Positions 1-64,000 of a DNA stretch of 64,000 nt are shown one piece after another. The DNA is from Acidimicrobiia bacterium (lineage in GTDB: Bacteria > Actinomycetota > Acidimicrobiia > IMCC26256 > JAENVU01), in contig JANYJV010000012.1 in NCBI GenBank assembly GCA_025361725.1, positions 1-64,000 on the forward strand, given 5' to 3'. The position numbers were made by a program, and so were the translations under genes. Below the pieces are notes generated by a model. The model saw nothing but the letters and a program-made list of their open reading frames with translations, did not search any database and had not been told where the DNA came from. The stretch's first letter is position 1. Each line of letters begins with the position of its first letter.

Positions 1-188
1 GACCACGTCGTCACCTGCTTCCGTCACGCCGAGTGGTCGTCCGCTCGGCCATAGCGGGCGCGTGCTGCGTCGGGACGCTCCCGAGCTGTCGCCTCCGCAA
101 GCTACGGCTCTCGGCGGCACGAACCGACGAGTGAAACGCAAGTCAGGGCTTGCGCTTCTCGTACGAGCCCGGCCGTCTGGTCAGTGAG

Positions 189-2423
189 TTACAACCCGGG
201 CGGGGCGACGGCCGTGACCGGAGCGGGCAGGGAAGGTTCGGCCTCGAGGGCTTCGAGGATGACCTCGGCGATATCCGAGACCACGACGTCTTCGACGCCT
301 TCGCCCTTCACGCCGTCGTCCATCATCACGTAACAGAACGGGCAGGCCACGGCGATGCGCTCGGCGCCGGTGGCCAACGCCTCCTGTGCACGTTCGACGT
401 TGACCTTCTTGCCGATGGTCTCTTCCATCCACATGCGCGCGCCACCGGCGCCGCAACACATGCCGCGGGTTCCGTTGCGCGGCATCTCGACGATGTCGAT
501 GCCGGCGAGTGAACCGATCACCTTGCGGGGCGCGAGGTAGACGTCGTTGTGGCGGCCGAGGTAGCAGGAATCGTGGTAGGTGACGCGTTCGTTCAGCGAC
601 GCGCCGACCATCGAGAGGCGGCCGTCCGAGATCAGTTGCATCAGGAACTCGGAGTGGTGGATGACCTCGTAGTGACCGTCGAGTTGGGGGTACTCGTTCT
701 TCAACGTGTTGAAGCAGTGCGGGCACTGCGTGATGATCTTCTTCACGCCGAGGCCGTCGAGCGTTTCGATGTTCTGCATCGCGAGCATCTGGAAGATGTA
801 TTCGTTGCCCGAACGCCGCGCGCTGTCGCCGGTACACATCTCGCTCGGTCCGAGGATTGCGAAGTCGATGCCGGAACGCTGGAGCAGCTTGGCCATGGCG
901 CGGCTGGTCTTCTTGTTGCGGTCGTCGAAGGATCCCGCGCAGCCGACCCAGTAGAGGTACTCGTGGTCGAAGTCGCCGCTGCCGGGCTCCACGATGGTGA
1001 CACCTTCGAGCGACGCCGCCCAGTCGCCGCGCTCGCCTTGGTTCATGCCGTAGACGTTGCCGGTGTTCTCCATCGATCGGTACACGTTGCCGAGCGTCGC
1101 GGGGAAGTTGCTCTCCATGAGGGAGAGGTACCGGCGCATGTCGAGGATCTTGTCGAGGATCTCGATGTTGACTGGACAGATCTCGTCGCACGCCTTACAG
1201 GAGGTGCAGGACCACAACTCTTCGGCGGTGATGCGCTCGAAGAGGTTGTTCGTGCTGACCGTGATTTCCTTGTCGATGCCGACGGGAGTGGAGACCGGCG
1301 GCGCGCCCGTGAGCGCCATGACTTCGCCGACCTTGTTCACGATTTCACGCGGGTCGAGCGGCTTGCCGGTCGCGTGCGCCGGACAGACCGACGTGCACCG
1401 GCCGCAGATGGTGCACGCGTCCGTGTCGAAGAGCTGCTTCCACGTGAAGTCCTCGATGGTCGACGCCCCGAACGTCTCGAGTTCGGTTTCCATCAGGTTC
1501 GGCATGGGCTTCATCGCACCCTTGGGCCGGTCGCGGTCCTTCAGGTACATGTTCATCGGGCTCGTGATCATGTGGCGCAGCATCGTGGTCGGGAGGATCA
1601 CGAGGAACCCGAGGAACGCGATCACGTGCGTGGTCCACGCCCAACGATGGAGGTCCAGCAGCGTGCCGGTCGACCAACCGTCCACCATCGACGACAGCGT
1701 CCACCCGACGAAGGACCAGCGCTCGAAGTTCGCGCCCGCGCCGAGCTCGTTGCGCAGGGCGGCGATGCGGAAGCCCTCGACCACGAACCCCGACACACCG
1801 ATCAGTAGGAACGTACAGAGGATGACGAGGTGCTCGGGCTTGGTCTTGATCCGGATGCGGTACGGCCGTTGCGCGTACCGACGCACGAACGCCCAGAGGA
1901 TGCCGCCGATGAAGACGAGACCGAAGAGGTCAGCCACGAACGCGTACGCCTCGTAGGTGCGGCCGTGCAGGAACTTCAGCGAATCCGGCATCTGGTGGTC
2001 CACCTCGAGCAGCACCGTCGCGATGAAGAGCACGAGGAAGCCGAAGTAGATCATCGAGTGCATGACGCCGGCGGCCGGGTCACGCAACAGCGTGCGCATC
2101 CACACGCCCCGCCGGAAGTCCCGCACACGACGGTGCACGTTGGTCTTGTTGGTACGCCGGTTGTCCGGCTTGCCGCGTTCGTAGTTGCGAACGCGGAGCG
2201 ACGTGAGCCACGCGGTCAGGAACAATCCGGTGGCGACTGCGAGGTAGAAGGCGGCCTCGAGCGGCGCGGGGACGTTGATGAACACCTCGCGCGCGATCGC
2301 GGAATTGTCTTTCCATCCGGTGATCTCGGGTGCGATCCCCGACGCGAGCGTGCCGAGCGACGCGGCCACGCCGATGCCGAGAACGAGCTGATGAGGCTTG
2401 GGCAGAACGCGACGGAAATTCAC
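189..2423 (-). CDS. Membrane-anchored (Fe-S)-binding oxidoreductase, EtfD/Rv0338c-like (NarI-like membrane domain, two 4Fe-4S motifs, two CCG domains)
   Basis: N-terminal hydrophobic segments; CTICGRCTSVCP and CTSCKACDEICP; HDSCYLGRHN...MCCGAGG CCG-type motifs. Confidence 0.85.
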   Translation of the reverse strand: MNFRRVLPKPHQLVLGIGVAASLGTLASGIAPEITGWKDNSAIAREVFINVPAPLEAAFYLAVATGLFLTAWLTSLRVRNYERGKPDNRRTNKTNVHRRVRDFRRGVWMRTLLRDPAAGVMHSMIYFGFLVLFIATVLLEVDHQMPDSLKFLHGRTYEAYAFVADLFGLVFIGGILWAFVRRYAQRPYRIRIKTKPEHLVILCTFLLIGVSGFVVEGFRIAALRNELGAGANFERWSFVGWTLSSMVDGWSTGTLLDLHRWAWTTHVIAFLGFLVILPTTMLRHMITSPMNMYLKDRDRPKGAMKPMPNLMETELETFGASTIEDFTWKQLFDTDACTICGRCTSVCPAHATGKPLDPREIVNKVGEVMALTGAPPVSTPVGIDKEITVSTNNLFERITAEELWSCTSCKACDEICPVNIEILDKILDMRRYLSLMESNFPATLGNVYRSMENTGNVYGMNQGERGDWAASLEGVTIVEPGSGDFDHEYLYWVGCAGSFDDRNKKTSRAMAKLLQRSGIDFAILGPSEMCTGDSARRSGNEYIFQMLAMQNIETLDGLGVKKIITQCPHCFNTLKNEYPQLDGHYEVIHHSEFLMQLISDGRLSMVGASLNERVTYHDSCYLGRHNDVYLAPRKVIGSLAGIDIVEMPRNGTRGMCCGAGGARMWMEETIGKKVNVERAQEALATGAERIAVACPFCYVMMDDGVKGEGVEDVVVSDIAEVILEALEAEPSLPAPVTAVAPPGL

Positions 2424-2473
2424 GGCGGCAAACTACCGCTTACTGCGCAGACCCAGGTGGTCCGGGGCGGGAG

Positions 2474-2899
2474 TTACTGAACTGAGTGGTTGTCGGCATC
2501 GCGGAGGCGCCGAGCCATGCCGGTGAGAAGTTTGCGGGCGACACCCGGAACTTCGTCGATGACGCCGCCGAACTCGCGCTGACCGAGGACCACAAGCTCC
2601 ATGTCCGTCTCGGCGGTCACGGTGGCGTTGCGAGGAGCTTTGTCGAGGAGAGCGAGCTCGCCGAACGCGGCACCCGGACCGAGGGTCGCCACCTTGCGGC
2701 CGCGTCGGGAAACCTTGGCGGTGCCCTCGAGGATGACGAAGAACTCCGAGCCGCTCGAGCCCTCGCTGACCAGCACTCGGCCCGCGGCGACTTTCACGTC
2801 CTCGGCTCGACGGGCGACCAGCCCGAGTTCCTTCCGAGAGAGGGCGGAGAACAGGGGCACCTCGGAGAGGTGGCCGATGAAGACGTCGTTGCGAGCCAT
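2474..2899 (-). CDS. Stand-alone cyclic nucleotide-binding domain protein
   Basis: CNB motif [18 protein letters not shown]; 141 aa, no HTH. Confidence 0.8.
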
Positions 2900-3097
2900 T
2901 GCCGGAATCTAGGCGCGACACCACGGCGAGCGACAGTGCGATCCACCTCGATGGTTCGGCCCGAATGCGAGGGGGAATATCGAGGCGCACTAGAAAGTTG
3001 TCAACGATCCACTCAAGGTTCCTATCACCGTCCGGTGCAGGTACCAGATTCCGCCGGTTTCGACCGGGTCATCCCCCCAAGCTCTACGGAGGCATCA

Positions 3098-4959
<1,862 letters not shown>

Positions 4960-4963
<4 letters not shown>

Positions 4964-5493
4964 GTGATGTCTCGGACCCGGGTGACGACGCGGTTGACCG
5001 GGTCGAGGACATGGAGGTTCTCGACCCGGAGACCGCGGCTGCCCAGATCGTCGAAGGCGATCTGGTGGCGCTGTTGGGTGAGCGCGACGAGATGCGTTCG
5101 CTCGCGCAGCAGATCCAGGCCGACTTCGAGAACTATCGCAAGCAGGCGATGCGGCGCGAGGCGGCCATCGTGGAACGCGCGAGCGAGGCCCTCGTCGAGA
5201 AGTTGCTGCCCGTCCTGGACAGTTTCGAATCGGCCGTTACCCAGATGCCCGAAACCACCGATCCCGGCGTGCGCAAGGGCGTGGAGTTGGTGTTCGCGCA
5301 GCTCGTATCGGCACTCGAGGGCGCAGGTTTGGAACGGATCGAAGCCGACGGTCAACCGTTCGATCCGAACGAGCACGAAGCCGTGATGCACGAAGACGGT
5401 GATGGTGAACCGGTGGTCTCCGCGACGATGCGGACGGGCTACCGGCTCAAGGGTCGCGTGGTGCGGCCGTCCATGGTGAAGGTGACGAAGTAA
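4960..5493 (+). CDS. grpE: Nucleotide exchange factor GrpE
   Basis: [14 protein letters not shown]; overlaps dnaK stop by 4 nt; operon context. Confidence 0.95.
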
Positions 5494-5498
5494 CGACG

Positions 5499-6662
5499 AT
5501 GGCTCCGCAGCGCGAGTGGTTCGACACTGACTACTACTCAGTCCTCGGCGTGTCGCACGACGCGACCGACAAGGACATCACGCGCGCGTACCGAAAACTC
5601 GCGAAGCAGCACCACCCCGATGCGAATCCGGGGAACAAGGACGCGGAAGACAAGTTCAAGGACGTCTCCGCGGCGAACGACGTGCTGAGTGACGCCAAGA
5701 AGCGCACCGAGTACGACGAAGTGCGTCGCATGGTCGCGTCCGGCGCATACCCGGGGGGTGCCGGCGGCCCCGGGGGCTTCGGCGGCTCGGGCGGCAGCGG
5801 TGGATTTCAGTTCGATGAGGGTGTCGACCTCGGCGACCTTCTCGGTGGGTTGTTCGGCGGGCGCGGCGGTCGGGGCCAGCAGAGTCGGGGTCGTCGGAAC
5901 TCACGAGGCGCACCGCAGCGTGGTTCGGATCTCGAATCCGAGTTGACCATCGACTTCCGTGAGGCGATCGAAGGCATCACCACGTCCGTCGCCTTCACCG
6001 CGGAGGCAGCGTGTTCGGAGTGCAAGGGCTCGGGCGCACGGCTCGGTACCCAGCCCCAGACCTGTCCACAGTGCAACGGGCGCGGCGAGGTCGCCGTCGA
6101 TCAGGGTCCGTTCTCCTTCAACCAGGTCTGTCCGAACTGCAACGGTCGTGGCGCGCTGATCACCGACCCGTGCCCGCGCTGCCACGGCGGGGGCACGGAG
6201 GTCAGGCGCCGAGACGTCAAAGTGAAGTTGCCCGTCGGCGTCAAAGACGGACAGCGCATCAAGGTCAGTCAACGCGGCGCGGCGGGACGCAACGGCGGTC
6301 CGGCGGGCGACCTGTACGTGGTGGTGCACGTGCGACCGGACCCGACCTTCGGTCGGCGCGGTACGCGTGACTTGAACGTTCACGTCCCGATCACGTTTGC
6401 GGAGGCCGCGCTCGGCGCCAACATCAGTGTTCCGACGTTGGAGGATCCGGTCACGCTGAAGGTGAGGGCCGGGACCCAGCCGGGGACCACACAGAAAGTG
6501 AAAGGCCGCGGCATCGCCGGCAGCAATGGTCACCCTGGCGATCTGTACGTCACCTTCGATCTCGCAGTTCCGCACAAGCTCGATCGCGTCCAGCGGGAGG
6601 CGGTGGAAGCGGTGGCGGCCGCGTTCCCCGATGATCCGCGAGCTGGGATGGGAGTGACGTGA
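5499..6662 (+). CDS. dnaJ: Chaperone DnaJ
   Basis: J domain with HPD ([10 protein letters not shown]), G/F region, four CxxCxGxG zinc motifs. Confidence 0.97.
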
Positions 6663-7021
6663 TGGCCCACGACGAACGCGCCCTGTACATCATCTCTGTC
6701 GCCGCCGATCTCGCCGGTGTTCACCCCCAGACCTTGCGGATCTACGAACGCAAAGGCCTCATCGAGCCGGTCCGTACCCAAGGGCGCAGCCGGCGGTACT
6801 CCGAACGAGATGTGGCCCTGCTCCGCCGGATTCAAGAACTGACGAACGAAGGTGTCGGGCTGGCGGGGGTCCGACGCATTCTCGCGTTGGAAGCGCGAGT
6901 GGAACTTCTTGAGACCGAGTTACGTCGGGTGCAGATCGAGGCGCGCGACGCCATCGAGCGCGTGCAGCGCGAAGGTCGCCATGATCTCGTCCCGGTCGAT
7001 CCCCGTCGCCGACCGCGGTAG
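6659..7021 (+). CDS. hspR: MerR-family heat shock repressor HspR
   Basis: [31 protein letters not shown]; follows dnaJ with 4-nt overlap. Confidence 0.93.
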
Positions 7022-7068
7022 CGGCGGCGCATCCGACCAGAAGTACAGCCGGCCAGAACCGCAGCCGG

Positions 7069-8874
7069 TCAGAACTTCGGCGGGCTCTCGGAGCTGAGCC
7101 ACTCCTGCGCGGCGCGAGTTCCGGCTTCGTAGCCGGCGTCGACGAGTCGATCGAACGACCCGAAGTCCAACATTGCGACGCCACTGACGTCGGGTCGGAT
7201 GTAGAGGTCGCCCTTGTCCTCGTCTCGGCCACCCAACTCGGTGATCCGCATCAGGACCTTGATCGCGCCAACCATGTCGTCGGTCGCGGCGCGTGGGTTC
7301 ACCCGATCGATCAACCACCGCCAGCCGGAGACGACGCCGGATTCCGGAAGCCCGCCGGCGCGCACGTCACGTTGACTGCCAACGTCGATGGCGACGACCT
7401 TGATGCCGTCGTGCTGCGCGCGCATGATGCCGACCGGCATGTTGTCGAGCACGCCGCCGTCGACGAGCACGTCACCGTCGGCGTTGCGCATCGGCGGAAA
7501 CACGCCCGGGATCGAGAACGAGGCTCGCAACGCGAACCATCCGGGGCCGCCGGCGTGGATCTCGGGTTCGCCCTTGGTGATGTTGGTGGACACCGCGAAG
7601 GCGCGCCGCCAGGTGTCCTCGAAGTCGAGGCCGTCGGCGGCTCGACGCATCTGTTCGGTCACCCGGGCTCCGGAAGCGATCGACACGATGGGGAACGTCA
7701 CGTCGACCGGCGATTTGCCGTCGACGACGGCTTCGCGCAGGAGCTGGGCCACCGCAGCCGGGGTCATGTCTCGCGCGGCGCCACCGGCGACGATGGATCC
7801 GATGCTGGTGCCACCGACCGCGTCGATGGGAATCCCGGCATCGAGCAGCGCGGCGTAGACGCCGACTTCGGAGATGCCGCGTGCACCTCCCCCGCTGAAG
7901 ACCACCCCCACGCCGCGGTTGAGGATGAGGCGCGCGACGCGGTCAACGTCGCCGACGTTGTCGTCGCGCACGTGGTGGTGTCGGTCCACCGTTCTTGGTC
8001 CGAGCCAGCGGGTCGTTCGGCGCGCGTCACGCGTCGGCGCCGGATGAACGAGGACGAGTTCGGTGCGGCGGTCCGTACGGTGATGTCCGTGGACGAGTCC
8101 TTCGACGAGCCGCAACGCTGGGCCCGTCGTGGCATCGCCGACGACGACGACGAGGTCGGCTTGACGCAGACACGCTTCGGTCCACGGTGTCGGCTCGGGT
8201 TCCGCGAGGTACACGACGAGCGCGTGGTCACCTTCGAGGTCGTTGCTCCACGAAGCCATACGACCGCGATCGAGGTCATCGCCGGCGACGCGCCGGGCGT
8301 CCTCGACACTGACCTGGTGAGCGTCCCCGGCGAGGCGCGCACAACTGCGCGTCAGCTGGTCGACGAAGTGCATCACGACGGGCGTGCAGTCGAGCGGCAG
8401 AATCGCGACAGACACCGCCGGAGTGCTGACGCGCCCGACCCGCTGGCGCGCGAGCAGTCGGTCGACGGTGGCGGTACTCACCGCGCGGTAGGCGTTGGGG
8501 TGGGCGGCGGTCAGCGCGCCGAACGCCGTCGCGCTGAGACGAAGCAGATGTGTGTCTCGGAGTGCGACGACGTCAGCCGTGCGGGGGCGGTCCACGATGA
8601 GGGCCATCTCACCCACGACGTCACCCCGACCGATTTCGGCCAGGACATGCTCCTCACCGTCGGCTCGGGCGATCACTCGCAGCCGACCCGCAGCCACGAG
8701 GTACAGACAATCGGCCGGGTCGCCTTCCCGCATGACGGTGTCGCCGGCGGGAATGAACACCGGTTCCAGGGATTCACACACGAGGGTTCGTGCGTCCGCC
8801 GGCAGCGCGCCCAGCACGCGGTTCTGACGGACCAGCGCTTCGAACTCGGTGCGGTTCGTATCGGTGGCAGTCAC
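7069..8874 (-). CDS. CNB-domain patatin-like phospholipase (NTE-like)
   Basis: CNB motif (GDVVGEMALIVDRPRTADVVAL), GGGARGISEVG, GGTSIGS nucleophile elbow, VDGGVLDNMP; GTG start at 8874 preferred over upstream ORF start. Confidence 0.88.
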   Translation of the reverse strand: MTATDTNRTEFEALVRQNRVLGALPADARTLVCESLEPVFIPAGDTVMREGDPADCLYLVAAGRLRVIARADGEEHVLAEIGRGDVVGEMALIVDRPRTADVVALRDTHLLRLSATAFGALTAAHPNAYRAVSTATVDRLLARQRVGRVSTPAVSVAILPLDCTPVVMHFVDQLTRSCARLAGDAHQVSVEDARRVAGDDLDRGRMASWSNDLEGDHALVVYLAEPEPTPWTEACLRQADLVVVVGDATTGPALRLVEGLVHGHHRTDRRTELVLVHPAPTRDARRTTRWLGPRTVDRHHHVRDDNVGDVDRVARLILNRGVGVVFSGGGARGISEVGVYAALLDAGIPIDAVGGTSIGSIVAGGAARDMTPAAVAQLLREAVVDGKSPVDVTFPIVSIASGARVTEQMRRAADGLDFEDTWRRAFAVSTNITKGEPEIHAGGPGWFALRASFSIPGVFPPMRNADGDVLVDGGVLDNMPVGIMRAQHDGIKVVAIDVGSQRDVRAGGLPESGVVSGWRWLIDRVNPRAATDDMVGAIKVLMRITELGGRDEDKGDLYIRPDVSGVAMLDFGSFDRLVDAGYEAGTRAAQEWLSSESPPKF

Positions 8875-8878
8875 AGCA

Positions 8879-9310
8879 CTACTCGCTTGCTTCCGCAGCC
8901 TGGGCGGCGCGAAGTGCGCCGGCGAGGCCGACCAGGAGTTGTTCGGCGAGGTCCGGAACCTCTCGCAGCAGGGTCCGGAACATGCGGATACCGAGGACGG
9001 CGACCTTGACATCGCTCGTCGCAGTGACGGTCGCGCTGCGCGGCGCGCCGTCGAGAATCGCAAGTTCGCCGAAGTAGCTGCCCGGACCGACCGCGTTGAC
9101 CTCGACGCCGTCGCGGCACACGCTCGCGGTGCCGTCGATGATCACGAACAGAGCGTCACCCGGTTCGCCCTCGACGACGAGGTCCGTTCCGGCGGGCAGT
9201 GACGCGGTCTGCGCGTGGCGCGCCACCGCTCGCCGCTCACGCGCGGTGCATCGGGAGAACAGGCCGACCGTCTCCAAGACGTCGGCCAGATCCTTCTTGC
9301 TGCCCATCAC
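8879..9310 (-). CDS. Stand-alone cyclic nucleotide-binding domain protein
   Basis: FGELAILDGAPRSATVTA; immediately upstream of the patatin gene. Confidence 0.8.
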   Translation of the reverse strand: MMGSKKDLADVLETVGLFSRCTARERRAVARHAQTASLPAGTDLVVEGEPGDALFVIIDGTASVCRDGVEVNAVGPGSYFGELAILDGAPRSATVTATSDVKVAVLGIRMFRTLLREVPDLAEQLLVGLAGALRAAQAAEASE

Positions 9311-9402
9311 TCCTCCAGCCCCTCGTGCGCCCCAGCGTTCCGGGGGCCTACCCTACCGGCGTCACGGCGCAGCATGTCCGGGGCGTCACTCTGGGAGGGC
9401 AA

Positions 9403-11661
9403 GTGCGCAAGCTCGCAATCCTGATCGTTCGTCGCCGCCGGTGGGTGGTGGTGATCGCACTCATCGCGTTGCCGTTGGCCGCGATCCTCGGCGGCGGCGT
9501 CCATGATCGCTTGACCGGTGGCGGCTTTGAAGACCCGGCGGCCGAGTCCGCCCGGGCGCGGGCCGAGATCAAGGCCGCGTTCCCCCAGGCCTCTCTGTCG
9601 GACTTCGTGCTGGTGGTCACCGCAAAGTCCGGCACTGTCGACGACGCCGCGGTCACCCAAGCCGCCACCGCCCTGACCAAGAAGTTGCGCAGCCAACGCG
9701 GGGTGGTCGCCGCGAACTCATACTGGACCTACGGCAAGGTCGCGCAGTTGAGGAGCACCAACGGACGACAAGCGCTCGTGGTTGCCGCGCTGTCCGGGGT
9801 CGAAGACACGAAGTTCGCGCGCGCCGGTGAACTCGCGGACGAGTTCACCGTGAATACACCGCTGCTCTCCACCCTGCCAACCGGTGAGGCGGTGTTGACG
9901 CACCAGATCTCGGTCCAGGCGGAGAAGGACCTTCAGAAGTCCGAGCTCATCACCGCGCCGTTGACCGCGATCGCGCTGGTGATCGTGTTCGGCAGCATCG
10001 TCGCTGCCCTGCTCCCGCTGGCGGTGGGCGCGATTGCAGTGATCGGAACGTTCCTCGTCCTCACGATCCTGACCCTCTTCACCGACGTCTCGGTCTTCGC
10101 GCTGAACCTGACGACGGCGCTCGGACTCGGTCTCGCAATCGACTACAGCCTGTTCATGGTCTCGCGCTACCGAGAAGAGATGGCGCGTGGCGTGTCGAGC
10201 AACGTCGCGGTCGGCCGGTCGATGCAGACTGCCGGGCGCACGGTCGCCTTCAGCGCCGGCACCGTCATGATCTCGCTCGCGGCCCTCGCAGTGTTCGACG
10301 TGCCCTACCTCCGGTCGTTCGCCTTTGCCGGGGTGGCGGTCGTGGCGCTTGCCGCGATCGCCGCCGTGGTGGTCCTCCCGGCGGTGCTCGCGATGCTCGG
10401 GCCGCGGGTGGAAAAAGGCCGCATCTTCAAGCCGAAGCCGGAGTCCGAGACGGGCGGGTTCTGGGGCGGCCAGGCCCGGCGAGTGATGAAGCACCCGGTG
10501 CCGTACGCGCTCGGCGTGAGCGCGCTGCTTGCACTGCTCGCAGTTCCGTTCTTCCACGTGAACCTCGGTCTGACCGACGACCGCGTGGTGCCGGACAGCG
10601 TCAGCGGCCGCCGTGCCGTCGATCAGATCCGGGCGAACTTCACCACCCGCGAGTCGAGTGCGATCGCCGTTTCGCTTCCGAAGACTGATCCGGTCAGGGA
10701 CGAAGCGGCCCTCAAGGCGTTGGCCCTGCGGTTCGCAACGTTGCCGGGGGTTGCGCACGTGGACTCGGCGATCGGCTTCTTCCTTCCCGCGCTCGACGGC
10801 CCGAAGAAGGGGACGGTGACCTTCGCTCCGATCTCGCTTGCCCCCACGCAGAAGCCGCGGTTCACCAACGCGGCAGGGACCAGTGGGACGTACTTGACGG
10901 TGACCCCGGCGATCGAGCCCATGTCGGCGAAGGGCGATCAGCTCGTCCGGTCGATTCGGGCAACGACGTCGCCACTCGAGTTCAACGTCGCGGGTCTCGG
11001 CGCGCGGCTCATCGACACGAAGGACTCGGTGCTGGGCCGCCTGCCGCTCGCGATCGGGCTCGTCGCGCTCGCCACCTTCATCCTGCTGTTCCTGATGACC
11101 GGGAGCTTGTTGGTACCCCTGAAGGCGCTCGGGCTCAACGTGCTGTCGTTGACGGCCACGTTCGGAGCGATGGTGTACATCTTCCAGGACGGCCACTTCA
11201 AGGACGTCCTCAACGTCACACCCACCGGCTCCGTCGACGTCTTCACTCCGATTCTGATGTTCTGCATCTCGTTCGGCTTGTCGATGGATTACGAGGTCTT
11301 CCTGCTGTCGCGCATCAAGGAGGAGTACGACCTCGATCGCAACAACGAACACGCCGTCGCCATCGGGTTGCAGAAGACTGGCAAGATCGTCACGGCCGCC
11401 GCGCTGCTCCTCACGATCGTCTTCGTCGGCATCGCCACGTCGGAGGTCGCGATTGTGAAGTTGTTCGGCATCGGGCTGACCCTGGCGATCCTCGTGGACG
11501 CGTTCTTGATCCGGGCGACGTTGGTCCCGGCCTTTATGCGCCTGGCCGGCCGATCCAACTGGTGGGCCCCGCGTTGGCTGCGCCGCTGGCACCTCCGCTA
11601 CGGGATTTGGGAGAACGAACCCATCGCACTGCTCGACCGCGAGTTCGAATCCGTCACCTAG
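9403..11661 (+). CDS. MMPL/RND family transporter
   Basis: Repeated MMPL domains: GLGLAIDYSLFMVSRYREE and GLSMDYEVFLLSRIKEE; multiple TM segments; GTG start at 9403. Confidence 0.92.
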   Translation: MRKLAILIVRRRRWVVVIALIALPLAAILGGGVHDRLTGGGFEDPAAESARARAEIKAAFPQASLSDFVLVVTAKSGTVDDAAVTQAATALTKKLRSQRGVVAANSYWTYGKVAQLRSTNGRQALVVAALSGVEDTKFARAGELADEFTVNTPLLSTLPTGEAVLTHQISVQAEKDLQKSELITAPLTAIALVIVFGSIVAALLPLAVGAIAVIGTFLVLTILTLFTDVSVFALNLTTALGLGLAIDYSLFMVSRYREEMARGVSSNVAVGRSMQTAGRTVAFSAGTVMISLAALAVFDVPYLRSFAFAGVAVVALAAIAAVVVLPAVLAMLGPRVEKGRIFKPKPESETGGFWGGQARRVMKHPVPYALGVSALLALLAVPFFHVNLGLTDDRVVPDSVSGRRAVDQIRANFTTRESSAIAVSLPKTDPVRDEAALKALALRFATLPGVAHVDSAIGFFLPALDGPKKGTVTFAPISLAPTQKPRFTNAAGTSGTYLTVTPAIEPMSAKGDQLVRSIRATTSPLEFNVAGLGARLIDTKDSVLGRLPLAIGLVALATFILLFLMTGSLLVPLKALGLNVLSLTATFGAMVYIFQDGHFKDVLNVTPTGSVDVFTPILMFCISFGLSMDYEVFLLSRIKEEYDLDRNNEHAVAIGLQKTGKIVTAAALLLTIVFVGIATSEVAIVKLFGIGLTLAILVDAFLIRATLVPAFMRLAGRSNWWAPRWLRRWHLRYGIWENEPIALLDREFESVT

Positions 11662-11676
11662 TTCGTCCCAAAGACG

Positions 11677-11728
11677 CGACTTTTTGGCTGTGGGGTCGCG
11701 CTTTTGGCCGGCTGCAGCCAAAAAGTCG
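11677..11728. terminator. 14-bp perfect inverted repeat between the MMPL gene and clpB (candidate terminator)
   Basis: CGACTTTTTGGCTG (11677-11690) and CAGCCAAAAAGTCG (11715-11728), 24-nt loop. Confidence 0.6.
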
Positions 11729-11803
11729 TGGCGGGAATGGAGGAGTTGATGGTGGCGTTGTCAAGTTCGACTCATTCCGGCCGCGCGCGCACGAGGACTT
11801 TTC

Positions 11804-14404
11804 ATGGCGTTTGATCCCGACAAGTTGACCCGCAAGACCCAGGAGGCGATTGGCGCGGCGCAGGCCGTCGCCCGGGATCGCCACCACAGCCAGGTTGGTG
11901 GTGAGCATTTGCTCGCCGCCCTCATCGGCCAGGCCGAAGGCGTGGTGTTGCCGGTGATCGAACGGGTCGGGGTCGCGCCGAAGGCGGTGCGAGACCAAGT
12001 CGAGGCGTCCCTTGAACGCTTACCGAAGGTGCACGGCTCGACCACCCAGCCACCGCAGGTCGCCCAGGACGCGTACCGCCTTCTCGAAGCCGCCAACGGC
12101 GAGCGGGCCGAACTCGGTGACGACTACCTCTCGACCGAGCACCTCCTGCTTGCGATGACCAAGGTTGCCGGCGGTGTGGGCGACTTGCTCCGTGGTCTGG
12201 GCGTGACGACCGACGCGGTGCTCGAGGCGCTGAAGCAGGTCCGAGGTTCGCACCGGGTCACATCGGAAAACCCCGAGGATCAATACCAGGCGCTCGAGCG
12301 GTACGGCCGGGACCTCACCGAGGAAGCGCGCAAGGGCAAGCTCGATCCGGTCATCGGCCGGGACGAGGAGATCCGGCGCGTGATCCAGGTGCTGTCGCGG
12401 CGGACGAAGAACAACCCGGTTCTCATCGGAGAGCCTGGCGTCGGCAAGACCGCGATCGCCGAAGGGCTCGCCCGGCGGATCGTGGAGGGCGACGTCCCGG
12501 AGAGTCTCCGGGACAAGCGGCTCATCTCTCTGGACATCGGTGCGATGGTCGCCGGTGCGAAGTATCGTGGTGAGTTCGAGGAACGAATGAAGGCGGTGCT
12601 CAAGGAGATCGTCGACAGTGACGGCGAGGTCGTCACGTTTATCGACGAGTTGCACACCATCGTCGGCGCCGGCGCCGCCGAGGGCTCGGTTGACGCCGGA
12701 AACATGATCAAGCCCATGCTCGCGCGCGGCGAACTCCGCATGATCGGTGCGACCACGCTGGACGAGTTCCGCAAGTACATCGAGAAGGATGCGGCACTGG
12801 AACGCCGGTTCCAACAGGTGTACGTGGGTGAGCCGTCAGTCGAAGACACGATCGCGATTCTGCGCGGCCTGAAGGAGCGGTACGAGGTCCACCACGGTGT
12901 CCGCATCCAGGACGCCGCGCTGGTGGCGGCCGCGGTGTTGAGCGACCGGTACATCCCGTCCCGACAGCTGCCGGACAAGGCCATCGACCTCGTCGACGAG
13001 TCCGCGTCGCGATTGCGGATCGAGATCGACTCGATGCCCAACGAGCTCGACGTCGTGGAGCGGCGCATCCGTCAGCTCGAAATCGAGCAGGCCGCACTCG
13101 CGAAGGAGACCGACGAAGCCTCGAAGCAGCGGCTCGCCGCGCTCGAATCAGAGTTGGCCGGACTCGCGGAGGAACGTGACGCCATGGCTGCGCAGTGGCA
13201 GCTGGAGAAGGACGGGATCGCCGAGATCCGCAAGCGCAAGGAGGCGCTCGAAGCGGCGCGCACGGACGCAGAGAAAGCCGAACGTGATGGTGATCTCCAG
13301 CGCGCCGCCGAACTCCGCTACGGCACCATGCGCGATCTCGACGCCGAGATCGAGGAGCGCACCGAGCGCCTCAACGACCTCCAGGCCGGCCACGCCATGC
13401 TGAAGGAAGAGGTCGACGAAGAGGACATCGCCGAGATCGTGTCGAAGTGGACCGGCGTGCCGGTCACGCGCCTGATGGAGGGCGAGATGGCGAAGCTCGT
13501 CCGCATGGAGGACGAGTTGCACGCGCGGGTCATCGGCCAGGACGACGCCGTCGCCGCCGTGGCGAACGCGATCCGTCGTTCCCGTGCCGGTCTCTCTGAC
13601 CCAAACCAGCCGATCGGGTCGTTCTTGTTCCTCGGCCCGACGGGCGTCGGCAAGACCGAGCTCGCCCGGACCCTCGCCGACTTCTTGTTCGACGACGACC
13701 GCGCCATGGTCCGCATCGACATGAGTGAGTACATGGAGAAGCACGCGGTCTCGCGTCTCGTCGGTGCGCCTCCCGGCTACGTCGGGTACGACGAAGGCGG
13801 TCAGCTCACCGAAGCAGTTCGCCGGCGTCCCTACGCCGTGGTCTTGCTCGACGAGGTGGAGAAGGCCCACCCGGACGTGTTCAACGTGCTGCTCGCGCTC
13901 ATGGATGACGGTCGTCTGACGGATGGCCAGGGCCGCACGGTCGACTTCACCAACACCGTGCTCATCATGACGAGCAACCTGGGGGCCGGTGGCGACGAGC
14001 GCGCCGTGATGGCCGCGGTTCATACTCACTTCAAGCCCGAGTTCGTCAATCGGATCGACGAAGTGGTGGTGTTCCACCGGCTCGACGAGCGTCATATCGC
14101 GTCGATCGTGGACATCCAGGTGGCGTTCCTCCGCGACCGGCTCGAGGCTCGCGGACTGGGACTCGAACTCACGGACGGCGCCCGTGACTACGTCGCGCGC
14201 GTTGGCTACGACCCAGACTTCGGCGCCCGGCCACTCAAGCGCGTACTGCAGAAGGAGATCGCTGATCCGATCGCGATCGAGCTGCTCCAGGGCAACTACC
14301 GAGACGGTGATGTGATCCAGGTCGACGCGAGCCCCGACGGTCTCGTGTTCCACCGCTCCGAAGCCATCATCTCGGCGTCTCTGCTCGCACCTCCGCCCGG
14401 CTGA
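11804..14404 (+). CDS. clpB: ATP-dependent disaggregase ClpB
   Basis: Two AAA modules ([30 protein letters not shown]), Clp_N domain, middle coiled coil. Confidence 0.98.
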
Positions 14405-14472
14405 CGCGCGGAGGCTCGTTCCGACGCGACTCCGCTCCGGCTCGGATGACGGTGCGTCGACTACCGTGTCCC

Positions 14473-14520
14473 CAACGTGAGTGCAGTCACGTTGTGGGCC
14501 GGTTCCTCGCGAGGATCCGG
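14473..14520 (+). promoter_or_regulatory. Tandem inverted repeats in purA leader
   Basis: CAACGTGA-gtgcag-TCACGTTG then CCGGTTCCTCGCGAGGATCCGG, ending about 20 nt before purA. Confidence 0.5.
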
Positions 14521-14541
14521 TCCTTTTCGCGGGAGTAGCGC

Positions 14542-15834
14542 GTGCCAGGTGCAGTAGTCGTCGGAACGCAATGGGGTGACGAGGGCAAAGGTCGGTTCAC
14601 CGACTATCTCGCCAAAGAAGCTTCCCTCTGTGTTCGGTATCAGGGCGGCCACAACGCCGGCCACACCCTCGTCGTCGACGGCGAGGTCTTCAAGTTGCAG
14701 CTGGTGCCGAGCGGGATTCTCTATCCCTGGGTCGTGCCGGTCATCGGCAACGGTGTGGTTGTGGATCCCCAGGTCCTGCTCAACGAACTCGAAATGCTCA
14801 ACGCTCGCAACATCGAGACACGAGGCTTGCGCCTCTCCGGCAATGCGCATCTGATCATGCCGTACCACCAGGAGCTGGACCGTCTGAACGAGCGGTACCT
14901 CGGGAACGCAAAGCTCGGGACCACCAAGCGCGGCATCGGCCCGGCGTACGCAGATAAGGCCATGCGTGTGGGCCTGCGCGTCCAAGACCTGTTCGACCCC
15001 AAGATCTTCCGCGAGAAACTCGACCTGGCGTTGCGCGAGAAGAACGGTGTGCTCACCAAGGTCTACAACCGGCTGCCCGTTGACGCCGATGCACTGGCGA
15101 AGCAGTACCTCGCGCTCGCGTCTCGGCTCGAGCCGCTCGTCGATGACACCGTGCACCTGGTGCACCAGGCGCTCGACGCCCAGCAATGGGTCCTCTTCGA
15201 AGGCGCCCAGGCCACCTTTCTCGATCTGGACCACGGCACGTATCCCTTCGTAACCTCGAGCAACCCGGTCTCGGGCGCGGTGTGCGCCGGCGCCGGCGCC
15301 GGACCACGGGATCTGGAGCGCATCGTCGGCGTGGTGAAGGCGTACACGACGCGCGTGGGTGCGGGCCCATTCCCGGCCGAGTTGTTCGAAGGCGATGAGG
15401 TGGGCGACCTGCTCGTGGACCGAGGCGCCGAGTTCGGGACGAACACGAAGCGGCGTCGCCGCACCGGGTGGCTGGACCTGGTGATGGTAAAGCACGCTTC
15501 GCGCCTCAACACCTGTACCGAGCTCGCCATCACCAAACTCGACGTGTTGTCGCCACTCGCGGAGCTCAAGGTCTGCGTCGGTTACGTCGGAGAAGACGGC
15601 ACGCGCTACGACCACGTGCCGTATCACCAGTCGGTGATCCACAAGGTGAAACCGATCTACGAGACATTCAAAGGTTGGGAGTCCGACATCGAGCGGGCCG
15701 AGCGCATCCAGGATCTCCCACGCGAAGCGCAGGAGTACGTGCGCTTCATCGAGGAGTACACCGGGGTGCATGTCAGCTTCGTCTCGGTCGGTCCGGCACG
15801 GGACCAAACGGTCGTACTCCCGAGAGCCGCGTGA
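14542..15834 (+). CDS. purA: Adenylosuccinate synthetase
   Basis: [37 protein letters not shown]. Confidence 0.97.
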
Positions 15835-15861
15835 ACCGGCGCGCACGAGAGCGGGATTGAC

Positions 15862-17118
15862 ATGCAGGTACTCGTCGTCGGCGGTGGTGCGCGAGAGCAC
15901 GCTCTGGTCTGGGCCCTCTCGCAGTCGCCGATCGTCGACGCGGTGGTCGCAACGCCGGGCAACCCCGGGATTGCCGCCGGCGCACACTGTCTGAGCTTCG
16001 ACGACGCGATGGAGAGCCTCGACTCGTTTGATCTTGCGGTCATCGGGCCCGAGGCCCCACTCGTCGATGGATTGGCGGACGAGATGCGCGAGCAAGGGCT
16101 CGCGGTGTTCGGCCCGTCGGCCGCGGCGGCGCGCCTGGAGGGGTCGAAGGCGTGGATGAAGGACGTCCTCGCCGGCGCCGAGATCCCCACCGCCCGCCAC
16201 GCCACGTTCACCGGGGCTCAAGAGCACGCGGCACTGGCGTACCTCGAGACGCTCCCCGGGCTGTACGTAATCAAGACTGACGGCCTCGCCGCCGGCAAGG
16301 GCGTGCTCGTCACCGAGTCGCTCCCCGACGCGCGCGAGGCGGTTCGTGAGTACCTGGCCGGCCGCGCGTTCGGTGATGCCGGCCGCACCGTGGTGATCGA
16401 GGAGGGACTCACCGGTCCCGAGCTCTCACTGCTCGTGCTGTGCGACGGGACGCTGACCGGCGTGCCGCTCGCGCCCGCGCAGGACTTCAAGCGGCTGGGC
16501 GATGGCGATCTCGGCCCCAACACCGGCGGCGTCGGCGCGTACTCGCCGGTCCCGGTGGCGACCGACGCACTCGTGCAGCAGATCATGGAGCGTGCGGTCA
16601 CGCCGACTCTGTCCCGGCTCGCTGCGTTCGACATCGAGTACCGGGGTGTGCTGTACGCCGGACTGATGCTCACTCCCGAGGGCCCGAAGGTCATCGAGTA
16701 CAACGTTCGCTTCGGTGATCCGGAGTGCGAAGTGGTGGTGCCGCGGCTCGCGAGCGACCTGGCGGTCCACTGCGCCGAGGCGGCCACCGGCAGACTGGAG
16801 ACGCCGGTTCGATTCCGTGACGATGCGTGCGTGACCGTCGTGCTCGCGAGTGAGGGCTATCCGACCGCGCCGCGCACCGGCGACCTCATCGCCGGCCTGG
16901 ACTCCGCCGCCGCCACCGACGATGACGTGATCGTCTTCCACGCCGGCACCGCGCGTACCGACGCGGGCATCGTGACCGCGGGAGGACGCGTGCTCGCCGT
17001 CACCGCGCTCGGGACCGACGTTGACGCCGCGCGCACCAAGGCCTACGCCGCCGCCGACGCGATCTCGTGGCGCGGCAAGTACTGCCGGCGCGACATCGCC
17101 GCCGCACCTTCGACCTGA
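15862..17118 (+). CDS. purD: Phosphoribosylamine-glycine ligase
   Basis: MQVLVVGGGAREHALVWAL; ATP-grasp motifs; YNVRFGDPECE. Confidence 0.97.
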   Translation: MQVLVVGGGAREHALVWALSQSPIVDAVVATPGNPGIAAGAHCLSFDDAMESLDSFDLAVIGPEAPLVDGLADEMREQGLAVFGPSAAAARLEGSKAWMKDVLAGAEIPTARHATFTGAQEHAALAYLETLPGLYVIKTDGLAAGKGVLVTESLPDAREAVREYLAGRAFGDAGRTVVIEEGLTGPELSLLVLCDGTLTGVPLAPAQDFKRLGDGDLGPNTGGVGAYSPVPVATDALVQQIMERAVTPTLSRLAAFDIEYRGVLYAGLMLTPEGPKVIEYNVRFGDPECEVVVPRLASDLAVHCAEAATGRLETPVRFRDDACVTVVLASEGYPTAPRTGDLIAGLDSAAATDDDVIVFHAGTARTDAGIVTAGGRVLAVTALGTDVDAARTKAYAAADAISWRGKYCRRDIAAAPST

Positions 17119-17131
17119 CCCTGGAGGAAAC

Positions 17132-18439
17132 GTGATCCCCCGCTATTCGTTGCCCGAGATGGCCATGCTGTTCACCGACGACGCGAAGTTCGGCGCGTGG
17201 CTCGAGGTCGAGATCCTCGCCACTGAGGCGTGGGCCGAGATCGGAGTCGTACCGACGCCGGCCGCGGAAGCAGTGCGCGCCCGTGCCGGTTTCGACGTCG
17301 CCGCGATCGATGAGCGGGAGCTGATCACCGAGCACGATGTCGCCGCGTTCGTCGACGTGGTCCAAGAACGCGTCGGACAACCCGAGGGTGCGTGGGTGCA
17401 CTACGGCCTGACCTCGAGCGACGTGGTCGATACCGCACTCGCGTTGCAGCTCACCCGGGCCGCCGACTTGCTCATCGGCGCGGCGGTCGAGCTCGAAGAG
17501 GCGCTGACCAAGCAAGCCCACGTGTATCGAGACACTGCGATGGTCGGGCGTACGCACGGGATCCATGCCGAACCCACCACCTTCGGTATCAAGCTCGCCC
17601 TGTGGGCGTTGCAGGTCCGCCGGGACGTCGAGCGATTGCGCCGGGCGCGAGCCGGCATTGCGGTCGGCAAGCTGTCCGGAGCGGTGGGGACCTACTCCAA
17701 CGTCGATCCTCGCGTCGAGGCGCACGTCTGCCGGGCGCTCGGGCTCACCCCGGTTCCGGCCACGCAGGTGTTGGCCCGTGACCGACACGCCGAGCTGCTG
17801 TACGCGTGTGCATCGGCCGGCGCGGCGGTGGAGCAATGCGCGCTGGAGATCCGTCATCTGCAACGGACCGAAGTCCGAGAGGTGGAAGAACCGTTCCGCG
17901 CCGGGAAGCAGAAAGGTTCCTCGGCAATGCCGCACAAGCGGAATCCGGTCAAGAGCGAACAGCTCTGCGGTTTGGCACGCGTGTTGCGGGCCGACCTGAT
18001 GGCCGGTATGGAAGACATCGCGCTCTGGCACGAACGAGATATCTCTCACTCCTCGGTCGAGCGGATCATCCTTCCGGACGCCTGTCTCTTGGCGTACTAC
18101 CTGCTCGTGAAAATGCGCTCGATCATCGAGGGCATGGTCGTGTACCCCGAGCGCATGATCGAGAACCTCGACGCGAGTTACGGACTGGTGTTCAGCCAAC
18201 CCGTGCTGCTCGCCATCGTCGAAGCCGGACGGTCGCGTGACGACGCGTACCGCATGGTGCAGCGCAATGCGATGAAGACCTGGGAGGAACGCCGCCCGTT
18301 CATCGATGTCCTGCGCGACGATCCGGAGGTCGTCGCCGCAATCTCGCCCGAGGCACTCGCCGGCGCCTTCGACCTCACGAAGGCAATCGCCAACATCGGC
18401 CGCACCTTCGATGTCCTGGATCAGGAGGCGACAGCGTGA
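17132..18439 (+). CDS. purB: Adenylosuccinate lyase
   Basis: Signature GSSAMPHKRNPVKSEQ; GTG start after CTGGAGGAAA. Confidence 0.97.
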   Translation: MIPRYSLPEMAMLFTDDAKFGAWLEVEILATEAWAEIGVVPTPAAEAVRARAGFDVAAIDERELITEHDVAAFVDVVQERVGQPEGAWVHYGLTSSDVVDTALALQLTRAADLLIGAAVELEEALTKQAHVYRDTAMVGRTHGIHAEPTTFGIKLALWALQVRRDVERLRRARAGIAVGKLSGAVGTYSNVDPRVEAHVCRALGLTPVPATQVLARDRHAELLYACASAGAAVEQCALEIRHLQRTEVREVEEPFRAGKQKGSSAMPHKRNPVKSEQLCGLARVLRADLMAGMEDIALWHERDISHSSVERIILPDACLLAYYLLVKMRSIIEGMVVYPERMIENLDASYGLVFSQPVLLAIVEAGRSRDDAYRMVQRNAMKTWEERRPFIDVLRDDPEVVAAISPEALAGAFDLTKAIANIGRTFDVLDQEATA

Positions 18440-18588
18440 GCGAGGCGTCGACACCAGTGCACAGCCATCGGCCTCGCCGAGCGGGGCCCGAGCGGCAGCG
18501 ACACGAGCGCTTGCGGCGGCGCGAAGGGACGTGGACGTACGAGCGAGTAGCGCCGTCGCAGCGTCCGCAGGGCGGTGAGCGGAGGTGA
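18436..18588 (+). CDS. Possible Arg-rich small ORF (50 aa) between purB and purC
   Basis: Manual translation MSEASTPVHSHRPRRAGPERQRHERLRRREGTWTYERVAPSQRPQGGERR; GTGA overlap with purB stop and with purC start; absent from supplied track. Confidence 0.35.
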   Translation: MSEASTPVHSHRPRRAGPERQRHERLRRREGTWTYERVAPSQRPQGGERR

Positions 18589-19487
18589 TCGTGATCGATC
18601 TGCCGCACCTCTACTCCGGCAAGGTCCGAGACCTCTATGACGCCGGTGAGGACACGATCCTCATGGTCGCGTCCGATCGGGTCTCGGTCTTCGACGTCGT
18701 CCTTCCGGATGAGATCCCGGACAAGGGTCGCGTCCTCACGGCCCTCTCCTCGTTCTGGTTCGACCTGACCGTTGATCTGCTCCCGAACCACGTGATCTCC
18801 GTCGACCCGAGCACCTTTCCCGAAGGTGCTCGCCCCGATGCGGACGGCCGCGCCACGCTGGTGCGCCGGACCGATCCGGTCCCGATGGAGTGCATCGCGC
18901 GGGGGTACCTCTTCGGCAGTGCGTGGGCCGAGTATCGCGAGCACGGCACCGTGCAGGGCCGGCCGATGCCGGCGGGGATGCAGGAGGCCGAGGTCCTTCC
19001 CGAGCCGCTCTTCACCCCGACCACCAAGGCCGACGCCGGACACGACCTCCCCATGACCGATGCCGAGGCAGTCGATCTCGTCGGAGCCGAGACGTTTGCC
19101 CGCCTGCGCGATGCCGCCCTCGCGACCTACGCCCGGGGCGCCGAACACGCGCGAGCCCGCGGGATCGTGCTGGCCGACACGAAGTTCGAGTTCGGCACCT
19201 CGGGAGATGGTGAACTCCTGTTGATCGACGAGGTGATGACGCCGGATTCCTCGCGGTACTGGCCCGCCGATTCCTACACGCCGGGCGGGTCGCCGCCGAG
19301 CTTCGACAAGCAGTACGTACGCGACTACTACCTGACGCTGGACTGGGACCACACGCCGCCGGCGCCACCCGTTCCCGCCGCCGTGATCGCGGGAACGCGC
19401 GCTCGGTACGTCGAGGCGTACGAGCGGATTACCGGCCGGTCGTTCGCCGAGTGGTTCGGACCCAACGACGCAGGCGGCGGCGGGTAA
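18585..19487 (+). CDS. purC: Phosphoribosylaminoimidazole-succinocarboxamide synthase
   Basis: LYSGKVRDLYDAGEDTILMVASDRVSVFDVV; VLADTKFEFG. Confidence 0.97.
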   Translation: MIVIDLPHLYSGKVRDLYDAGEDTILMVASDRVSVFDVVLPDEIPDKGRVLTALSSFWFDLTVDLLPNHVISVDPSTFPEGARPDADGRATLVRRTDPVPMECIARGYLFGSAWAEYREHGTVQGRPMPAGMQEAEVLPEPLFTPTTKADAGHDLPMTDAEAVDLVGAETFARLRDAALATYARGAEHARARGIVLADTKFEFGTSGDGELLLIDEVMTPDSSRYWPADSYTPGGSPPSFDKQYVRDYYLTLDWDHTPPAPPVPAAVIAGTRARYVEAYERITGRSFAEWFGPNDAGGGG

Positions 19488-19497
19488 GGTCGAACCG

Positions 19498-19761
19498 ATG
19501 CCGAGCTTCGCTGCCACCGTCGACATCACCCATCTTCCGGGGATCCTCGATCCCCAGGGCGCGACCATCGATCGAGCGTTGCCGGCCCTCGGCTACACCA
19601 ACGTCACCCAGGTCCGGGTCGGCAAGTCGATCCGCCTCACCGTCGACGCCGAATCGGAGGCCGCAGCCCGAGCGCAGGTGGACGAGATGTGCCATCGCCT
19701 TCTCGCCAATCCGGTGATCGAGGCGTTCTCGATCTCGATCACAGTCGAGGGCGAGCGCTGA
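19498..19761 (+). CDS. purS: FGAM synthase subunit PurS
   Basis: 87 aa, VDITHLPGILDPQGATIDRALPALGY, upstream of purQ. Confidence 0.94.
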   Translation: MPSFAATVDITHLPGILDPQGATIDRALPALGYTNVTQVRVGKSIRLTVDAESEAAARAQVDEMCHRLLANPVIEAFSISITVEGER

Positions 19762-20426
19762 TGCGGGTCGGCGTCGTCCAGTTCCCCGGCACGAACTGTG
19801 AGCTGGATGTCATGCGCGTCGTCGAAGCGCTCGGTGGGGACGCCGAACTCCTGTTTCATTCCGACGCATCGATCGGTTCCGTCGACGCAGTGATCGTCCC
19901 CGGCGGCTTCGCCCACGGCGACTATCTCCGGGCTGGGGCGATCGCCCGCTTCTCGCCGATGATGGATGCCGTCGCCGAGTTCGCCCACTCGGGTGGGCCG
20001 GTGGTCGGGATCTGTAACGGCTTCCAAGTGTTGTGCGAAGCCGGACTGCTTCCCGGCGCGTTGCAGAAAAATGCCGGGCTCAAGTTCGTGTGCCGCACAG
20101 TGGAGGTGCGGGTCGAGACCACCACCACGGTGCTCACCAATCAGGCGACCGTCGGTCAGATCTTGCGGGTTCCCATCAATCACTTCGAAGGGAACTACGT
20201 CTGCGACGACCGCACCCTCGATGCGCTGCGGACGGAGGAGCGCATTGTGGTGCGGTACGTCGCCAATCCGAATGGGTCACTCGACGACATCGCCGGCGTG
20301 TGCAACGAGGCCCGCAACGTCGTGGGGTTGATGCCACATCCGGAGCGAGCCTCAGATCCGCTGCTCGGTTCCGACGACGGTCTCGTGATGCTGCGGTCCC
20401 TCTTCGCAAGTGTCGTCCCCGCGTGA
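19761..20426 (+). CDS. purQ: FGAM synthase subunit PurQ
   Basis: [42 protein letters not shown]. Confidence 0.96.
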
Positions 20427-20983
20427 CCCTGCGGCCGACGCAAGCGGCGCTCGCCGAGGTCTTGCGAAAATACGCGATCCGCGAAGGCGAGTTCAGGTTG
20501 AACTCGGGTCGAACATCGAACTGGTATCTCGATGGTCGGCAGGTTGCGTTTCGCGGTGATTGCGTGGCGATCGTCGGAGACGCGATCGTCGACGCGCTGG
20601 CCCATGCCGGCATCGGGGCCGATGATTATGACGTGGTCGGCGGGCCGGTTGTGGGAGCGATTCCGGTCGCGCTTGCAGTGGCGATGGTCACGGGAAAGCC
20701 GGCGTTCGCCATCCGCAAGGAAGCCAAGGACCACGGAGTCGGTGGGCGTATTGCCGGAGTGCTCGAGGCTCGCCAGCGCGTCCTGATCGTCGAGGACACC
20801 GCGACGACGGGGAAAGCACTGGTGCAATCGTTGCCGGCGGTCGTGGAAATGGCGTGTCCGATCGTGGCCATTTCCCTGTTGTTGGACCGAGGTGGCGCGC
20901 TCGGCGAACTGCTCGCCGAACGCGCCATCCGCTACGTCCCAGTCTTGGGTGCGCCCGATCTCGGGTACGAATACGGGAGCTGA
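20423..20983 (+). CDS. pyrE: Orotate phosphoribosyltransferase
   Basis: [18 protein letters not shown] motif [17 protein letters not shown] start overlaps purQ stop by 4 nt. Confidence 0.88.
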
Positions 20984-21005
20984 TCTTTCGCTCCCGATTT
21001 ACGCG

Positions 21006-21419
21006 CTACGCGCTACGGGCGATGCCGGCCTTCTTCAGAACGTCGGCCGGGACTCCGACCTCGCGCCAGCTCGCGTAGGTGATTCCCTTGCTCTCCGAAT
21101 ACGCTTTGGCGTCGCGGACGAATCCTTTTTCGAGCCCGGAGATGTCCACCGAGGTTCCCATGGTTGCGAGTTCGACGGTCAGATCGCGCCGCTCTTGGAC
21201 CAACTCGAGACGCTTGATCGCTGACGCTCCGGAGAGCGCAACTTCGATGGCTTCCAGGCGTTTCTTGACGGAATCGGCGGTACGTTTCCGACCTCGCTTC
21301 GGCTTGTTCTGATCCAGAGCTTCGAGGTAGTCGCGCACCGATTTGCCGAGCGCCCGCCCTTTTGCCAGCGCAGCCTTGTGCTCGGAGGTCATTGGTGTGT
21401 TCTTTCTCGGCATCGTCAC
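21006..21419 (-). CDS. Small conserved-looking protein with basic N-terminal half; function unknown
   Basis: 137 aa, KPKRGRKRTADSVKKRLEAIE..., C-terminal YASWREVGVPADVLKKAGI. Confidence 0.6.
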   Translation of the reverse strand: MTMPRKNTPMTSEHKAALAKGRALGKSVRDYLEALDQNKPKRGRKRTADSVKKRLEAIEVALSGASAIKRLELVQERRDLTVELATMGTSVDISGLEKGFVRDAKAYSESKGITYASWREVGVPADVLKKAGIARSA

Positions 21420-21551
21420 TCTTCATTCTCTCGCGAGATTACCTGTGGAGTCCTGTCCTGCCTTTGACTCTATATCGCGTCGTTCTATTCACAGTGATCA
21501 CGTGGTCATTCGGTCCTGGGGTGCTTGCACGCCGTCGGTAGGCTCGACGTC

Positions 21552-23834
21552 GTGGCGGAGCAACCCCTTCATCGACAGCTGGGCATGACCGACGACGAGC
21601 TCAGCGCCGTCGTGGAAGAGCTCGGTCGCGAACCGACCCATCTCGAGCTGGCCATGTATTCGGTGATGTGGTCTGAGCACTGCTCGTACAAGTCCTCGCG
21701 TCCCCATTTGGGGCGATTCCCAACGGAAGCCCCATGGGTCCTGGTTGGTCCCGGCGAAGGTGCTGGGGTCATCGATGTGGGCGACGGCATCGCAGTAGCG
21801 GTCCGGATCGAGAGTCACAACCACCCCTCGGCCGTCGAGCCGTACCAAGGCGCAGCGACCGGCGTGGGCGGGATCATCCGCGACATCTTCTCCATGGGGG
21901 CACGACCGATCGCGGTGATGGACCCGCTCCGGTTCGGGCCACTCGATGATGCCCGAACCCGGTACCTCTTCGAGGGTGTCGTCAGCGGCATCAGCGGGTA
22001 CGGCAACGCGGTAGGTGTCCCAACCGTCGGAGGCGAACTGGTCTTCGACGAGTGCTACCGCGACAACCCACTCGTGAACGTCTTCTGCCTCGGGACGCTG
22101 CCCATCGAGCGGCTCGTCCTGGCCCGGGCGGAGGGAGTGGACAACCTCGCGGTGCTCATCGGCGCGTCGACCGGACGCGACGGCATCGGTGGTGCGAGCG
22201 TCTTGGCGAGCGCCGGGTTCGAAGCGGGGAGTGAGGCCAAGCGACCCTCGGTCCAGGTCGGTGACCCGTTCGAGGAGAAGAAGCTGATCGAGGCGTGCCT
22301 GGCCCTCCTTGATTCGGGTCTGGCGATCGGAGTGCAGGACCTCGGTGCGGCCGGCATCTCCTGCGCCGCATCGGAAACGGCAGCCAAGACCGGCGCCGGC
22401 ATGGACGTCGACGTCGCCCGCGCGCCGCATCGCGAACCGGGGATGAACCCCGTTGAAATGCTGACGTCCGAGAGCCAGGAACGGATGCTCGCCATCGTCA
22501 CGCCGGCGAACCTCGAAGCCGTGCTCGCACTGTGTGAGCGCTGGGAGATTCGCGCTTCGGTGATCGGGCGCGTCACCGACACCGGGCGCTTCCGGGTCTA
22601 CGACGGACTCTTCGATGCGATCGGCGTGCCGGGTGCGAACCCGCCCCTCCCCATCGGCGATGACCCCGTCGCGTGCTCGTCAGATCGTGAACCTATCGCC
22701 GACGTACCGATCGGCAGTCTTGGCGACGGACCGGTGTATCACCGGCCGCTCGCTCGTCCGGAGGACTACGACGCGCGTGCGGCCGACGATCCGGCACCGA
22801 GCCTCGCCGCACGGTTTCCTCCCGGAACTGATCTGGGTCCGGAGCTGCTCGCACTCCTGGCGACGCCCAACATTGCGGATCCGGCGTGGGTGTACCGCCA
22901 GTACGACCACCAACTCTTCCTCAACACCGTGGTCGGTCCGGGCAGCGACGCCAGCGTGCTCCGCCTGCACGAGGCGCCGCCACGTGCGCTCGCCCTCGCG
23001 GTCGACGGCAAGGCGCGGTACTGCGCGCTCGACCCGAACGTCGGTGCGGCGCTGGCCGTGCTCGAAGCCGCGCGCAATGTTGCGTGTGCCGGTGGCACCC
23101 CGAAGGCACTCGTGAACTGTCTCAACTTCGGCAATCCCGAGCACCCCGAGGTGATGTGGCAATTCTCCGAGACCGTCGACGGGATGAGCGCGGCGTGTGT
23201 GGCGCTCGGGATGCCGGTCATCGGCGGGAACGTCAGCTTCTACAACGAGAGCCGCGGCGCGGACATCGACCCCACCCCGGTGGTCGGCGTGATCGGACTC
23301 ATCGACGAGTTGACCGATGTGCCACCGATCGCCGCGCTGACCGACGGTGACACGATCGTCCTCCTCGGGACCACGTCCGCAGAGCTCGGCGGTTCGGCGT
23401 GGGCGACGATGCACGGGCTGCGCCACGGTCGACCTCCTCGCGCCGATCTCCACGTTGCGGCCCGGCTTCATTCCTTCGTGGCCGAGCAGGTGGTGGCCCG
23501 AGTCCCGAGCGGAATCCATGATTGCTCCGAGGGCGGTCTCGCGATTGCGCTGGCGGAGATGGCGATCAACGGTGGCGTCGGGTTTGCGGTGGCCATCGGC
23601 GACGCGCTCGCGTGCTTCTCGGAATCGGCGTCGCGAGTCGTGATGTCGGTGACGCCGGATCGGGTCGACGACCTCGTTGCCGCGGCAGGCGATGCCGGCG
23701 TCCCAGCCGCAGTGATCGGTCACGTCGGCGGCGCGGGCCTCTCGGTCGACGGTGCATTCTCGGTTGACCTCGAGCAAGCGACTCGTGCCTACCGAGACGC
23801 CATCCCCACGATCATGGGTGCCGTCACCGTCTGA
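21552..23834 (+). CDS. purL: FGAM synthase subunit PurL
   Basis: YSVMWSEHCSYKSSR; ESHNHPSAVEPYQGAATGVGG; GTG start at 21552. Confidence 0.97.
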   Translation: MAEQPLHRQLGMTDDELSAVVEELGREPTHLELAMYSVMWSEHCSYKSSRPHLGRFPTEAPWVLVGPGEGAGVIDVGDGIAVAVRIESHNHPSAVEPYQGAATGVGGIIRDIFSMGARPIAVMDPLRFGPLDDARTRYLFEGVVSGISGYGNAVGVPTVGGELVFDECYRDNPLVNVFCLGTLPIERLVLARAEGVDNLAVLIGASTGRDGIGGASVLASAGFEAGSEAKRPSVQVGDPFEEKKLIEACLALLDSGLAIGVQDLGAAGISCAASETAAKTGAGMDVDVARAPHREPGMNPVEMLTSESQERMLAIVTPANLEAVLALCERWEIRASVIGRVTDTGRFRVYDGLFDAIGVPGANPPLPIGDDPVACSSDREPIADVPIGSLGDGPVYHRPLARPEDYDARAADDPAPSLAARFPPGTDLGPELLALLATPNIADPAWVYRQYDHQLFLNTVVGPGSDASVLRLHEAPPRALALAVDGKARYCALDPNVGAALAVLEAARNVACAGGTPKALVNCLNFGNPEHPEVMWQFSETVDGMSAACVALGMPVIGGNVSFYNESRGADIDPTPVVGVIGLIDELTDVPPIAALTDGDTIVLLGTTSAELGGSAWATMHGLRHGRPPRADLHVAARLHSFVAEQVVARVPSGIHDCSEGGLAIALAEMAINGGVGFAVAIGDALACFSESASRVVMSVTPDRVDDLVAAAGDAGVPAAVIGHVGGAGLSVDGAFSVDLEQATRAYRDAIPTIMGAVTV

Positions 23835-23843
23835 GTGTCGAGT

Positions 23844-23948
23844 TCAGTCGGTTGCCGGGAATGAGCGCACTGTGATCGCGTCTTCGGGACAGACGGTCAC
23901 GCACAGACCGCACCCACGGCACCAATCCGGTGCCTCGGCCGCACTCAC
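23844..23948 (-). CDS. Possible 34-aa single-cluster 4Fe-4S ferredoxin-like ORF (or fragment)
   Basis: Manual reverse translation (GTG start): SAAEAPDWCRGCGLCVTVCPEDAITVRSFPATD; CxxCxxCxxxCP motif; not in ORF track. Confidence 0.5.
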   Translation of the reverse strand: MSAAEAPDWCRGCGLCVTVCPEDAITVRSFPATD

Positions 23949-23985
23949 GAGGACAGGTCGGGTGGGCGCCGTGCTCGGCGTGTTT

Positions 23986-25211
23986 TCACGACGGGTTCGG
24001 AACGACGAGCTTGCGAAGCATTCCGCCGACTGGGAAGACGATTGCGCGACTGATGGGGCTCACGGGGCCTACGGCCGCGCCCTGATTCTGGGACCAGATC
24101 GTGGGGCACGTCGCGGACCCGCATCCCGCCGTGTTCCACGCCGCGAGGGTGCCGTCAGAAGCGCCGGCGAAGACGACATCGTTGACGACAGTCGGCGCGC
24201 TCAGCGTTCCGCCGAGGCTGGTCGTCCACACTGGACTGCAGGACGGGGCGCCACAACCGTTCGCAGGGAAGACCGAGAGTGTCGTGCCGGTGGTGACGAA
24301 GAGATGGTCGCGATCGACGGCGATGCCGCCGATGGATCCGGTGAGTGCGGGACTCGACCAGGTCGGGCTGCACGTGGGACTTCCGCATCCGGCAGTCCCG
24401 ATGGCGTTCACGACGCCGTTGTACGCCAACCCGTACGCCGTCCCGTTGGCGAGTACGAGATGCGGCCCGAGGTTCGTCGACCACAGGGGGACGCACGTGG
24501 TGGCACCACAACCGTGGGCGGCAACTGCGAACGTCACACCACTCGACGAGACGAACTAGGTTGTGTCGTCGGACACGACGTCGACCGCGGACCCGGGCAG
24601 CTGGACCGAGAATCCGGTACCGCTCGGTGGAGTCGCGACGAGCGTGTGGTCGTGGACCTGTGCGTGGATTCCGCTGATGTCTCGACTCCGAGGGCCTAGG
24701 TCCAACCGTTCGCTTCGATGGGGGTTGCGTACGAGGCGTCTGGCGACGTGGAGAGGAGTTGTCCGGTCGCCGGGTCGAGGTACCGGACCTGTCCACTCGC
24801 GGAGCCGAACTGGGGACTCTGCAGATTGAAGTCGAGAAAGAATTCCGACATCGCGACCGCACTCCCGGACCCCGTCGTGAATGTGGACGCGGGGTTCAGG
24901 ATGTTGGCCGTGTGGGTCGTCGCATGGTCGACGTGCCAGAGCTCGTGGCCGTCGACGAGGTCGATGGCCCGCAGTGCGGTGCCGGCCGGTGCGAACCCGC
25001 GTCCGTCGCGAACCGTTACCTCGGCTCCGGTCAGGCCCAACGGTAGGGAGGTCCACGCCGGGACGAGGCTCGCGAGCGTGGTCGTATCGACCCCGGGTGC
25101 GAGCGGATTCACGCCCGAATGACGAGAGTCCCCGCGGTACTGCGTCCAGCTGCAACCGGCCAGCGCCAGGACCGCGACGGCGGGGACAAGCGTGACGATC
25201 CGAGTCCGCAT
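23986..25211 (-). pseudogene. Disrupted PQQ-like beta-propeller lipoprotein
   Basis: Lipobox-like N-terminus MRTRIVTLVPAVAVLALAGC; frame changes at about 24697 (one TAG) and an in-frame TAG at 24556-24558 separates the remaining propeller (CGATTCVPLWSTNLG, CGSPTCSPTWSS repeats). Confidence 0.8.
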
Positions 25212-25288
25212 GCGGGGAGGGTATGACCAGGTTTGACGCACCGCCAGGGGTTCCTCGTTCCGCGGTGGCTTCTGCGATACTGGTGCCG

Positions 25289-26779
25289 ATGCGCGAGACG
25301 GACTCGACCGGTCCCAACATCGGTCATGCGTGCGGCGTCTTCGGGGTCTACGCCCCTGGTCAGTCGGTGTCTCACCTCACGTATCTCGGTCTTTTCGCCC
25401 TCCAACACCGAGGCCAGGAGTCGGCCGGGATCGCGGTGAGCGACGGCGAGACGATCACGGTGATGAAGGACATGGGCCTCGTCGCCCAGGTCTTCGACGA
25501 GCGCCGCTTGGCGTCGTTGCAGGGCCACCTCGCGATCGGACACAACCGGTACTCCACCACGGGTTCGTCGTCGTGGATGAACGCGCAGCCGATTTACCGG
25601 TCGGTCGGTGACGCGGGGTTCGCGCTCGGCCACAACGGCAACCTCACGAACACTGCGGACTTGGCGTCTGGACTCGGGATGCTGCCCGGGATGACGCCGG
25701 AAGAGACCCAGTTCGATTCCACCACCGACTCTGCGCTCGTCGCGGAACTCGTCGCGCGTGAGTGGCCCGCCGAACCGCGCTCGGACGGCCGCGAACTCGA
25801 ACTCGCGCTCGAGAAGGTGTTGCCCCGGCTCGACGGCGGGTTCTCCTTCGTCCTGATGGACGACAGTCGCCTCATCGGCGTCCGCGATCCCCATGGCTTC
25901 TGGCCATTGGTGCTCGGCCGGCTCGATGGCGGTGGCTGGGTCCTTGCGAGCGAATCCGCTGCCCTCGACATCGTCGGCGCGCATTACGTACGCGACGTCG
26001 AGCCCGGTGAGATGGTCGTGATCGACGCATCTGGAGTGCATCGCGAGTTCCAGTTCGCGGAGCCTTCGCCGCGTCTGTGCCTCTTCGAGTTCGTGTACTT
26101 CTCCCGGCCGGACACGCGTCTCTACGGCCAGAGTGTCCATGCCGCGCGCCAACGCATGGGGGAGGAACTCGCGCAGCAGTCACCGATCGATGCGGACATG
26201 GTGATGCCGGTGCCCGAGTCGGGAATTCCCGCAGCCCAGGGTTTCGCCCGCGCGTCGGGGATTCCCTACGGCGACGGCCTGGTCAAGAACCGGTACGTCG
26301 GCCGCACGTTCATCCAGCCGAACCAGCAGCAACGGGGAGCCGGCGTGCGCATGAAGCTGAACCCGCTGCCGGAGAACATTCGCGGCAAGCGGCTCGTCGT
26401 CGTCGACGACTCGATCGTGCGCGGGACCACCACTCGGCAGGTCGTGGCCATGTTGCGCGAAGCCGGTGCTGCCGAGGTGCACTTCCGCGTGTCGTCGCCG
26501 CCGTACCGATACCCCTGCTTCTACGGGATGGACACGGGACGACGCGGTGAGCTGCTCGCGGCGGATCTGTCGGTAGGCGAGATCCGCGAATACCTCGGTG
26601 TCGACTCACTCGCGTACCTCGACATCGACCGTCTGACCCGCGCGACCCACGCGTCGCCAACGTCGTTTTGCACTGCGTGTCTGACGGCTGACTATCCGGT
26701 GTCGGTCGACCTCGACGTGGCCGACGCCAAGCGCGTCCTCGAGGCGCCGCTCGTCGATCTCTCCGCGCCTGCGTCGTGA
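25289..26779 (+). CDS. purF: Amidophosphoribosyltransferase
   Basis: ACGVFGVYAPG (Cys nucleophile after propeptide), ALQHRGQESAGIA, VVDDSIVRGTTTRQ. Confidence 0.97.
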   Translation: MRETDSTGPNIGHACGVFGVYAPGQSVSHLTYLGLFALQHRGQESAGIAVSDGETITVMKDMGLVAQVFDERRLASLQGHLAIGHNRYSTTGSSSWMNAQPIYRSVGDAGFALGHNGNLTNTADLASGLGMLPGMTPEETQFDSTTDSALVAELVAREWPAEPRSDGRELELALEKVLPRLDGGFSFVLMDDSRLIGVRDPHGFWPLVLGRLDGGGWVLASESAALDIVGAHYVRDVEPGEMVVIDASGVHREFQFAEPSPRLCLFEFVYFSRPDTRLYGQSVHAARQRMGEELAQQSPIDADMVMPVPESGIPAAQGFARASGIPYGDGLVKNRYVGRTFIQPNQQQRGAGVRMKLNPLPENIRGKRLVVVDDSIVRGTTTRQVVAMLREAGAAEVHFRVSSPPYRYPCFYGMDTGRRGELLAADLSVGEIREYLGVDSLAYLDIDRLTRATHASPTSFCTACLTADYPVSVDLDVADAKRVLEAPLVDLSAPAS

Positions 26780-27822
26780 CCAAGGCCTCCGAGCCGATGA
26801 CCTACGCCGATGCCGGCGTCGACATTGCGGCTGGTGAGCACGCGGTCGAACTGATCAAAGACCACGCCCGATCGACGGCCCGGCTCGGCGTGCTCGGCAG
26901 CATCGGCGGATTCGGTGGCCTGTTCGACCTCGGCGCACTCGACTACCGCGATCCGGTCTTGGTGTCCTCCACCGACGGTGTGGGCACGAAGTCGGTGGTC
27001 GCGTGGACGACCGGTCGATACGACACCATCGGGATCGACCTCGTCGGAACGGCGGACGACATCGCCGCCCAGGGCGCCGATCCACTGTTCTTCTTCGACT
27101 ACCTCTCGATGGGTCGCCTCGACCCGGACATCGCCGCGACCATTGTCGGCGGTATCGCGCAGGGTTGTCGCGAGGCCGGCGCTGCCCTCCTCGGCGGTGA
27201 GATGTCCGAGCACCCTCAGCTCATGCAACCAGGGGAGTTCGACCTCGTCGGGTTCGTGGTGGGCGCCGCCGAGCGAGGCGACGTCTTACCCAGGGACGTC
27301 AGTATCGGCGACGCGATCGTCGGCATCGCGAGCCCCGGTTTGCGCTGCAACGGCTACTCCCTTGCGCGTCGCGCGCTGCTGGAGCGTGCCGGTCGATCGC
27401 TTGACGACCCGGCGTGGCTCGGCGCCCAGACATCACTCGCCGATGAACTCCTGCGCCCGAGTGTGATCTACGCGCCGGCGCTGGCCGCGATTCGCCGCGG
27501 CGTTCCCGTACACGCGTTCGCCCACATCACCGGTGGAGGGCTCGTCGGCAATCTGAACCGCGTCCTCCCGCCGGATGCGGACGCGCGTGTGGCCCGATCG
27601 CGCTGGCACGAGCCCGAGATCTTCGGCGAGGTCCAGCGCGCCGGGGACATCGCTGCCGACGAGATGGAAGCGGTCTTCAACCTCGGTATCGGGATGGGTG
27701 TGATCGTTCCGCCCGACGCGGCGGCCCACACCGTCGAGCTCGCGAACGCCGCCGGGCACGACGCGTGGGTCATCGGCGATGTCGGCCCCGGAACCGGGAC
27801 CGTGAAGATCGACCGCGTCTGA
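26776..27822 (+). CDS. purM: Phosphoribosylformylglycinamidine cyclo-ligase
   Basis: MTYADAGVDIAAGEHAVELIK; STDGVGTKS; overlaps purF by 4 nt. Confidence 0.96.
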   Translation: MTKASEPMTYADAGVDIAAGEHAVELIKDHARSTARLGVLGSIGGFGGLFDLGALDYRDPVLVSSTDGVGTKSVVAWTTGRYDTIGIDLVGTADDIAAQGADPLFFFDYLSMGRLDPDIAATIVGGIAQGCREAGAALLGGEMSEHPQLMQPGEFDLVGFVVGAAERGDVLPRDVSIGDAIVGIASPGLRCNGYSLARRALLERAGRSLDDPAWLGAQTSLADELLRPSVIYAPALAAIRRGVPVHAFAHITGGGLVGNLNRVLPPDADARVARSRWHEPEIFGEVQRAGDIAADEMEAVFNLGIGMGVIVPPDAAAHTVELANAAGHDAWVIGDVGPGTGTVKIDRV

Positions 27823-27902
27823 CCCCACCCCACGCTCTGGCGTCACCAGCGCCGCGTGGGTCGGACTGAGCGACGCCGGAGTGTCACGGGGTTGTCCGAC
27901 GG

Positions 27903-28148
27903 TCAGTCGAACCAGCGCGTCGAGACCCAGCTGCGCCGCTCGCACGACGGACAACGCAGCCAGCGCGAGTGCGTTCGCCACGGCAACCATGCCGTCACCG
28001 GGACGCAGCGCTTGGCGAACTCGGTGTAGGTGATGCGCGTGCGTCCTCGGCACGAGCCGCACTCGACGACCAAGGTTCCGGGTGTCCGCACTGCGGCCGA
28101 GAAGAGCGCGTGCTTTCCGTCGGGTCGTGGTGATGCACCGCCACTCAT
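27903..28148 (-). CDS. Small zinc-ribbon-like protein
   Basis: MSGGASPRPDGKH...CGSCRGRTRITYTEF...CPSCERR, 81 aa; start overlaps ParA stop by 4 nt. Confidence 0.6.
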   Translation of the reverse strand: MSGGASPRPDGKHALFSAAVRTPGTLVVECGSCRGRTRITYTEFAKRCVPVTAWLPWRTHSRWLRCPSCERRSWVSTRWFD

Positions 28149-28906
28149 GCGACGAGACTTTCGACGACCTGGCGCGCGAGTTCTCGATACGCAGCTGCGC
28201 CACGCGAGGTCGGGGCGAAGTCCAGAATCGATGCTCCCGACGCCGGTGCTTCGGCGAAGCGAATCGAACGCGGGACCGCGGGCTCGAACACCCGCAGGTC
28301 GTAACGCTGGGCGACGTCGGCCGCGATCTCGCGGGGGTGGCGACTGCGAGCGTCGAACATGGTGGCGATCGCGCCGAGCACGGCGAGATCCGGCTTGGCG
28401 TAGGCACGGACGTCGGCGATGGTCTCGAGCAGTTGGCCGACGCCACGGTGGCTGAGGGTCTCGCATTGCAGAGGGATCACCACTGCGTCCGCGGCGGTGA
28501 GTCCGTTGATGGTGAGGATCCCGAGCGACGGTGGGCAGTCCACGAGGACGACGTCGAAGTCGTCTCGGATCGGCGCGATGGCACGGGCGAGAGCGTGTTC
28601 CCGACCGACGCGATTCGCCAGCGCGATTTCCGATCCTGCGAGGTCGATGGAAGCAGGCACCATCGAACACCGGCCCGCCTTCGTCACGGCATCGGCTGCG
28701 TTGCTCCGTCCAGTCAAGACGTCGTGCAACGAGCACTCGAGGTTCTCGGGATCGAGTCCAGCGGCGTAGGTGAGACACGCTTGCGGGTCGAGGTCCACGA
28801 GCAGCACATGCCGCCCGGCGGCGGCCATGGCCTCACCGAGACTGTGGGTCGTCGTCGTCTTGCCGACGCCACCCTTCTGATTGGCAACTGCAACCACGGA
28901 CGCCAT
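28145..28906 (-). CDS. ParA/MinD-family ATPase
   Basis: MASVVAVANQKGGVGKTTTTHSLGEAMA deviant Walker A; VLVDLDPQACLTYAAG. Confidence 0.92.
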   Translation of the reverse strand: MASVVAVANQKGGVGKTTTTHSLGEAMAAAGRHVLLVDLDPQACLTYAAGLDPENLECSLHDVLTGRSNAADAVTKAGRCSMVPASIDLAGSEIALANRVGREHALARAIAPIRDDFDVVLVDCPPSLGILTINGLTAADAVVIPLQCETLSHRGVGQLLETIADVRAYAKPDLAVLGAIATMFDARSRHPREIAADVAQRYDLRVFEPAVPRSIRFAEAPASGASILDFAPTSRGAAAYRELARQVVESLVA

Positions 28907-29099
28907 CACCAGCCGAGTGTACGGTCCGGTTCTGTAGGGCGCCCGAGAGGATCGACCCGAAAAATGGAACGAGTGGTACATTGGACCTACGTCGCATCGC
29001 GGGTATCCCCGTCGCGGCGGAGGGGACCAAGTACTCTCCCTCTACCGAAACCGGTCGTAAAGGACTGGTCTGTTCTGTTCTTCTGATCCGGAGGCCGCA

Positions 29100-29300
29100 A
29101 TGCAGGGACACCCCGACGACGATGCACTGTTGACGCCTTCCGAGGTGGCCGCAATGTTCCGCGTGAACCCGAAGACCGTGACCCGCTGGGCGCGAGCCGG
29201 GAAGATCTCCGCGATCCGTACACTCGGCGGCCACCGTCGGTTCCGTGCGTCGGAGATCCGCCAGTTCCTCGACAAGGTCGAAGAGCACCAAGAGCTCTGA
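29100..29300 (+). CDS. BldC-like MerR/excisionase-type DNA-binding protein
   Basis: LLTPSEVAAMFRVNPKTVTRWARAGKISAIRTLGGHRRFRASEI. Confidence 0.92.
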   Translation: MQGHPDDDALLTPSEVAAMFRVNPKTVTRWARAGKISAIRTLGGHRRFRASEIRQFLDKVEEHQEL

Positions 29301-29372
29301 GAGGGTCGGCTCTGACCACGCTGCTCCGTCGGCTCGGTGCGTCGGAGCAATCGCGGGGAGAGTGCCCCAACG

Positions 29373-29445
29373 TGGCCGGGACCGGCGTCGATCCGGTGAC
29401 CTCGCGCTTTTCAGGCGCGCGCTCTACCAACTGAGCTACCCGGCC
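29373..29445 (-). tRNA. tRNA-Phe (GAA)
   Basis: Cloverleaf read by hand on minus strand: acceptor GGCCGGG/CCCGGCC, anticodon loop CTGAAAA. Confidence 0.95.
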
Positions 29446-29469
29446 GGGATGAACCCGAGAGGGTTCCGG

Positions 29470-29544
29470 CGGTCCTGACGGGATTTGAACCCGCGGCCTC
29501 CGCCTTGACAGGGCGGCGTGCACTCCAAGCTGCACCACAGGACC
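29470..29544 (-). tRNA. tRNA-Asp (GTC)
   Basis: GGTCCTG...CCGCC-CTGTCAA-GGCGG...TTCAAAT...CAGGACC. Confidence 0.96.
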
Positions 29545-29572
29545 ATGTCCGTCCGAGGACGGTCTGGTTTCG

Positions 29573-29645
29573 TACCCCCAGGGGAGTTCGAATCCCCGTT
29601 ACCGCCGTGAAAGGGCGGCGTCCTAGGCCACTAGACGATGGGGGC
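29573..29645 (-). tRNA. tRNA-Glu (TTC)
   Basis: GCCCCCATCGTCTAGTGGCCTAGGACGCCGCC-CTTTCAC-GGCGG...TTCGAAC...TGGGGGT. Confidence 0.96.
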
Positions 29646-29707
29646 TCGGACTCTCGGCGAGAGCGACCGGACTGTAGCAGTCGGACTCGCGTCGCTCCGG
29701 GTCGAAT

Positions 29708-30700
29708 CTACGTGCCGATCAGACTGCGCCGGGTCTCGTGCCACGCGAGCTGCGCGGCAATTCCGTCCCGCAGACTCACCTGTGGTCCCCAACCGAGCAA
29801 CTCGCGTGCCTTGTCGGTCGAGCCACCATTTCGCTTCGCGTCGCCGGCTTGTGACGGATGATTCTCGATGCCAACTTCGGTGCCGGCGAGATCGCCGACC
29901 ATGGCGATCAGCTCGTTGAGCGTGATCTCGCCGCCCCCGGCGATGTTCACCGAGGTGCCGGGCGCAACGTCTGCGTCAGCTGCGAGGAGGTTGGCGGCCA
30001 CGATGTCGCTGACGTAGGTGAACTCCCTGATTTGCGCACCGTCGCCGAATCTCGGGAAGGACGCCCCGGTACCGACGGCCTCGCAGAGCCGATGAATCGA
30101 CATGTCCGGACGTTGACGGGGTCCGAAGACGGTGAAGTACCGCAGCGAGACGGTGGACAGACCCCAGTTCTCTGCGTAGAGCCCGCAGAGATGCTCGGCC
30201 GCGAGCTTCGTCACGCCGTACGGGCTGTACGGCCGAGGAAGGTCGGACTCGACCGTCGGGTACCGATCCTGGTTGCCGTACACCGACGAGGACGACGCAT
30301 AGACGAAGCGCCGAACCCCGGCATCGTGCGCGGCTTCCAGCAGTCGTTGGCTCGCCAACACGTTGTGACTGGCGTACTCACCGAAACCGTCCGACCACGA
30401 CAGCCGGACGCCCGGTTGCGCAGCCTGGTGAAAGACGGTGTCGACGCCCTCGAGGATCGGGGCCAGATCAGCGCTTCGAAGGTCGGCCTCCACCAGTTCG
30501 AAGTTGTCCTGATCACACGCCGAGCTCACCGCCGCACGCTTGGCGTCGGGTGAGTAGTACGGAGTGAAGCAGTCCACACCCACGACGGTGTCGCCGCGCG
30601 CAAGCAGCGTGTCGGCGAGATGGCTGCCAACGAAACCGGCGGCGCCGGTCACCAGCATCCGCCGAGCAGGGCGGGTGGCGGCGGTGGGGGTCGATGTCAC
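29708..30700 (-). CDS. NAD-dependent epimerase/dehydratase (UDP-sugar 4-epimerase-like)
   Basis: VTGAAGFVGSHLADTLLARG; YASSSSVYGN; YxxxK-type SPYGVTKLAAEHL. Confidence 0.9.
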   Translation of the reverse strand: MTSTPTAATRPARRMLVTGAAGFVGSHLADTLLARGDTVVGVDCFTPYYSPDAKRAAVSSACDQDNFELVEADLRSADLAPILEGVDTVFHQAAQPGVRLSWSDGFGEYASHNVLASQRLLEAAHDAGVRRFVYASSSSVYGNQDRYPTVESDLPRPYSPYGVTKLAAEHLCGLYAENWGLSTVSLRYFTVFGPRQRPDMSIHRLCEAVGTGASFPRFGDGAQIREFTYVSDIVAANLLAADADVAPGTSVNIAGGGEITLNELIAMVGDLAGTEVGIENHPSQAGDAKRNGGSTDKARELLGWGPQVSLRDGIAAQLAWHETRRSLIGT

Positions 30701-30834
30701 GGGAACGAATCTCCTGCCGGCGAAAGGGACAGTGGGGAGTTGCAATTGTACGCAGCCATCATCCGGAGGACTCCGGGAAAGCCGTGAATGAGTACATCGG
30801 CCCAAGTCCGGTTGCCTTGAGTCGGGACAGAGAA

Positions 30835-30862
30835 CGACCGCGAGCCCGAGGGCTCGCGGTCG
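30835..30862. terminator. 12-bp perfect hairpin with CGAG loop downstream of the minus-strand beta-helix gene
   Basis: CGACCGCGAGCC-CGAG-GGCTCGCGGTCG. Confidence 0.7.
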
Positions 30863-30889
30863 CACTGTCAACATTCAGTATGGGGTCGG

Positions 30890-32083
30890 TCAGTGTGAAG
30901 CGTTCCAGGCGGCGACGGCGTCGTTCCACACCGACGCACTGGTCACGATCCGAGTGTCCGGGCACTTGCTGAGCCAGGACGCCGCTTCAGGGAACGCGCC
31001 GCCACCGAGCCACACGATGGTGTTCCCCGAGCACGAGACGTTGTATCCGTCGGGGAGACCGAGGCTCCCGTGGTTCGGGGTCTGGTCCACTCGGAACACG
31101 TTGCCGTGCAGTGCCAACTTCGGCGACCGCCCGGTGTCGTCCCACTTGAAGAATCCACCGTGGCCGGGCGCAGGGCCCTTGTAGACCGTCGGCATCGGCT
31201 GCAAGCGCAACAAATTGTTGTTCATGGTCAACGTGTTGGATCGCCCGTCCGAACTCGTGTTGTTCGACGACGGTCGGGTCGAGATTCCGACGTAGCAACC
31301 GTCGAACAGCGAGTCAGAGATCACGCCGCCGTTCAGGTAGTCGTTCTGCAGGCAGTCGTCGTGGATGAACGTGGTGTGGGCGCCGCGTACGGTCCAGTTC
31401 GACGCACCGTCCCGAACGTTGATCGCATCTCCGTAGTTGTGCACACGGACGTTCTCAATGACGGAGTTCGGGGTGGCGAAGTTGAATCCGCCGGTGTGGT
31501 GGAACGTCTCCCAGGTGGTGTCGTTCGCCCACGTCCCGACGATGGATCCGCCGTTCCAGCACAGACTGCCGTTGCCGGTCGGTGAGACCGGCCACGAGTC
31601 GACCTGGGTCCACGATGCACTGCGAGCATCCACCGCGAGGTGTCCACTGATCGAGGGCTTGAAGCGATCGCGCTGCGCGCCGCCTACCGATTGCGGGCTC
31701 TGTGTCAGACACACACTGGCCTGGGGAACGGGGACCGGCGCTGGTGGTGGCGTGGGGACAGGCACTGGGGCCGGCGTGGGGGCGGGCGTTGGGGTCGGCA
31801 CTGGCACCGGGGTGGGCGCCGGGACAGGCACTGGGGTCGGCGTGGGGGCGGGCGCCGGCACGGGGGCGGGCGTCGGCGTCGGTACCGGGGCGGGGGTCGG
31901 TGCCGGCTTGTGATGGGGGTGCCGGCGGTGATGTCGACGGAGGTGGTGGCGGTGCGACACCCGGTGCAGCGAGCTCGGCGCGCTGGACGAGCCGTATTCG
32001 GCGTTGGCCATTTGCGGTGCGAGCAGGATCAGGAAGACCACGCTGAGCGCGGCCAATATTCGAGAACGGGGTCTGGAGGGCAT
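30890..32083 (-). CDS. Secreted protein: signal peptide, PT/PV/PA-rich stalk, beta-helix-like domain
   Basis: MPSRPRSRILAALSVVFLILLAPQMANA signal; about 60-residue Pro-rich stretch; domain strongly similar to 40981..42591. Confidence 0.8.
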   Translation of the reverse strand: MPSRPRSRILAALSVVFLILLAPQMANAEYGSSSAPSSLHRVSHRHHLRRHHRRHPHHKPAPTPAPVPTPTPAPVPAPAPTPTPVPVPAPTPVPVPTPTPAPTPAPVPVPTPPPAPVPVPQASVCLTQSPQSVGGAQRDRFKPSISGHLAVDARSASWTQVDSWPVSPTGNGSLCWNGGSIVGTWANDTTWETFHHTGGFNFATPNSVIENVRVHNYGDAINVRDGASNWTVRGAHTTFIHDDCLQNDYLNGGVISDSLFDGCYVGISTRPSSNNTSSDGRSNTLTMNNNLLRLQPMPTVYKGPAPGHGGFFKWDDTGRSPKLALHGNVFRVDQTPNHGSLGLPDGYNVSCSGNTIVWLGGGAFPEAASWLSKCPDTRIVTSASVWNDAVAAWNASH

Positions 32084-32410
32084 TCGACGACTCCTTGGGG
32101 TGGGGAGGCCTGCGGCAGAGCTCGCTCTCCGCGCGATTTCAGGCACTCCGGCTTCCGTGACCCCCTTGGTATCGACGGTGTCGCGGCGGCTCCTTGAATG
32201 GGCCAGACGACTCAATCCTCCCAGTATTGGTTGTGAAGATCCCTTTTGGGTGGTAGGTTCTGAGGCCTTCGAGGTTCTCCATTGAGCCTGGGAATGCGGT
32301 GCCAATCTACTTCACAGCGGGTCGCCGACGGCAGGGAACTTTTTTTCTCGGCTATCCGTTTGCGGTATTCGGGCTAAAACGACAATTGGGGAGAAAGGTG
32401 CGGGAACTCC

Positions 32411-33316
32411 ATGGCGAGTGGCGTGTATCCCGAACTTGATCTGCGAGCTGCCGAGCGCACGCGCCGTCGGCGCAGTCGGGGTCGTGGCACTTCGGTGATC
32501 AGCGGCGTCGAAGTCGTCGATGGGTCGGTCACCGATGTGGCCGACGTCCCCGGCGTGATTAGCGTCGATGCCGCCTCGGGCGAGGTCGTGATCGACCTCC
32601 GTACCGTGGAGGAGCGGGCCCGCTCGATCGACCTGGTGTCGGTGGACACCCCGATGAGGGAGACCTCACCCCCGAGCGTGTCCGTGACGCCCCGTGCGGC
32701 GCGCGATGGCTTGAAACGAGTTTTCGATCTGACCGCCGTGGTGGTCACCGCTCCCGTCTGGGGACCGGTGATGCTCGCGCTGGCGGGAGTGGTGCGACTC
32801 ACGTCGAAGGGATCCGCCTTCTACGGTCACGAGCGCATCGGCCGCAGCGGCCGCACGATTCGTTGCTTCAAGCTGCGCACGATGGTGGCGGATGCCGATA
32901 GCCGGCTTGCACAGCTGCTGGCGTCGGACCCCGACCTGGCCGAGGAGTTCGCTCGGACCTTCAAGCTGAAGCATGACCCTCGCGTCACTCGCATCGGCCG
33001 GTTCCTGCGCAAGACCTCGCTCGACGAGCTCCCGCAGTTGATCAATGTGCTCAAGGGCGAGATGAGCATCGTCGGTCCCCGGCCCATCACCGAGGACGAG
33101 ATGCGTCGGTACGGACAGTACATGCCGATCGTGCTCAGCGCCCGTCCGGGCATGACCGGTCTCTGGCAGGTCTCCGGCCGGAACGATGTCTCGTATTCGA
33201 CCCGTGTCGCCCTGGATGTTCAGTATGCGTTCGGACAGAGCTTTGGGGGAGACCTGTCGATCATTGCCCGTACTTTCGTGCGTGTCCTGCGACCCTCGCG
33301 AGGTGGGGCATACTGA
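32411..33316 (+). CDS. Initiating sugar transferase (bacterial sugar transferase family)
   Basis: GHERIGRSGRTIRCFKLRTMVADAD; RFLRKTSLDELPQLINVLKGEMSIVGPRP; GLWQVSGRNDVSY. Confidence 0.93.
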   Translation: MASGVYPELDLRAAERTRRRRSRGRGTSVISGVEVVDGSVTDVADVPGVISVDAASGEVVIDLRTVEERARSIDLVSVDTPMRETSPPSVSVTPRAARDGLKRVFDLTAVVVTAPVWGPVMLALAGVVRLTSKGSAFYGHERIGRSGRTIRCFKLRTMVADADSRLAQLLASDPDLAEEFARTFKLKHDPRVTRIGRFLRKTSLDELPQLINVLKGEMSIVGPRPITEDEMRRYGQYMPIVLSARPGMTGLWQVSGRNDVSYSTRVALDVQYAFGQSFGGDLSIIARTFVRVLRPSRGGAY

Positions 33317-33317
33317 G

Positions 33318-34898
33318 ATGATCGACGACCATCTGATGCCTTCTAGCGAATCAACACCCGGACCCACCCGCCGTGATCGGAACCTGGAGATTCTCGGCGG
33401 GTCGACTCGCCTCGAACTCGGCTTCGGCGGCGTTCTGCGCGTCCTACGCCGACGCGGGCTCCTCCTCATCGGGATTTTCGTGCTGGCGGCGGCGCTGATC
33501 TTTGTGGCCAGCAACCAACTGCCGAAGCGGTATGCGTCCGTCGCCTGGATTCGCGTGACGGACCAGAAAGAAAACCTTTTCATCAAATCGGGACAGTCGG
33601 TCGACCTGACCAAGGAACAACGTGCGGTCGTCACGACCCTCGAGTCCCCGCGCTTGAGCCAGGCGCTCCAGGCCAAGTTCAAAGCGCAGTTCAACGACAT
33701 CAGCTCCGTGGCGGCAACCGGCCTGGAAGCCTCACCGCTGATTCGGATCGACTCTGAGGCATCGTCGCCGCGACTTGCCGAGCAATCGGCGAACGAGGCC
33801 GCACTGTTCGTCGTCGCCGATCGACGTGGCAAAGCGCGAGCCAAGTTCGCCTCACGCGCGAAGGCCGAGAGCGAGCTTGCGGCGGCCTACGAGGCAGAAG
33901 TCAACACCCTGTCCGAGCAGTTCTCGGCGATCACGAATCCCGCGGACAGCCGCCGACCCGGACTTCAGACCAAGCTCACCGCGAAACAGACGGAGTTCAA
34001 CGACGCCTCGTCTGCCGCCGCGACCGATACGACGGAGTCGCGCACGGCCGATGGCGGGCTCGAGATCTACGAGGATGCAATCCGACCTGTCGATCCTTCC
34101 TTCCCGCTCCCGACGAGTTGGGCGATCATCGGCGGCCTGGCGGTCTTGCTCATCTCGGTGGGTGTGGTCTACGGCCGGGAAGAGTTGGTCGGTCGGTTCC
34201 GTAGCGGTGACTCGAGCGAGTCGCGCCGAGCGGGAGCGCGAGTTCTCGGCGTCCTTGGGCAGGCGAACGGGGCGCTGCCGCGTGGTGTGGTGACCGGCGC
34301 AGGCGCCACCGTCGACGAGGTCGGTCTGCAGATCGTCCACCTCCTCGGACGGAGCAAGGCAAACGTCGTGCTGTTGTGCGGGGTCGATGGTCCGGCACCG
34401 GAAATCACCGCCCGCCGCATCGCTCAAGCCATCGCCGAGTCCGGCGCACGTGTGGTCTTCGCCGCCTGCCGGGGAGTCTCGGAATCCATGGACTCGGACG
34501 AGTTCGAAGCGCCGGTACCACGAGCGCGTTTGTCGGTGGTGCATGAACAGCAGACCGGCGGCCGTCTGCGCGTCCTGGACGACGGTATTGCGGTCAACGA
34601 ACTGACGGTTGCGCGGGCGCGAACCGTCTTGCGGCGGCTCACGGAACAGTGTGAGTACGTCGTCATCGCGGCACCGTCGCCAACAGTGGAACCATCGTCA
34701 TTGGTGCTCGCGGAACTCGCGGATGCCACGGTCATGATCGCCCAGCACGGCGTGACGAAACTTCGTGACGCGGAGCGGGCGGGGACGAGACTGCGGCGCG
34801 TCGGCGGTGCGGTGCTCGGAGTGCTGGTGGATCCGGCCAAGCCGGGACCCGCGGGTGCGGCGTACGTCGCCCGAAGTGCCGGAGTCTCGGCGGGCTGA
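33318..34898 (+). CDS. Wzz-like chain-length determinant fused to a degenerate BY-kinase-like domain
   Basis: Two TM segments flanking a coiled-coil-rich region, then Rossmann-like domain without a Walker A motif. Confidence 0.75.
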   Translation: MIDDHLMPSSESTPGPTRRDRNLEILGGSTRLELGFGGVLRVLRRRGLLLIGIFVLAAALIFVASNQLPKRYASVAWIRVTDQKENLFIKSGQSVDLTKEQRAVVTTLESPRLSQALQAKFKAQFNDISSVAATGLEASPLIRIDSEASSPRLAEQSANEAALFVVADRRGKARAKFASRAKAESELAAAYEAEVNTLSEQFSAITNPADSRRPGLQTKLTAKQTEFNDASSAAATDTTESRTADGGLEIYEDAIRPVDPSFPLPTSWAIIGGLAVLLISVGVVYGREELVGRFRSGDSSESRRAGARVLGVLGQANGALPRGVVTGAGATVDEVGLQIVHLLGRSKANVVLLCGVDGPAPEITARRIAQAIAESGARVVFAACRGVSESMDSDEFEAPVPRARLSVVHEQQTGGRLRVLDDGIAVNELTVARARTVLRRLTEQCEYVVIAAPSPTVEPSSLVLAELADATVMIAQHGVTKLRDAERAGTRLRRVGGAVLGVLVDPAKPGPAGAAYVARSAGVSAG

Positions 34899-34902
34899 GC
34901 GC

Positions 34903-36030
34903 GTGACCCCGATCGCGCGCCGAGCCGTGGCGCTCCATATCGTCACGCGCTACCAACGCGGTGGTTCCGAGCAACGTCTTCGAGATCTCGTTGCGGCGTT
35001 GGCTGACGTCGATCATGTCGTCGTCGTCGGTTCGGACTCCGATGCCGAGCTCGCGACCGAGCACCTTGGGTTTGCCGTCGAGGTCGATCGTCACCTCGTT
35101 CGCTCACCCCGACCTGGTCATGACCTTCGGGCCCTGAGATCGACCCGGGCTCGCATCCGTCGGGTACGGCCCGATGTGATTGTGACCCACCAGTCCAAGT
35201 CGGGGGTCATCGGCCGGATCGCGGCACGTACAACCGGCCGGGTACCCGTGCTCCACTCGCTCTCCATGGCGAACTTCGGACCCGGGTACGGCAGGGCCGA
35301 GAGCGCCCTCTTTCGTTGGATCGAGCGGGCGCTGGCACCTCTGACTGCGGGCTACGTGGTCGTCGGTGCGGACCTCGCTCGACGGTTCGAAGTTGCCGGC
35401 GTCGCCTCCGCCAAGCTCGCGATCGTGAGGTCAGCCGCCACGCTGCCCGCACCGCGACCGCCAACTCCACCGAAGGTCGATGGAATTCCCGACGGCCGGC
35501 CGGTCATCGTGAGTCTCGGCGCGCTCGAGGAGCGGAAGAATCCGCTCCAGCTGGTGCCGCTCCTTCGCCGCGTGCGTGCGCAGGTCCCTGATGCGTTCCT
35601 TGCCATCGCCGGGGAGGGACCGTTGGCCGACGCGTTGCGAGCTGAGGTCGACGCCGCCGGCCTTCACGATGACGTCGCGATCCTCGGCTACGTGAAACCC
35701 ACCGCACCGCTGTTGTGGCGCGCCGACGGGTTGGTGCTGCTGAGCAATGCCGAAGGCCTCCCGCAGGTGTTGGTGCAGGCTGCCGCCGCCGGTGTTCCGT
35801 TCGTGAGCTACGACGTCGACGGAGCTCGCGAGGTGCTCGCGCTCGGTGCCGTCGGTTCGGTGGTGCCGTTGGGAGCCGTCGACGACGCGGCGGACGCACT
35901 CGCGCACCTGCTACGGACCGCGCCGCCCGGTACGCGCACGGTAGACGTGGGTTCGTGGGACGCTAACGTGATCTACTCGGCATACCGCCGGGTCGTCGAC
36001 GACGTGGTTGGAGCGGCGCGTGTTGGCTGA
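34903..36030 (+). CDS. Glycosyltransferase family 4-like
   Basis: RGGSEQRLRDLVAAL; VSLGALEERKNPLQLVPLL; NAEGLPQVLVQAAAAGVPFVSYDVDGAREVL; GTG start. Confidence 0.88.
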   Translation: MTPIARRAVALHIVTRYQRGGSEQRLRDLVAALADVDHVVVVGSDSDAELATEHLGFAVEVDRHLVRSPRPGHDLRALRSTRARIRRVRPDVIVTHQSKSGVIGRIAARTTGRVPVLHSLSMANFGPGYGRAESALFRWIERALAPLTAGYVVVGADLARRFEVAGVASAKLAIVRSAATLPAPRPPTPPKVDGIPDGRPVIVSLGALEERKNPLQLVPLLRRVRAQVPDAFLAIAGEGPLADALRAEVDAAGLHDDVAILGYVKPTAPLLWRADGLVLLSNAEGLPQVLVQAAAAGVPFVSYDVDGAREVLALGAVGSVVPLGAVDDAADALAHLLRTAPPGTRTVDVGSWDANVIYSAYRRVVDDVVGAARVG

Positions 36031-37228
36031 CATCAACTTGGCCGTGCGCCGCTTCTTCAGGGAGATCAACGAGTCACCGTTCCCGACGGTCTTGCTCGCG
36101 CTTTCGATCATCTTCAGTGGCTTCCTCTACCCCAAGTTCGGTGGGAGCGGGAAAGGCAGCGAAGGTGGGCTGGCCTTCCCCGACATTGTGATCGGGGCGA
36201 TGATCGTGTCGTCGATGGTGCACGTGTTGCGCGGCGATTGGTTGGCACGCGACGAGGCGCGAGCCATCAGTGTTCCTATTTTCGTCATCGCCCTCGGTGC
36301 CCTGATCGGTTCGCTCTGGGCCGGGCTTCACGGCTGGATCATCAACTTCTTTGTTCGCGACATCGCCGTGATCCTCGCGTTCCTCTCTGCCACCGACATC
36401 CTGCGCCGCGGCGGTTCGAAAGCGGTCCGGCTGTGTTTCGGTGCGTTGGGTGTCTGCATCATCCTGGCCGCGGTCCAGCTCGGTGCCTCGGGAGGAAGCG
36501 AACTCCGGGCGAGCGGCACCTTCCCCAACCCGAACATCCCAGGGAATCTGTTGGCGATCGCGATCTTGTGCTGGGCGTCGGCGCCGTTCCGTTGGTCGAC
36601 GAAGGGCGGCGTGATCTTCGTCGGGATTGTCGGCCTCCTTGCGACGGCGTCGTTCGGATCGCTGCTGCAACTCGGGGTGGGCTTCGGGTATCTCGCGTAC
36701 AGCAATTTCGGGAAGGCCGCCAACATCATGCGCGGTCGTCGCCTGCTGATGGTGATCCCGATCGTGCTCATTGCCATGTCCGGGTTCTTCGTCTACAGCC
36801 AGCTGCGCAGTGGACAGGGTCAGACCGGCTTCAACCAAGCCCGGTTCGACCGCAGCGGCGGGACTCGTACCCTCGTCTGGGCGCAAGCGCTCGACAAGTA
36901 CGTGGACGCGCCGTGGGGTGTCGGTCCCGGCTCGGTTCGGGGGTACAGCCTCAACTCGTACGCAACGGAGCTGCACTCCGAGCCGCTGGCATACCTCATC
37001 GAGCGCGGTCCGATCGGCTTGTTCGGGCTGCTGCTGATGTGGTTCGTGATGGTGCGATTGGCGCCTGCCAGAACCAACGCCCGGGCGATGGTGTTTGCGT
37101 ACATCGTGGGGAGTTTCTTCCGAGAGACCGCTCACTACCGGCATTTCTGGTTGCTGTTCCCGCTCGCGTTGGTCGCGGCGGAACAAGCGCGGCGCGAGCA
37201 ATCGTCGCGTGAAGTCGTACTGGTGTGA
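36020..37228 (+). CDS. O-antigen ligase/polymerase (Wzy-like) membrane protein
   Basis: Many TM segments; late loop GTRTLVWAQALDKYVDAPWGVGPGS...LHSEPLAYLIERGPIGLFGLLL. Confidence 0.78.
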   Translation: MLADINLAVRRFFREINESPFPTVLLALSIIFSGFLYPKFGGSGKGSEGGLAFPDIVIGAMIVSSMVHVLRGDWLARDEARAISVPIFVIALGALIGSLWAGLHGWIINFFVRDIAVILAFLSATDILRRGGSKAVRLCFGALGVCIILAAVQLGASGGSELRASGTFPNPNIPGNLLAIAILCWASAPFRWSTKGGVIFVGIVGLLATASFGSLLQLGVGFGYLAYSNFGKAANIMRGRRLLMVIPIVLIAMSGFFVYSQLRSGQGQTGFNQARFDRSGGTRTLVWAQALDKYVDAPWGVGPGSVRGYSLNSYATELHSEPLAYLIERGPIGLFGLLLMWFVMVRLAPARTNARAMVFAYIVGSFFRETAHYRHFWLLFPLALVAAEQARREQSSREVVLV

Positions 37229-38778
37229 ACGACGATGACGGCGTGGTCCCGAGGCAAGCTGGGTCCGGCAGCACGGCCCGGCGGGCGCTCGGCGGAATGG
37301 TGTGGTCCGGGCTCGGGTTCGGATCGCAGGGTGTTGGCCAGTTCCTCGTGGTCATCGTGTTCGCGCGGTACCTGACCAAGACCGACAACGGATTGGTCGG
37401 CGCGGCGGTCATCGTCATCGCGCTCGGTCAGTTGTTCACCGAAGCCGGCTTTGGTCCCGCCGTGATCCAACGCGAAGACCTGACCGATGAGCACGTCCGC
37501 ACGGCGTTTGCGTTGTCGATGATCACCGGACTCCTCATGACGGTATTGGTCTTTGCCGGCGCTCCACTCGCGGCTGCGTTCTTCCACCAACCGCGTATGG
37601 CCGGCATCGTGCGCGGCTTGGCCTTCGTCTTCGCGTTGCAAGCACCCGGTGTGGTGGCGATGGCGATGCTGCAACGCGATCTCGATTTCAAGTCGATTGC
37701 GATCGCCGAGACCGTGTCGTACTTCTTCGGGTTCGCGCTGGTCGGGGTGGTGCTGGCGATGAACGACGTCGGCGTGTGGTCGATCGTGATCGCGCAGCTC
37801 GCCCAGGCAGCGATCTTGACCGGCATCCTGGTAGCCCGGCGATCACACCCGCGGTCGCTACGCCCCCGACGGCGAGAGTCGAAGGATCTGCTCGTCTACG
37901 CAGGCGGGATGACCGTCGCGCGAGGCTTCAACTTCCTCGCGCTGAACGGCGACAACAGCGTGGTCGGCAACCAGATGAGCGCCGCATCGCTCGGTGCGTA
38001 CAAGAACGCGTACCTGCTCGCCGCGTTTCCGGCGCAGATGCTGGGCCAGGTCATGGATCGCGTCATCTTCCCGGTGCTTTCGCGCTTCCAGGACGACCGT
38101 GAGCGCGTGGCGGCGGCTTACCTCAGGGGAGTGTCGCTCGTCTCGATTCTCACGGTTCCCGGTTCGGTGCTCGCGGTGCTCCTGGCGCCGGAGCTCATTC
38201 ATCTCCTCCTCGGGGCCGGGCACAAGTGGGACGACGTCGTGCTGCCCTTCCAAATCATGGCCGGGGGGCTGTTGTTCCGGACCAGCTACAAGATCAGCGA
38301 CTCGTTGGCCCGAGCATTGGGAACGGTGTATCGCCGGGCCTGGCGGCAGGGGGCCTACGCGATCGCCGTGGTGGCCGGCGCATCTGTCGGCACGCGGTAC
38401 GGGCTCGGATGGGTCGCCGTGGGGGTCACGGGCGCGATTGTCCTCAACTATCTCCTCATGGCGGACCTGAGCCTGCGGACGGCAGAAATTTCCTGGGCCC
38501 GGTTTGGTCGTCGCCAGGTCCGCGGCCTGGGGCTGGCCGCGCTGGTGGCCGCCGTGAGCATCCCCACCGTGCTGGTCTTGCGTCAGGCGGGCCTCGGCGG
38601 AGGCCAACTCGAGAACCTCGTGGTCGTCGCCGGCGGCGTGGTGAGTGCCGCCGCCGTCCTCGGGCTGGCGTGGCTGGTCCGACCGGAGCTCACCCTGGGG
38701 GATGACGGACAATGGATCATGGCTGTGATTCGGTCGCGCAAGTCTCCGCCAAAAATGTCGATGGATATCCCGACATGA
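37225..38778 (+). CDS. Polysaccharide flippase (MOP superfamily, Wzx-like)
   Basis: GMVWSGLGFGSQGVGQFLVVIVFARYL; FGPAVIQRE; about 12-14 hydrophobic segments. Confidence 0.87.
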   Translation: MNDDDGVVPRQAGSGSTARRALGGMVWSGLGFGSQGVGQFLVVIVFARYLTKTDNGLVGAAVIVIALGQLFTEAGFGPAVIQREDLTDEHVRTAFALSMITGLLMTVLVFAGAPLAAAFFHQPRMAGIVRGLAFVFALQAPGVVAMAMLQRDLDFKSIAIAETVSYFFGFALVGVVLAMNDVGVWSIVIAQLAQAAILTGILVARRSHPRSLRPRRRESKDLLVYAGGMTVARGFNFLALNGDNSVVGNQMSAASLGAYKNAYLLAAFPAQMLGQVMDRVIFPVLSRFQDDRERVAAAYLRGVSLVSILTVPGSVLAVLLAPELIHLLLGAGHKWDDVVLPFQIMAGGLLFRTSYKISDSLARALGTVYRRAWRQGAYAIAVVAGASVGTRYGLGWVAVGVTGAIVLNYLLMADLSLRTAEISWARFGRRQVRGLGLAALVAAVSIPTVLVLRQAGLGGGQLENLVVVAGGVVSAAAVLGLAWLVRPELTLGDDGQWIMAVIRSRKSPPKMSMDIPT

Positions 38779-38803
38779 CTGGTCTGGGCCTGGAGGATAC
38801 GGC

Positions 38804-40261
38804 GTGAGTTTGGTGATGGAAGTGCTCCGTCGGTTCGACGAGCACGGCGTGGCGTATTGCCACTGGAAGAGCAACGACCATCTCGCCGCAGCGTTGTCCG
38901 CCGACACCGACCTCGACATTTTGGTGGACCCCGCGAACATCGACGACGCGTACGCCGTGTTCGCGGAGTTGTCGTGTCGACGTGGGCGCGTTGCGAACGC
39001 TCGCAACGACATCGGGCTCGAAGACTTCCTCGGCGTGGACGACGAGTCCAACCGCATGGTGCACTTTCACGTGCATTACCGGCTCCCCGGGGGTGAGCGC
39101 CACAACAAGCGCTTCCGGCTCCCGTGGGAACGGCTGGTGCTGGACACGAGAGTCCGCGACGAGTCCGGCGTGTGGATCACCGCGCCCGCGGTCGAGGTGG
39201 TGCTGCTCCTGACGCGCTACGCGCTGAAGTTGCGCGGCCGCGACATGGTCAAGGGATCCAGCGGTCCCGGTTCGGAGCTGGCCTTCTTGATGGCCCGGAC
39301 CGATCGTCGCGCGGTGCTCGACATTGCGGAGCAGCTTCTCGGTGAACTCGGCCGCCGCGCGATCGAACAGTGTCTCGACTGTGAGCCGGGAACCAAACAG
39401 CTGTACCGGCTCCGGCGGGTTGCGCTCCGTGTGCTGGCGAGTCAAACGAGTTCGAACGGTCCGGCGGCGTTCTCCCGGAGAATGAATCGCGAAGCGGCAT
39501 GGGCGTTGCGTGGGATCTCCCGCAAGGTCGCGCCGCGACCGGTCCTGAAAGGTCGCGGTGGCACCGGCGGCGGTGTGATCGTTGCATTCGTGGGTTGTGA
39601 CGGTTCGGGGAAGTCGACGATGGTCGGTGAGTCTCGGAAGTTCCTTGCGCCGAAACTCGATGTCTACCCGATGTACCTCGGGTCCGGGGACGGGTCGTCG
39701 TCGCTGATCCGCAAGCCGATGAAGCTCGTGCGCGACCAGGTATTCGGAAAGGCTCGTGACCGGAACACGATCGCCAAGAAGGTACGCGTCGGTGACGACC
39801 ATCCGACGGCGATGTCAGGGGCGAAAGCGGTCTGGGCCTTGACGCTCGCGGCGGAAAAGTCGCGCAAGCTGCGCACGATCATGAAAGCGCGGACGCGCGG
39901 CATGGTTGTGATCTGTGACCGGTGGCCGCAGATGCAGTTCCCCGGCGAACTCGACGGTCCTCGGCTCACTCATTGGGCTGAGGGCAATGCGGTGCAACGA
40001 GCACTCGCCGCGTATGAACTGCGACCGTACGAGTTGGCACGGCGGTTCCCGCCGGACATCGTGATCCGCCTCGACGTCGACGTCGACACCGCGGCCCGTC
40101 GCCGGCCGGAAGACGGGCACGACTACCTCTCGCATCGGATCGACTTGGTCCGACAACTCGAGTTCACCGGCTCACTGTTCGGCCCGGTCGAGATCGACGG
40201 GACCCAACCTCCGGACAAGGTCCTCACCGCGATACTTCGAGCGATCTGGTCGCGGCTCTGA
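38804..40261 (+). CDS. Fusion of nucleotidyltransferase-like N-terminal domain and thymidylate-kinase-like P-loop domain
   Basis: YCHWKSNDHL...DTDLDILVD; C-terminal VAFVGCDGSGKST and CDRWPQ. Confidence 0.7.
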   Translation: MSLVMEVLRRFDEHGVAYCHWKSNDHLAAALSADTDLDILVDPANIDDAYAVFAELSCRRGRVANARNDIGLEDFLGVDDESNRMVHFHVHYRLPGGERHNKRFRLPWERLVLDTRVRDESGVWITAPAVEVVLLLTRYALKLRGRDMVKGSSGPGSELAFLMARTDRRAVLDIAEQLLGELGRRAIEQCLDCEPGTKQLYRLRRVALRVLASQTSSNGPAAFSRRMNREAAWALRGISRKVAPRPVLKGRGGTGGGVIVAFVGCDGSGKSTMVGESRKFLAPKLDVYPMYLGSGDGSSSLIRKPMKLVRDQVFGKARDRNTIAKKVRVGDDHPTAMSGAKAVWALTLAAEKSRKLRTIMKARTRGMVVICDRWPQMQFPGELDGPRLTHWAEGNAVQRALAAYELRPYELARRFPPDIVIRLDVDVDTAARRRPEDGHDYLSHRIDLVRQLEFTGSLFGPVEIDGTQPPDKVLTAILRAIWSRL

Positions 40262-40272
40262 TCGACGCATCG

Positions 40273-40962
40273 GTGGGGTACGTGGTCGAGTTCTGCGGTC
40301 TCCCGGGCGCCGGAAAATCGACGCTGGCGCGGGCCGTCGTCGCGCAACTCCGCCTGCGCAGCGTGCCGACCACAGAGGTCATGGCGACCTTGGGCCCGGA
40401 TGCGTCCCGCGGTGTGCGCCTCACGCGCAAGCTCGGCGCGGTGCTTTCGGGGATACGAGAACCGGGCTCGGCCCGGGTGGTAGCCGAGGTTGCGCTGCGC
40501 AGTTCGCAACAGGATCGGCGAGACCGGCTCGCTCGGCCTGCGAATCTGTTGGTGGTTCGCCATGCGGTGACGAAGGCCCGGCGCCGACCAGGAGTGCACG
40601 TCCTCGACCAAGGTCCGCTGCAGGAGTGGTGGTCGGCAGCGCTGCGCGCCGACGACGCCCGAGTGCTGGAGATGGCGGCCCACGACCGGGCGCCTCGAGC
40701 GGATCTGGTGGTCCAGGTCCGCACTCCGATCGAAGTTCTGGTGGACCGGTTGGAGGCTCGGGGGGCTCGCCAGAGCCGGCTCGAGGCGCTCGATAGGGCG
40801 TCAAGAGCGGACGAACTCCGACGGGGCGAATCGCTCCTGGCGGCACTGATCGATCAATTGGTACATTCTCCCGATCCCGAGAGCCCGACCGTCCTGACGG
40901 TGGACGGGCTCGACCCCACCGCCTGCGAGACCATCGTGGACGCTGTGGTCGGGAGCCGCTGA
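40273..40962 (+). CDS. P-loop kinase/NTPase
   Basis: VVEFCGLPGAGKSTLARAVV Walker A; adjacent to previous P-loop gene. Confidence 0.75.
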   Translation: MGYVVEFCGLPGAGKSTLARAVVAQLRLRSVPTTEVMATLGPDASRGVRLTRKLGAVLSGIREPGSARVVAEVALRSSQQDRRDRLARPANLLVVRHAVTKARRRPGVHVLDQGPLQEWWSAALRADDARVLEMAAHDRAPRADLVVQVRTPIEVLVDRLEARGARQSRLEALDRASRADELRRGESLLAALIDQLVHSPDPESPTVLTVDGLDPTACETIVDAVVGSR

Positions 40963-40980
40963 CGCACGGGGAGAGAGCAC

Positions 40981-42591
40981 ATGGGTGGGGGACGGCTCGG
41001 GGTCGTAATCGCAGGTGTCCTGATCACGACCGCCGGGCTCGGTTCGTTCGCTCCGGGTGCCAGTGCAGTTGGTCCCTGTTCGCCGACGCCGACCACCGTG
41101 CTGACCGGACCCCAGGCTGAGTTCACGTCAACGCTTCCCGCCAACGGTCGCGTCGACGCGACGGCCGCCACGTGGACGGGCACAACGTCGTACCCGGTGT
41201 ATTTCAATGCCGGTGACGATGCGTGCTGGAGTGGAGGGTCGGTCAGCGGGACGTTCGGTGTTGGCACGACCTGGAACGCGTTTCACGGCAACACCGGCAT
41301 CGGTTTCGGCGGAGCCCGTTTCACCTTGGACCACCCACGAGTTTTCAACTACGGCGACGGCATCTCGGTCCGCACCGGTTCGAGCGACTTCGTGGTGAAG
41401 GACGCGTACCTCTCTTACATCCACGACGACTGCGTCCAGAACGACGACCTGCTCGCCGGAACCATCGACAATTCTTACCTCGACGGTTGCTACGTGGCGT
41501 TCTCGGCCCGCCGGACCGATGGCACCACCTTCGATGGTCATCTCAACACCTGGACCGTCAAGAACTCGTTGGTACGCATGCAGGCGATGCCCACGGTGTA
41601 CTCGGGCAGCGCCGCGGGTCACGGTGGCTTCTTCAAATGGGACGGCGCGGTGCCCGTGAGTCCCAGGCTCACGATCACCAACTCGATCTTTCGCGCCGAC
41701 CAAGGGACGAATCACGGAAGCCTCGATCTCCCCTCGGGATATCCCGTGACCTGTTCGGGGAACACGATCGTGTGGCTGGGCGTCGGTGCGTTCCCTGGCG
41801 CGGCGTCGTGGAACGCGCGCTGCCCGGGAACCGTCATCACGACCGATCGATCAGTCTGGGATGCGGCAACGCGCGCCTGGGACGTCGCGCACCCGGGTGC
41901 GGTGACCGGTCCCGAGGTCTCCGTGGGAGACGCGTCGATTATCGAAGGGACCTCGGGTGCGCGAGGGCTGCGCTTCCCGCTGTCGCTGTCCGCGCCACCC
42001 AACCCGGGCACAACGGTCACGGTCTACTGGTCGACGGCCCCCGGCACGGCGGGATCGAGTGACTTCACCCCCACCAAAGGCAAAGCGGTCTTCACCGGCA
42101 GCCAAGTCCTCAAGATGCTCACCGTGCCCGTGAAGCCCGACGGGACCGCCGAGCAGAACGAGGTGATGTATCTCGTGGCGGCGGGGGTCGATGGGGGTGA
42201 GAACCACAGGGAGCGCGGTACTGGCACCATCGTGAACGACGACCCCGGCAGCGGCGTCGGGCTCGCAGTGTCGGATGCGCTGATCGTCGAGGGTGACAGC
42301 GGGATCCGCTCGCTGGTGGTGCCGATTGCGTTGACGACATCGGCGACGTCGGATGTCTTCATCAACTGGTCGACCCAGGCCACGGGATCGGCGACCCCGG
42401 GGGTGGACTACACCACGCGATCCGGGACCGCGAAGATCGCCGCGACGAGACAGTCCGTTGCACTCACGATTCCGATCCTCCCAGACACGGGATCCGAGGG
42501 AACCGAGACCTTCCAGATCGTCGTGAACACGGTCAGTGGTGCGACCGTGATCGACGGCACCGGGGTGGTCACGATTCGCGACGACGACTGA
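40981..42591 (+). CDS. Secreted beta-helix-like domain protein with C-terminal Calx-beta repeats
   Basis: Signal peptide; homologous domain to 30890..32083; two Calx-beta-like repeats (VSVGDASIIEG..., LAVSDALIVEGD...VDYTTRSGTAKI). Confidence 0.82.
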   Translation: MGGGRLGVVIAGVLITTAGLGSFAPGASAVGPCSPTPTTVLTGPQAEFTSTLPANGRVDATAATWTGTTSYPVYFNAGDDACWSGGSVSGTFGVGTTWNAFHGNTGIGFGGARFTLDHPRVFNYGDGISVRTGSSDFVVKDAYLSYIHDDCVQNDDLLAGTIDNSYLDGCYVAFSARRTDGTTFDGHLNTWTVKNSLVRMQAMPTVYSGSAAGHGGFFKWDGAVPVSPRLTITNSIFRADQGTNHGSLDLPSGYPVTCSGNTIVWLGVGAFPGAASWNARCPGTVITTDRSVWDAATRAWDVAHPGAVTGPEVSVGDASIIEGTSGARGLRFPLSLSAPPNPGTTVTVYWSTAPGTAGSSDFTPTKGKAVFTGSQVLKMLTVPVKPDGTAEQNEVMYLVAAGVDGGENHRERGTGTIVNDDPGSGVGLAVSDALIVEGDSGIRSLVVPIALTTSATSDVFINWSTQATGSATPGVDYTTRSGTAKIAATRQSVALTIPILPDTGSEGTETFQIVVNTVSGATVIDGTGVVTIRDDD

Positions 42592-42610
42592 GGCCCCAGT
42601 CGGGTCGGCG

Positions 42611-42636
42611 GCGGTTGCTCGTCGACGAGTGACCGC
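42611..42636. terminator. Hairpin between convergent beta-helix and P450 genes
   Basis: GCGGT-tg-CTCGTCGACGAG-tg-ACCGC. Confidence 0.5.
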
Positions 42637-43838
42637 TACGCAGACACGCGACGGGCCGTCGGGGTGAACGCGACCTTCATGCCTTCGTACCCACTCACGA
42701 AGTTCGCGGGTCGGTGGGCCGGCTCGTCAGCATCGACGAGATGAAGGTCGGGCAGACGGTCGAGCAGCACGTTGAAGAGGGCGCGCAGTTCCAAACGGGC
42801 GAGCGAACTGCCGAGACAGAAGTGCGTACCGAACCCGAAGGCCACGTGCTCGTTCGGTGCACGCTCGATGTCGAAGGTGTGCGGGTCGACAAAGTGGTCT
42901 TCGTCGCGGTTGGCCGACGGATAGAGCATGAGCAGTTTCTGGCCGGCTTCAATCTGCTTGCCCTGGAAGTCCACGGTCTTGGTGGCGGTCCGGGCCATGT
43001 TCTTGATCGGCGTCACCCAGCGCAGCATCTCCTCGACCGCGGGGATGACCAAGGCGCGATCGTCGAGCAGGCGCTGCCACTGGTCCGGGTGGCGCATCAG
43101 TTGGTACGCGCCGCCGGACATCACGTGGCGCGTGGTCTCGTCACCGCCGATCAAGATCAGCAGCGATTCATGCAGGATCGAGTGATCGTCGAGGCGGTCA
43201 CCGTCGACCTCGGCGTGCACCAGGATGCTCATGAGGTCGTCCCGCGGACAGGCGCGGCGATCCTCGATGACGCGCAGCGCGTAGTCGTTGTATCCGTTGA
43301 ACGCCTCGCCTGCGGCGATGAGCAACTTGAGATCTTCGGTGCCGAGGCCGCGCAGGAGGTCGTCGGACCAGGCCATGAGCGTGGCGCGATCGTCCGGCTC
43401 CACACCGAGGGCGTCGCCGATCATGATGAGCGGGATCCACGCAGCCAGGTCCCAGACGAAGTCACACTCGCCTCGTTCGCAGACTTCGTCGACGAGGTCA
43501 TGCACCAAGGTGTGGATTGCCGGCTCTTGTTCGCGCACCCGGTTCGGGGTGAAGCCCCGAGCAACGAGTTTCCGGCGCATGCGGTGCTCCGGGTCGTCCA
43601 TGTCGATCATCATCGGGATCGGACCGGTCTCGGGGCGGATCCCACCGGCGTTGGAGAAGGTCGCCGGGTCGGATTCGATCTCCTTGATGTGGTCGTACCG
43701 GCTGATGCCCCAGACGCCGGACTCCCGATCGAAATACACGGGATCGTGATGGCGGATCCACTCCAGCTCGGCGTGGGGGTTGCGACCCCAAAACGCACCA
43801 CTCGCGATCGAAAGGTCCGGTTGACGTTCGGTGATCAT
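42636..43838 (-). CDS. Cytochrome P450
   Basis: I-helix LIGGDETTRH, ExxR-type region, heme motif FGFGTHFCLGSSLARLE. Confidence 0.95.
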   Translation of the reverse strand: MITERQPDLSIASGAFWGRNPHAELEWIRHHDPVYFDRESGVWGISRYDHIKEIESDPATFSNAGGIRPETGPIPMMIDMDDPEHRMRRKLVARGFTPNRVREQEPAIHTLVHDLVDEVCERGECDFVWDLAAWIPLIMIGDALGVEPDDRATLMAWSDDLLRGLGTEDLKLLIAAGEAFNGYNDYALRVIEDRRACPRDDLMSILVHAEVDGDRLDDHSILHESLLILIGGDETTRHVMSGGAYQLMRHPDQWQRLLDDRALVIPAVEEMLRWVTPIKNMARTATKTVDFQGKQIEAGQKLLMLYPSANRDEDHFVDPHTFDIERAPNEHVAFGFGTHFCLGSSLARLELRALFNVLLDRLPDLHLVDADEPAHRPANFVSGYEGMKVAFTPTARRVSA

Positions 43839-43914
43839 CGGCGTCGGTCTTCTCCCGGTTGACTGGCGACGGGCGCAATATAGGTGGCAGTTCCGAAGAC
43901 AGCGTGATAGCGGT

Positions 43915-44601
43915 TCATGCGTCAGCGGGGTCGACGAGGCGATATCCGATACCGGGTTCGGCCACGAGCATGGCCCCACCCGCTCGGCCGAGTTTCTTGC
44001 GAATCTGACTCGCGTAGACGCGCAAGTACTGGGTCTCGGTGTCGTATCCGGGACCCCAGACCTCGTGCAGAATTGTGCGATGGGTCAACACGCGTCCGGG
44101 GTGACGAGCGAGAGCGGCGAGCATTGCGAACTCCTTCGGCGTGAGTTCGACGGCCACCCCCGCCTGGGTGACGACGTGCCGGGCCAGGTCGATCTCGAGT
44201 CCGCCACATACGAGGACGGGATCGTCGGCACCCCGTGGGTCCGCACGACGCCGCAGGGCAACGCGGACACGAGCGAGGAGTTCGGGCATGGAAAACGGCT
44301 TGGTCACGTAGTCGTCGGCACCCTCGTCGAGTGCAACCACTTTGCGGTGCTCTGAGCCTTCGGCAGAGAGCACGATGATCGGGACGTCAGACCATGAACG
44401 AACCGTGCGACAGATCTCGACACCGTCCATATCGCCCAGCGCGAGGTCGAGGAGCGCTGCGTCAGGGGTTCGTGCCGTCAGCAGGAAGAGCGCCTCTCGT
44501 CCGGAGGACGCCGTCTGTACCTCGTAGCCGCGCGCGACCAACCCGGCTTTGACGGTACGCAAGATCGCCGGTTCATCATCGACGACGAGGATCGTGGTCA
44601 T
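43915..44601 (-). CDS. OmpR/KdpE-like response regulator
   Basis: ILVVDDEPAILRTVKAGLVARGYEV; winged-helix C-terminus LTHRTILHEVWGPGYDTETQYLRVYASQIRKKLG. Confidence 0.92.
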   Translation of the reverse strand: MTTILVVDDEPAILRTVKAGLVARGYEVQTASSGREALFLLTARTPDAALLDLALGDMDGVEICRTVRSWSDVPIIVLSAEGSEHRKVVALDEGADDYVTKPFSMPELLARVRVALRRRADPRGADDPVLVCGGLEIDLARHVVTQAGVAVELTPKEFAMLAALARHPGRVLTHRTILHEVWGPGYDTETQYLRVYASQIRKKLGRAGGAMLVAEPGIGYRLVDPADA

Positions 44602-45748
44602 GTCTGATCTCCGGCGTGGATCGGAACGGTGAAGGAGAACGTGGCACCGCCGCCGAAGGTACGACGGACGCCAATGGTGCCACCGTGCGCGATGACGATG
44701 GAGCGACAGATTGCAAGTCCGATGCCGGACGAGTTGCTGCCGCGCCCGCGTTCGAAGGGTTCGAACAGACGCTCGACCTCCTCGGGTGGGATCCCGATCC
44801 CCTGATCAGAGACCTCGAGACGCACCATCGGCTCGTCCGCAATTGCTGCGATCCAGACCTCGCTTCCGGCCGGAGCGTGGCGGGCGGCGTTGGCGACCAG
44901 GTTGGTCAATACCTGTTCGAGCCGTGAGTAGTCAGCACCGATGAGCGGGACGTCCGCCCGAACATCGACCCGCACGATGACGTCACGGAGGATCGGTGCC
45001 AGTTGTTTGACGCGGTCGGCGACGATGTCATGGATGTCGACGGCTTGACGGTCGGGCTCGAACACCCCGGCGTCGATCCGGCTCATGCTGAGCAGGTTGG
45101 CCACGAATCGATCGAGGCGGTCGACCTCGTCACACACCGTTGGAGGAGCTCGATGCGAGTCTCGGCGTCGTAGGACACATCGTCGCGGAGGTCGGTGGCG
45201 ACCGCGCGGATCGACGCCAGCGGGGTGCGCAGGTCGTGGGAGACCGAGCGCAAAAGGGCGGCCCGCTGCACGTCGAGTCGCTCGAGCTCCTCGGCGCGAG
45301 TCGCCTGCCGGGCGAGGTGCGTGCGTTCGTGACGGAGCTCTTCGACTCGTTCGTCGAGCGCGCGAATTCGCTGCGAGACCTCCGAGACTTCGGTCCGGCG
45401 GTGGACGAGTCGAGTGACGAGCTGGCCGACGAGGAGCGCGACCGCCACGAACGCTGCGAGTTCACCTCCTTGGTTGACGTCGGTGATGCTCAGGGTTCCG
45501 TAGGGCGGGATGAATCCGAGATTGAGCGTCAATGCGGCGGCGAGCGCAGTCACCACTGCCGCGATGGAACCCCCGACCGTGGCCGCCGCGACGACGACCA
45601 CGACGACCACGACGAGCGCAAGGGCGACGGTGGCGGGCGTGATCTCATCGCGTACCGGTTGCAGCACGACCCCGAGAATGGCGCTGGCGGCGACGCCAAC
45701 GGCCGAACCGAACCAGGGTGCGGTGCCGGAACCAGGTGCACGGGACAT
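44598..45748 (-). pseudogene. KdpD-like histidine kinase, interrupted by a one-base frameshift at about 45132-45136
   Basis: HDLRTPLASIRAVATDLRDDVSYDAETRIELLQ in one frame continues as CDEVDRLDRFVANLLSMSRIDAG in another; HATPase motifs follow. Confidence 0.8.
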
Positions 45749-45756
45749 GTAGACGA

Positions 45757-45809
45757 GATCTTTGCGCGATCTTTGCGGGAGTGCGTGCCGTCTTGATCGA
45801 TTCTTGATC
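45757..45809. promoter_or_regulatory. Phased direct repeats in kdpD/KimA-like divergent intergenic region
   Basis: GATCTTTGCG at 45757 and 45768; TCTTGATC at 45791 and 45802. Confidence 0.6.
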
Positions 45810-45831
45810 CCTCCTGCGGTTGACTCGCGCG

Positions 45832-47814
45832 GTGACTTCTTCGTTTGTTCGCGATGCCGAGGCCCTCCGTCCCCTCCCCGCAGCTCCTCACACGGAGATT
45901 TCGGAGTCTCGGCGCTACCTGTTGAAGTCGAAGTTGCTCGGACGGGCGCTCGACACGGACCAACTGCAACATGAGCGGCTCGGGCGACCGACCGCGCTCG
46001 CCGTGTTCGCGAGCGACGCGCTCTCATCGACGGCGTACGCGAGCGAAGAGATCCTGCGGACCTTGATTCCGGTGGTCGGACTGCTCGCCTTTTCATTTGT
46101 GCTCCCGATCACGCTGGCGATGGCCGCGGTGCTCCTGATCTTGATGTTCAGCTATCGCCAAACGATCAAGGCCTACCCGTCGGCGGGCGGGGCCTACATC
46201 GTGACGAAGGACAACCTCTGTCTGCTTCCTGCTCAGGTCGCCGGGGTGGCGCTCCTGACCGACCACATCCTGACGGTGGCCGTCTCCGTATCGGCCGGTG
46301 TGGCCGCGTTGTATTCGGCGTTTGGTGGCCTGCGTCCGTATCGCGTGCCGATTGCACTGGGATTCATCGCACTCATTGCGTGGGGGAACTTGCGGGGCGC
46401 GAAGGAATCCGGCCGCATGTTCGCGGTACCCACCTACGCGTTCCTTGTGAGCATGTTCGCCATGATCGGCGTCGGGATCTACCACGCATTGGCCGGTGGG
46501 CTTCACCACTCGCCGCTCCCGGCGGACCACGTGCAGGTGGGCGCGGCGGGATCGGTCGGCATCTTTCTGCTCCTCCACGCGTTCGCGTCCGGTGGCGCAG
46601 CGATGACGGGCGTCGAAGCGATCTCGAACGGTGTTCCCGCGTTCAAGGCCCCAGAGTGGAAGAACGCACGGTCCACCCTGATGGTGATGGGCGCGTGTCT
46701 CGGCGTGATGTTCATCGGCATCTCGTGGCTGGCGATGCAGATGCACGTCATCCCGAGCGACAAGAAGACGGTGATCTCACAGATTGCGTCTGGCGTCTTC
46801 GGGTCGGGGACCCTTGGCCACGTCCTGTTCCTCGTTATCCAGGGAACGACGATGCTGATCCTGGTCCTGGCCGCGAACACGAGCTTCGCCGACTTTCCCC
46901 GACTAGCGAGCTTCCACGCCGACGACCACTTCATGCCGAAGCAGTTGACGAAGCGAGGCCACCGGTTGGTGTTCTCCAACGGGATCGTGCTGCTCTCGGT
47001 CACAGCTGCGGGTCTCGTCGTGTTGTTCCAAGCCGACGTCACGCACTTGATCCCGCTCTACGCGATCGGCGTGTTCACGTCGTTCACGTTGTCGCAGGCG
47101 GGGATGTCGGTTCGCCACCTTCGGCTGCGCGAGCCCGGATGGCGAGTCGGACTCGCCATCAACGGCACGGGTGCGTTCGTGACGGGGGCCGTCACCGTTG
47201 TGATTGCGATCACGAAGTTCACACACGGTGCATGGGCGATCATGGTGTTGGTCCCGGTCTTGGTATTCCTGTTGGTGCGGTTGAACCGTCAGTACGAGTC
47301 TGAAAAGGATCAGCTCTCGGAGGGTGCCTTGGCCGCGACGACCCTGCCGGTGCTGCGCCGCCACACGGTATTGGTGTTGCTCGATCGATTGGATCGCAGC
47401 GCGGCACGTGCCGTTCAATACGCACGCACGCTCCGACCCGACGAGCTGCGCGCCGTACACATCGCCGCAGATCCTGAGGCGGCCGAGGCGCTGATGGTGG
47501 AGTGGCAGACGTTGCCGTTGTCACGATTCCCGCTGGAAATCGTCGAGTGCCCGGATCGGCGCATCGCACGGGCCGCGCTCGAAGTGGTGGCGGAAGAAGT
47601 GGCGGACGGGCGGACCGAGGTCACCGTCCTGCTGCCGCGGCGCGAGTACCAGGAGTTCTGGCATCGGTTCTTGCACGACCGGACGTCGGATTCGATAGCG
47701 CGGGCCCTCGGGGCGCTTCCACATGCGAACGTCACGTTCGTTCGGTACCACCTCACGTCACCATCGAGCTCGCCGAACTTGGTGGCGACGGCGCCTGAGG
47801 TATCGCCGCACTGA
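45832..47814 (+). CDS. APC-superfamily permease, KimA (YdaO)-like potassium transporter
   Basis: FASDALSSTAYASEEIL; SYRQTIKAYPSAGGAYIVTKDNL; long cytosolic C-terminal domain; GTG 45832 or TTG 45820 start. Confidence 0.82.
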   Translation: MTSSFVRDAEALRPLPAAPHTEISESRRYLLKSKLLGRALDTDQLQHERLGRPTALAVFASDALSSTAYASEEILRTLIPVVGLLAFSFVLPITLAMAAVLLILMFSYRQTIKAYPSAGGAYIVTKDNLCLLPAQVAGVALLTDHILTVAVSVSAGVAALYSAFGGLRPYRVPIALGFIALIAWGNLRGAKESGRMFAVPTYAFLVSMFAMIGVGIYHALAGGLHHSPLPADHVQVGAAGSVGIFLLLHAFASGGAAMTGVEAISNGVPAFKAPEWKNARSTLMVMGACLGVMFIGISWLAMQMHVIPSDKKTVISQIASGVFGSGTLGHVLFLVIQGTTMLILVLAANTSFADFPRLASFHADDHFMPKQLTKRGHRLVFSNGIVLLSVTAAGLVVLFQADVTHLIPLYAIGVFTSFTLSQAGMSVRHLRLREPGWRVGLAINGTGAFVTGAVTVVIAITKFTHGAWAIMVLVPVLVFLLVRLNRQYESEKDQLSEGALAATTLPVLRRHTVLVLLDRLDRSAARAVQYARTLRPDELRAVHIAADPEAAEALMVEWQTLPLSRFPLEIVECPDRRIARAALEVVAEEVADGRTEVTVLLPRREYQEFWHRFLHDRTSDSIARALGALPHANVTFVRYHLTSPSSSPNLVATAPEVSPH

Positions 47815-48110
47815 TGCGGGTCCTCAGCGCACCCGAGAAGATCGGTGTCGTCCGGTGGCGAGACCTCGCGACGGTCGAGGGCACGGTGAGATCGCTCCGA
47901 GCGCGTCCGTGGGCTGAGAACGTGGCGAGCGTGGAATGCACGCTCGTCGACGGGACCGGCGGGCTCGAGCTGGTGTTTCTCGGGCGCCGAAATGTCGGTG
48001 GGGTGGGTCTCGGCACCCGAATGCGCGCCTCCGGCCGTGTCGGCGCTCATCACGGGCGGTTGGCGATACTCAATCCGGTGTACGAGCTGATGCTGGCCGA
48101 GAACGGCTGA
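47814..48110 (+). CDS. OB-fold nucleic-acid-binding-like protein
   Basis: WRDLATVEGTVRSLRARPWAENVASVECTLVDGTGGLELVFLGRRNVGGVGLGTRMRASGRVG; TGATG coupling to permease. Confidence 0.7.
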   Translation: MRVLSAPEKIGVVRWRDLATVEGTVRSLRARPWAENVASVECTLVDGTGGLELVFLGRRNVGGVGLGTRMRASGRVGAHHGRLAILNPVYELMLAENG

Positions 48111-48146
48111 ACTGACGGCGCGGCCGAGCGGTATCGTGGCTGGCCG

Positions 48147-48222
48147 GGGTCGCTAGCTCAACTGGCAGAGCATCGGGCTTTTAACCCGCAGGTTCAGGGT
48201 TCAAGTCCCTGGCGACCCACCA
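48147..48222 (+). tRNA. tRNA-Lys (TTT), CCA encoded
   Basis: GGGTCGCTAGCTCAACTGGCAGAGCATCGGG-CTTTTAA-CCCGC...TTCAAGT...GCGACCCACCA. Confidence 0.97.
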
Positions 48223-48362
48223 GATCGACCCTGCACGTTCGTCGACTTCACCAAGACTCGGCGGGATCGGGAGTTCGTAGCGATGGTCCCGTTTGAGAAC
48301 GGACGCGCTACGCCCTGAACCCCCGCGACGGAAGCGCATCACAGGTCGCGGAACGTTGCGAC

Positions 48363-49229
48363 TCAAGGTCGCGGTGTGCGCTGTGGTGTGCTTTCGATGA
48401 GGTCTTTGTAGGTTCCGAGGCGGAGACCGGCGCGTTTGACCGCGGCTGCAGCTGCTGGTGCGGTGAGCGCGGCGAGCTCCTGTTCCCAGTGGTAGCCCCA
48501 CCGATACTTCGCGCGGTCGGGATCATCGGGGCGGCCGGGGTGGACGGTGAGTTCGATGGAGGTGGGCTCGCGGGCCGCGACATCGATGAGGACGCGATCG
48601 AGGGTGGGCAGGTCGAGGTTTCCGGCGATCGCGATGCCGATCGAGTCTGCGGTGTAGCGGATCCCTCTGCGGTCGGCCTCGCGTGCGAGCCGGGCGGCGA
48701 GGGTGGAGACGCCGACGCCAACGAGTGTTGCGCGGTGGTAACGAGGGACTCTGACGGCGCGAATCCCGGCGTGGGCCGCGAGCGCGAGGAGAATCTCACC
48801 GACGCGCGGCCAGAGCTGGAGGTGTTGGTGTGCGTCGAGGTGGGTGATCGGGAGTCCCCAACCCTGAACGTGTTCGAGCTGCGTGGTGAACTCCCTCTTG
48901 ATGTCGTCCGGGTCCACGCGCCCCGCAAGTGCCCGCGGCAGGAAGTGCTTCCAGGTCAGGCTGAACCTTCCGGTCACGTCGAGGAGCGTGGGGATCTCGG
49001 CGGCTGACAGGAGCGGGGGGTCTTCGCCCACGATCGCGAGGTGTGCGCCCACGCCGAGCATCGCAGCGTCGAGGAGGCGGGGCGCGTAGACCGGGAGTGC
49101 TCGACCGTTGGCGAGCACCGAAGTGCTGGTCACGATCCCCTGACTGTGGGCGGCGAGAATGCCAGCCGAGACCCCAGCGGTCATGCCGAAGTCGTCTGCG
49201 TTCACGATGAGGAGCGGTCCGCGGGTCAT
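48363..49229 (-). CDS. ChbG/HpnK (YdjC)-family deacetylase
   Basis: LLIVNADDFGMTAGVSAGILAAH; HLDAHQHLQLWP; ELTVHPG. Confidence 0.9.
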   Translation of the reverse strand: MTRGPLLIVNADDFGMTAGVSAGILAAHSQGIVTSTSVLANGRALPVYAPRLLDAAMLGVGAHLAIVGEDPPLLSAAEIPTLLDVTGRFSLTWKHFLPRALAGRVDPDDIKREFTTQLEHVQGWGLPITHLDAHQHLQLWPRVGEILLALAAHAGIRAVRVPRYHRATLVGVGVSTLAARLAREADRRGIRYTADSIGIAIAGNLDLPTLDRVLIDVAAREPTSIELTVHPGRPDDPDRAKYRWGYHWEQELAALTAPAAAAAVKRAGLRLGTYKDLIESTPQRTPRP

Positions 49230-50413
49230 GCCACGTACACGCCGCGAGCGTAGAACGATGACAAGATGAGCAAGAGCACCGCACTTCCCATGATCACCAA
49301 TCGGAGTGACTTCGGTCGGCTTGCCAACAGGGCGCCCGCGACGGCGAAACACGGGAAGGCTGCCAGTGCGTAACGGCCCATGCTCCAGAAGTTGCTCGTC
49401 GAGACCGCCGGGATGAGCAGTACGGCCGCGGTGTACGAGCCGTATCCAGGGCCGAGCCGTCGCCACACGATCGGGACCAACGCGAACGCCAGCAGCATGA
49501 CCGCAGGGTGCGCCAGGTACAGCAGCACCTGGGCCGGCCGGTGGATGTGGACAAGGTCCTGAAAGAACTTGATTTTGAACCACGTCCGGAAACCGGGTGC
49601 CTGATGCCACCCGCGTTCGGTGGCCACGAACACGAACGGATCACCGAACCGTTCCCACAGGTACCCGCACCAACCAACGAGCCCCGCCAGCGCGATCAGG
49701 ACACCGCCGAGACGCCATTGTCGGCTTCGATTGGCGGTGACCGCGGCACGTCGTAGCTCCACCGCTCGAACGATCAAGCCAAGCAAGAGTGCTACTCCAA
49801 CCGGCCGTCCCGCGAGGGCGACGATGCCGACCAATCCGGCGCCAACCGGATGATCATGCTCGAGCAGCACAAACGCGCCGATCGCCGCTGCGAGAAAGAG
49901 GGCATCGGAGTAGACCGCCCCGTACAGGTAGAAGGCGTATGGGTAGACGAGGAGCAGAACGAGGCCGCCCCACGCTGCTTCCCGACCCACCCGCTCCGAT
50001 GCCCAGCGCTCGAAGAGCAGCGTGGCAGTCAATCCGGCGCATACGGTGATCGCGATACCGGCGATCAGAACATCACCGGTGACCACCCCAACGGCCCGCA
50101 TCAGCAGCGGGTATGACGGGAAGAATGCGACCGCGGACTGGCGGCCGGGATGGAACGAATAGCCGTGCAGCGCGATCGACCGGTACCACCCGGCATCGAA
50201 ACGGACCCAACCACCAAGCCACGGCCGACCGGGAAAGAACCCCCACTTTCCGGTCCGGCCTGCCCGATGAACAGGCAGCCACGCACCAGAAGCCGCGACA
50301 ACCGTCCACACGACCGCCGCGACCCCGGCAAAGGCGCCCGCACCGCGCAACCGCTCAACCCGGCCTGACGGCGGGATCACCGACTCGACCGATGCGGCCG
50401 TCATCTCGCGCAC
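49226..50413 (-). CDS. PIG-V-like mannosyltransferase family membrane protein
   Basis: WVRFDAGWYRSIALHGY; FFPSYPLLMRAV; multiple TM; 4-nt overlap with deacetylase. Confidence 0.8.
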   Translation of the reverse strand: MREMTAASVESVIPPSGRVERLRGAGAFAGVAAVVWTVVAASGAWLPVHRAGRTGKWGFFPGRPWLGGWVRFDAGWYRSIALHGYSFHPGRQSAVAFFPSYPLLMRAVGVVTGDVLIAGIAITVCAGLTATLLFERWASERVGREAAWGGLVLLLVYPYAFYLYGAVYSDALFLAAAIGAFVLLEHDHPVGAGLVGIVALAGRPVGVALLLGLIVRAVELRRAAVTANRSRQWRLGGVLIALAGLVGWCGYLWERFGDPFVFVATERGWHQAPGFRTWFKIKFFQDLVHIHRPAQVLLYLAHPAVMLLAFALVPIVWRRLGPGYGSYTAAVLLIPAVSTSNFWSMGRYALAAFPCFAVAGALLASRPKSLRLVIMGSAVLLLILSSFYARGVYVA

Positions 50414-50501
50414 CTGTATTCCCCCCCGTTGTTCCTATTGGGTCTGTTCACAAATTCTGCGGAGCTGGTCTGACGCAGCCAGGCGCCGAGCGTGACGCGG
50501 C

Positions 50502-51689
50502 TTAGGGCGATAGCCCGCTGCAGGTTCGGCGGTGCTGCCATTCGGCCTGATCGGCGGCCGCAGCGCTTCCAGTGTCGGGAATTGGGATGCCGTGCGTGAT
50601 GCGTGCAGGTACCCAAGCGTACTGATCCACGTGCCGGCCGGTCGCAGTGACTTGCAAGACACCACTGCGGCCGGACTCGCCGTCTTCGCGCCAGTAGACG
50701 AAGTTGCCGAGCCCATAGGCGACCAGCGAGTCACCGACGCGACCGGCACCAAATACTCGGTGCGCGTGGCTCCCGACGATGATGTCTGCGCCCGCGCCGA
50801 GCAGGGCCTTGGCGAGGTCGCCCTGCTCACCCGAGGCGCAGAATGTGAGCTCGGTTCCCCAGTGGAGAAACACGATCAGCGTGTCGACCTGCGGGCGGAT
50901 AGTGCCCACGGCGGCGACGAGCCGGGTGCGGTCGATCGAGAACGCGACGCCGGCCTGGGTCTCGGTCGCCGACCATCGGGCGATGAGCCCGGGTTCGAGC
51001 CAGTCGAGCGCGCTCAGGATCGCGATGCGTTGTCCCTTGATGGTGGTGCGATACGGCCCGTATGCATCCGCCGCATTGTGGCCGATGCCGACGACCGGGA
51101 ACTTCGACGCCGCGATCGCGTCGAACGTGTCCTGCATGCCAAGAGGTCCGTAATCGAGCGCGTGATTGTTGGCCATGTTCACAACGTCGACGCCGGCGGC
51201 CCTCAAGGCAGCGAACGATGCTGCGGGGGAGCGGAAGTGGAAGTTCTTTCCGGTGATCGGTTCGCCTCGCGTTGTGATCGCAGTCTCGAGATTTACGATC
51301 GCGAGATCCGCGCTGGAGAGCAGCGGTGCGATGGGATCGAGGATGTGGTCGGGATCCGCGGTGAGGCGATCGGCGAGAACCGGAAGCCCGGTGGAGATCG
51401 CGCCGGGCTCGGTGTCGGTCACGTCCGGGAAGTGCACGTCGCCGCCGAACGCGAACGTCACCGGGTGACCACTCCCGGCCGGGCTGCGCGGTTCGCCTGG
51501 CGAAGCCGTGTTGGACGGCGTGGTTGATGATGACCGGAAGTCTGATGATCTCTTGGGTGGTGCGCTCGCGGCTCCGGTGCGCACGTGGGTGGTGTTCGGG
51601 TCCGGGTCCGTCGCGGACGCCACCGCGAGTGCGAGTGCGAGGCCACTCGCAAGGATTGCGCCGCCGGCGACGAGAAGGGTACGCCGCAC
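50502..51689 (-). CDS. CapA-family protein (PGA_cap metallophosphatase-like)
   Basis: VTFAFGGDVHFPD; DLAIVNLETAIT; VDVVNMANNHALDYG; IIVGSHAHRVFG. Confidence 0.9.
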   Translation of the reverse strand: MRRTLLVAGGAILASGLALALAVASATDPDPNTTHVRTGAASAPPKRSSDFRSSSTTPSNTASPGEPRSPAGSGHPVTFAFGGDVHFPDVTDTEPGAISTGLPVLADRLTADPDHILDPIAPLLSSADLAIVNLETAITTRGEPITGKNFHFRSPAASFAALRAAGVDVVNMANNHALDYGPLGMQDTFDAIAASKFPVVGIGHNAADAYGPYRTTIKGQRIAILSALDWLEPGLIARWSATETQAGVAFSIDRTRLVAAVGTIRPQVDTLIVFLHWGTELTFCASGEQGDLAKALLGAGADIIVGSHAHRVFGAGRVGDSLVAYGLGNFVYWREDGESGRSGVLQVTATGRHVDQYAWVPARITHGIPIPDTGSAAAADQAEWQHRRTCSGLSP

Positions 51690-51867
51690 GACCGCACTCT
51701 ACCGAGCGGCCCTGGAGATGCACGGCTGCTCCTCAGTGTGGGGTCGCGACGACAAGCAAGCGGTCCCCGACCGCATGGCCGACAAAGATCGCGGGGCGGA
51801 GGGGTAGGGACTGCCCCGGGTTCGGTTGGCTCCTGACGTGTGAGGAGTCAACGGACCCACCCGCTGA

Positions 51868-52686
51868 TCAATACCCGCTGACGCAGGTGATTTCGGTGCC
51901 CGTGATCGGATGTGGGAACCGCAGATCCGTTGCGTGGAGCTCGATGGCCAGAGCCGAGAGTTTTTCGCCGGCGTAGAGAGTGTCACCGACGATCGGGTGT
52001 CCGAGGTGCGCGAGGTGGGCCCGGATCTGGTGGGTGCGGCCGGTGTCCAACGTGACGGCGAGCAGGGTCTGGTCAGGTCTTCGTTCGAGAACTCGCCACT
52101 GCGTGATCGCAGGTTCCCCGTCGGCGATCACGGCGCGCCGGTAGTCGAACGCAGGGTCGAGCCCGAGCGGAGCATCGATGGTTCCGGAATCGTCGGCGAC
52201 GATGCCCTGGACGAGCGTGCGGTAGGTCCGCGTCACCGATCCCTTTCCTAGCTGCTCGCGAAACGCGTCGTGGACCGCAGACCGTTTGGCGATGGCGACG
52301 AGTCCGTGGGCGCAACGGTCGAGCCGGTGGGCCGGATACGGCCGCCACGCGGCCCAATGGTGACCGGGGCGCGCGCCCGCGTGCCACAGGAACGCGTTGA
52401 TCAGCGTGTCTTCGCGGTGACGGCCGACGGGGTGGACGTGGATCCCGGCGGGCTTGTCGCACACGATGAGATCGTTGTCCTCGTACGCAATGGTGATCGC
52501 GCGGTCGAGCGGCACCAACGGATCCTCGAGCGCGCCGATCAGGCCCAGGACATCACCGGCGACCACGCGGTCATCCATACGGCCGCAGTGACCGTTGACG
52601 GTGATGCGCTGGCCTGAGATGAGCGGCCCAACCGCCCGGACCGGCACCGTCACGAGGTGGGCCTTGACGACATCGACCAGCCGCAT
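51868..52686 (-). CDS. RluA-family RNA pseudouridine synthase
   Basis: DLIVCDKPAGIHVHPVGRH; AHRLDRCAHGLVAIAK; TGRTHQIRAHLAHLGHPIVGDTLY. Confidence 0.93.
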   Translation of the reverse strand: MRLVDVVKAHLVTVPVRAVGPLISGQRITVNGHCGRMDDRVVAGDVLGLIGALEDPLVPLDRAITIAYEDNDLIVCDKPAGIHVHPVGRHREDTLINAFLWHAGARPGHHWAAWRPYPAHRLDRCAHGLVAIAKRSAVHDAFREQLGKGSVTRTYRTLVQGIVADDSGTIDAPLGLDPAFDYRRAVIADGEPAITQWRVLERRPDQTLLAVTLDTGRTHQIRAHLAHLGHPIVGDTLYAGEKLSALAIELHATDLRFPHPITGTEITCVSGY

Positions 52687-52913
52687 CGGTGGGTGCGCGT
52701 CGTCCAGCTCGTAACCGTTGACGACGGGAGGCTCCGTTCCTGCGCGGGCGAGACGCCGAGATCCTCGACTGGCGCGGCGACGCTACCTGGCTTCCGGCCG
52801 CCGTGAGGTGGAGACGACGCGCTCGAGCTTCGCGCCCTCGCGGCATCGGTCGTTAGGCTCGCCGGGCCGCATTGTCCCCGTCGCCGCCATGTGGCTCAAC
52901 GGCAAGGAGTCCC

Positions 52914-54122
52914 GTGATCGCAACGTCTGCTTTCGACCTCGACCTCCCGGTCTATGAACCGGACGGGCTCAGCCGGGCCGATCGGATGGCGCACCTGGCG
53001 TCGATCCGGAGTGAGCACTGGCTGGCTCGCAGTCCGCTCGGGTTCGCGGTGATGCGTCACAGCGACATCGTCTCGGTGCTGCGAGACCGTCGGTTTCATT
53101 CTGCTTTGTCGCTCCTGCCCCAGATGCAGGGTCTGCCCGAGGAGTCGATCGAGAAGCGCCGGCCGTCGATTCTCTCGATGGAGGGCGACGAACACGCTCG
53201 GGTCCGTCGTCTGGTCGCACCCGCGTTCACTCCCGCGGCCGCCAATCGCCTGCGCCCGTTCATGGACGAGGTCATCGCCGAACTCCTTGATGGCATCGCG
53301 GCCTCGGGGAGCTGCGACTTCGTCGCCGCGGTGTGTGAGCCCTATCCGATCCCGATCATCTGCGAACTGCTGGGCGCGCCGAGGCAAGATTGGGAGCTGT
53401 TCTCGCGCTGGGCGACGGACATCTTCCGCATCTTCAACCAGAACCTGGCCGAAGATCTCCCTGCGGTGCAACGTGCCGGCGCGGAACTCGAGACCTACGT
53501 GAGTGAACTCGTCGACCGGCGTCGCTCGGACCCGAGCGACGATCTGTTGAGTGTGTTGATCGCGGCCGAGGAGGCCGGCGATCGTCTCTCGACTGATGAG
53601 CTGGTCATGTTGGCCGAAGCCGTCCTGATGGCCGGCACGGATACGACTCGGAACCAACTCGGGTGTTCGGTGGCGTTGCTGCTGACGTTCCCGGAGCAAT
53701 GGAAGGCATTGGTGGCCGACCCCGGACTCGCGGCACGAGCGGTCGACGAGACGATGCGCTACCTCGGGGCGGTCCAAGGCACGATCCGGGTCGCGTCCGA
53801 AGACATCGTGTACCGGGACGTGATGTTCCCACGCGGCACGTTGGTGTCTTGCGCATTGTCGACGGGCAACCGCGATCCGCACTTCGTCGACGATCCCGAG
53901 ACGTTCGACATCACGCGCGAGTCCACCGGCCCGCACCTCACGTTCGGGTCCGGGATCCACTACTGCCTCGGCGCGCACTTGGCGCGCGCGGAGCTGCAGG
54001 CGGCGCTCGGCCTGCTCGCAACGCGATTTCCGGATCTCGCGCTCGACGGTGACGTCGAGTGGAAGCCCGAGACCTTCGGAATCTGGGGCCCGTCCCGGTT
54101 GCCAGTGCTCTGGACTACCTGA
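52914..54122 (+). CDS. Cytochrome P450
   Basis: LMAGTDTTRNQLG; FGSGIHYCLGAHLARAEL; GTG start at 52914. Confidence 0.95.
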   Translation: MIATSAFDLDLPVYEPDGLSRADRMAHLASIRSEHWLARSPLGFAVMRHSDIVSVLRDRRFHSALSLLPQMQGLPEESIEKRRPSILSMEGDEHARVRRLVAPAFTPAAANRLRPFMDEVIAELLDGIAASGSCDFVAAVCEPYPIPIICELLGAPRQDWELFSRWATDIFRIFNQNLAEDLPAVQRAGAELETYVSELVDRRRSDPSDDLLSVLIAAEEAGDRLSTDELVMLAEAVLMAGTDTTRNQLGCSVALLLTFPEQWKALVADPGLAARAVDETMRYLGAVQGTIRVASEDIVYRDVMFPRGTLVSCALSTGNRDPHFVDDPETFDITRESTGPHLTFGSGIHYCLGAHLARAELQAALGLLATRFPDLALDGDVEWKPETFGIWGPSRLPVLWTT

Positions 54123-54211
54123 CCAACCGGGCGAACGCGAGACCGTGTTCGCAGGCTGAGCGCACGAACAAGAGGCGTAGGTCCGGCACGCTCGGCCGGT
54201 ACGCTCGCCGC

Positions 54212-54823
54212 ATGTCGACGGTCGTCGTTGCCGACGTCGTTCCGCTCGTACGAGTCGGTCTCACCGCGGTGTTGGCGGCCGAGCAGTACCGGGTCGTGGC
54301 CGAAACCAGCTCGGGTCGTGACCTGGCGAAGGCCGTGGTCGAGCACGCCCCCGATCTGGTAGTCGTCGGCGTGGTGAATGATCTCGCAGTCGATGAGATC
54401 GCTCGTCAGATTCGCGACGCGGCACCCGGTGCTCGGCTCGTCGTGATGTTGAACCGTGCGCCGCGTGACACCTTGGCGGACCTGCTCGGCCTGGACGTGG
54501 ATGGCCTGCTGGCGCGTGCGATCCAGCCCCCGGAACTCGTCACCGCGCTTGCACGCGTGCTGGATGGCGAACGCCATGTGGATCCCGCGCTGCTGGCCGG
54601 GGACCTGGCCGACGAGGGACTCGAACCGATGACGCTCACGGTGCGCGAGCGCGAGGTGCTCGGACTTCTGGCGACCGGCAGCTCCAACCGCGAGATCTCT
54701 GCCGCACTCTTCGTTTCGCTCCCGACCGTCAAGACCCATCTGGCTCACATCTACGGCAAGCTCGACGCTAGGAACCGCAACGAGGCGTTGGGACGAGCGA
54801 TGGCGCTGGGATTGCTGGCGTGA
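54212..54823 (+). CDS. LuxR/NarL-type response regulator
   Basis: Receiver-like N-terminus; HTH LTVREREVLGLLATGSSNREISAALFVSLPTVKTHLAHIYGKL. Confidence 0.9.
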   Translation: MSTVVVADVVPLVRVGLTAVLAAEQYRVVAETSSGRDLAKAVVEHAPDLVVVGVVNDLAVDEIARQIRDAAPGARLVVMLNRAPRDTLADLLGLDVDGLLARAIQPPELVTALARVLDGERHVDPALLAGDLADEGLEPMTLTVREREVLGLLATGSSNREISAALFVSLPTVKTHLAHIYGKLDARNRNEALGRAMALGLLA

Positions 54824-54894
54824 CGACCCGGGCGAGATTGTGCGACGGCTCCTAGGCTGACGCAGGTTCGGGCCACCCAAGGAGGGGGTTTTCC

Positions 54895-55080
54895 ATGTTG
54901 GTGCTCACTCGTCGGATCAACGAACGCATCATCATCGGTGACGACATCATCGTGACGGTGCTCGAAGTTCACGGCGATCAGGTCCGCATCGGTATCGATG
55001 CGCCGCGCGACATCAAGGTGTTTCGCGAAGAGGTGCTCCGACGCGATGAGGAGTCGGCCCGGGATCGGTCCGCAGACTGA
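54895..55080 (+). CDS. csrA: Carbon storage regulator CsrA
   Basis: [47 protein letters not shown]; strong SD AAGGAGG. Confidence 0.96.
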
Positions 55081-55081
55081 G

Positions 55082-55371
55082 TTACTCGGTCGCGGGTACC
55101 ACCAGGACTGGTCGTTCGGCCTGGTTCAAAAGCCGGTTCGCAGTTGCGCCGAGAAGTGCACCCCGCAGCGGACCCTGTCCGTGGTGACCGACCACGATCA
55201 TGGGGGCGTCGCCGTTGTCAGCGACGACGATGAGACCCTCGACGGGCCGCCGGCGACGACCTCTCCGCGTGATGCCACGCCCGCGGCTTGTGCGAGGGCG
55301 ATTGCGTGCCGGAGGGCTGCGGCCGCTCCCATCGAGTCGTCGAACCCGACGACGATTTCTCCACTCGTCAT
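55082..55371 (-). pseudogene. Internally deleted universal stress protein (UspA) remnant
   Basis: N-terminal EIVVGFDDSMGAAAALRHAIALAQAAG and C-terminal MIVVGHHGQGPLRGALLGATANRLLNQAERPVLVVPATE in different frames with the middle missing. Confidence 0.78.
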
Positions 55372-55372
55372 C

Positions 55373-55935
55373 TCACGCCTCCCTGAGGATGCTGGCATCG
55401 ACACCGGGCACGATCGGCGGTGGCTCCGGACCGTTGCCGTCGGGGTCTGGCCGCTGGTCCATCGGGTCGATGCCGCGTTTGAAGAGCGAAGAGTCGCGAG
55501 ACGCCGTCCACAGCATGATCGGGATGCCGATGGCGAGCAGGATTATCCCCATCACCCAGGACGATTCAACACCGAACCATTCGGTGCCTGGCTTCTGGAA
55601 TGAATCGATCGTGGACTTCGCGAACGTCCAGAACAGGACTGCGCCGCCGATGAGCGGCGCGAGGCCGACGAACACGAAGTTCTTGGCGCTGCTGAAGATG
55701 TGGCGAACCATCCGGGCAACGCCTTGTGGATCGCCATCGACAGTTCACTCCGCGCTGCGGGCAGGATGGTGGTCTGGGTTGAGGTTGCGGCAGATCTCAG
55801 TACCGCAATGATGAGGAACTTGTAGAAGGGCGAGCCAAGCACCAGGTTGCCGGCCGCACCCAAGAGGTCGTCGCTGTGAGCGGTCAAGAACCGGGACCAC
55901 GGATTGCAATCCCCCTGATGCCGGTACGGGCGGTG
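55373..55935 (-). pseudogene. APC amino-acid permease remnant (N-terminal part and an internal segment lost)
   Basis: NLVLGSPFYKFLIIAVLRSAATSTQTTILPAARSELSMAIHKALP in one frame, SAKNFVFVGLAPLIGGAVLFWTFAKS...FGVESSWVMGIILLAIGIPIMLW in another. Confidence 0.75.
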
Positions 55936-55941
55936 AGTCGA

Positions 55942-57072
55942 CTACGCGGCGAGTGCCTCCGCCAGTGGCGTTGCGGCGCGGCCCACGGCGTCGGCGACGA
56001 TCGGGTGGGTGACCTTCCCGCCAACGGTATTCACGCCGAGTGCGAGAGCGGAGTCTGCGACAGTGGCCGCGGACACACCGGAGACCGCAAGTTGCAGCAC
56101 GTACGGCAGCGTGGCGTTGGTGAGTGCGTACGTGGACGTGAACGGAACGGCGCCGGGCATGTTGCCGACGGCGTAGTGGATGACGCCGTGCAGTTCATAG
56201 ACGGGATCGGCGTGCGTGGTCTCATGCGTGGTCTCGATGCAGCCGCCCTGATCCACGGCGACGTCCACGATGACCGCGCCTGGCTTCATCGTGCGGACCA
56301 TGTCTTCGGTGACGACCACCGGCGCGCGTCCGGCCGGCACGAGGACCGCGCCGATCACGAGGTCCGCGTCGGCGACCGCTCGGGCCACGGCCCCGCGGTT
56401 GCTCGCGAGGGTCACGATCCGACCCTGGTGGATCTGGTCCACCCACCGCAAGCGATCGAGGTTCTTGTCGAGGAGTAGCACTTCGGCTTCCATGCCCTGC
56501 GCGATCCAGGCGGAGTTCCACCCGACGTTGCCGGCGCCGAGCACGACAACCCGGCCGGGACGCACGCCGGGAACCCCGCCGAGGAGTACGCCGCGGCCAC
56601 CGAGTTCGCGTTCGAGGAATCGTGCACCCACCTGCGTGGCCATGCGTCCCGCGACCTCGCTCATCGGCGCGAGCAACGGCAACGCGCCGTTCACCTGGAC
56701 GGTCTCGTACGCGATGCCGGTGGTGCCGTGGCTGAGGAGCGCCTCGGTCACCTTCGGGTACGCCGCCAAGTGGAGATAGGTGAAGAGCACGAGGTCGGGG
56801 CGGAGGAAATCGAACTCGGATGCATTCGGTTCCTTCACCTTCAGCACCATGCCGGCGCGGCCCCACACGTCGGCCACATCGGTGACGATCTCCGCGCCGG
56901 CGCCGCGGTACTCGTCATCGGTGATGGCCGAGTCCACGCCGGCGCCTTGTTCGAGCAAGACGGTCACGCCGTGCGCGACGAGTTCGTGCACGCCGTCGGG
57001 CGTGATCGCGACTCGGTGCTCGCCGTCCTTGACCTCGCGCGGAATCCCGACGGTGAGCGGACTCACGACCAT
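55942..57072 (-). CDS. ald: Alanine dehydrogenase
   Basis: VGIPREVKDGEHRVAITPDGVHEL; VLGAGNVGWNSAWIAQGM; full-length 370+ aa. Confidence 0.95.
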   Translation of the reverse strand: MVVSPLTVGIPREVKDGEHRVAITPDGVHELVAHGVTVLLEQGAGVDSAITDDEYRGAGAEIVTDVADVWGRAGMVLKVKEPNASEFDFLRPDLVLFTYLHLAAYPKVTEALLSHGTTGIAYETVQVNGALPLLAPMSEVAGRMATQVGARFLERELGGRGVLLGGVPGVRPGRVVVLGAGNVGWNSAWIAQGMEAEVLLLDKNLDRLRWVDQIHQGRIVTLASNRGAVARAVADADLVIGAVLVPAGRAPVVVTEDMVRTMKPGAVIVDVAVDQGGCIETTHETTHADPVYELHGVIHYAVGNMPGAVPFTSTYALTNATLPYVLQLAVSGVSAATVADSALALGVNTVGGKVTHPIVADAVGRAATPLAEALAA

Positions 57073-58505
57073 TCCGTTCCACCTTCGCGCCGGTCGGCCC
57101 GATCGGTCGGGTGAACGCGCGGCAGATGTTTCGATGCCTCGGTCAGACAGGTCCGTAGGATCGACTCGATCTCGTCGAATTGCTGCTCGCCGGCGACGAG
57201 CGGCGGTGAGAGTTGGACGACCGGATCGCCGCGATCGTCGGCCCGGCAGATCAGTCCGGCCTCGAAGAGTGCCGGTGAGAGGACGCCGCGCAGGATTTCT
57301 TCGGCCTCCTCGTTCGTGAACTGCGCCTCGGTTTCGGGATCGGCGACGAGTTCGAGGGCCAGGAAGTAGCCGGCGCCGCGGACATCGCCGACGATCGGGA
57401 TGTCGCGGAGGCCTTCGATGCGCTCACGGAACCCGGCCTCGTTGGCTTGCACGTGTTCGAGGATGGACTCCTCTTCGAACAGGCGCAGGTTCTCGAGTGC
57501 GACCGCACAACTCACCGGGTGACCGCCGAAGGTGATGCCGTGAAGGAAGCTGGACGTGCCTTCGAGGAACGGCTCGGCGAGATGATCCCGACAGATCACG
57601 GCACCGAGCGGCGAGTACCCGCTGGTGAGTCCCTTCGCGCAAGTGATCATGTCCGGGAGGTAGTCGTACCGCTCGGCACCGAACCAGTGGCCGAGACGGC
57701 CGAACGCGCAGATGACCTCGTCCGAGACCAGCAGGACGCCGTACTTGTCACAGATCTCGCGGACGCGTGGGAAGTAACCCTCCGGCGCGACGAAACAACC
57801 GCCCGCGTTCTGGACCGGTTCGAGGAAAACTGCGGCGACGGTCTCGGGGCCCTCGAAGAGGATGCGATCCTCGATGCCTTGGATGAGCCAGTCGCAGAAC
57901 GCGGCGTCGTCCTTGCCGAGCGGATGCCGATACCGGTTGGTGCTCGGTACGTGCGAGGCCCCGGGGGTGAGGGGCTCGAACGGGGTGCGGACGGACGGGA
58001 TACCGGTGATGGCCAGCGCGCCGAGGGTGGTGCCGTGGTACGCCGTCTCCCGTGCGATGACCTTGTACCGCTGTCCCTCACCCTTGGCGCGGAAGTACTG
58101 GCGGGCCAACTTCCACGCGGACTCGACGGCTTCACTTCCGCTGGTGGTGAAGAACACCCGGTTGAGATCGCCGGGGGCCAGCGCGGCGAGCTTGGCCGCC
58201 AGCTCGATCGCCGGTGGGTGGCCGTAACTCCAGATCGGGAAGTACTCGAGCGTCTCGGCCTGCTGGGCCGCAGCCTGGGCGAGGTCGTGACGTCCGTGGC
58301 CGAGCTGCACCGTGAAGAGCCCGCTCAACGCGTCCAGGTACCGGCGGTCGTGCGCGTCCCAGAGGTAGCAGCCTTCGCCGCGGACCATGATCGGGATTTC
58401 CTTGGTCTCGTACGCGCCGAGCCGCGTGAAGTGCATCCAGAGATGGCGCCGGGCCTTCTCGTTCAGATCGTCGATGTCGTAGGTGTCAGAGTTCTTGGTC
58501 ATCAT
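57063..58505 (-). CDS. Class III aminotransferase (omega-transaminase-like)
   Basis: VRGEGCYLWDAHDRRYLDALSGLF; LLVSDEVICAFGRLG; PLP Lys region TCAKGLTSGYSPLGAVI. Confidence 0.93.
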   Translation of the reverse strand: MMTKNSDTYDIDDLNEKARRHLWMHFTRLGAYETKEIPIMVRGEGCYLWDAHDRRYLDALSGLFTVQLGHGRHDLAQAAAQQAETLEYFPIWSYGHPPAIELAAKLAALAPGDLNRVFFTTSGSEAVESAWKLARQYFRAKGEGQRYKVIARETAYHGTTLGALAITGIPSVRTPFEPLTPGASHVPSTNRYRHPLGKDDAAFCDWLIQGIEDRILFEGPETVAAVFLEPVQNAGGCFVAPEGYFPRVREICDKYGVLLVSDEVICAFGRLGHWFGAERYDYLPDMITCAKGLTSGYSPLGAVICRDHLAEPFLEGTSSFLHGITFGGHPVSCAVALENLRLFEEESILEHVQANEAGFRERIEGLRDIPIVGDVRGAGYFLALELVADPETEAQFTNEEAEEILRGVLSPALFEAGLICRADDRGDPVVQLSPPLVAGEQQFDEIESILRTCLTEASKHLPRVHPTDRADRREGGTEWS

Positions 58506-58594
58506 TTCCGCTCTTGCTCCTTCGGAGCGGGCCGCTCGGGCCACGCTGCGCTTGATAGTCGGCCGAGGCCGCGTGCCCGCCGCGCTGTGCTCAT
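58502..58594 (-). CDS. Possible 30-aa small ORF bridging lrp-like and aminotransferase genes
   Basis: Manual translation MSTARRARGLGRLSSAAWPERPAPKEQERK; ATGA overlap at both ends. Confidence 0.3.
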   Translation of the reverse strand: MSTARRARGLGRLSSAAWPERPAPKEQERK

Positions 58595-59079
58595 CGGGTG
58601 CCCCATGCGTAGGTCTGTTTGAACAGCTTCAAGTACGTGAACGTTTCGGTGCTGCGCACGCCGGCGATCGATCGCACCCGGTCGTTGAGGAGCATGAGCA
58701 GGTGGTCGTCGTCTTCGCAGACGACCTCCATCATCAGGTCGAACGAGCCGCCTACGACCACGACGTAACTGACCTCGGGGAGGGCCGCGATGTCGTTCGC
58801 GACGGTGCGCAGATCGCCCTCGACCTTCAAGCCGATCATGGCCATGCGGCGGAAGCCGAGCGTCAACGGATCGGTCACCGCCACGATCTGCACCACGCCG
58901 GCTTCCACGAGTCGTTGGACGCGCTGGCGGACGGCAGCTTCACTCAGGCCCACCTCGACCGCGAGCTTCGTGTACGGCAGGCGGCCATCCTGTTGGAGCG
59001 CCTCGATCAGCGCCTTGTCGACGTCGTCAACCACGACCGTGCTGCGCGCCCCGTCGGTGGACTTCGTCGTTCGGGCCAT
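58591..59079 (-). CDS. Lrp/AsnC-family transcriptional regulator
   Basis: DKALIEALQQDGRLPYTKLAVEVGLSEAAVRQRVQRLVEAGVVQIVAVTDP; RAM-like C-terminus. Confidence 0.93.
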   Translation of the reverse strand: MARTTKSTDGARSTVVVDDVDKALIEALQQDGRLPYTKLAVEVGLSEAAVRQRVQRLVEAGVVQIVAVTDPLTLGFRRMAMIGLKVEGDLRTVANDIAALPEVSYVVVVGGSFDLMMEVVCEDDDHLLMLLNDRVRSIAGVRSTETFTYLKLFKQTYAWGTR

Positions 59080-59173
59080 GGACACAGTGTGCCCGTTCCG
59101 AGCCCCCTCAATCAAGGAATCCCTTGTTTCGATGTGTCAATGCCGTGGAATCAGCGGTTGGGGGGAGCGGAAA

Positions 59174-59793
59174 CTACGAAAGTCGTGGAGCGAGGTGTCC
59201 GGCGAGCGCGCCGATCTCGGTCTCGACCCGGTGCCCGGCCTCGGTGAGCCACGCCCGGTTTCTCTGGTGGAGGTCGTTGGTTCGGTCGAACCGGTTGAGG
59301 ACGACGATCACCTCGAAGCCGTGAAACGCCGTGACGCTCAACTCGACGGCGTTGATGGTTCCGAGGCCGGCATCAGCCACGAGCACCACCAGCCTGGTAC
59401 CGAGCGCGCGAGCGAGGGCGACGTTGTCCCCGTCGGCGGCGATCGGCGACCGCGGACCGCCGGCGCCCTCGATGAAACCGGCCGTCTTCACGTCGATCTC
59501 ACGGACAAGATCCGCAATGGTGAATGGCGGACGACCGAGCACGGCGGCAGCCATCGGCGGTGCCATCGGCGTTTCGTACCAGCGGTGCGCGGGGCAGACG
59601 ACCGTGGCCGGTTCGTCGCTGGCGGCACCGATGAGCTCGGCGTCGGTGGTTCCGAACTCGGTCGGAGCGAACGACTGCGCGGGTTTCCTGGCGCGGATCT
59701 CATGACCGTGCACACGCAGTTCGGTGATGAGTCGGGTCAGCACCCAGGTCTTGCCGACGTCGGTCCCCGTGCCCGCGACGAAGATCGACGAGT

Positions 59794-59797
<4 letters not shown>
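59174..59797 (-). CDS. bioD: Dethiobiotin synthetase
   Basis: SIFVAGTGTDVGKTWVLTRLI; KPAQS; EGAGGPRSPI. Confidence 0.94.
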
Positions 59798-60914
<1,117 letters not shown>

Positions 60915-60918
<4 letters not shown>

Positions 60919-62240
60919 GCGTCGCCGAGTTCTGCGATCGAGTCGTGGAGCGCGCGGACCGTCGAGTGCAGTTCCTCGGACGTGACGGTCAGCGGGGGCA
61001 TGAGGATCACGGTGTCGCCGATCGGGCGGATGAGCACGCCGCGCGCGACCGCACCCGCGCTGGCCTTTCGCCCCCAGCGCAGACCGTCCCGTGGGGGTGC
61101 CAGGTCGATGCCGCTCATGAGACCGCGCACGCGCGTTTCGCGCACCTGGGTCAGGGGCGCGATGCGGTCGTCGAGCAACTGCTCCAACTCCTGGCTTCGT
61201 TCCCTCACGTTCTCGAGCACGTCCCATGCTTCGATGAGTTCGAGGTGGCGGAGCGCGACCGCGGCGGCGAGTGCGTTCCCGCTGTAGGAGTGACCGTGGT
61301 AGAGGGTCTTCTCGGAGAGGTCCGGACCGAGGAAGGCATTGAACACTGCTCCGCTCGCGGCCGTCGCGGACATTGGGAGGTAGCCCGCGGTCATGCCCTT
61401 GCCGAGACAGAGCAGGTCCGGCCGGATGCCCGCGAGTTCGCTGGCGAAGAGGGTGCCGGTGCGACCGAAACCGGTGGCGATCTCGTCGCAGATCAGCAGG
61501 ACGTCGTGGGTGTTGCACGCGCTCGCGAGGCGCTGGAGGTCTTCGGGTGCACACATCTGCATGCCGGACGCGCCTTGAACCAGCGGCTCGATGATGACAG
61601 CGGCGAGCTCGTGGGCGTGGTCGGTGATCATTCGGCACGCGACGTTGAAGCAGGTGGGGTCGGCGAACTCGGGGGCGCGCAGGACGGGAAAACGCAACGG
61701 GTCGAAGATGCTGGTCCCGAAGCCGCCACCACCGAGGGAGAGCGCGCCGATCGTGTCGCCGTGATACGCGCCGCCGAAACCGAGGAAGGTGGTCTTGCCT
61801 GCAATGTCGCGGTTGACCCAGAACTGGAACGCGATCTTCAGGGCTTGCTCGACCGCGCTCGCGCCGTCCGACGCGTAGAGGAAGTGCGGCTCGTCGACGG
61901 GCACGACCTTGGCCAGCGCCTCGGAGAGTTCGACCACGATGGTGTTGCCGTTCCCCAGCAGGGTGGTGTGGGCGCCGCGTTGGAGCTGCGCGATGAGGGC
62001 GTCGTCCAGTTCGGGGACCCGGTGGCCGAGGGTCGTCACCCAGAGCGACGAGATGGCGTCGAAGTAGCGGCGGCCTTCGGTGTCGATGACGTACCGACCG
62101 TCGGTGCGGTCCACGACGATCGGTGAGTTCTCGGTGTACGAGTCCATCTGGGTGAACCCATGCCACACGACACTCGCGTCCCGCTTCGCCCACTCGTCGT
62201 TGCTCACGTGACGACCAGGGTCTCTCGTTTCGCTGTGCAC
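60915..62240 (-). CDS. bioA: Adenosylmethionine-8-amino-7-oxononanoate aminotransferase
   Basis: VWHGFTQMDSY; ISSLWVTTLGHRVPELD; ICDEIATGFGRTG; GKGMTAGYLPMSAT. Confidence 0.95.
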
Positions 62241-62286
62241 ACGAAACGGGATGCTACGGCGAGCACAGTCTGGCCAGACTGGTCGG

Positions 62287-63372
62287 GTGGGGACGTTTGA
62301 GTCAGGGATCGATCTGAACGCGGCGTTCTACGCCGAGGTGGTTGCGCCGATCCTGGGGCGGACTCGTCACAGTGCCGGGCTGTTGGGGTGGGGGTCGGAG
62401 ATTCTCGGGTTCGATACGGCGCGTTCCACCGATCACGGGTGGGGGCCGCGACTGCGCGTCTTCGTCGAACCGTCAGACGTTGTGCCCGCGCAGGCCGCGC
62501 TCAACACGTCTTTGCCTTCGGAGTTCCGCGGCTGGCCGGTCCGGTACGGCTGGGATGCCGTCGCAACAGAGCATCGCGTGCGGGTGAGCGATGTCGGATC
62601 CTGGCTCGTGGCGCAGCTGGGGCGTGATCCGCGCGGTGGTATGGACGCGCTCGACTGGTTGGTGATGCCGCAACAACTCCTGCTCGGAGTGGTGCGCGGT
62701 GCCGTCTTCCACGATGGCTTGGGCGAGCTCCGTCGCGTGCGTGAGCAGTTGGCCTGGTATCCCGACGACGTGTGGCGCTGGATAGTCGCGTGCCAGTGGC
62801 AGCGCGTCGCGCAGGAAGAGGCGTTCGTCGGCCGGACCGCCGAGGTCGGAGACGAACTGGGTTCGCGGCTGGTCGCGGCCCGGCAGGTGCACGAACTCAT
62901 GCGCCTGTGGTTCCTGCTTCACCGCCGGTATTGGCCGTACATGAAGTGGTTCGGCTCGGCGTTCGCTCAGTTGCCGGGCGCGGCCGAGCTGGCTGGCTGC
63001 CTGGACCGTGTGCTGCTGGCCACGGACTGGCCGGCGCGTCAGCGCGCGCTTGCTGCTGCGTATGAGTTCGTGGCGAGCGGCCACAACGACGCGGGGATCA
63101 CCGAGTGGGTCGACCCGACGGTCCGTTCGTTCTTCGGGCGCGGATTCTTGGTACTGATGAGCGACCGGTTCGTGGATGCGTGCCGCGCCCGGGTGGCCGA
63201 CCCGTGGCTGCAGGCCTTGCCCCTCGTTGGTTCGGTCGACCAACTGGTGGACTCCACGGACGTGCTCTCGGTGGCCGGGCGCGCCATGCACTTCCGTGCG
63301 TTGTACGACGCCGAACCCGTCGACGATGTCCGCGGCGATCCAGACTCCTCGGATAAAGACCCGCGCGAATAG
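62287..63372 (+). CDS. DUF4037-like domain protein
   Basis: FYAEVVAPILGRTRHSAGLLGWGSEILGFDTARSTDHGWGPRLRVFV; GTG start. Confidence 0.72.
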   Translation: MGTFESGIDLNAAFYAEVVAPILGRTRHSAGLLGWGSEILGFDTARSTDHGWGPRLRVFVEPSDVVPAQAALNTSLPSEFRGWPVRYGWDAVATEHRVRVSDVGSWLVAQLGRDPRGGMDALDWLVMPQQLLLGVVRGAVFHDGLGELRRVREQLAWYPDDVWRWIVACQWQRVAQEEAFVGRTAEVGDELGSRLVAARQVHELMRLWFLLHRRYWPYMKWFGSAFAQLPGAAELAGCLDRVLLATDWPARQRALAAAYEFVASGHNDAGITEWVDPTVRSFFGRGFLVLMSDRFVDACRARVADPWLQALPLVGSVDQLVDSTDVLSVAGRAMHFRALYDAEPVDDVRGDPDSSDKDPRE

Positions 63373-63444
63373 GTCAACGCGTCGTCGAACTACCGAACGG
63401 GCTTCCCGCTCATGTTCACTTCGTTCACGGGCCGCTCGGGCCAC

Positions 63445-63490
63445 GGGCGAGCGGAAACCGTGTGGGCGCAAGGCGCTTATCCGCTCGCCC
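63445..63490. terminator. 11-bp perfect inverted repeat between convergent genes
   Basis: GGGCGAGCGGA (63445-63455) / TCCGCTCGCCC (63480-63490). Confidence 0.55.
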
Positions 63491-63515
63491 TCTCAGCGCC
63501 GTGACGACGTCTCGG

Positions 63516-63914
63516 TCAGGTGGGGATGAGTTCGACGACGTCGGGGTGTGCGGCGGCAAGACCGAGGTCGAAGGTTGCAACCTTGGCTGACCGCACGCGC
63601 GCCATCTCGGCCAGATACGCATCGGTCACCTGGCGATGACCGAAGACGCCCCGAAGCATCGGAGCGGCGAACGGAAAGTCGGCGGGCCAGAAGCGGTGGT
63701 CGGGGCTCGCGGTCAGCGACTCCAAGATCTGAATCGCTTCGCCGGACGTAGCGTCGGACCGCAGAAGGAATCGAATGAGTGCACCTTGAGTGATGGCACA
63801 GGTTGCGAACGGGTCCTGATGTGCTGCGAGCCAGGCCGTCGCATGCGGGTGGTGCGCGTGGGATTCGTAGGAGAGGGCGATCGCGACATTGGCGTCGAGC
63901 AGCGTCTCCGTCAC
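63516..63914 (-). CDS. PIN-domain ribonuclease toxin (VapC-like)
   Basis: LLDANVAIALSYESHAHH; ITQGALIRFLL; PIN C-terminal acidic residues (VTDAYLAEMA). Confidence 0.85.
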   Translation of the reverse strand: MTETLLDANVAIALSYESHAHHPHATAWLAAHQDPFATCAITQGALIRFLLRSDATSGEAIQILESLTASPDHRFWPADFPFAAPMLRGVFGHRQVTDAYLAEMARVRSAKVATFDLGLAAAHPDVVELIPT

Positions 63915-64000
63915 TCGTCATCCAGCAGTGTTGCGACATCTTCACTGGAGACGAAGGGGCCGCCGCGCACTATGAGGAAGCCGGTGACGGGGTCGGGCAC
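63911..64000 (-). CDS. Partial VapB-like antitoxin (runs off window)
   Basis: Reverse translation ...VPDPVTGFLIVRGGPFVSSEDVATLLDDE*; 4-nt overlap with toxin. Confidence 0.55.
   Translation of the reverse strand: MPDPVTGFLIVRGGPFVSSEDVATLLDDE

Follow-up and report, generated by a model that had tools for sequence, protein, structure and literature searches.

A predicted double KdpE-type operator at a kimA-like potassium transporter gene in an actinobacterial lineage

What controls a KimA-like potassium transporter gene that lies divergently from genes for a KdpD-like kinase and a KdpE-like response regulator? The question is raised by positions 45749-45831 of the window, which is our term for the whole 64,000-nucleotide stretch of DNA analyzed here.

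Four boxes between a kinase gene and a kimA-like gene

Read directly on the + strand, on which the kimA-like gene also lies, the intergenic region holds GATCTTTGCG twice (starts 45757 and 45768) and TCTTGATC twice (starts 45791 and 45802). Aligned on TCTT, four boxes follow one another at 11/21/11 nt (Table 1). The boxes and their phasing had been described in an initial annotation of this DNA, and both were confirmed on re-reading the sequence, with none of 20,000 dinucleotide shuffles reaching the four-box score of the 83-bp region. The limits of that region also hold, given a kimA start at GTG 45832; 83 bp then separate this codon from the start of the kinase gene (ATG 45748, − strand). In 50,000 shuffles of the same region, a combination of two distinct perfect 8-mer pairs, each at 11 nt, never arose. 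Across the 64-kb window, the site scored 28.3 versus 8.8 for the next independent site, and apart from the two pairs described here, TCTTNRYS-N3-TCTTNRYS had no exact match anywhere in the assembled genome. The box cores, TTTGCG and TTGATC, are one or two changes from published KdpE half-sites. The region thus holds what marks a KdpE operator, namely two TTTA(T/C)A-like half-sites in direct repeat with an 11-bp period.

Table 1. Features of the kimA-like locus, in window coordinates
Feature	Position	Strand	Remarks
KdpE-like response regulator (receiver + winged helix)	43915..44601	−	KdpE recognition helix residues kept
KdpD-like short kinase, C-terminal part (HATPase_c)	44598..45137	−	Other frame in present assembly
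KdpD-like short kinase, N-terminal part (DUF4118 membrane domain + HisKA)	45083..45748	−	Frame lost at about 45138
Box 1, KdpE-type half-site (predicted)	45759..45766	+	TCTTTGCG
Box 2	45770..45777	+	TCTTTGCG, 11 nt from box 1
Box 3	45791..45798	+	TCTTGATC, 21 nt from box 2; on −35 position of putative kimA promoter
Box 4	45802..45809	+	TCTTGATC, 11 nt from box 3; end 10 nt upstream of putative −10
Putative −10 hexamer, TTGACT	45820..45825	+	TTCAAT at equivalent place in same-genus genome G002
kimA-like K+ transporter	45832..47814	+	Likely start GTG 45832, 22 nt after box 4; mRNA probably leaderless

The transporter shows full-length homology to KimA of Bacillus subtilis (PDB 6s3k, residues 35-623, E 2.8e-118). 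The ORF caller placed the kimA start at TTG 45820; this codon is TTC in the same-genus genome G002, where the GTG is kept. In six loci, box 4 lies 22-23 nt from the KimA start codon, and the hexamer at the −10 position ends in T. When the published Escherichia coli footprint is placed on the sequence, the kdp start site falls ~20 nt after E. coli box 4. If the kimA mRNA is leaderless, the boxes stand at −73, −62, −41, and −30, compared with about −71, −60, −39, and −28 at E. coli kdp, and the kimA start codon and the E. coli kdp start site agree within about 2-3 nt. The kimA mRNA is probably leaderless, beginning at the start codon, and its promoter would share the geometry of E. coli kdp. Actinobacterial promoters differ from the −10/−35 consensus. 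A c-di-AMP riboswitch was also looked for, and Rfam gave no match near the window KimA.

Two further observations concern kimA genes. A small ORF (98 aa, 47814-48110) overlaps the kimA stop and is possibly a conserved KimA partner; a similar small ORF follows KimA at locus L140 (4180-4479). The genome also has a second KimA-like gene (contig C10, L031, 2786-4999), which is divergent from trkA and does not have the array.

On the other side of the array, the kinase comprises DUF4118, HisKA, and HATPase domains only. Because both the KdpD domain (PF02702) and the Usp domain are absent, we refer to it as a KdpD-like short kinase. Its gene carries an apparent frameshift (45137-45140, − strand) directly after the HisKA (phosphoacceptor) domain, though as the kinase is intact in three relatives (L085, L091, and L096), the frameshift could stem from misassembly or from a recent mutation. 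The label of KdpD-like kinase given in the initial annotation is therefore apt as to family but has to be qualified by the missing input domains and by the broken frame in this MAG.

The regulator has the receiver and winged helix of an OmpR/PhoB-type protein, and equivalents of Y191, R193, and R200 are present in its recognition helix; these are the recognition-helix residues of KdpE (PMC3264566). The corresponding stretch reads ETQYLRVYASQIRKKL in the window regulator and HSHYLRIYMGHLRQKL in E. coli KdpE, and T215 of KdpE is replaced by alanine. Two non-KdpE regulators of the compared set have D at position 193. The best NCBIfam family for the window regulator was KdpE (NF007820), at 199.5 bits against an equivalog cut-off of 325, and we therefore term it KdpE-like rather than KdpE. 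In a regulator tree that was weakly supported and mostly unresolved, also as to how KimA-linked and kdp-linked regulators are related, it lay nearest to the regulators of L091, L085, and L096, all of which are KimA-linked.

The array at other KimA loci and before kdp operons

In the same-genus genome G002 (L084), the flanking bases differ, but all four boxes and every spacing are retained. The initial annotation had staked its proposal on the boxes being shared by orthologous intergenic regions, and they are indeed conserved. We scored KimA promoters in about 60 loci with a half-site model independent of the window sequence, derived from four published sites only: two from E. coli (PMC3264566) and two from Mycobacterium smegmatis, on the other strand (PMC5401905). 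Among regions in which KimA diverges from a KdpD-like kinase and a KdpE-like regulator, eight of nine scored >16 with a layout of exactly 11/21/11; in the remaining one (L091), the four boxes stand at 11/20/11. Of 30 regions in which KimA diverges from trkA, none scored >16, the second KimA of the window's genome among them (Fisher p 1.8e-7 between the two classes, computed on 29 trkA regions). The array was also found at KimA genes with no kinase within 1.2 kb (L039, L102, L104, and L100), an indication that KimA is its target. Only two relatives came up when named genomes were scanned with KimA.

Upstream of kdp operons, too, the array is present, namely in Actinomycetota, several Proteobacteria, and E. 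coli K-12. The kdpF promoter of K-12 reads TTTTTATA-CTT-TTTTTACA-CCCCGCCCGCAGA-TTTTTGCG-AAA-TCTTTGCA, with N13 between the pairs, and is exactly 11/21/11; kdp promoters of Enterobacter, Duffyella, Ideonella, Cupriavidus, Azospirillum, and Mycetohabitans fit as well. In many Actinomycetota (L181, L182, L184, L187, and L190-L193), the array is inverted relative to kdpF, as in M. smegmatis, so that one fixed promoter geometry fails to cover all cases; the inverted M. smegmatis site nevertheless activates kdpF. The footprinted 22-bp KdpE motif of M. smegmatis was reported as not noticeably similar to KdpE sites of other origin (PMC5401905). Read on the other strand, it is CCTTGATG-GTT-TCTTTACG, the usual 11-bp direct repeat.

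A blind scan of 296 genomes of the class for the four-box pattern, allowing up to 3 mismatches, yielded 17 matches in 16 genomes, versus 0 for the pattern written backwards. Six matches were at KimA, and most others were at kdpA (KdpA at L159 being recognized by eye from its sequence), at kdpD, or at a short DUF4118 gene preceding kdp operons in this group. Two had no recognized potassium gene nearby, and L169 was uncertain.

We also note two features seen around kdp operons. Short DUF4118 membrane proteins with no kinase domain are, in this group, encoded before kdpF/kdpA (L139, 782-1561; L140, 7111-7851; L035, 3002-3715), often with a box array upstream. At L168, a four-box array (1501-1551; G040:C23:69594) lies beside an ammonium-transporter-like ORF, ~3.4 kb upstream of kdpA; this genome has another array at kdpA, and a wider regulon is possible.

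Binding protein, number of sites, and target gene

Judged from sequence, the window array is conserved and almost certainly a docking site for a KdpE-like regulator. Our main reading, to which we assign a probability of about 0.84, is that it forms a double KdpE-type operator at which two dimers of such a regulator would bind on one face of the helix and activate kimA. Each direct-repeat pair, at 11 bp, would take up one dimer of the phosphorylated regulator, and as the pairs are 32 bp apart, or about three helix turns, both dimers would lie on the same DNA face. With the downstream pair covering the −35 position and stopping 10 nt short of the putative −10, its dimer would be placed beside sigma for a PhoB-type activation. 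The adjacent short kinase, presumably upon low K+ or osmotic stress, would phosphorylate the regulator and so switch kimA on.

The identity of the binding protein has to be weighed against the other Kdp genes of the same genome. Contig C42 (L223, 10331-15615) carries a kdpB cut by the contig end, followed by kdpC, kdpD at full length, and the second kdpE of the genome. KdpA is missing from this assembly, and since C42 ends inside kdpB, we attribute this to an assembly gap; given the remaining genes, a complete Kdp system is almost certain for the organism. The KimA branch would thus be an additional, second Kdp-like branch and no replacement. A scheme of KimA instead of Kdp, at first backed by the missing KdpA, was ruled out by KdpC, KdpD, KdpE, and the partial KdpB on C42. 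The initial annotation had suggested that a KdpE-like regulator controls KimA rather than kdpFABC. Its first half agrees with our data, as the boxes match published KdpE half-sites and track the pairing of kinase and regulator with KimA; its second half does not fit, as the genome encodes KdpBC-KdpD-KdpE and the same array stands before the kdp operons of relatives and of E. coli.

The array might instead be a KdpE operator bound mainly by the canonical KdpE, with the local kinase/regulator pair being a decaying neighbor or a modulator. This is a possibility that we take seriously while holding it to be unlikely. The genome does encode canonical KdpD and KdpE, the recognition helix of the latter is almost identical to that of the local regulator, the local kinase is frameshifted, and arrays occur at the four kinase-free KimA loci named above. 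However, the array and the divergent kinase/regulator pair go together across several genera, and the kinases of L085, L091, and L096 are intact. This association, together with the intact kinases, suggests a dedicated kinase/regulator pair.

That the regulator binds a single pair, the other being a promoter element or a relic, seems doubtful to us. Footprint and binding work on E. coli KdpE, with half-sites TTTATA/TTTACA at kdpFABC, covers only the upstream pair, from −72 to −50 (PMC3264566), which leaves boxes 3-4 as a candidate site there; no mention of the second kdpF pair was found in the open-access literature searched. Box 3 lies across the −35 position, and several alphaproteobacterial kdp promoters (Rhizobium, Sinorhizobium, and Shinella) show a single good pair. 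Set against this is the spacing in three independent sets of regions: KimA-kinase (n = 9), Actinomycetota kdp upstream (n = 44), and plasmid plus E. coli kdp upstream (n = 17). When other periods and gaps were scanned, the mean score peaked sharply at period 11 and gap 21 in all three. With the best pair of each region fixed and a second pair sought 32 nt away, the second pair was strongly enriched (combined p 8.7e-11, 3.0e-27, and 2.9e-9, respectively), compared with a combined p of 0.99 for the trkA-linked control, and 32 nt was the top offset in each set. In 29 arrays selected because they display the pattern, the per-box consensus TCTT-N-ACG (TCTTNACG) is kept alike in both pairs while the spacers are barely conserved.

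The double operator could also serve mainly the autoregulation of the kinase and regulator genes and not kimA, as just 10 nt separate box 1 from the start codon of the oppositely oriented kinase gene. We regard this as improbable, given the arrays at KimA genes with no nearby kinase, the fixed distance from box 4 to the KimA start in six loci, and the reported lack of KdpE binding at the kdpDE promoter of M. smegmatis (PMC5401905). Functionless chance repeats, for which nothing but the small size of the region speaks, are excluded by the shuffles, the conservation, and the genome-scale control.

Relation to known potassium and phosphate regulation

On a broader level, we lean towards the view that, from Actinomycetota to E. 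coli, the KdpE operator comprises four half-sites at a fixed 11/21/11 spacing for two dimers, with a second half that has been overlooked even at the model kdp promoter, and that in one actinobacterial lineage it has moved to the KimA symporter, along with a short kinase lacking the KdpD input domains, to create a second potassium-starvation branch. Such an array would provide a sequence code for potassium-starvation promoters that is valid across phyla. It would reconcile the KdpE sites of M. smegmatis and E. coli, reported as unrelated, and it predicts a second KdpE site at the textbook E. coli promoter. KimA, best known as a c-di-AMP-controlled transporter, would be tied to Kdp-type two-component control.

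Compared with the KdpE site of E. coli kdpFABC, the window array has in common the direct repeats with an 11-bp period, the half-site T(C/T)TTNA(C/T)(G/A), and the 11/21/11 layout, and the two regulators are alike in the Y191/R193/R200 recognition helix. It differs in its target, a KimA-type symporter and not the Kdp pump, and in boxes that are enriched in C/G (TCTTTGCG and TCTTGATC). The M. smegmatis KdpE motif has the same half-site and spacing as the window but is inverted relative to kdpF, and its target is kdpFABC. Promoters with a pho box, bound by PhoB, are likewise built on 11-bp direct repeats, with an operator that ends about 10 nt before the −10; their half-site is TGTCA and their repeats are contiguous, whereas the window has two pairs 21 nt apart. 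Finally, B. subtilis KimA is a homolog of the window transporter whose expression and activity are described as being under c-di-AMP control (Gundlach 2019, as cited in PMC10117811), and KdpD of Firmicutes is described as binding c-di-AMP through its Usp input domain (PMC8214093). The window kimA, in contrast, appears to be under two-component control, through a kinase without Usp.
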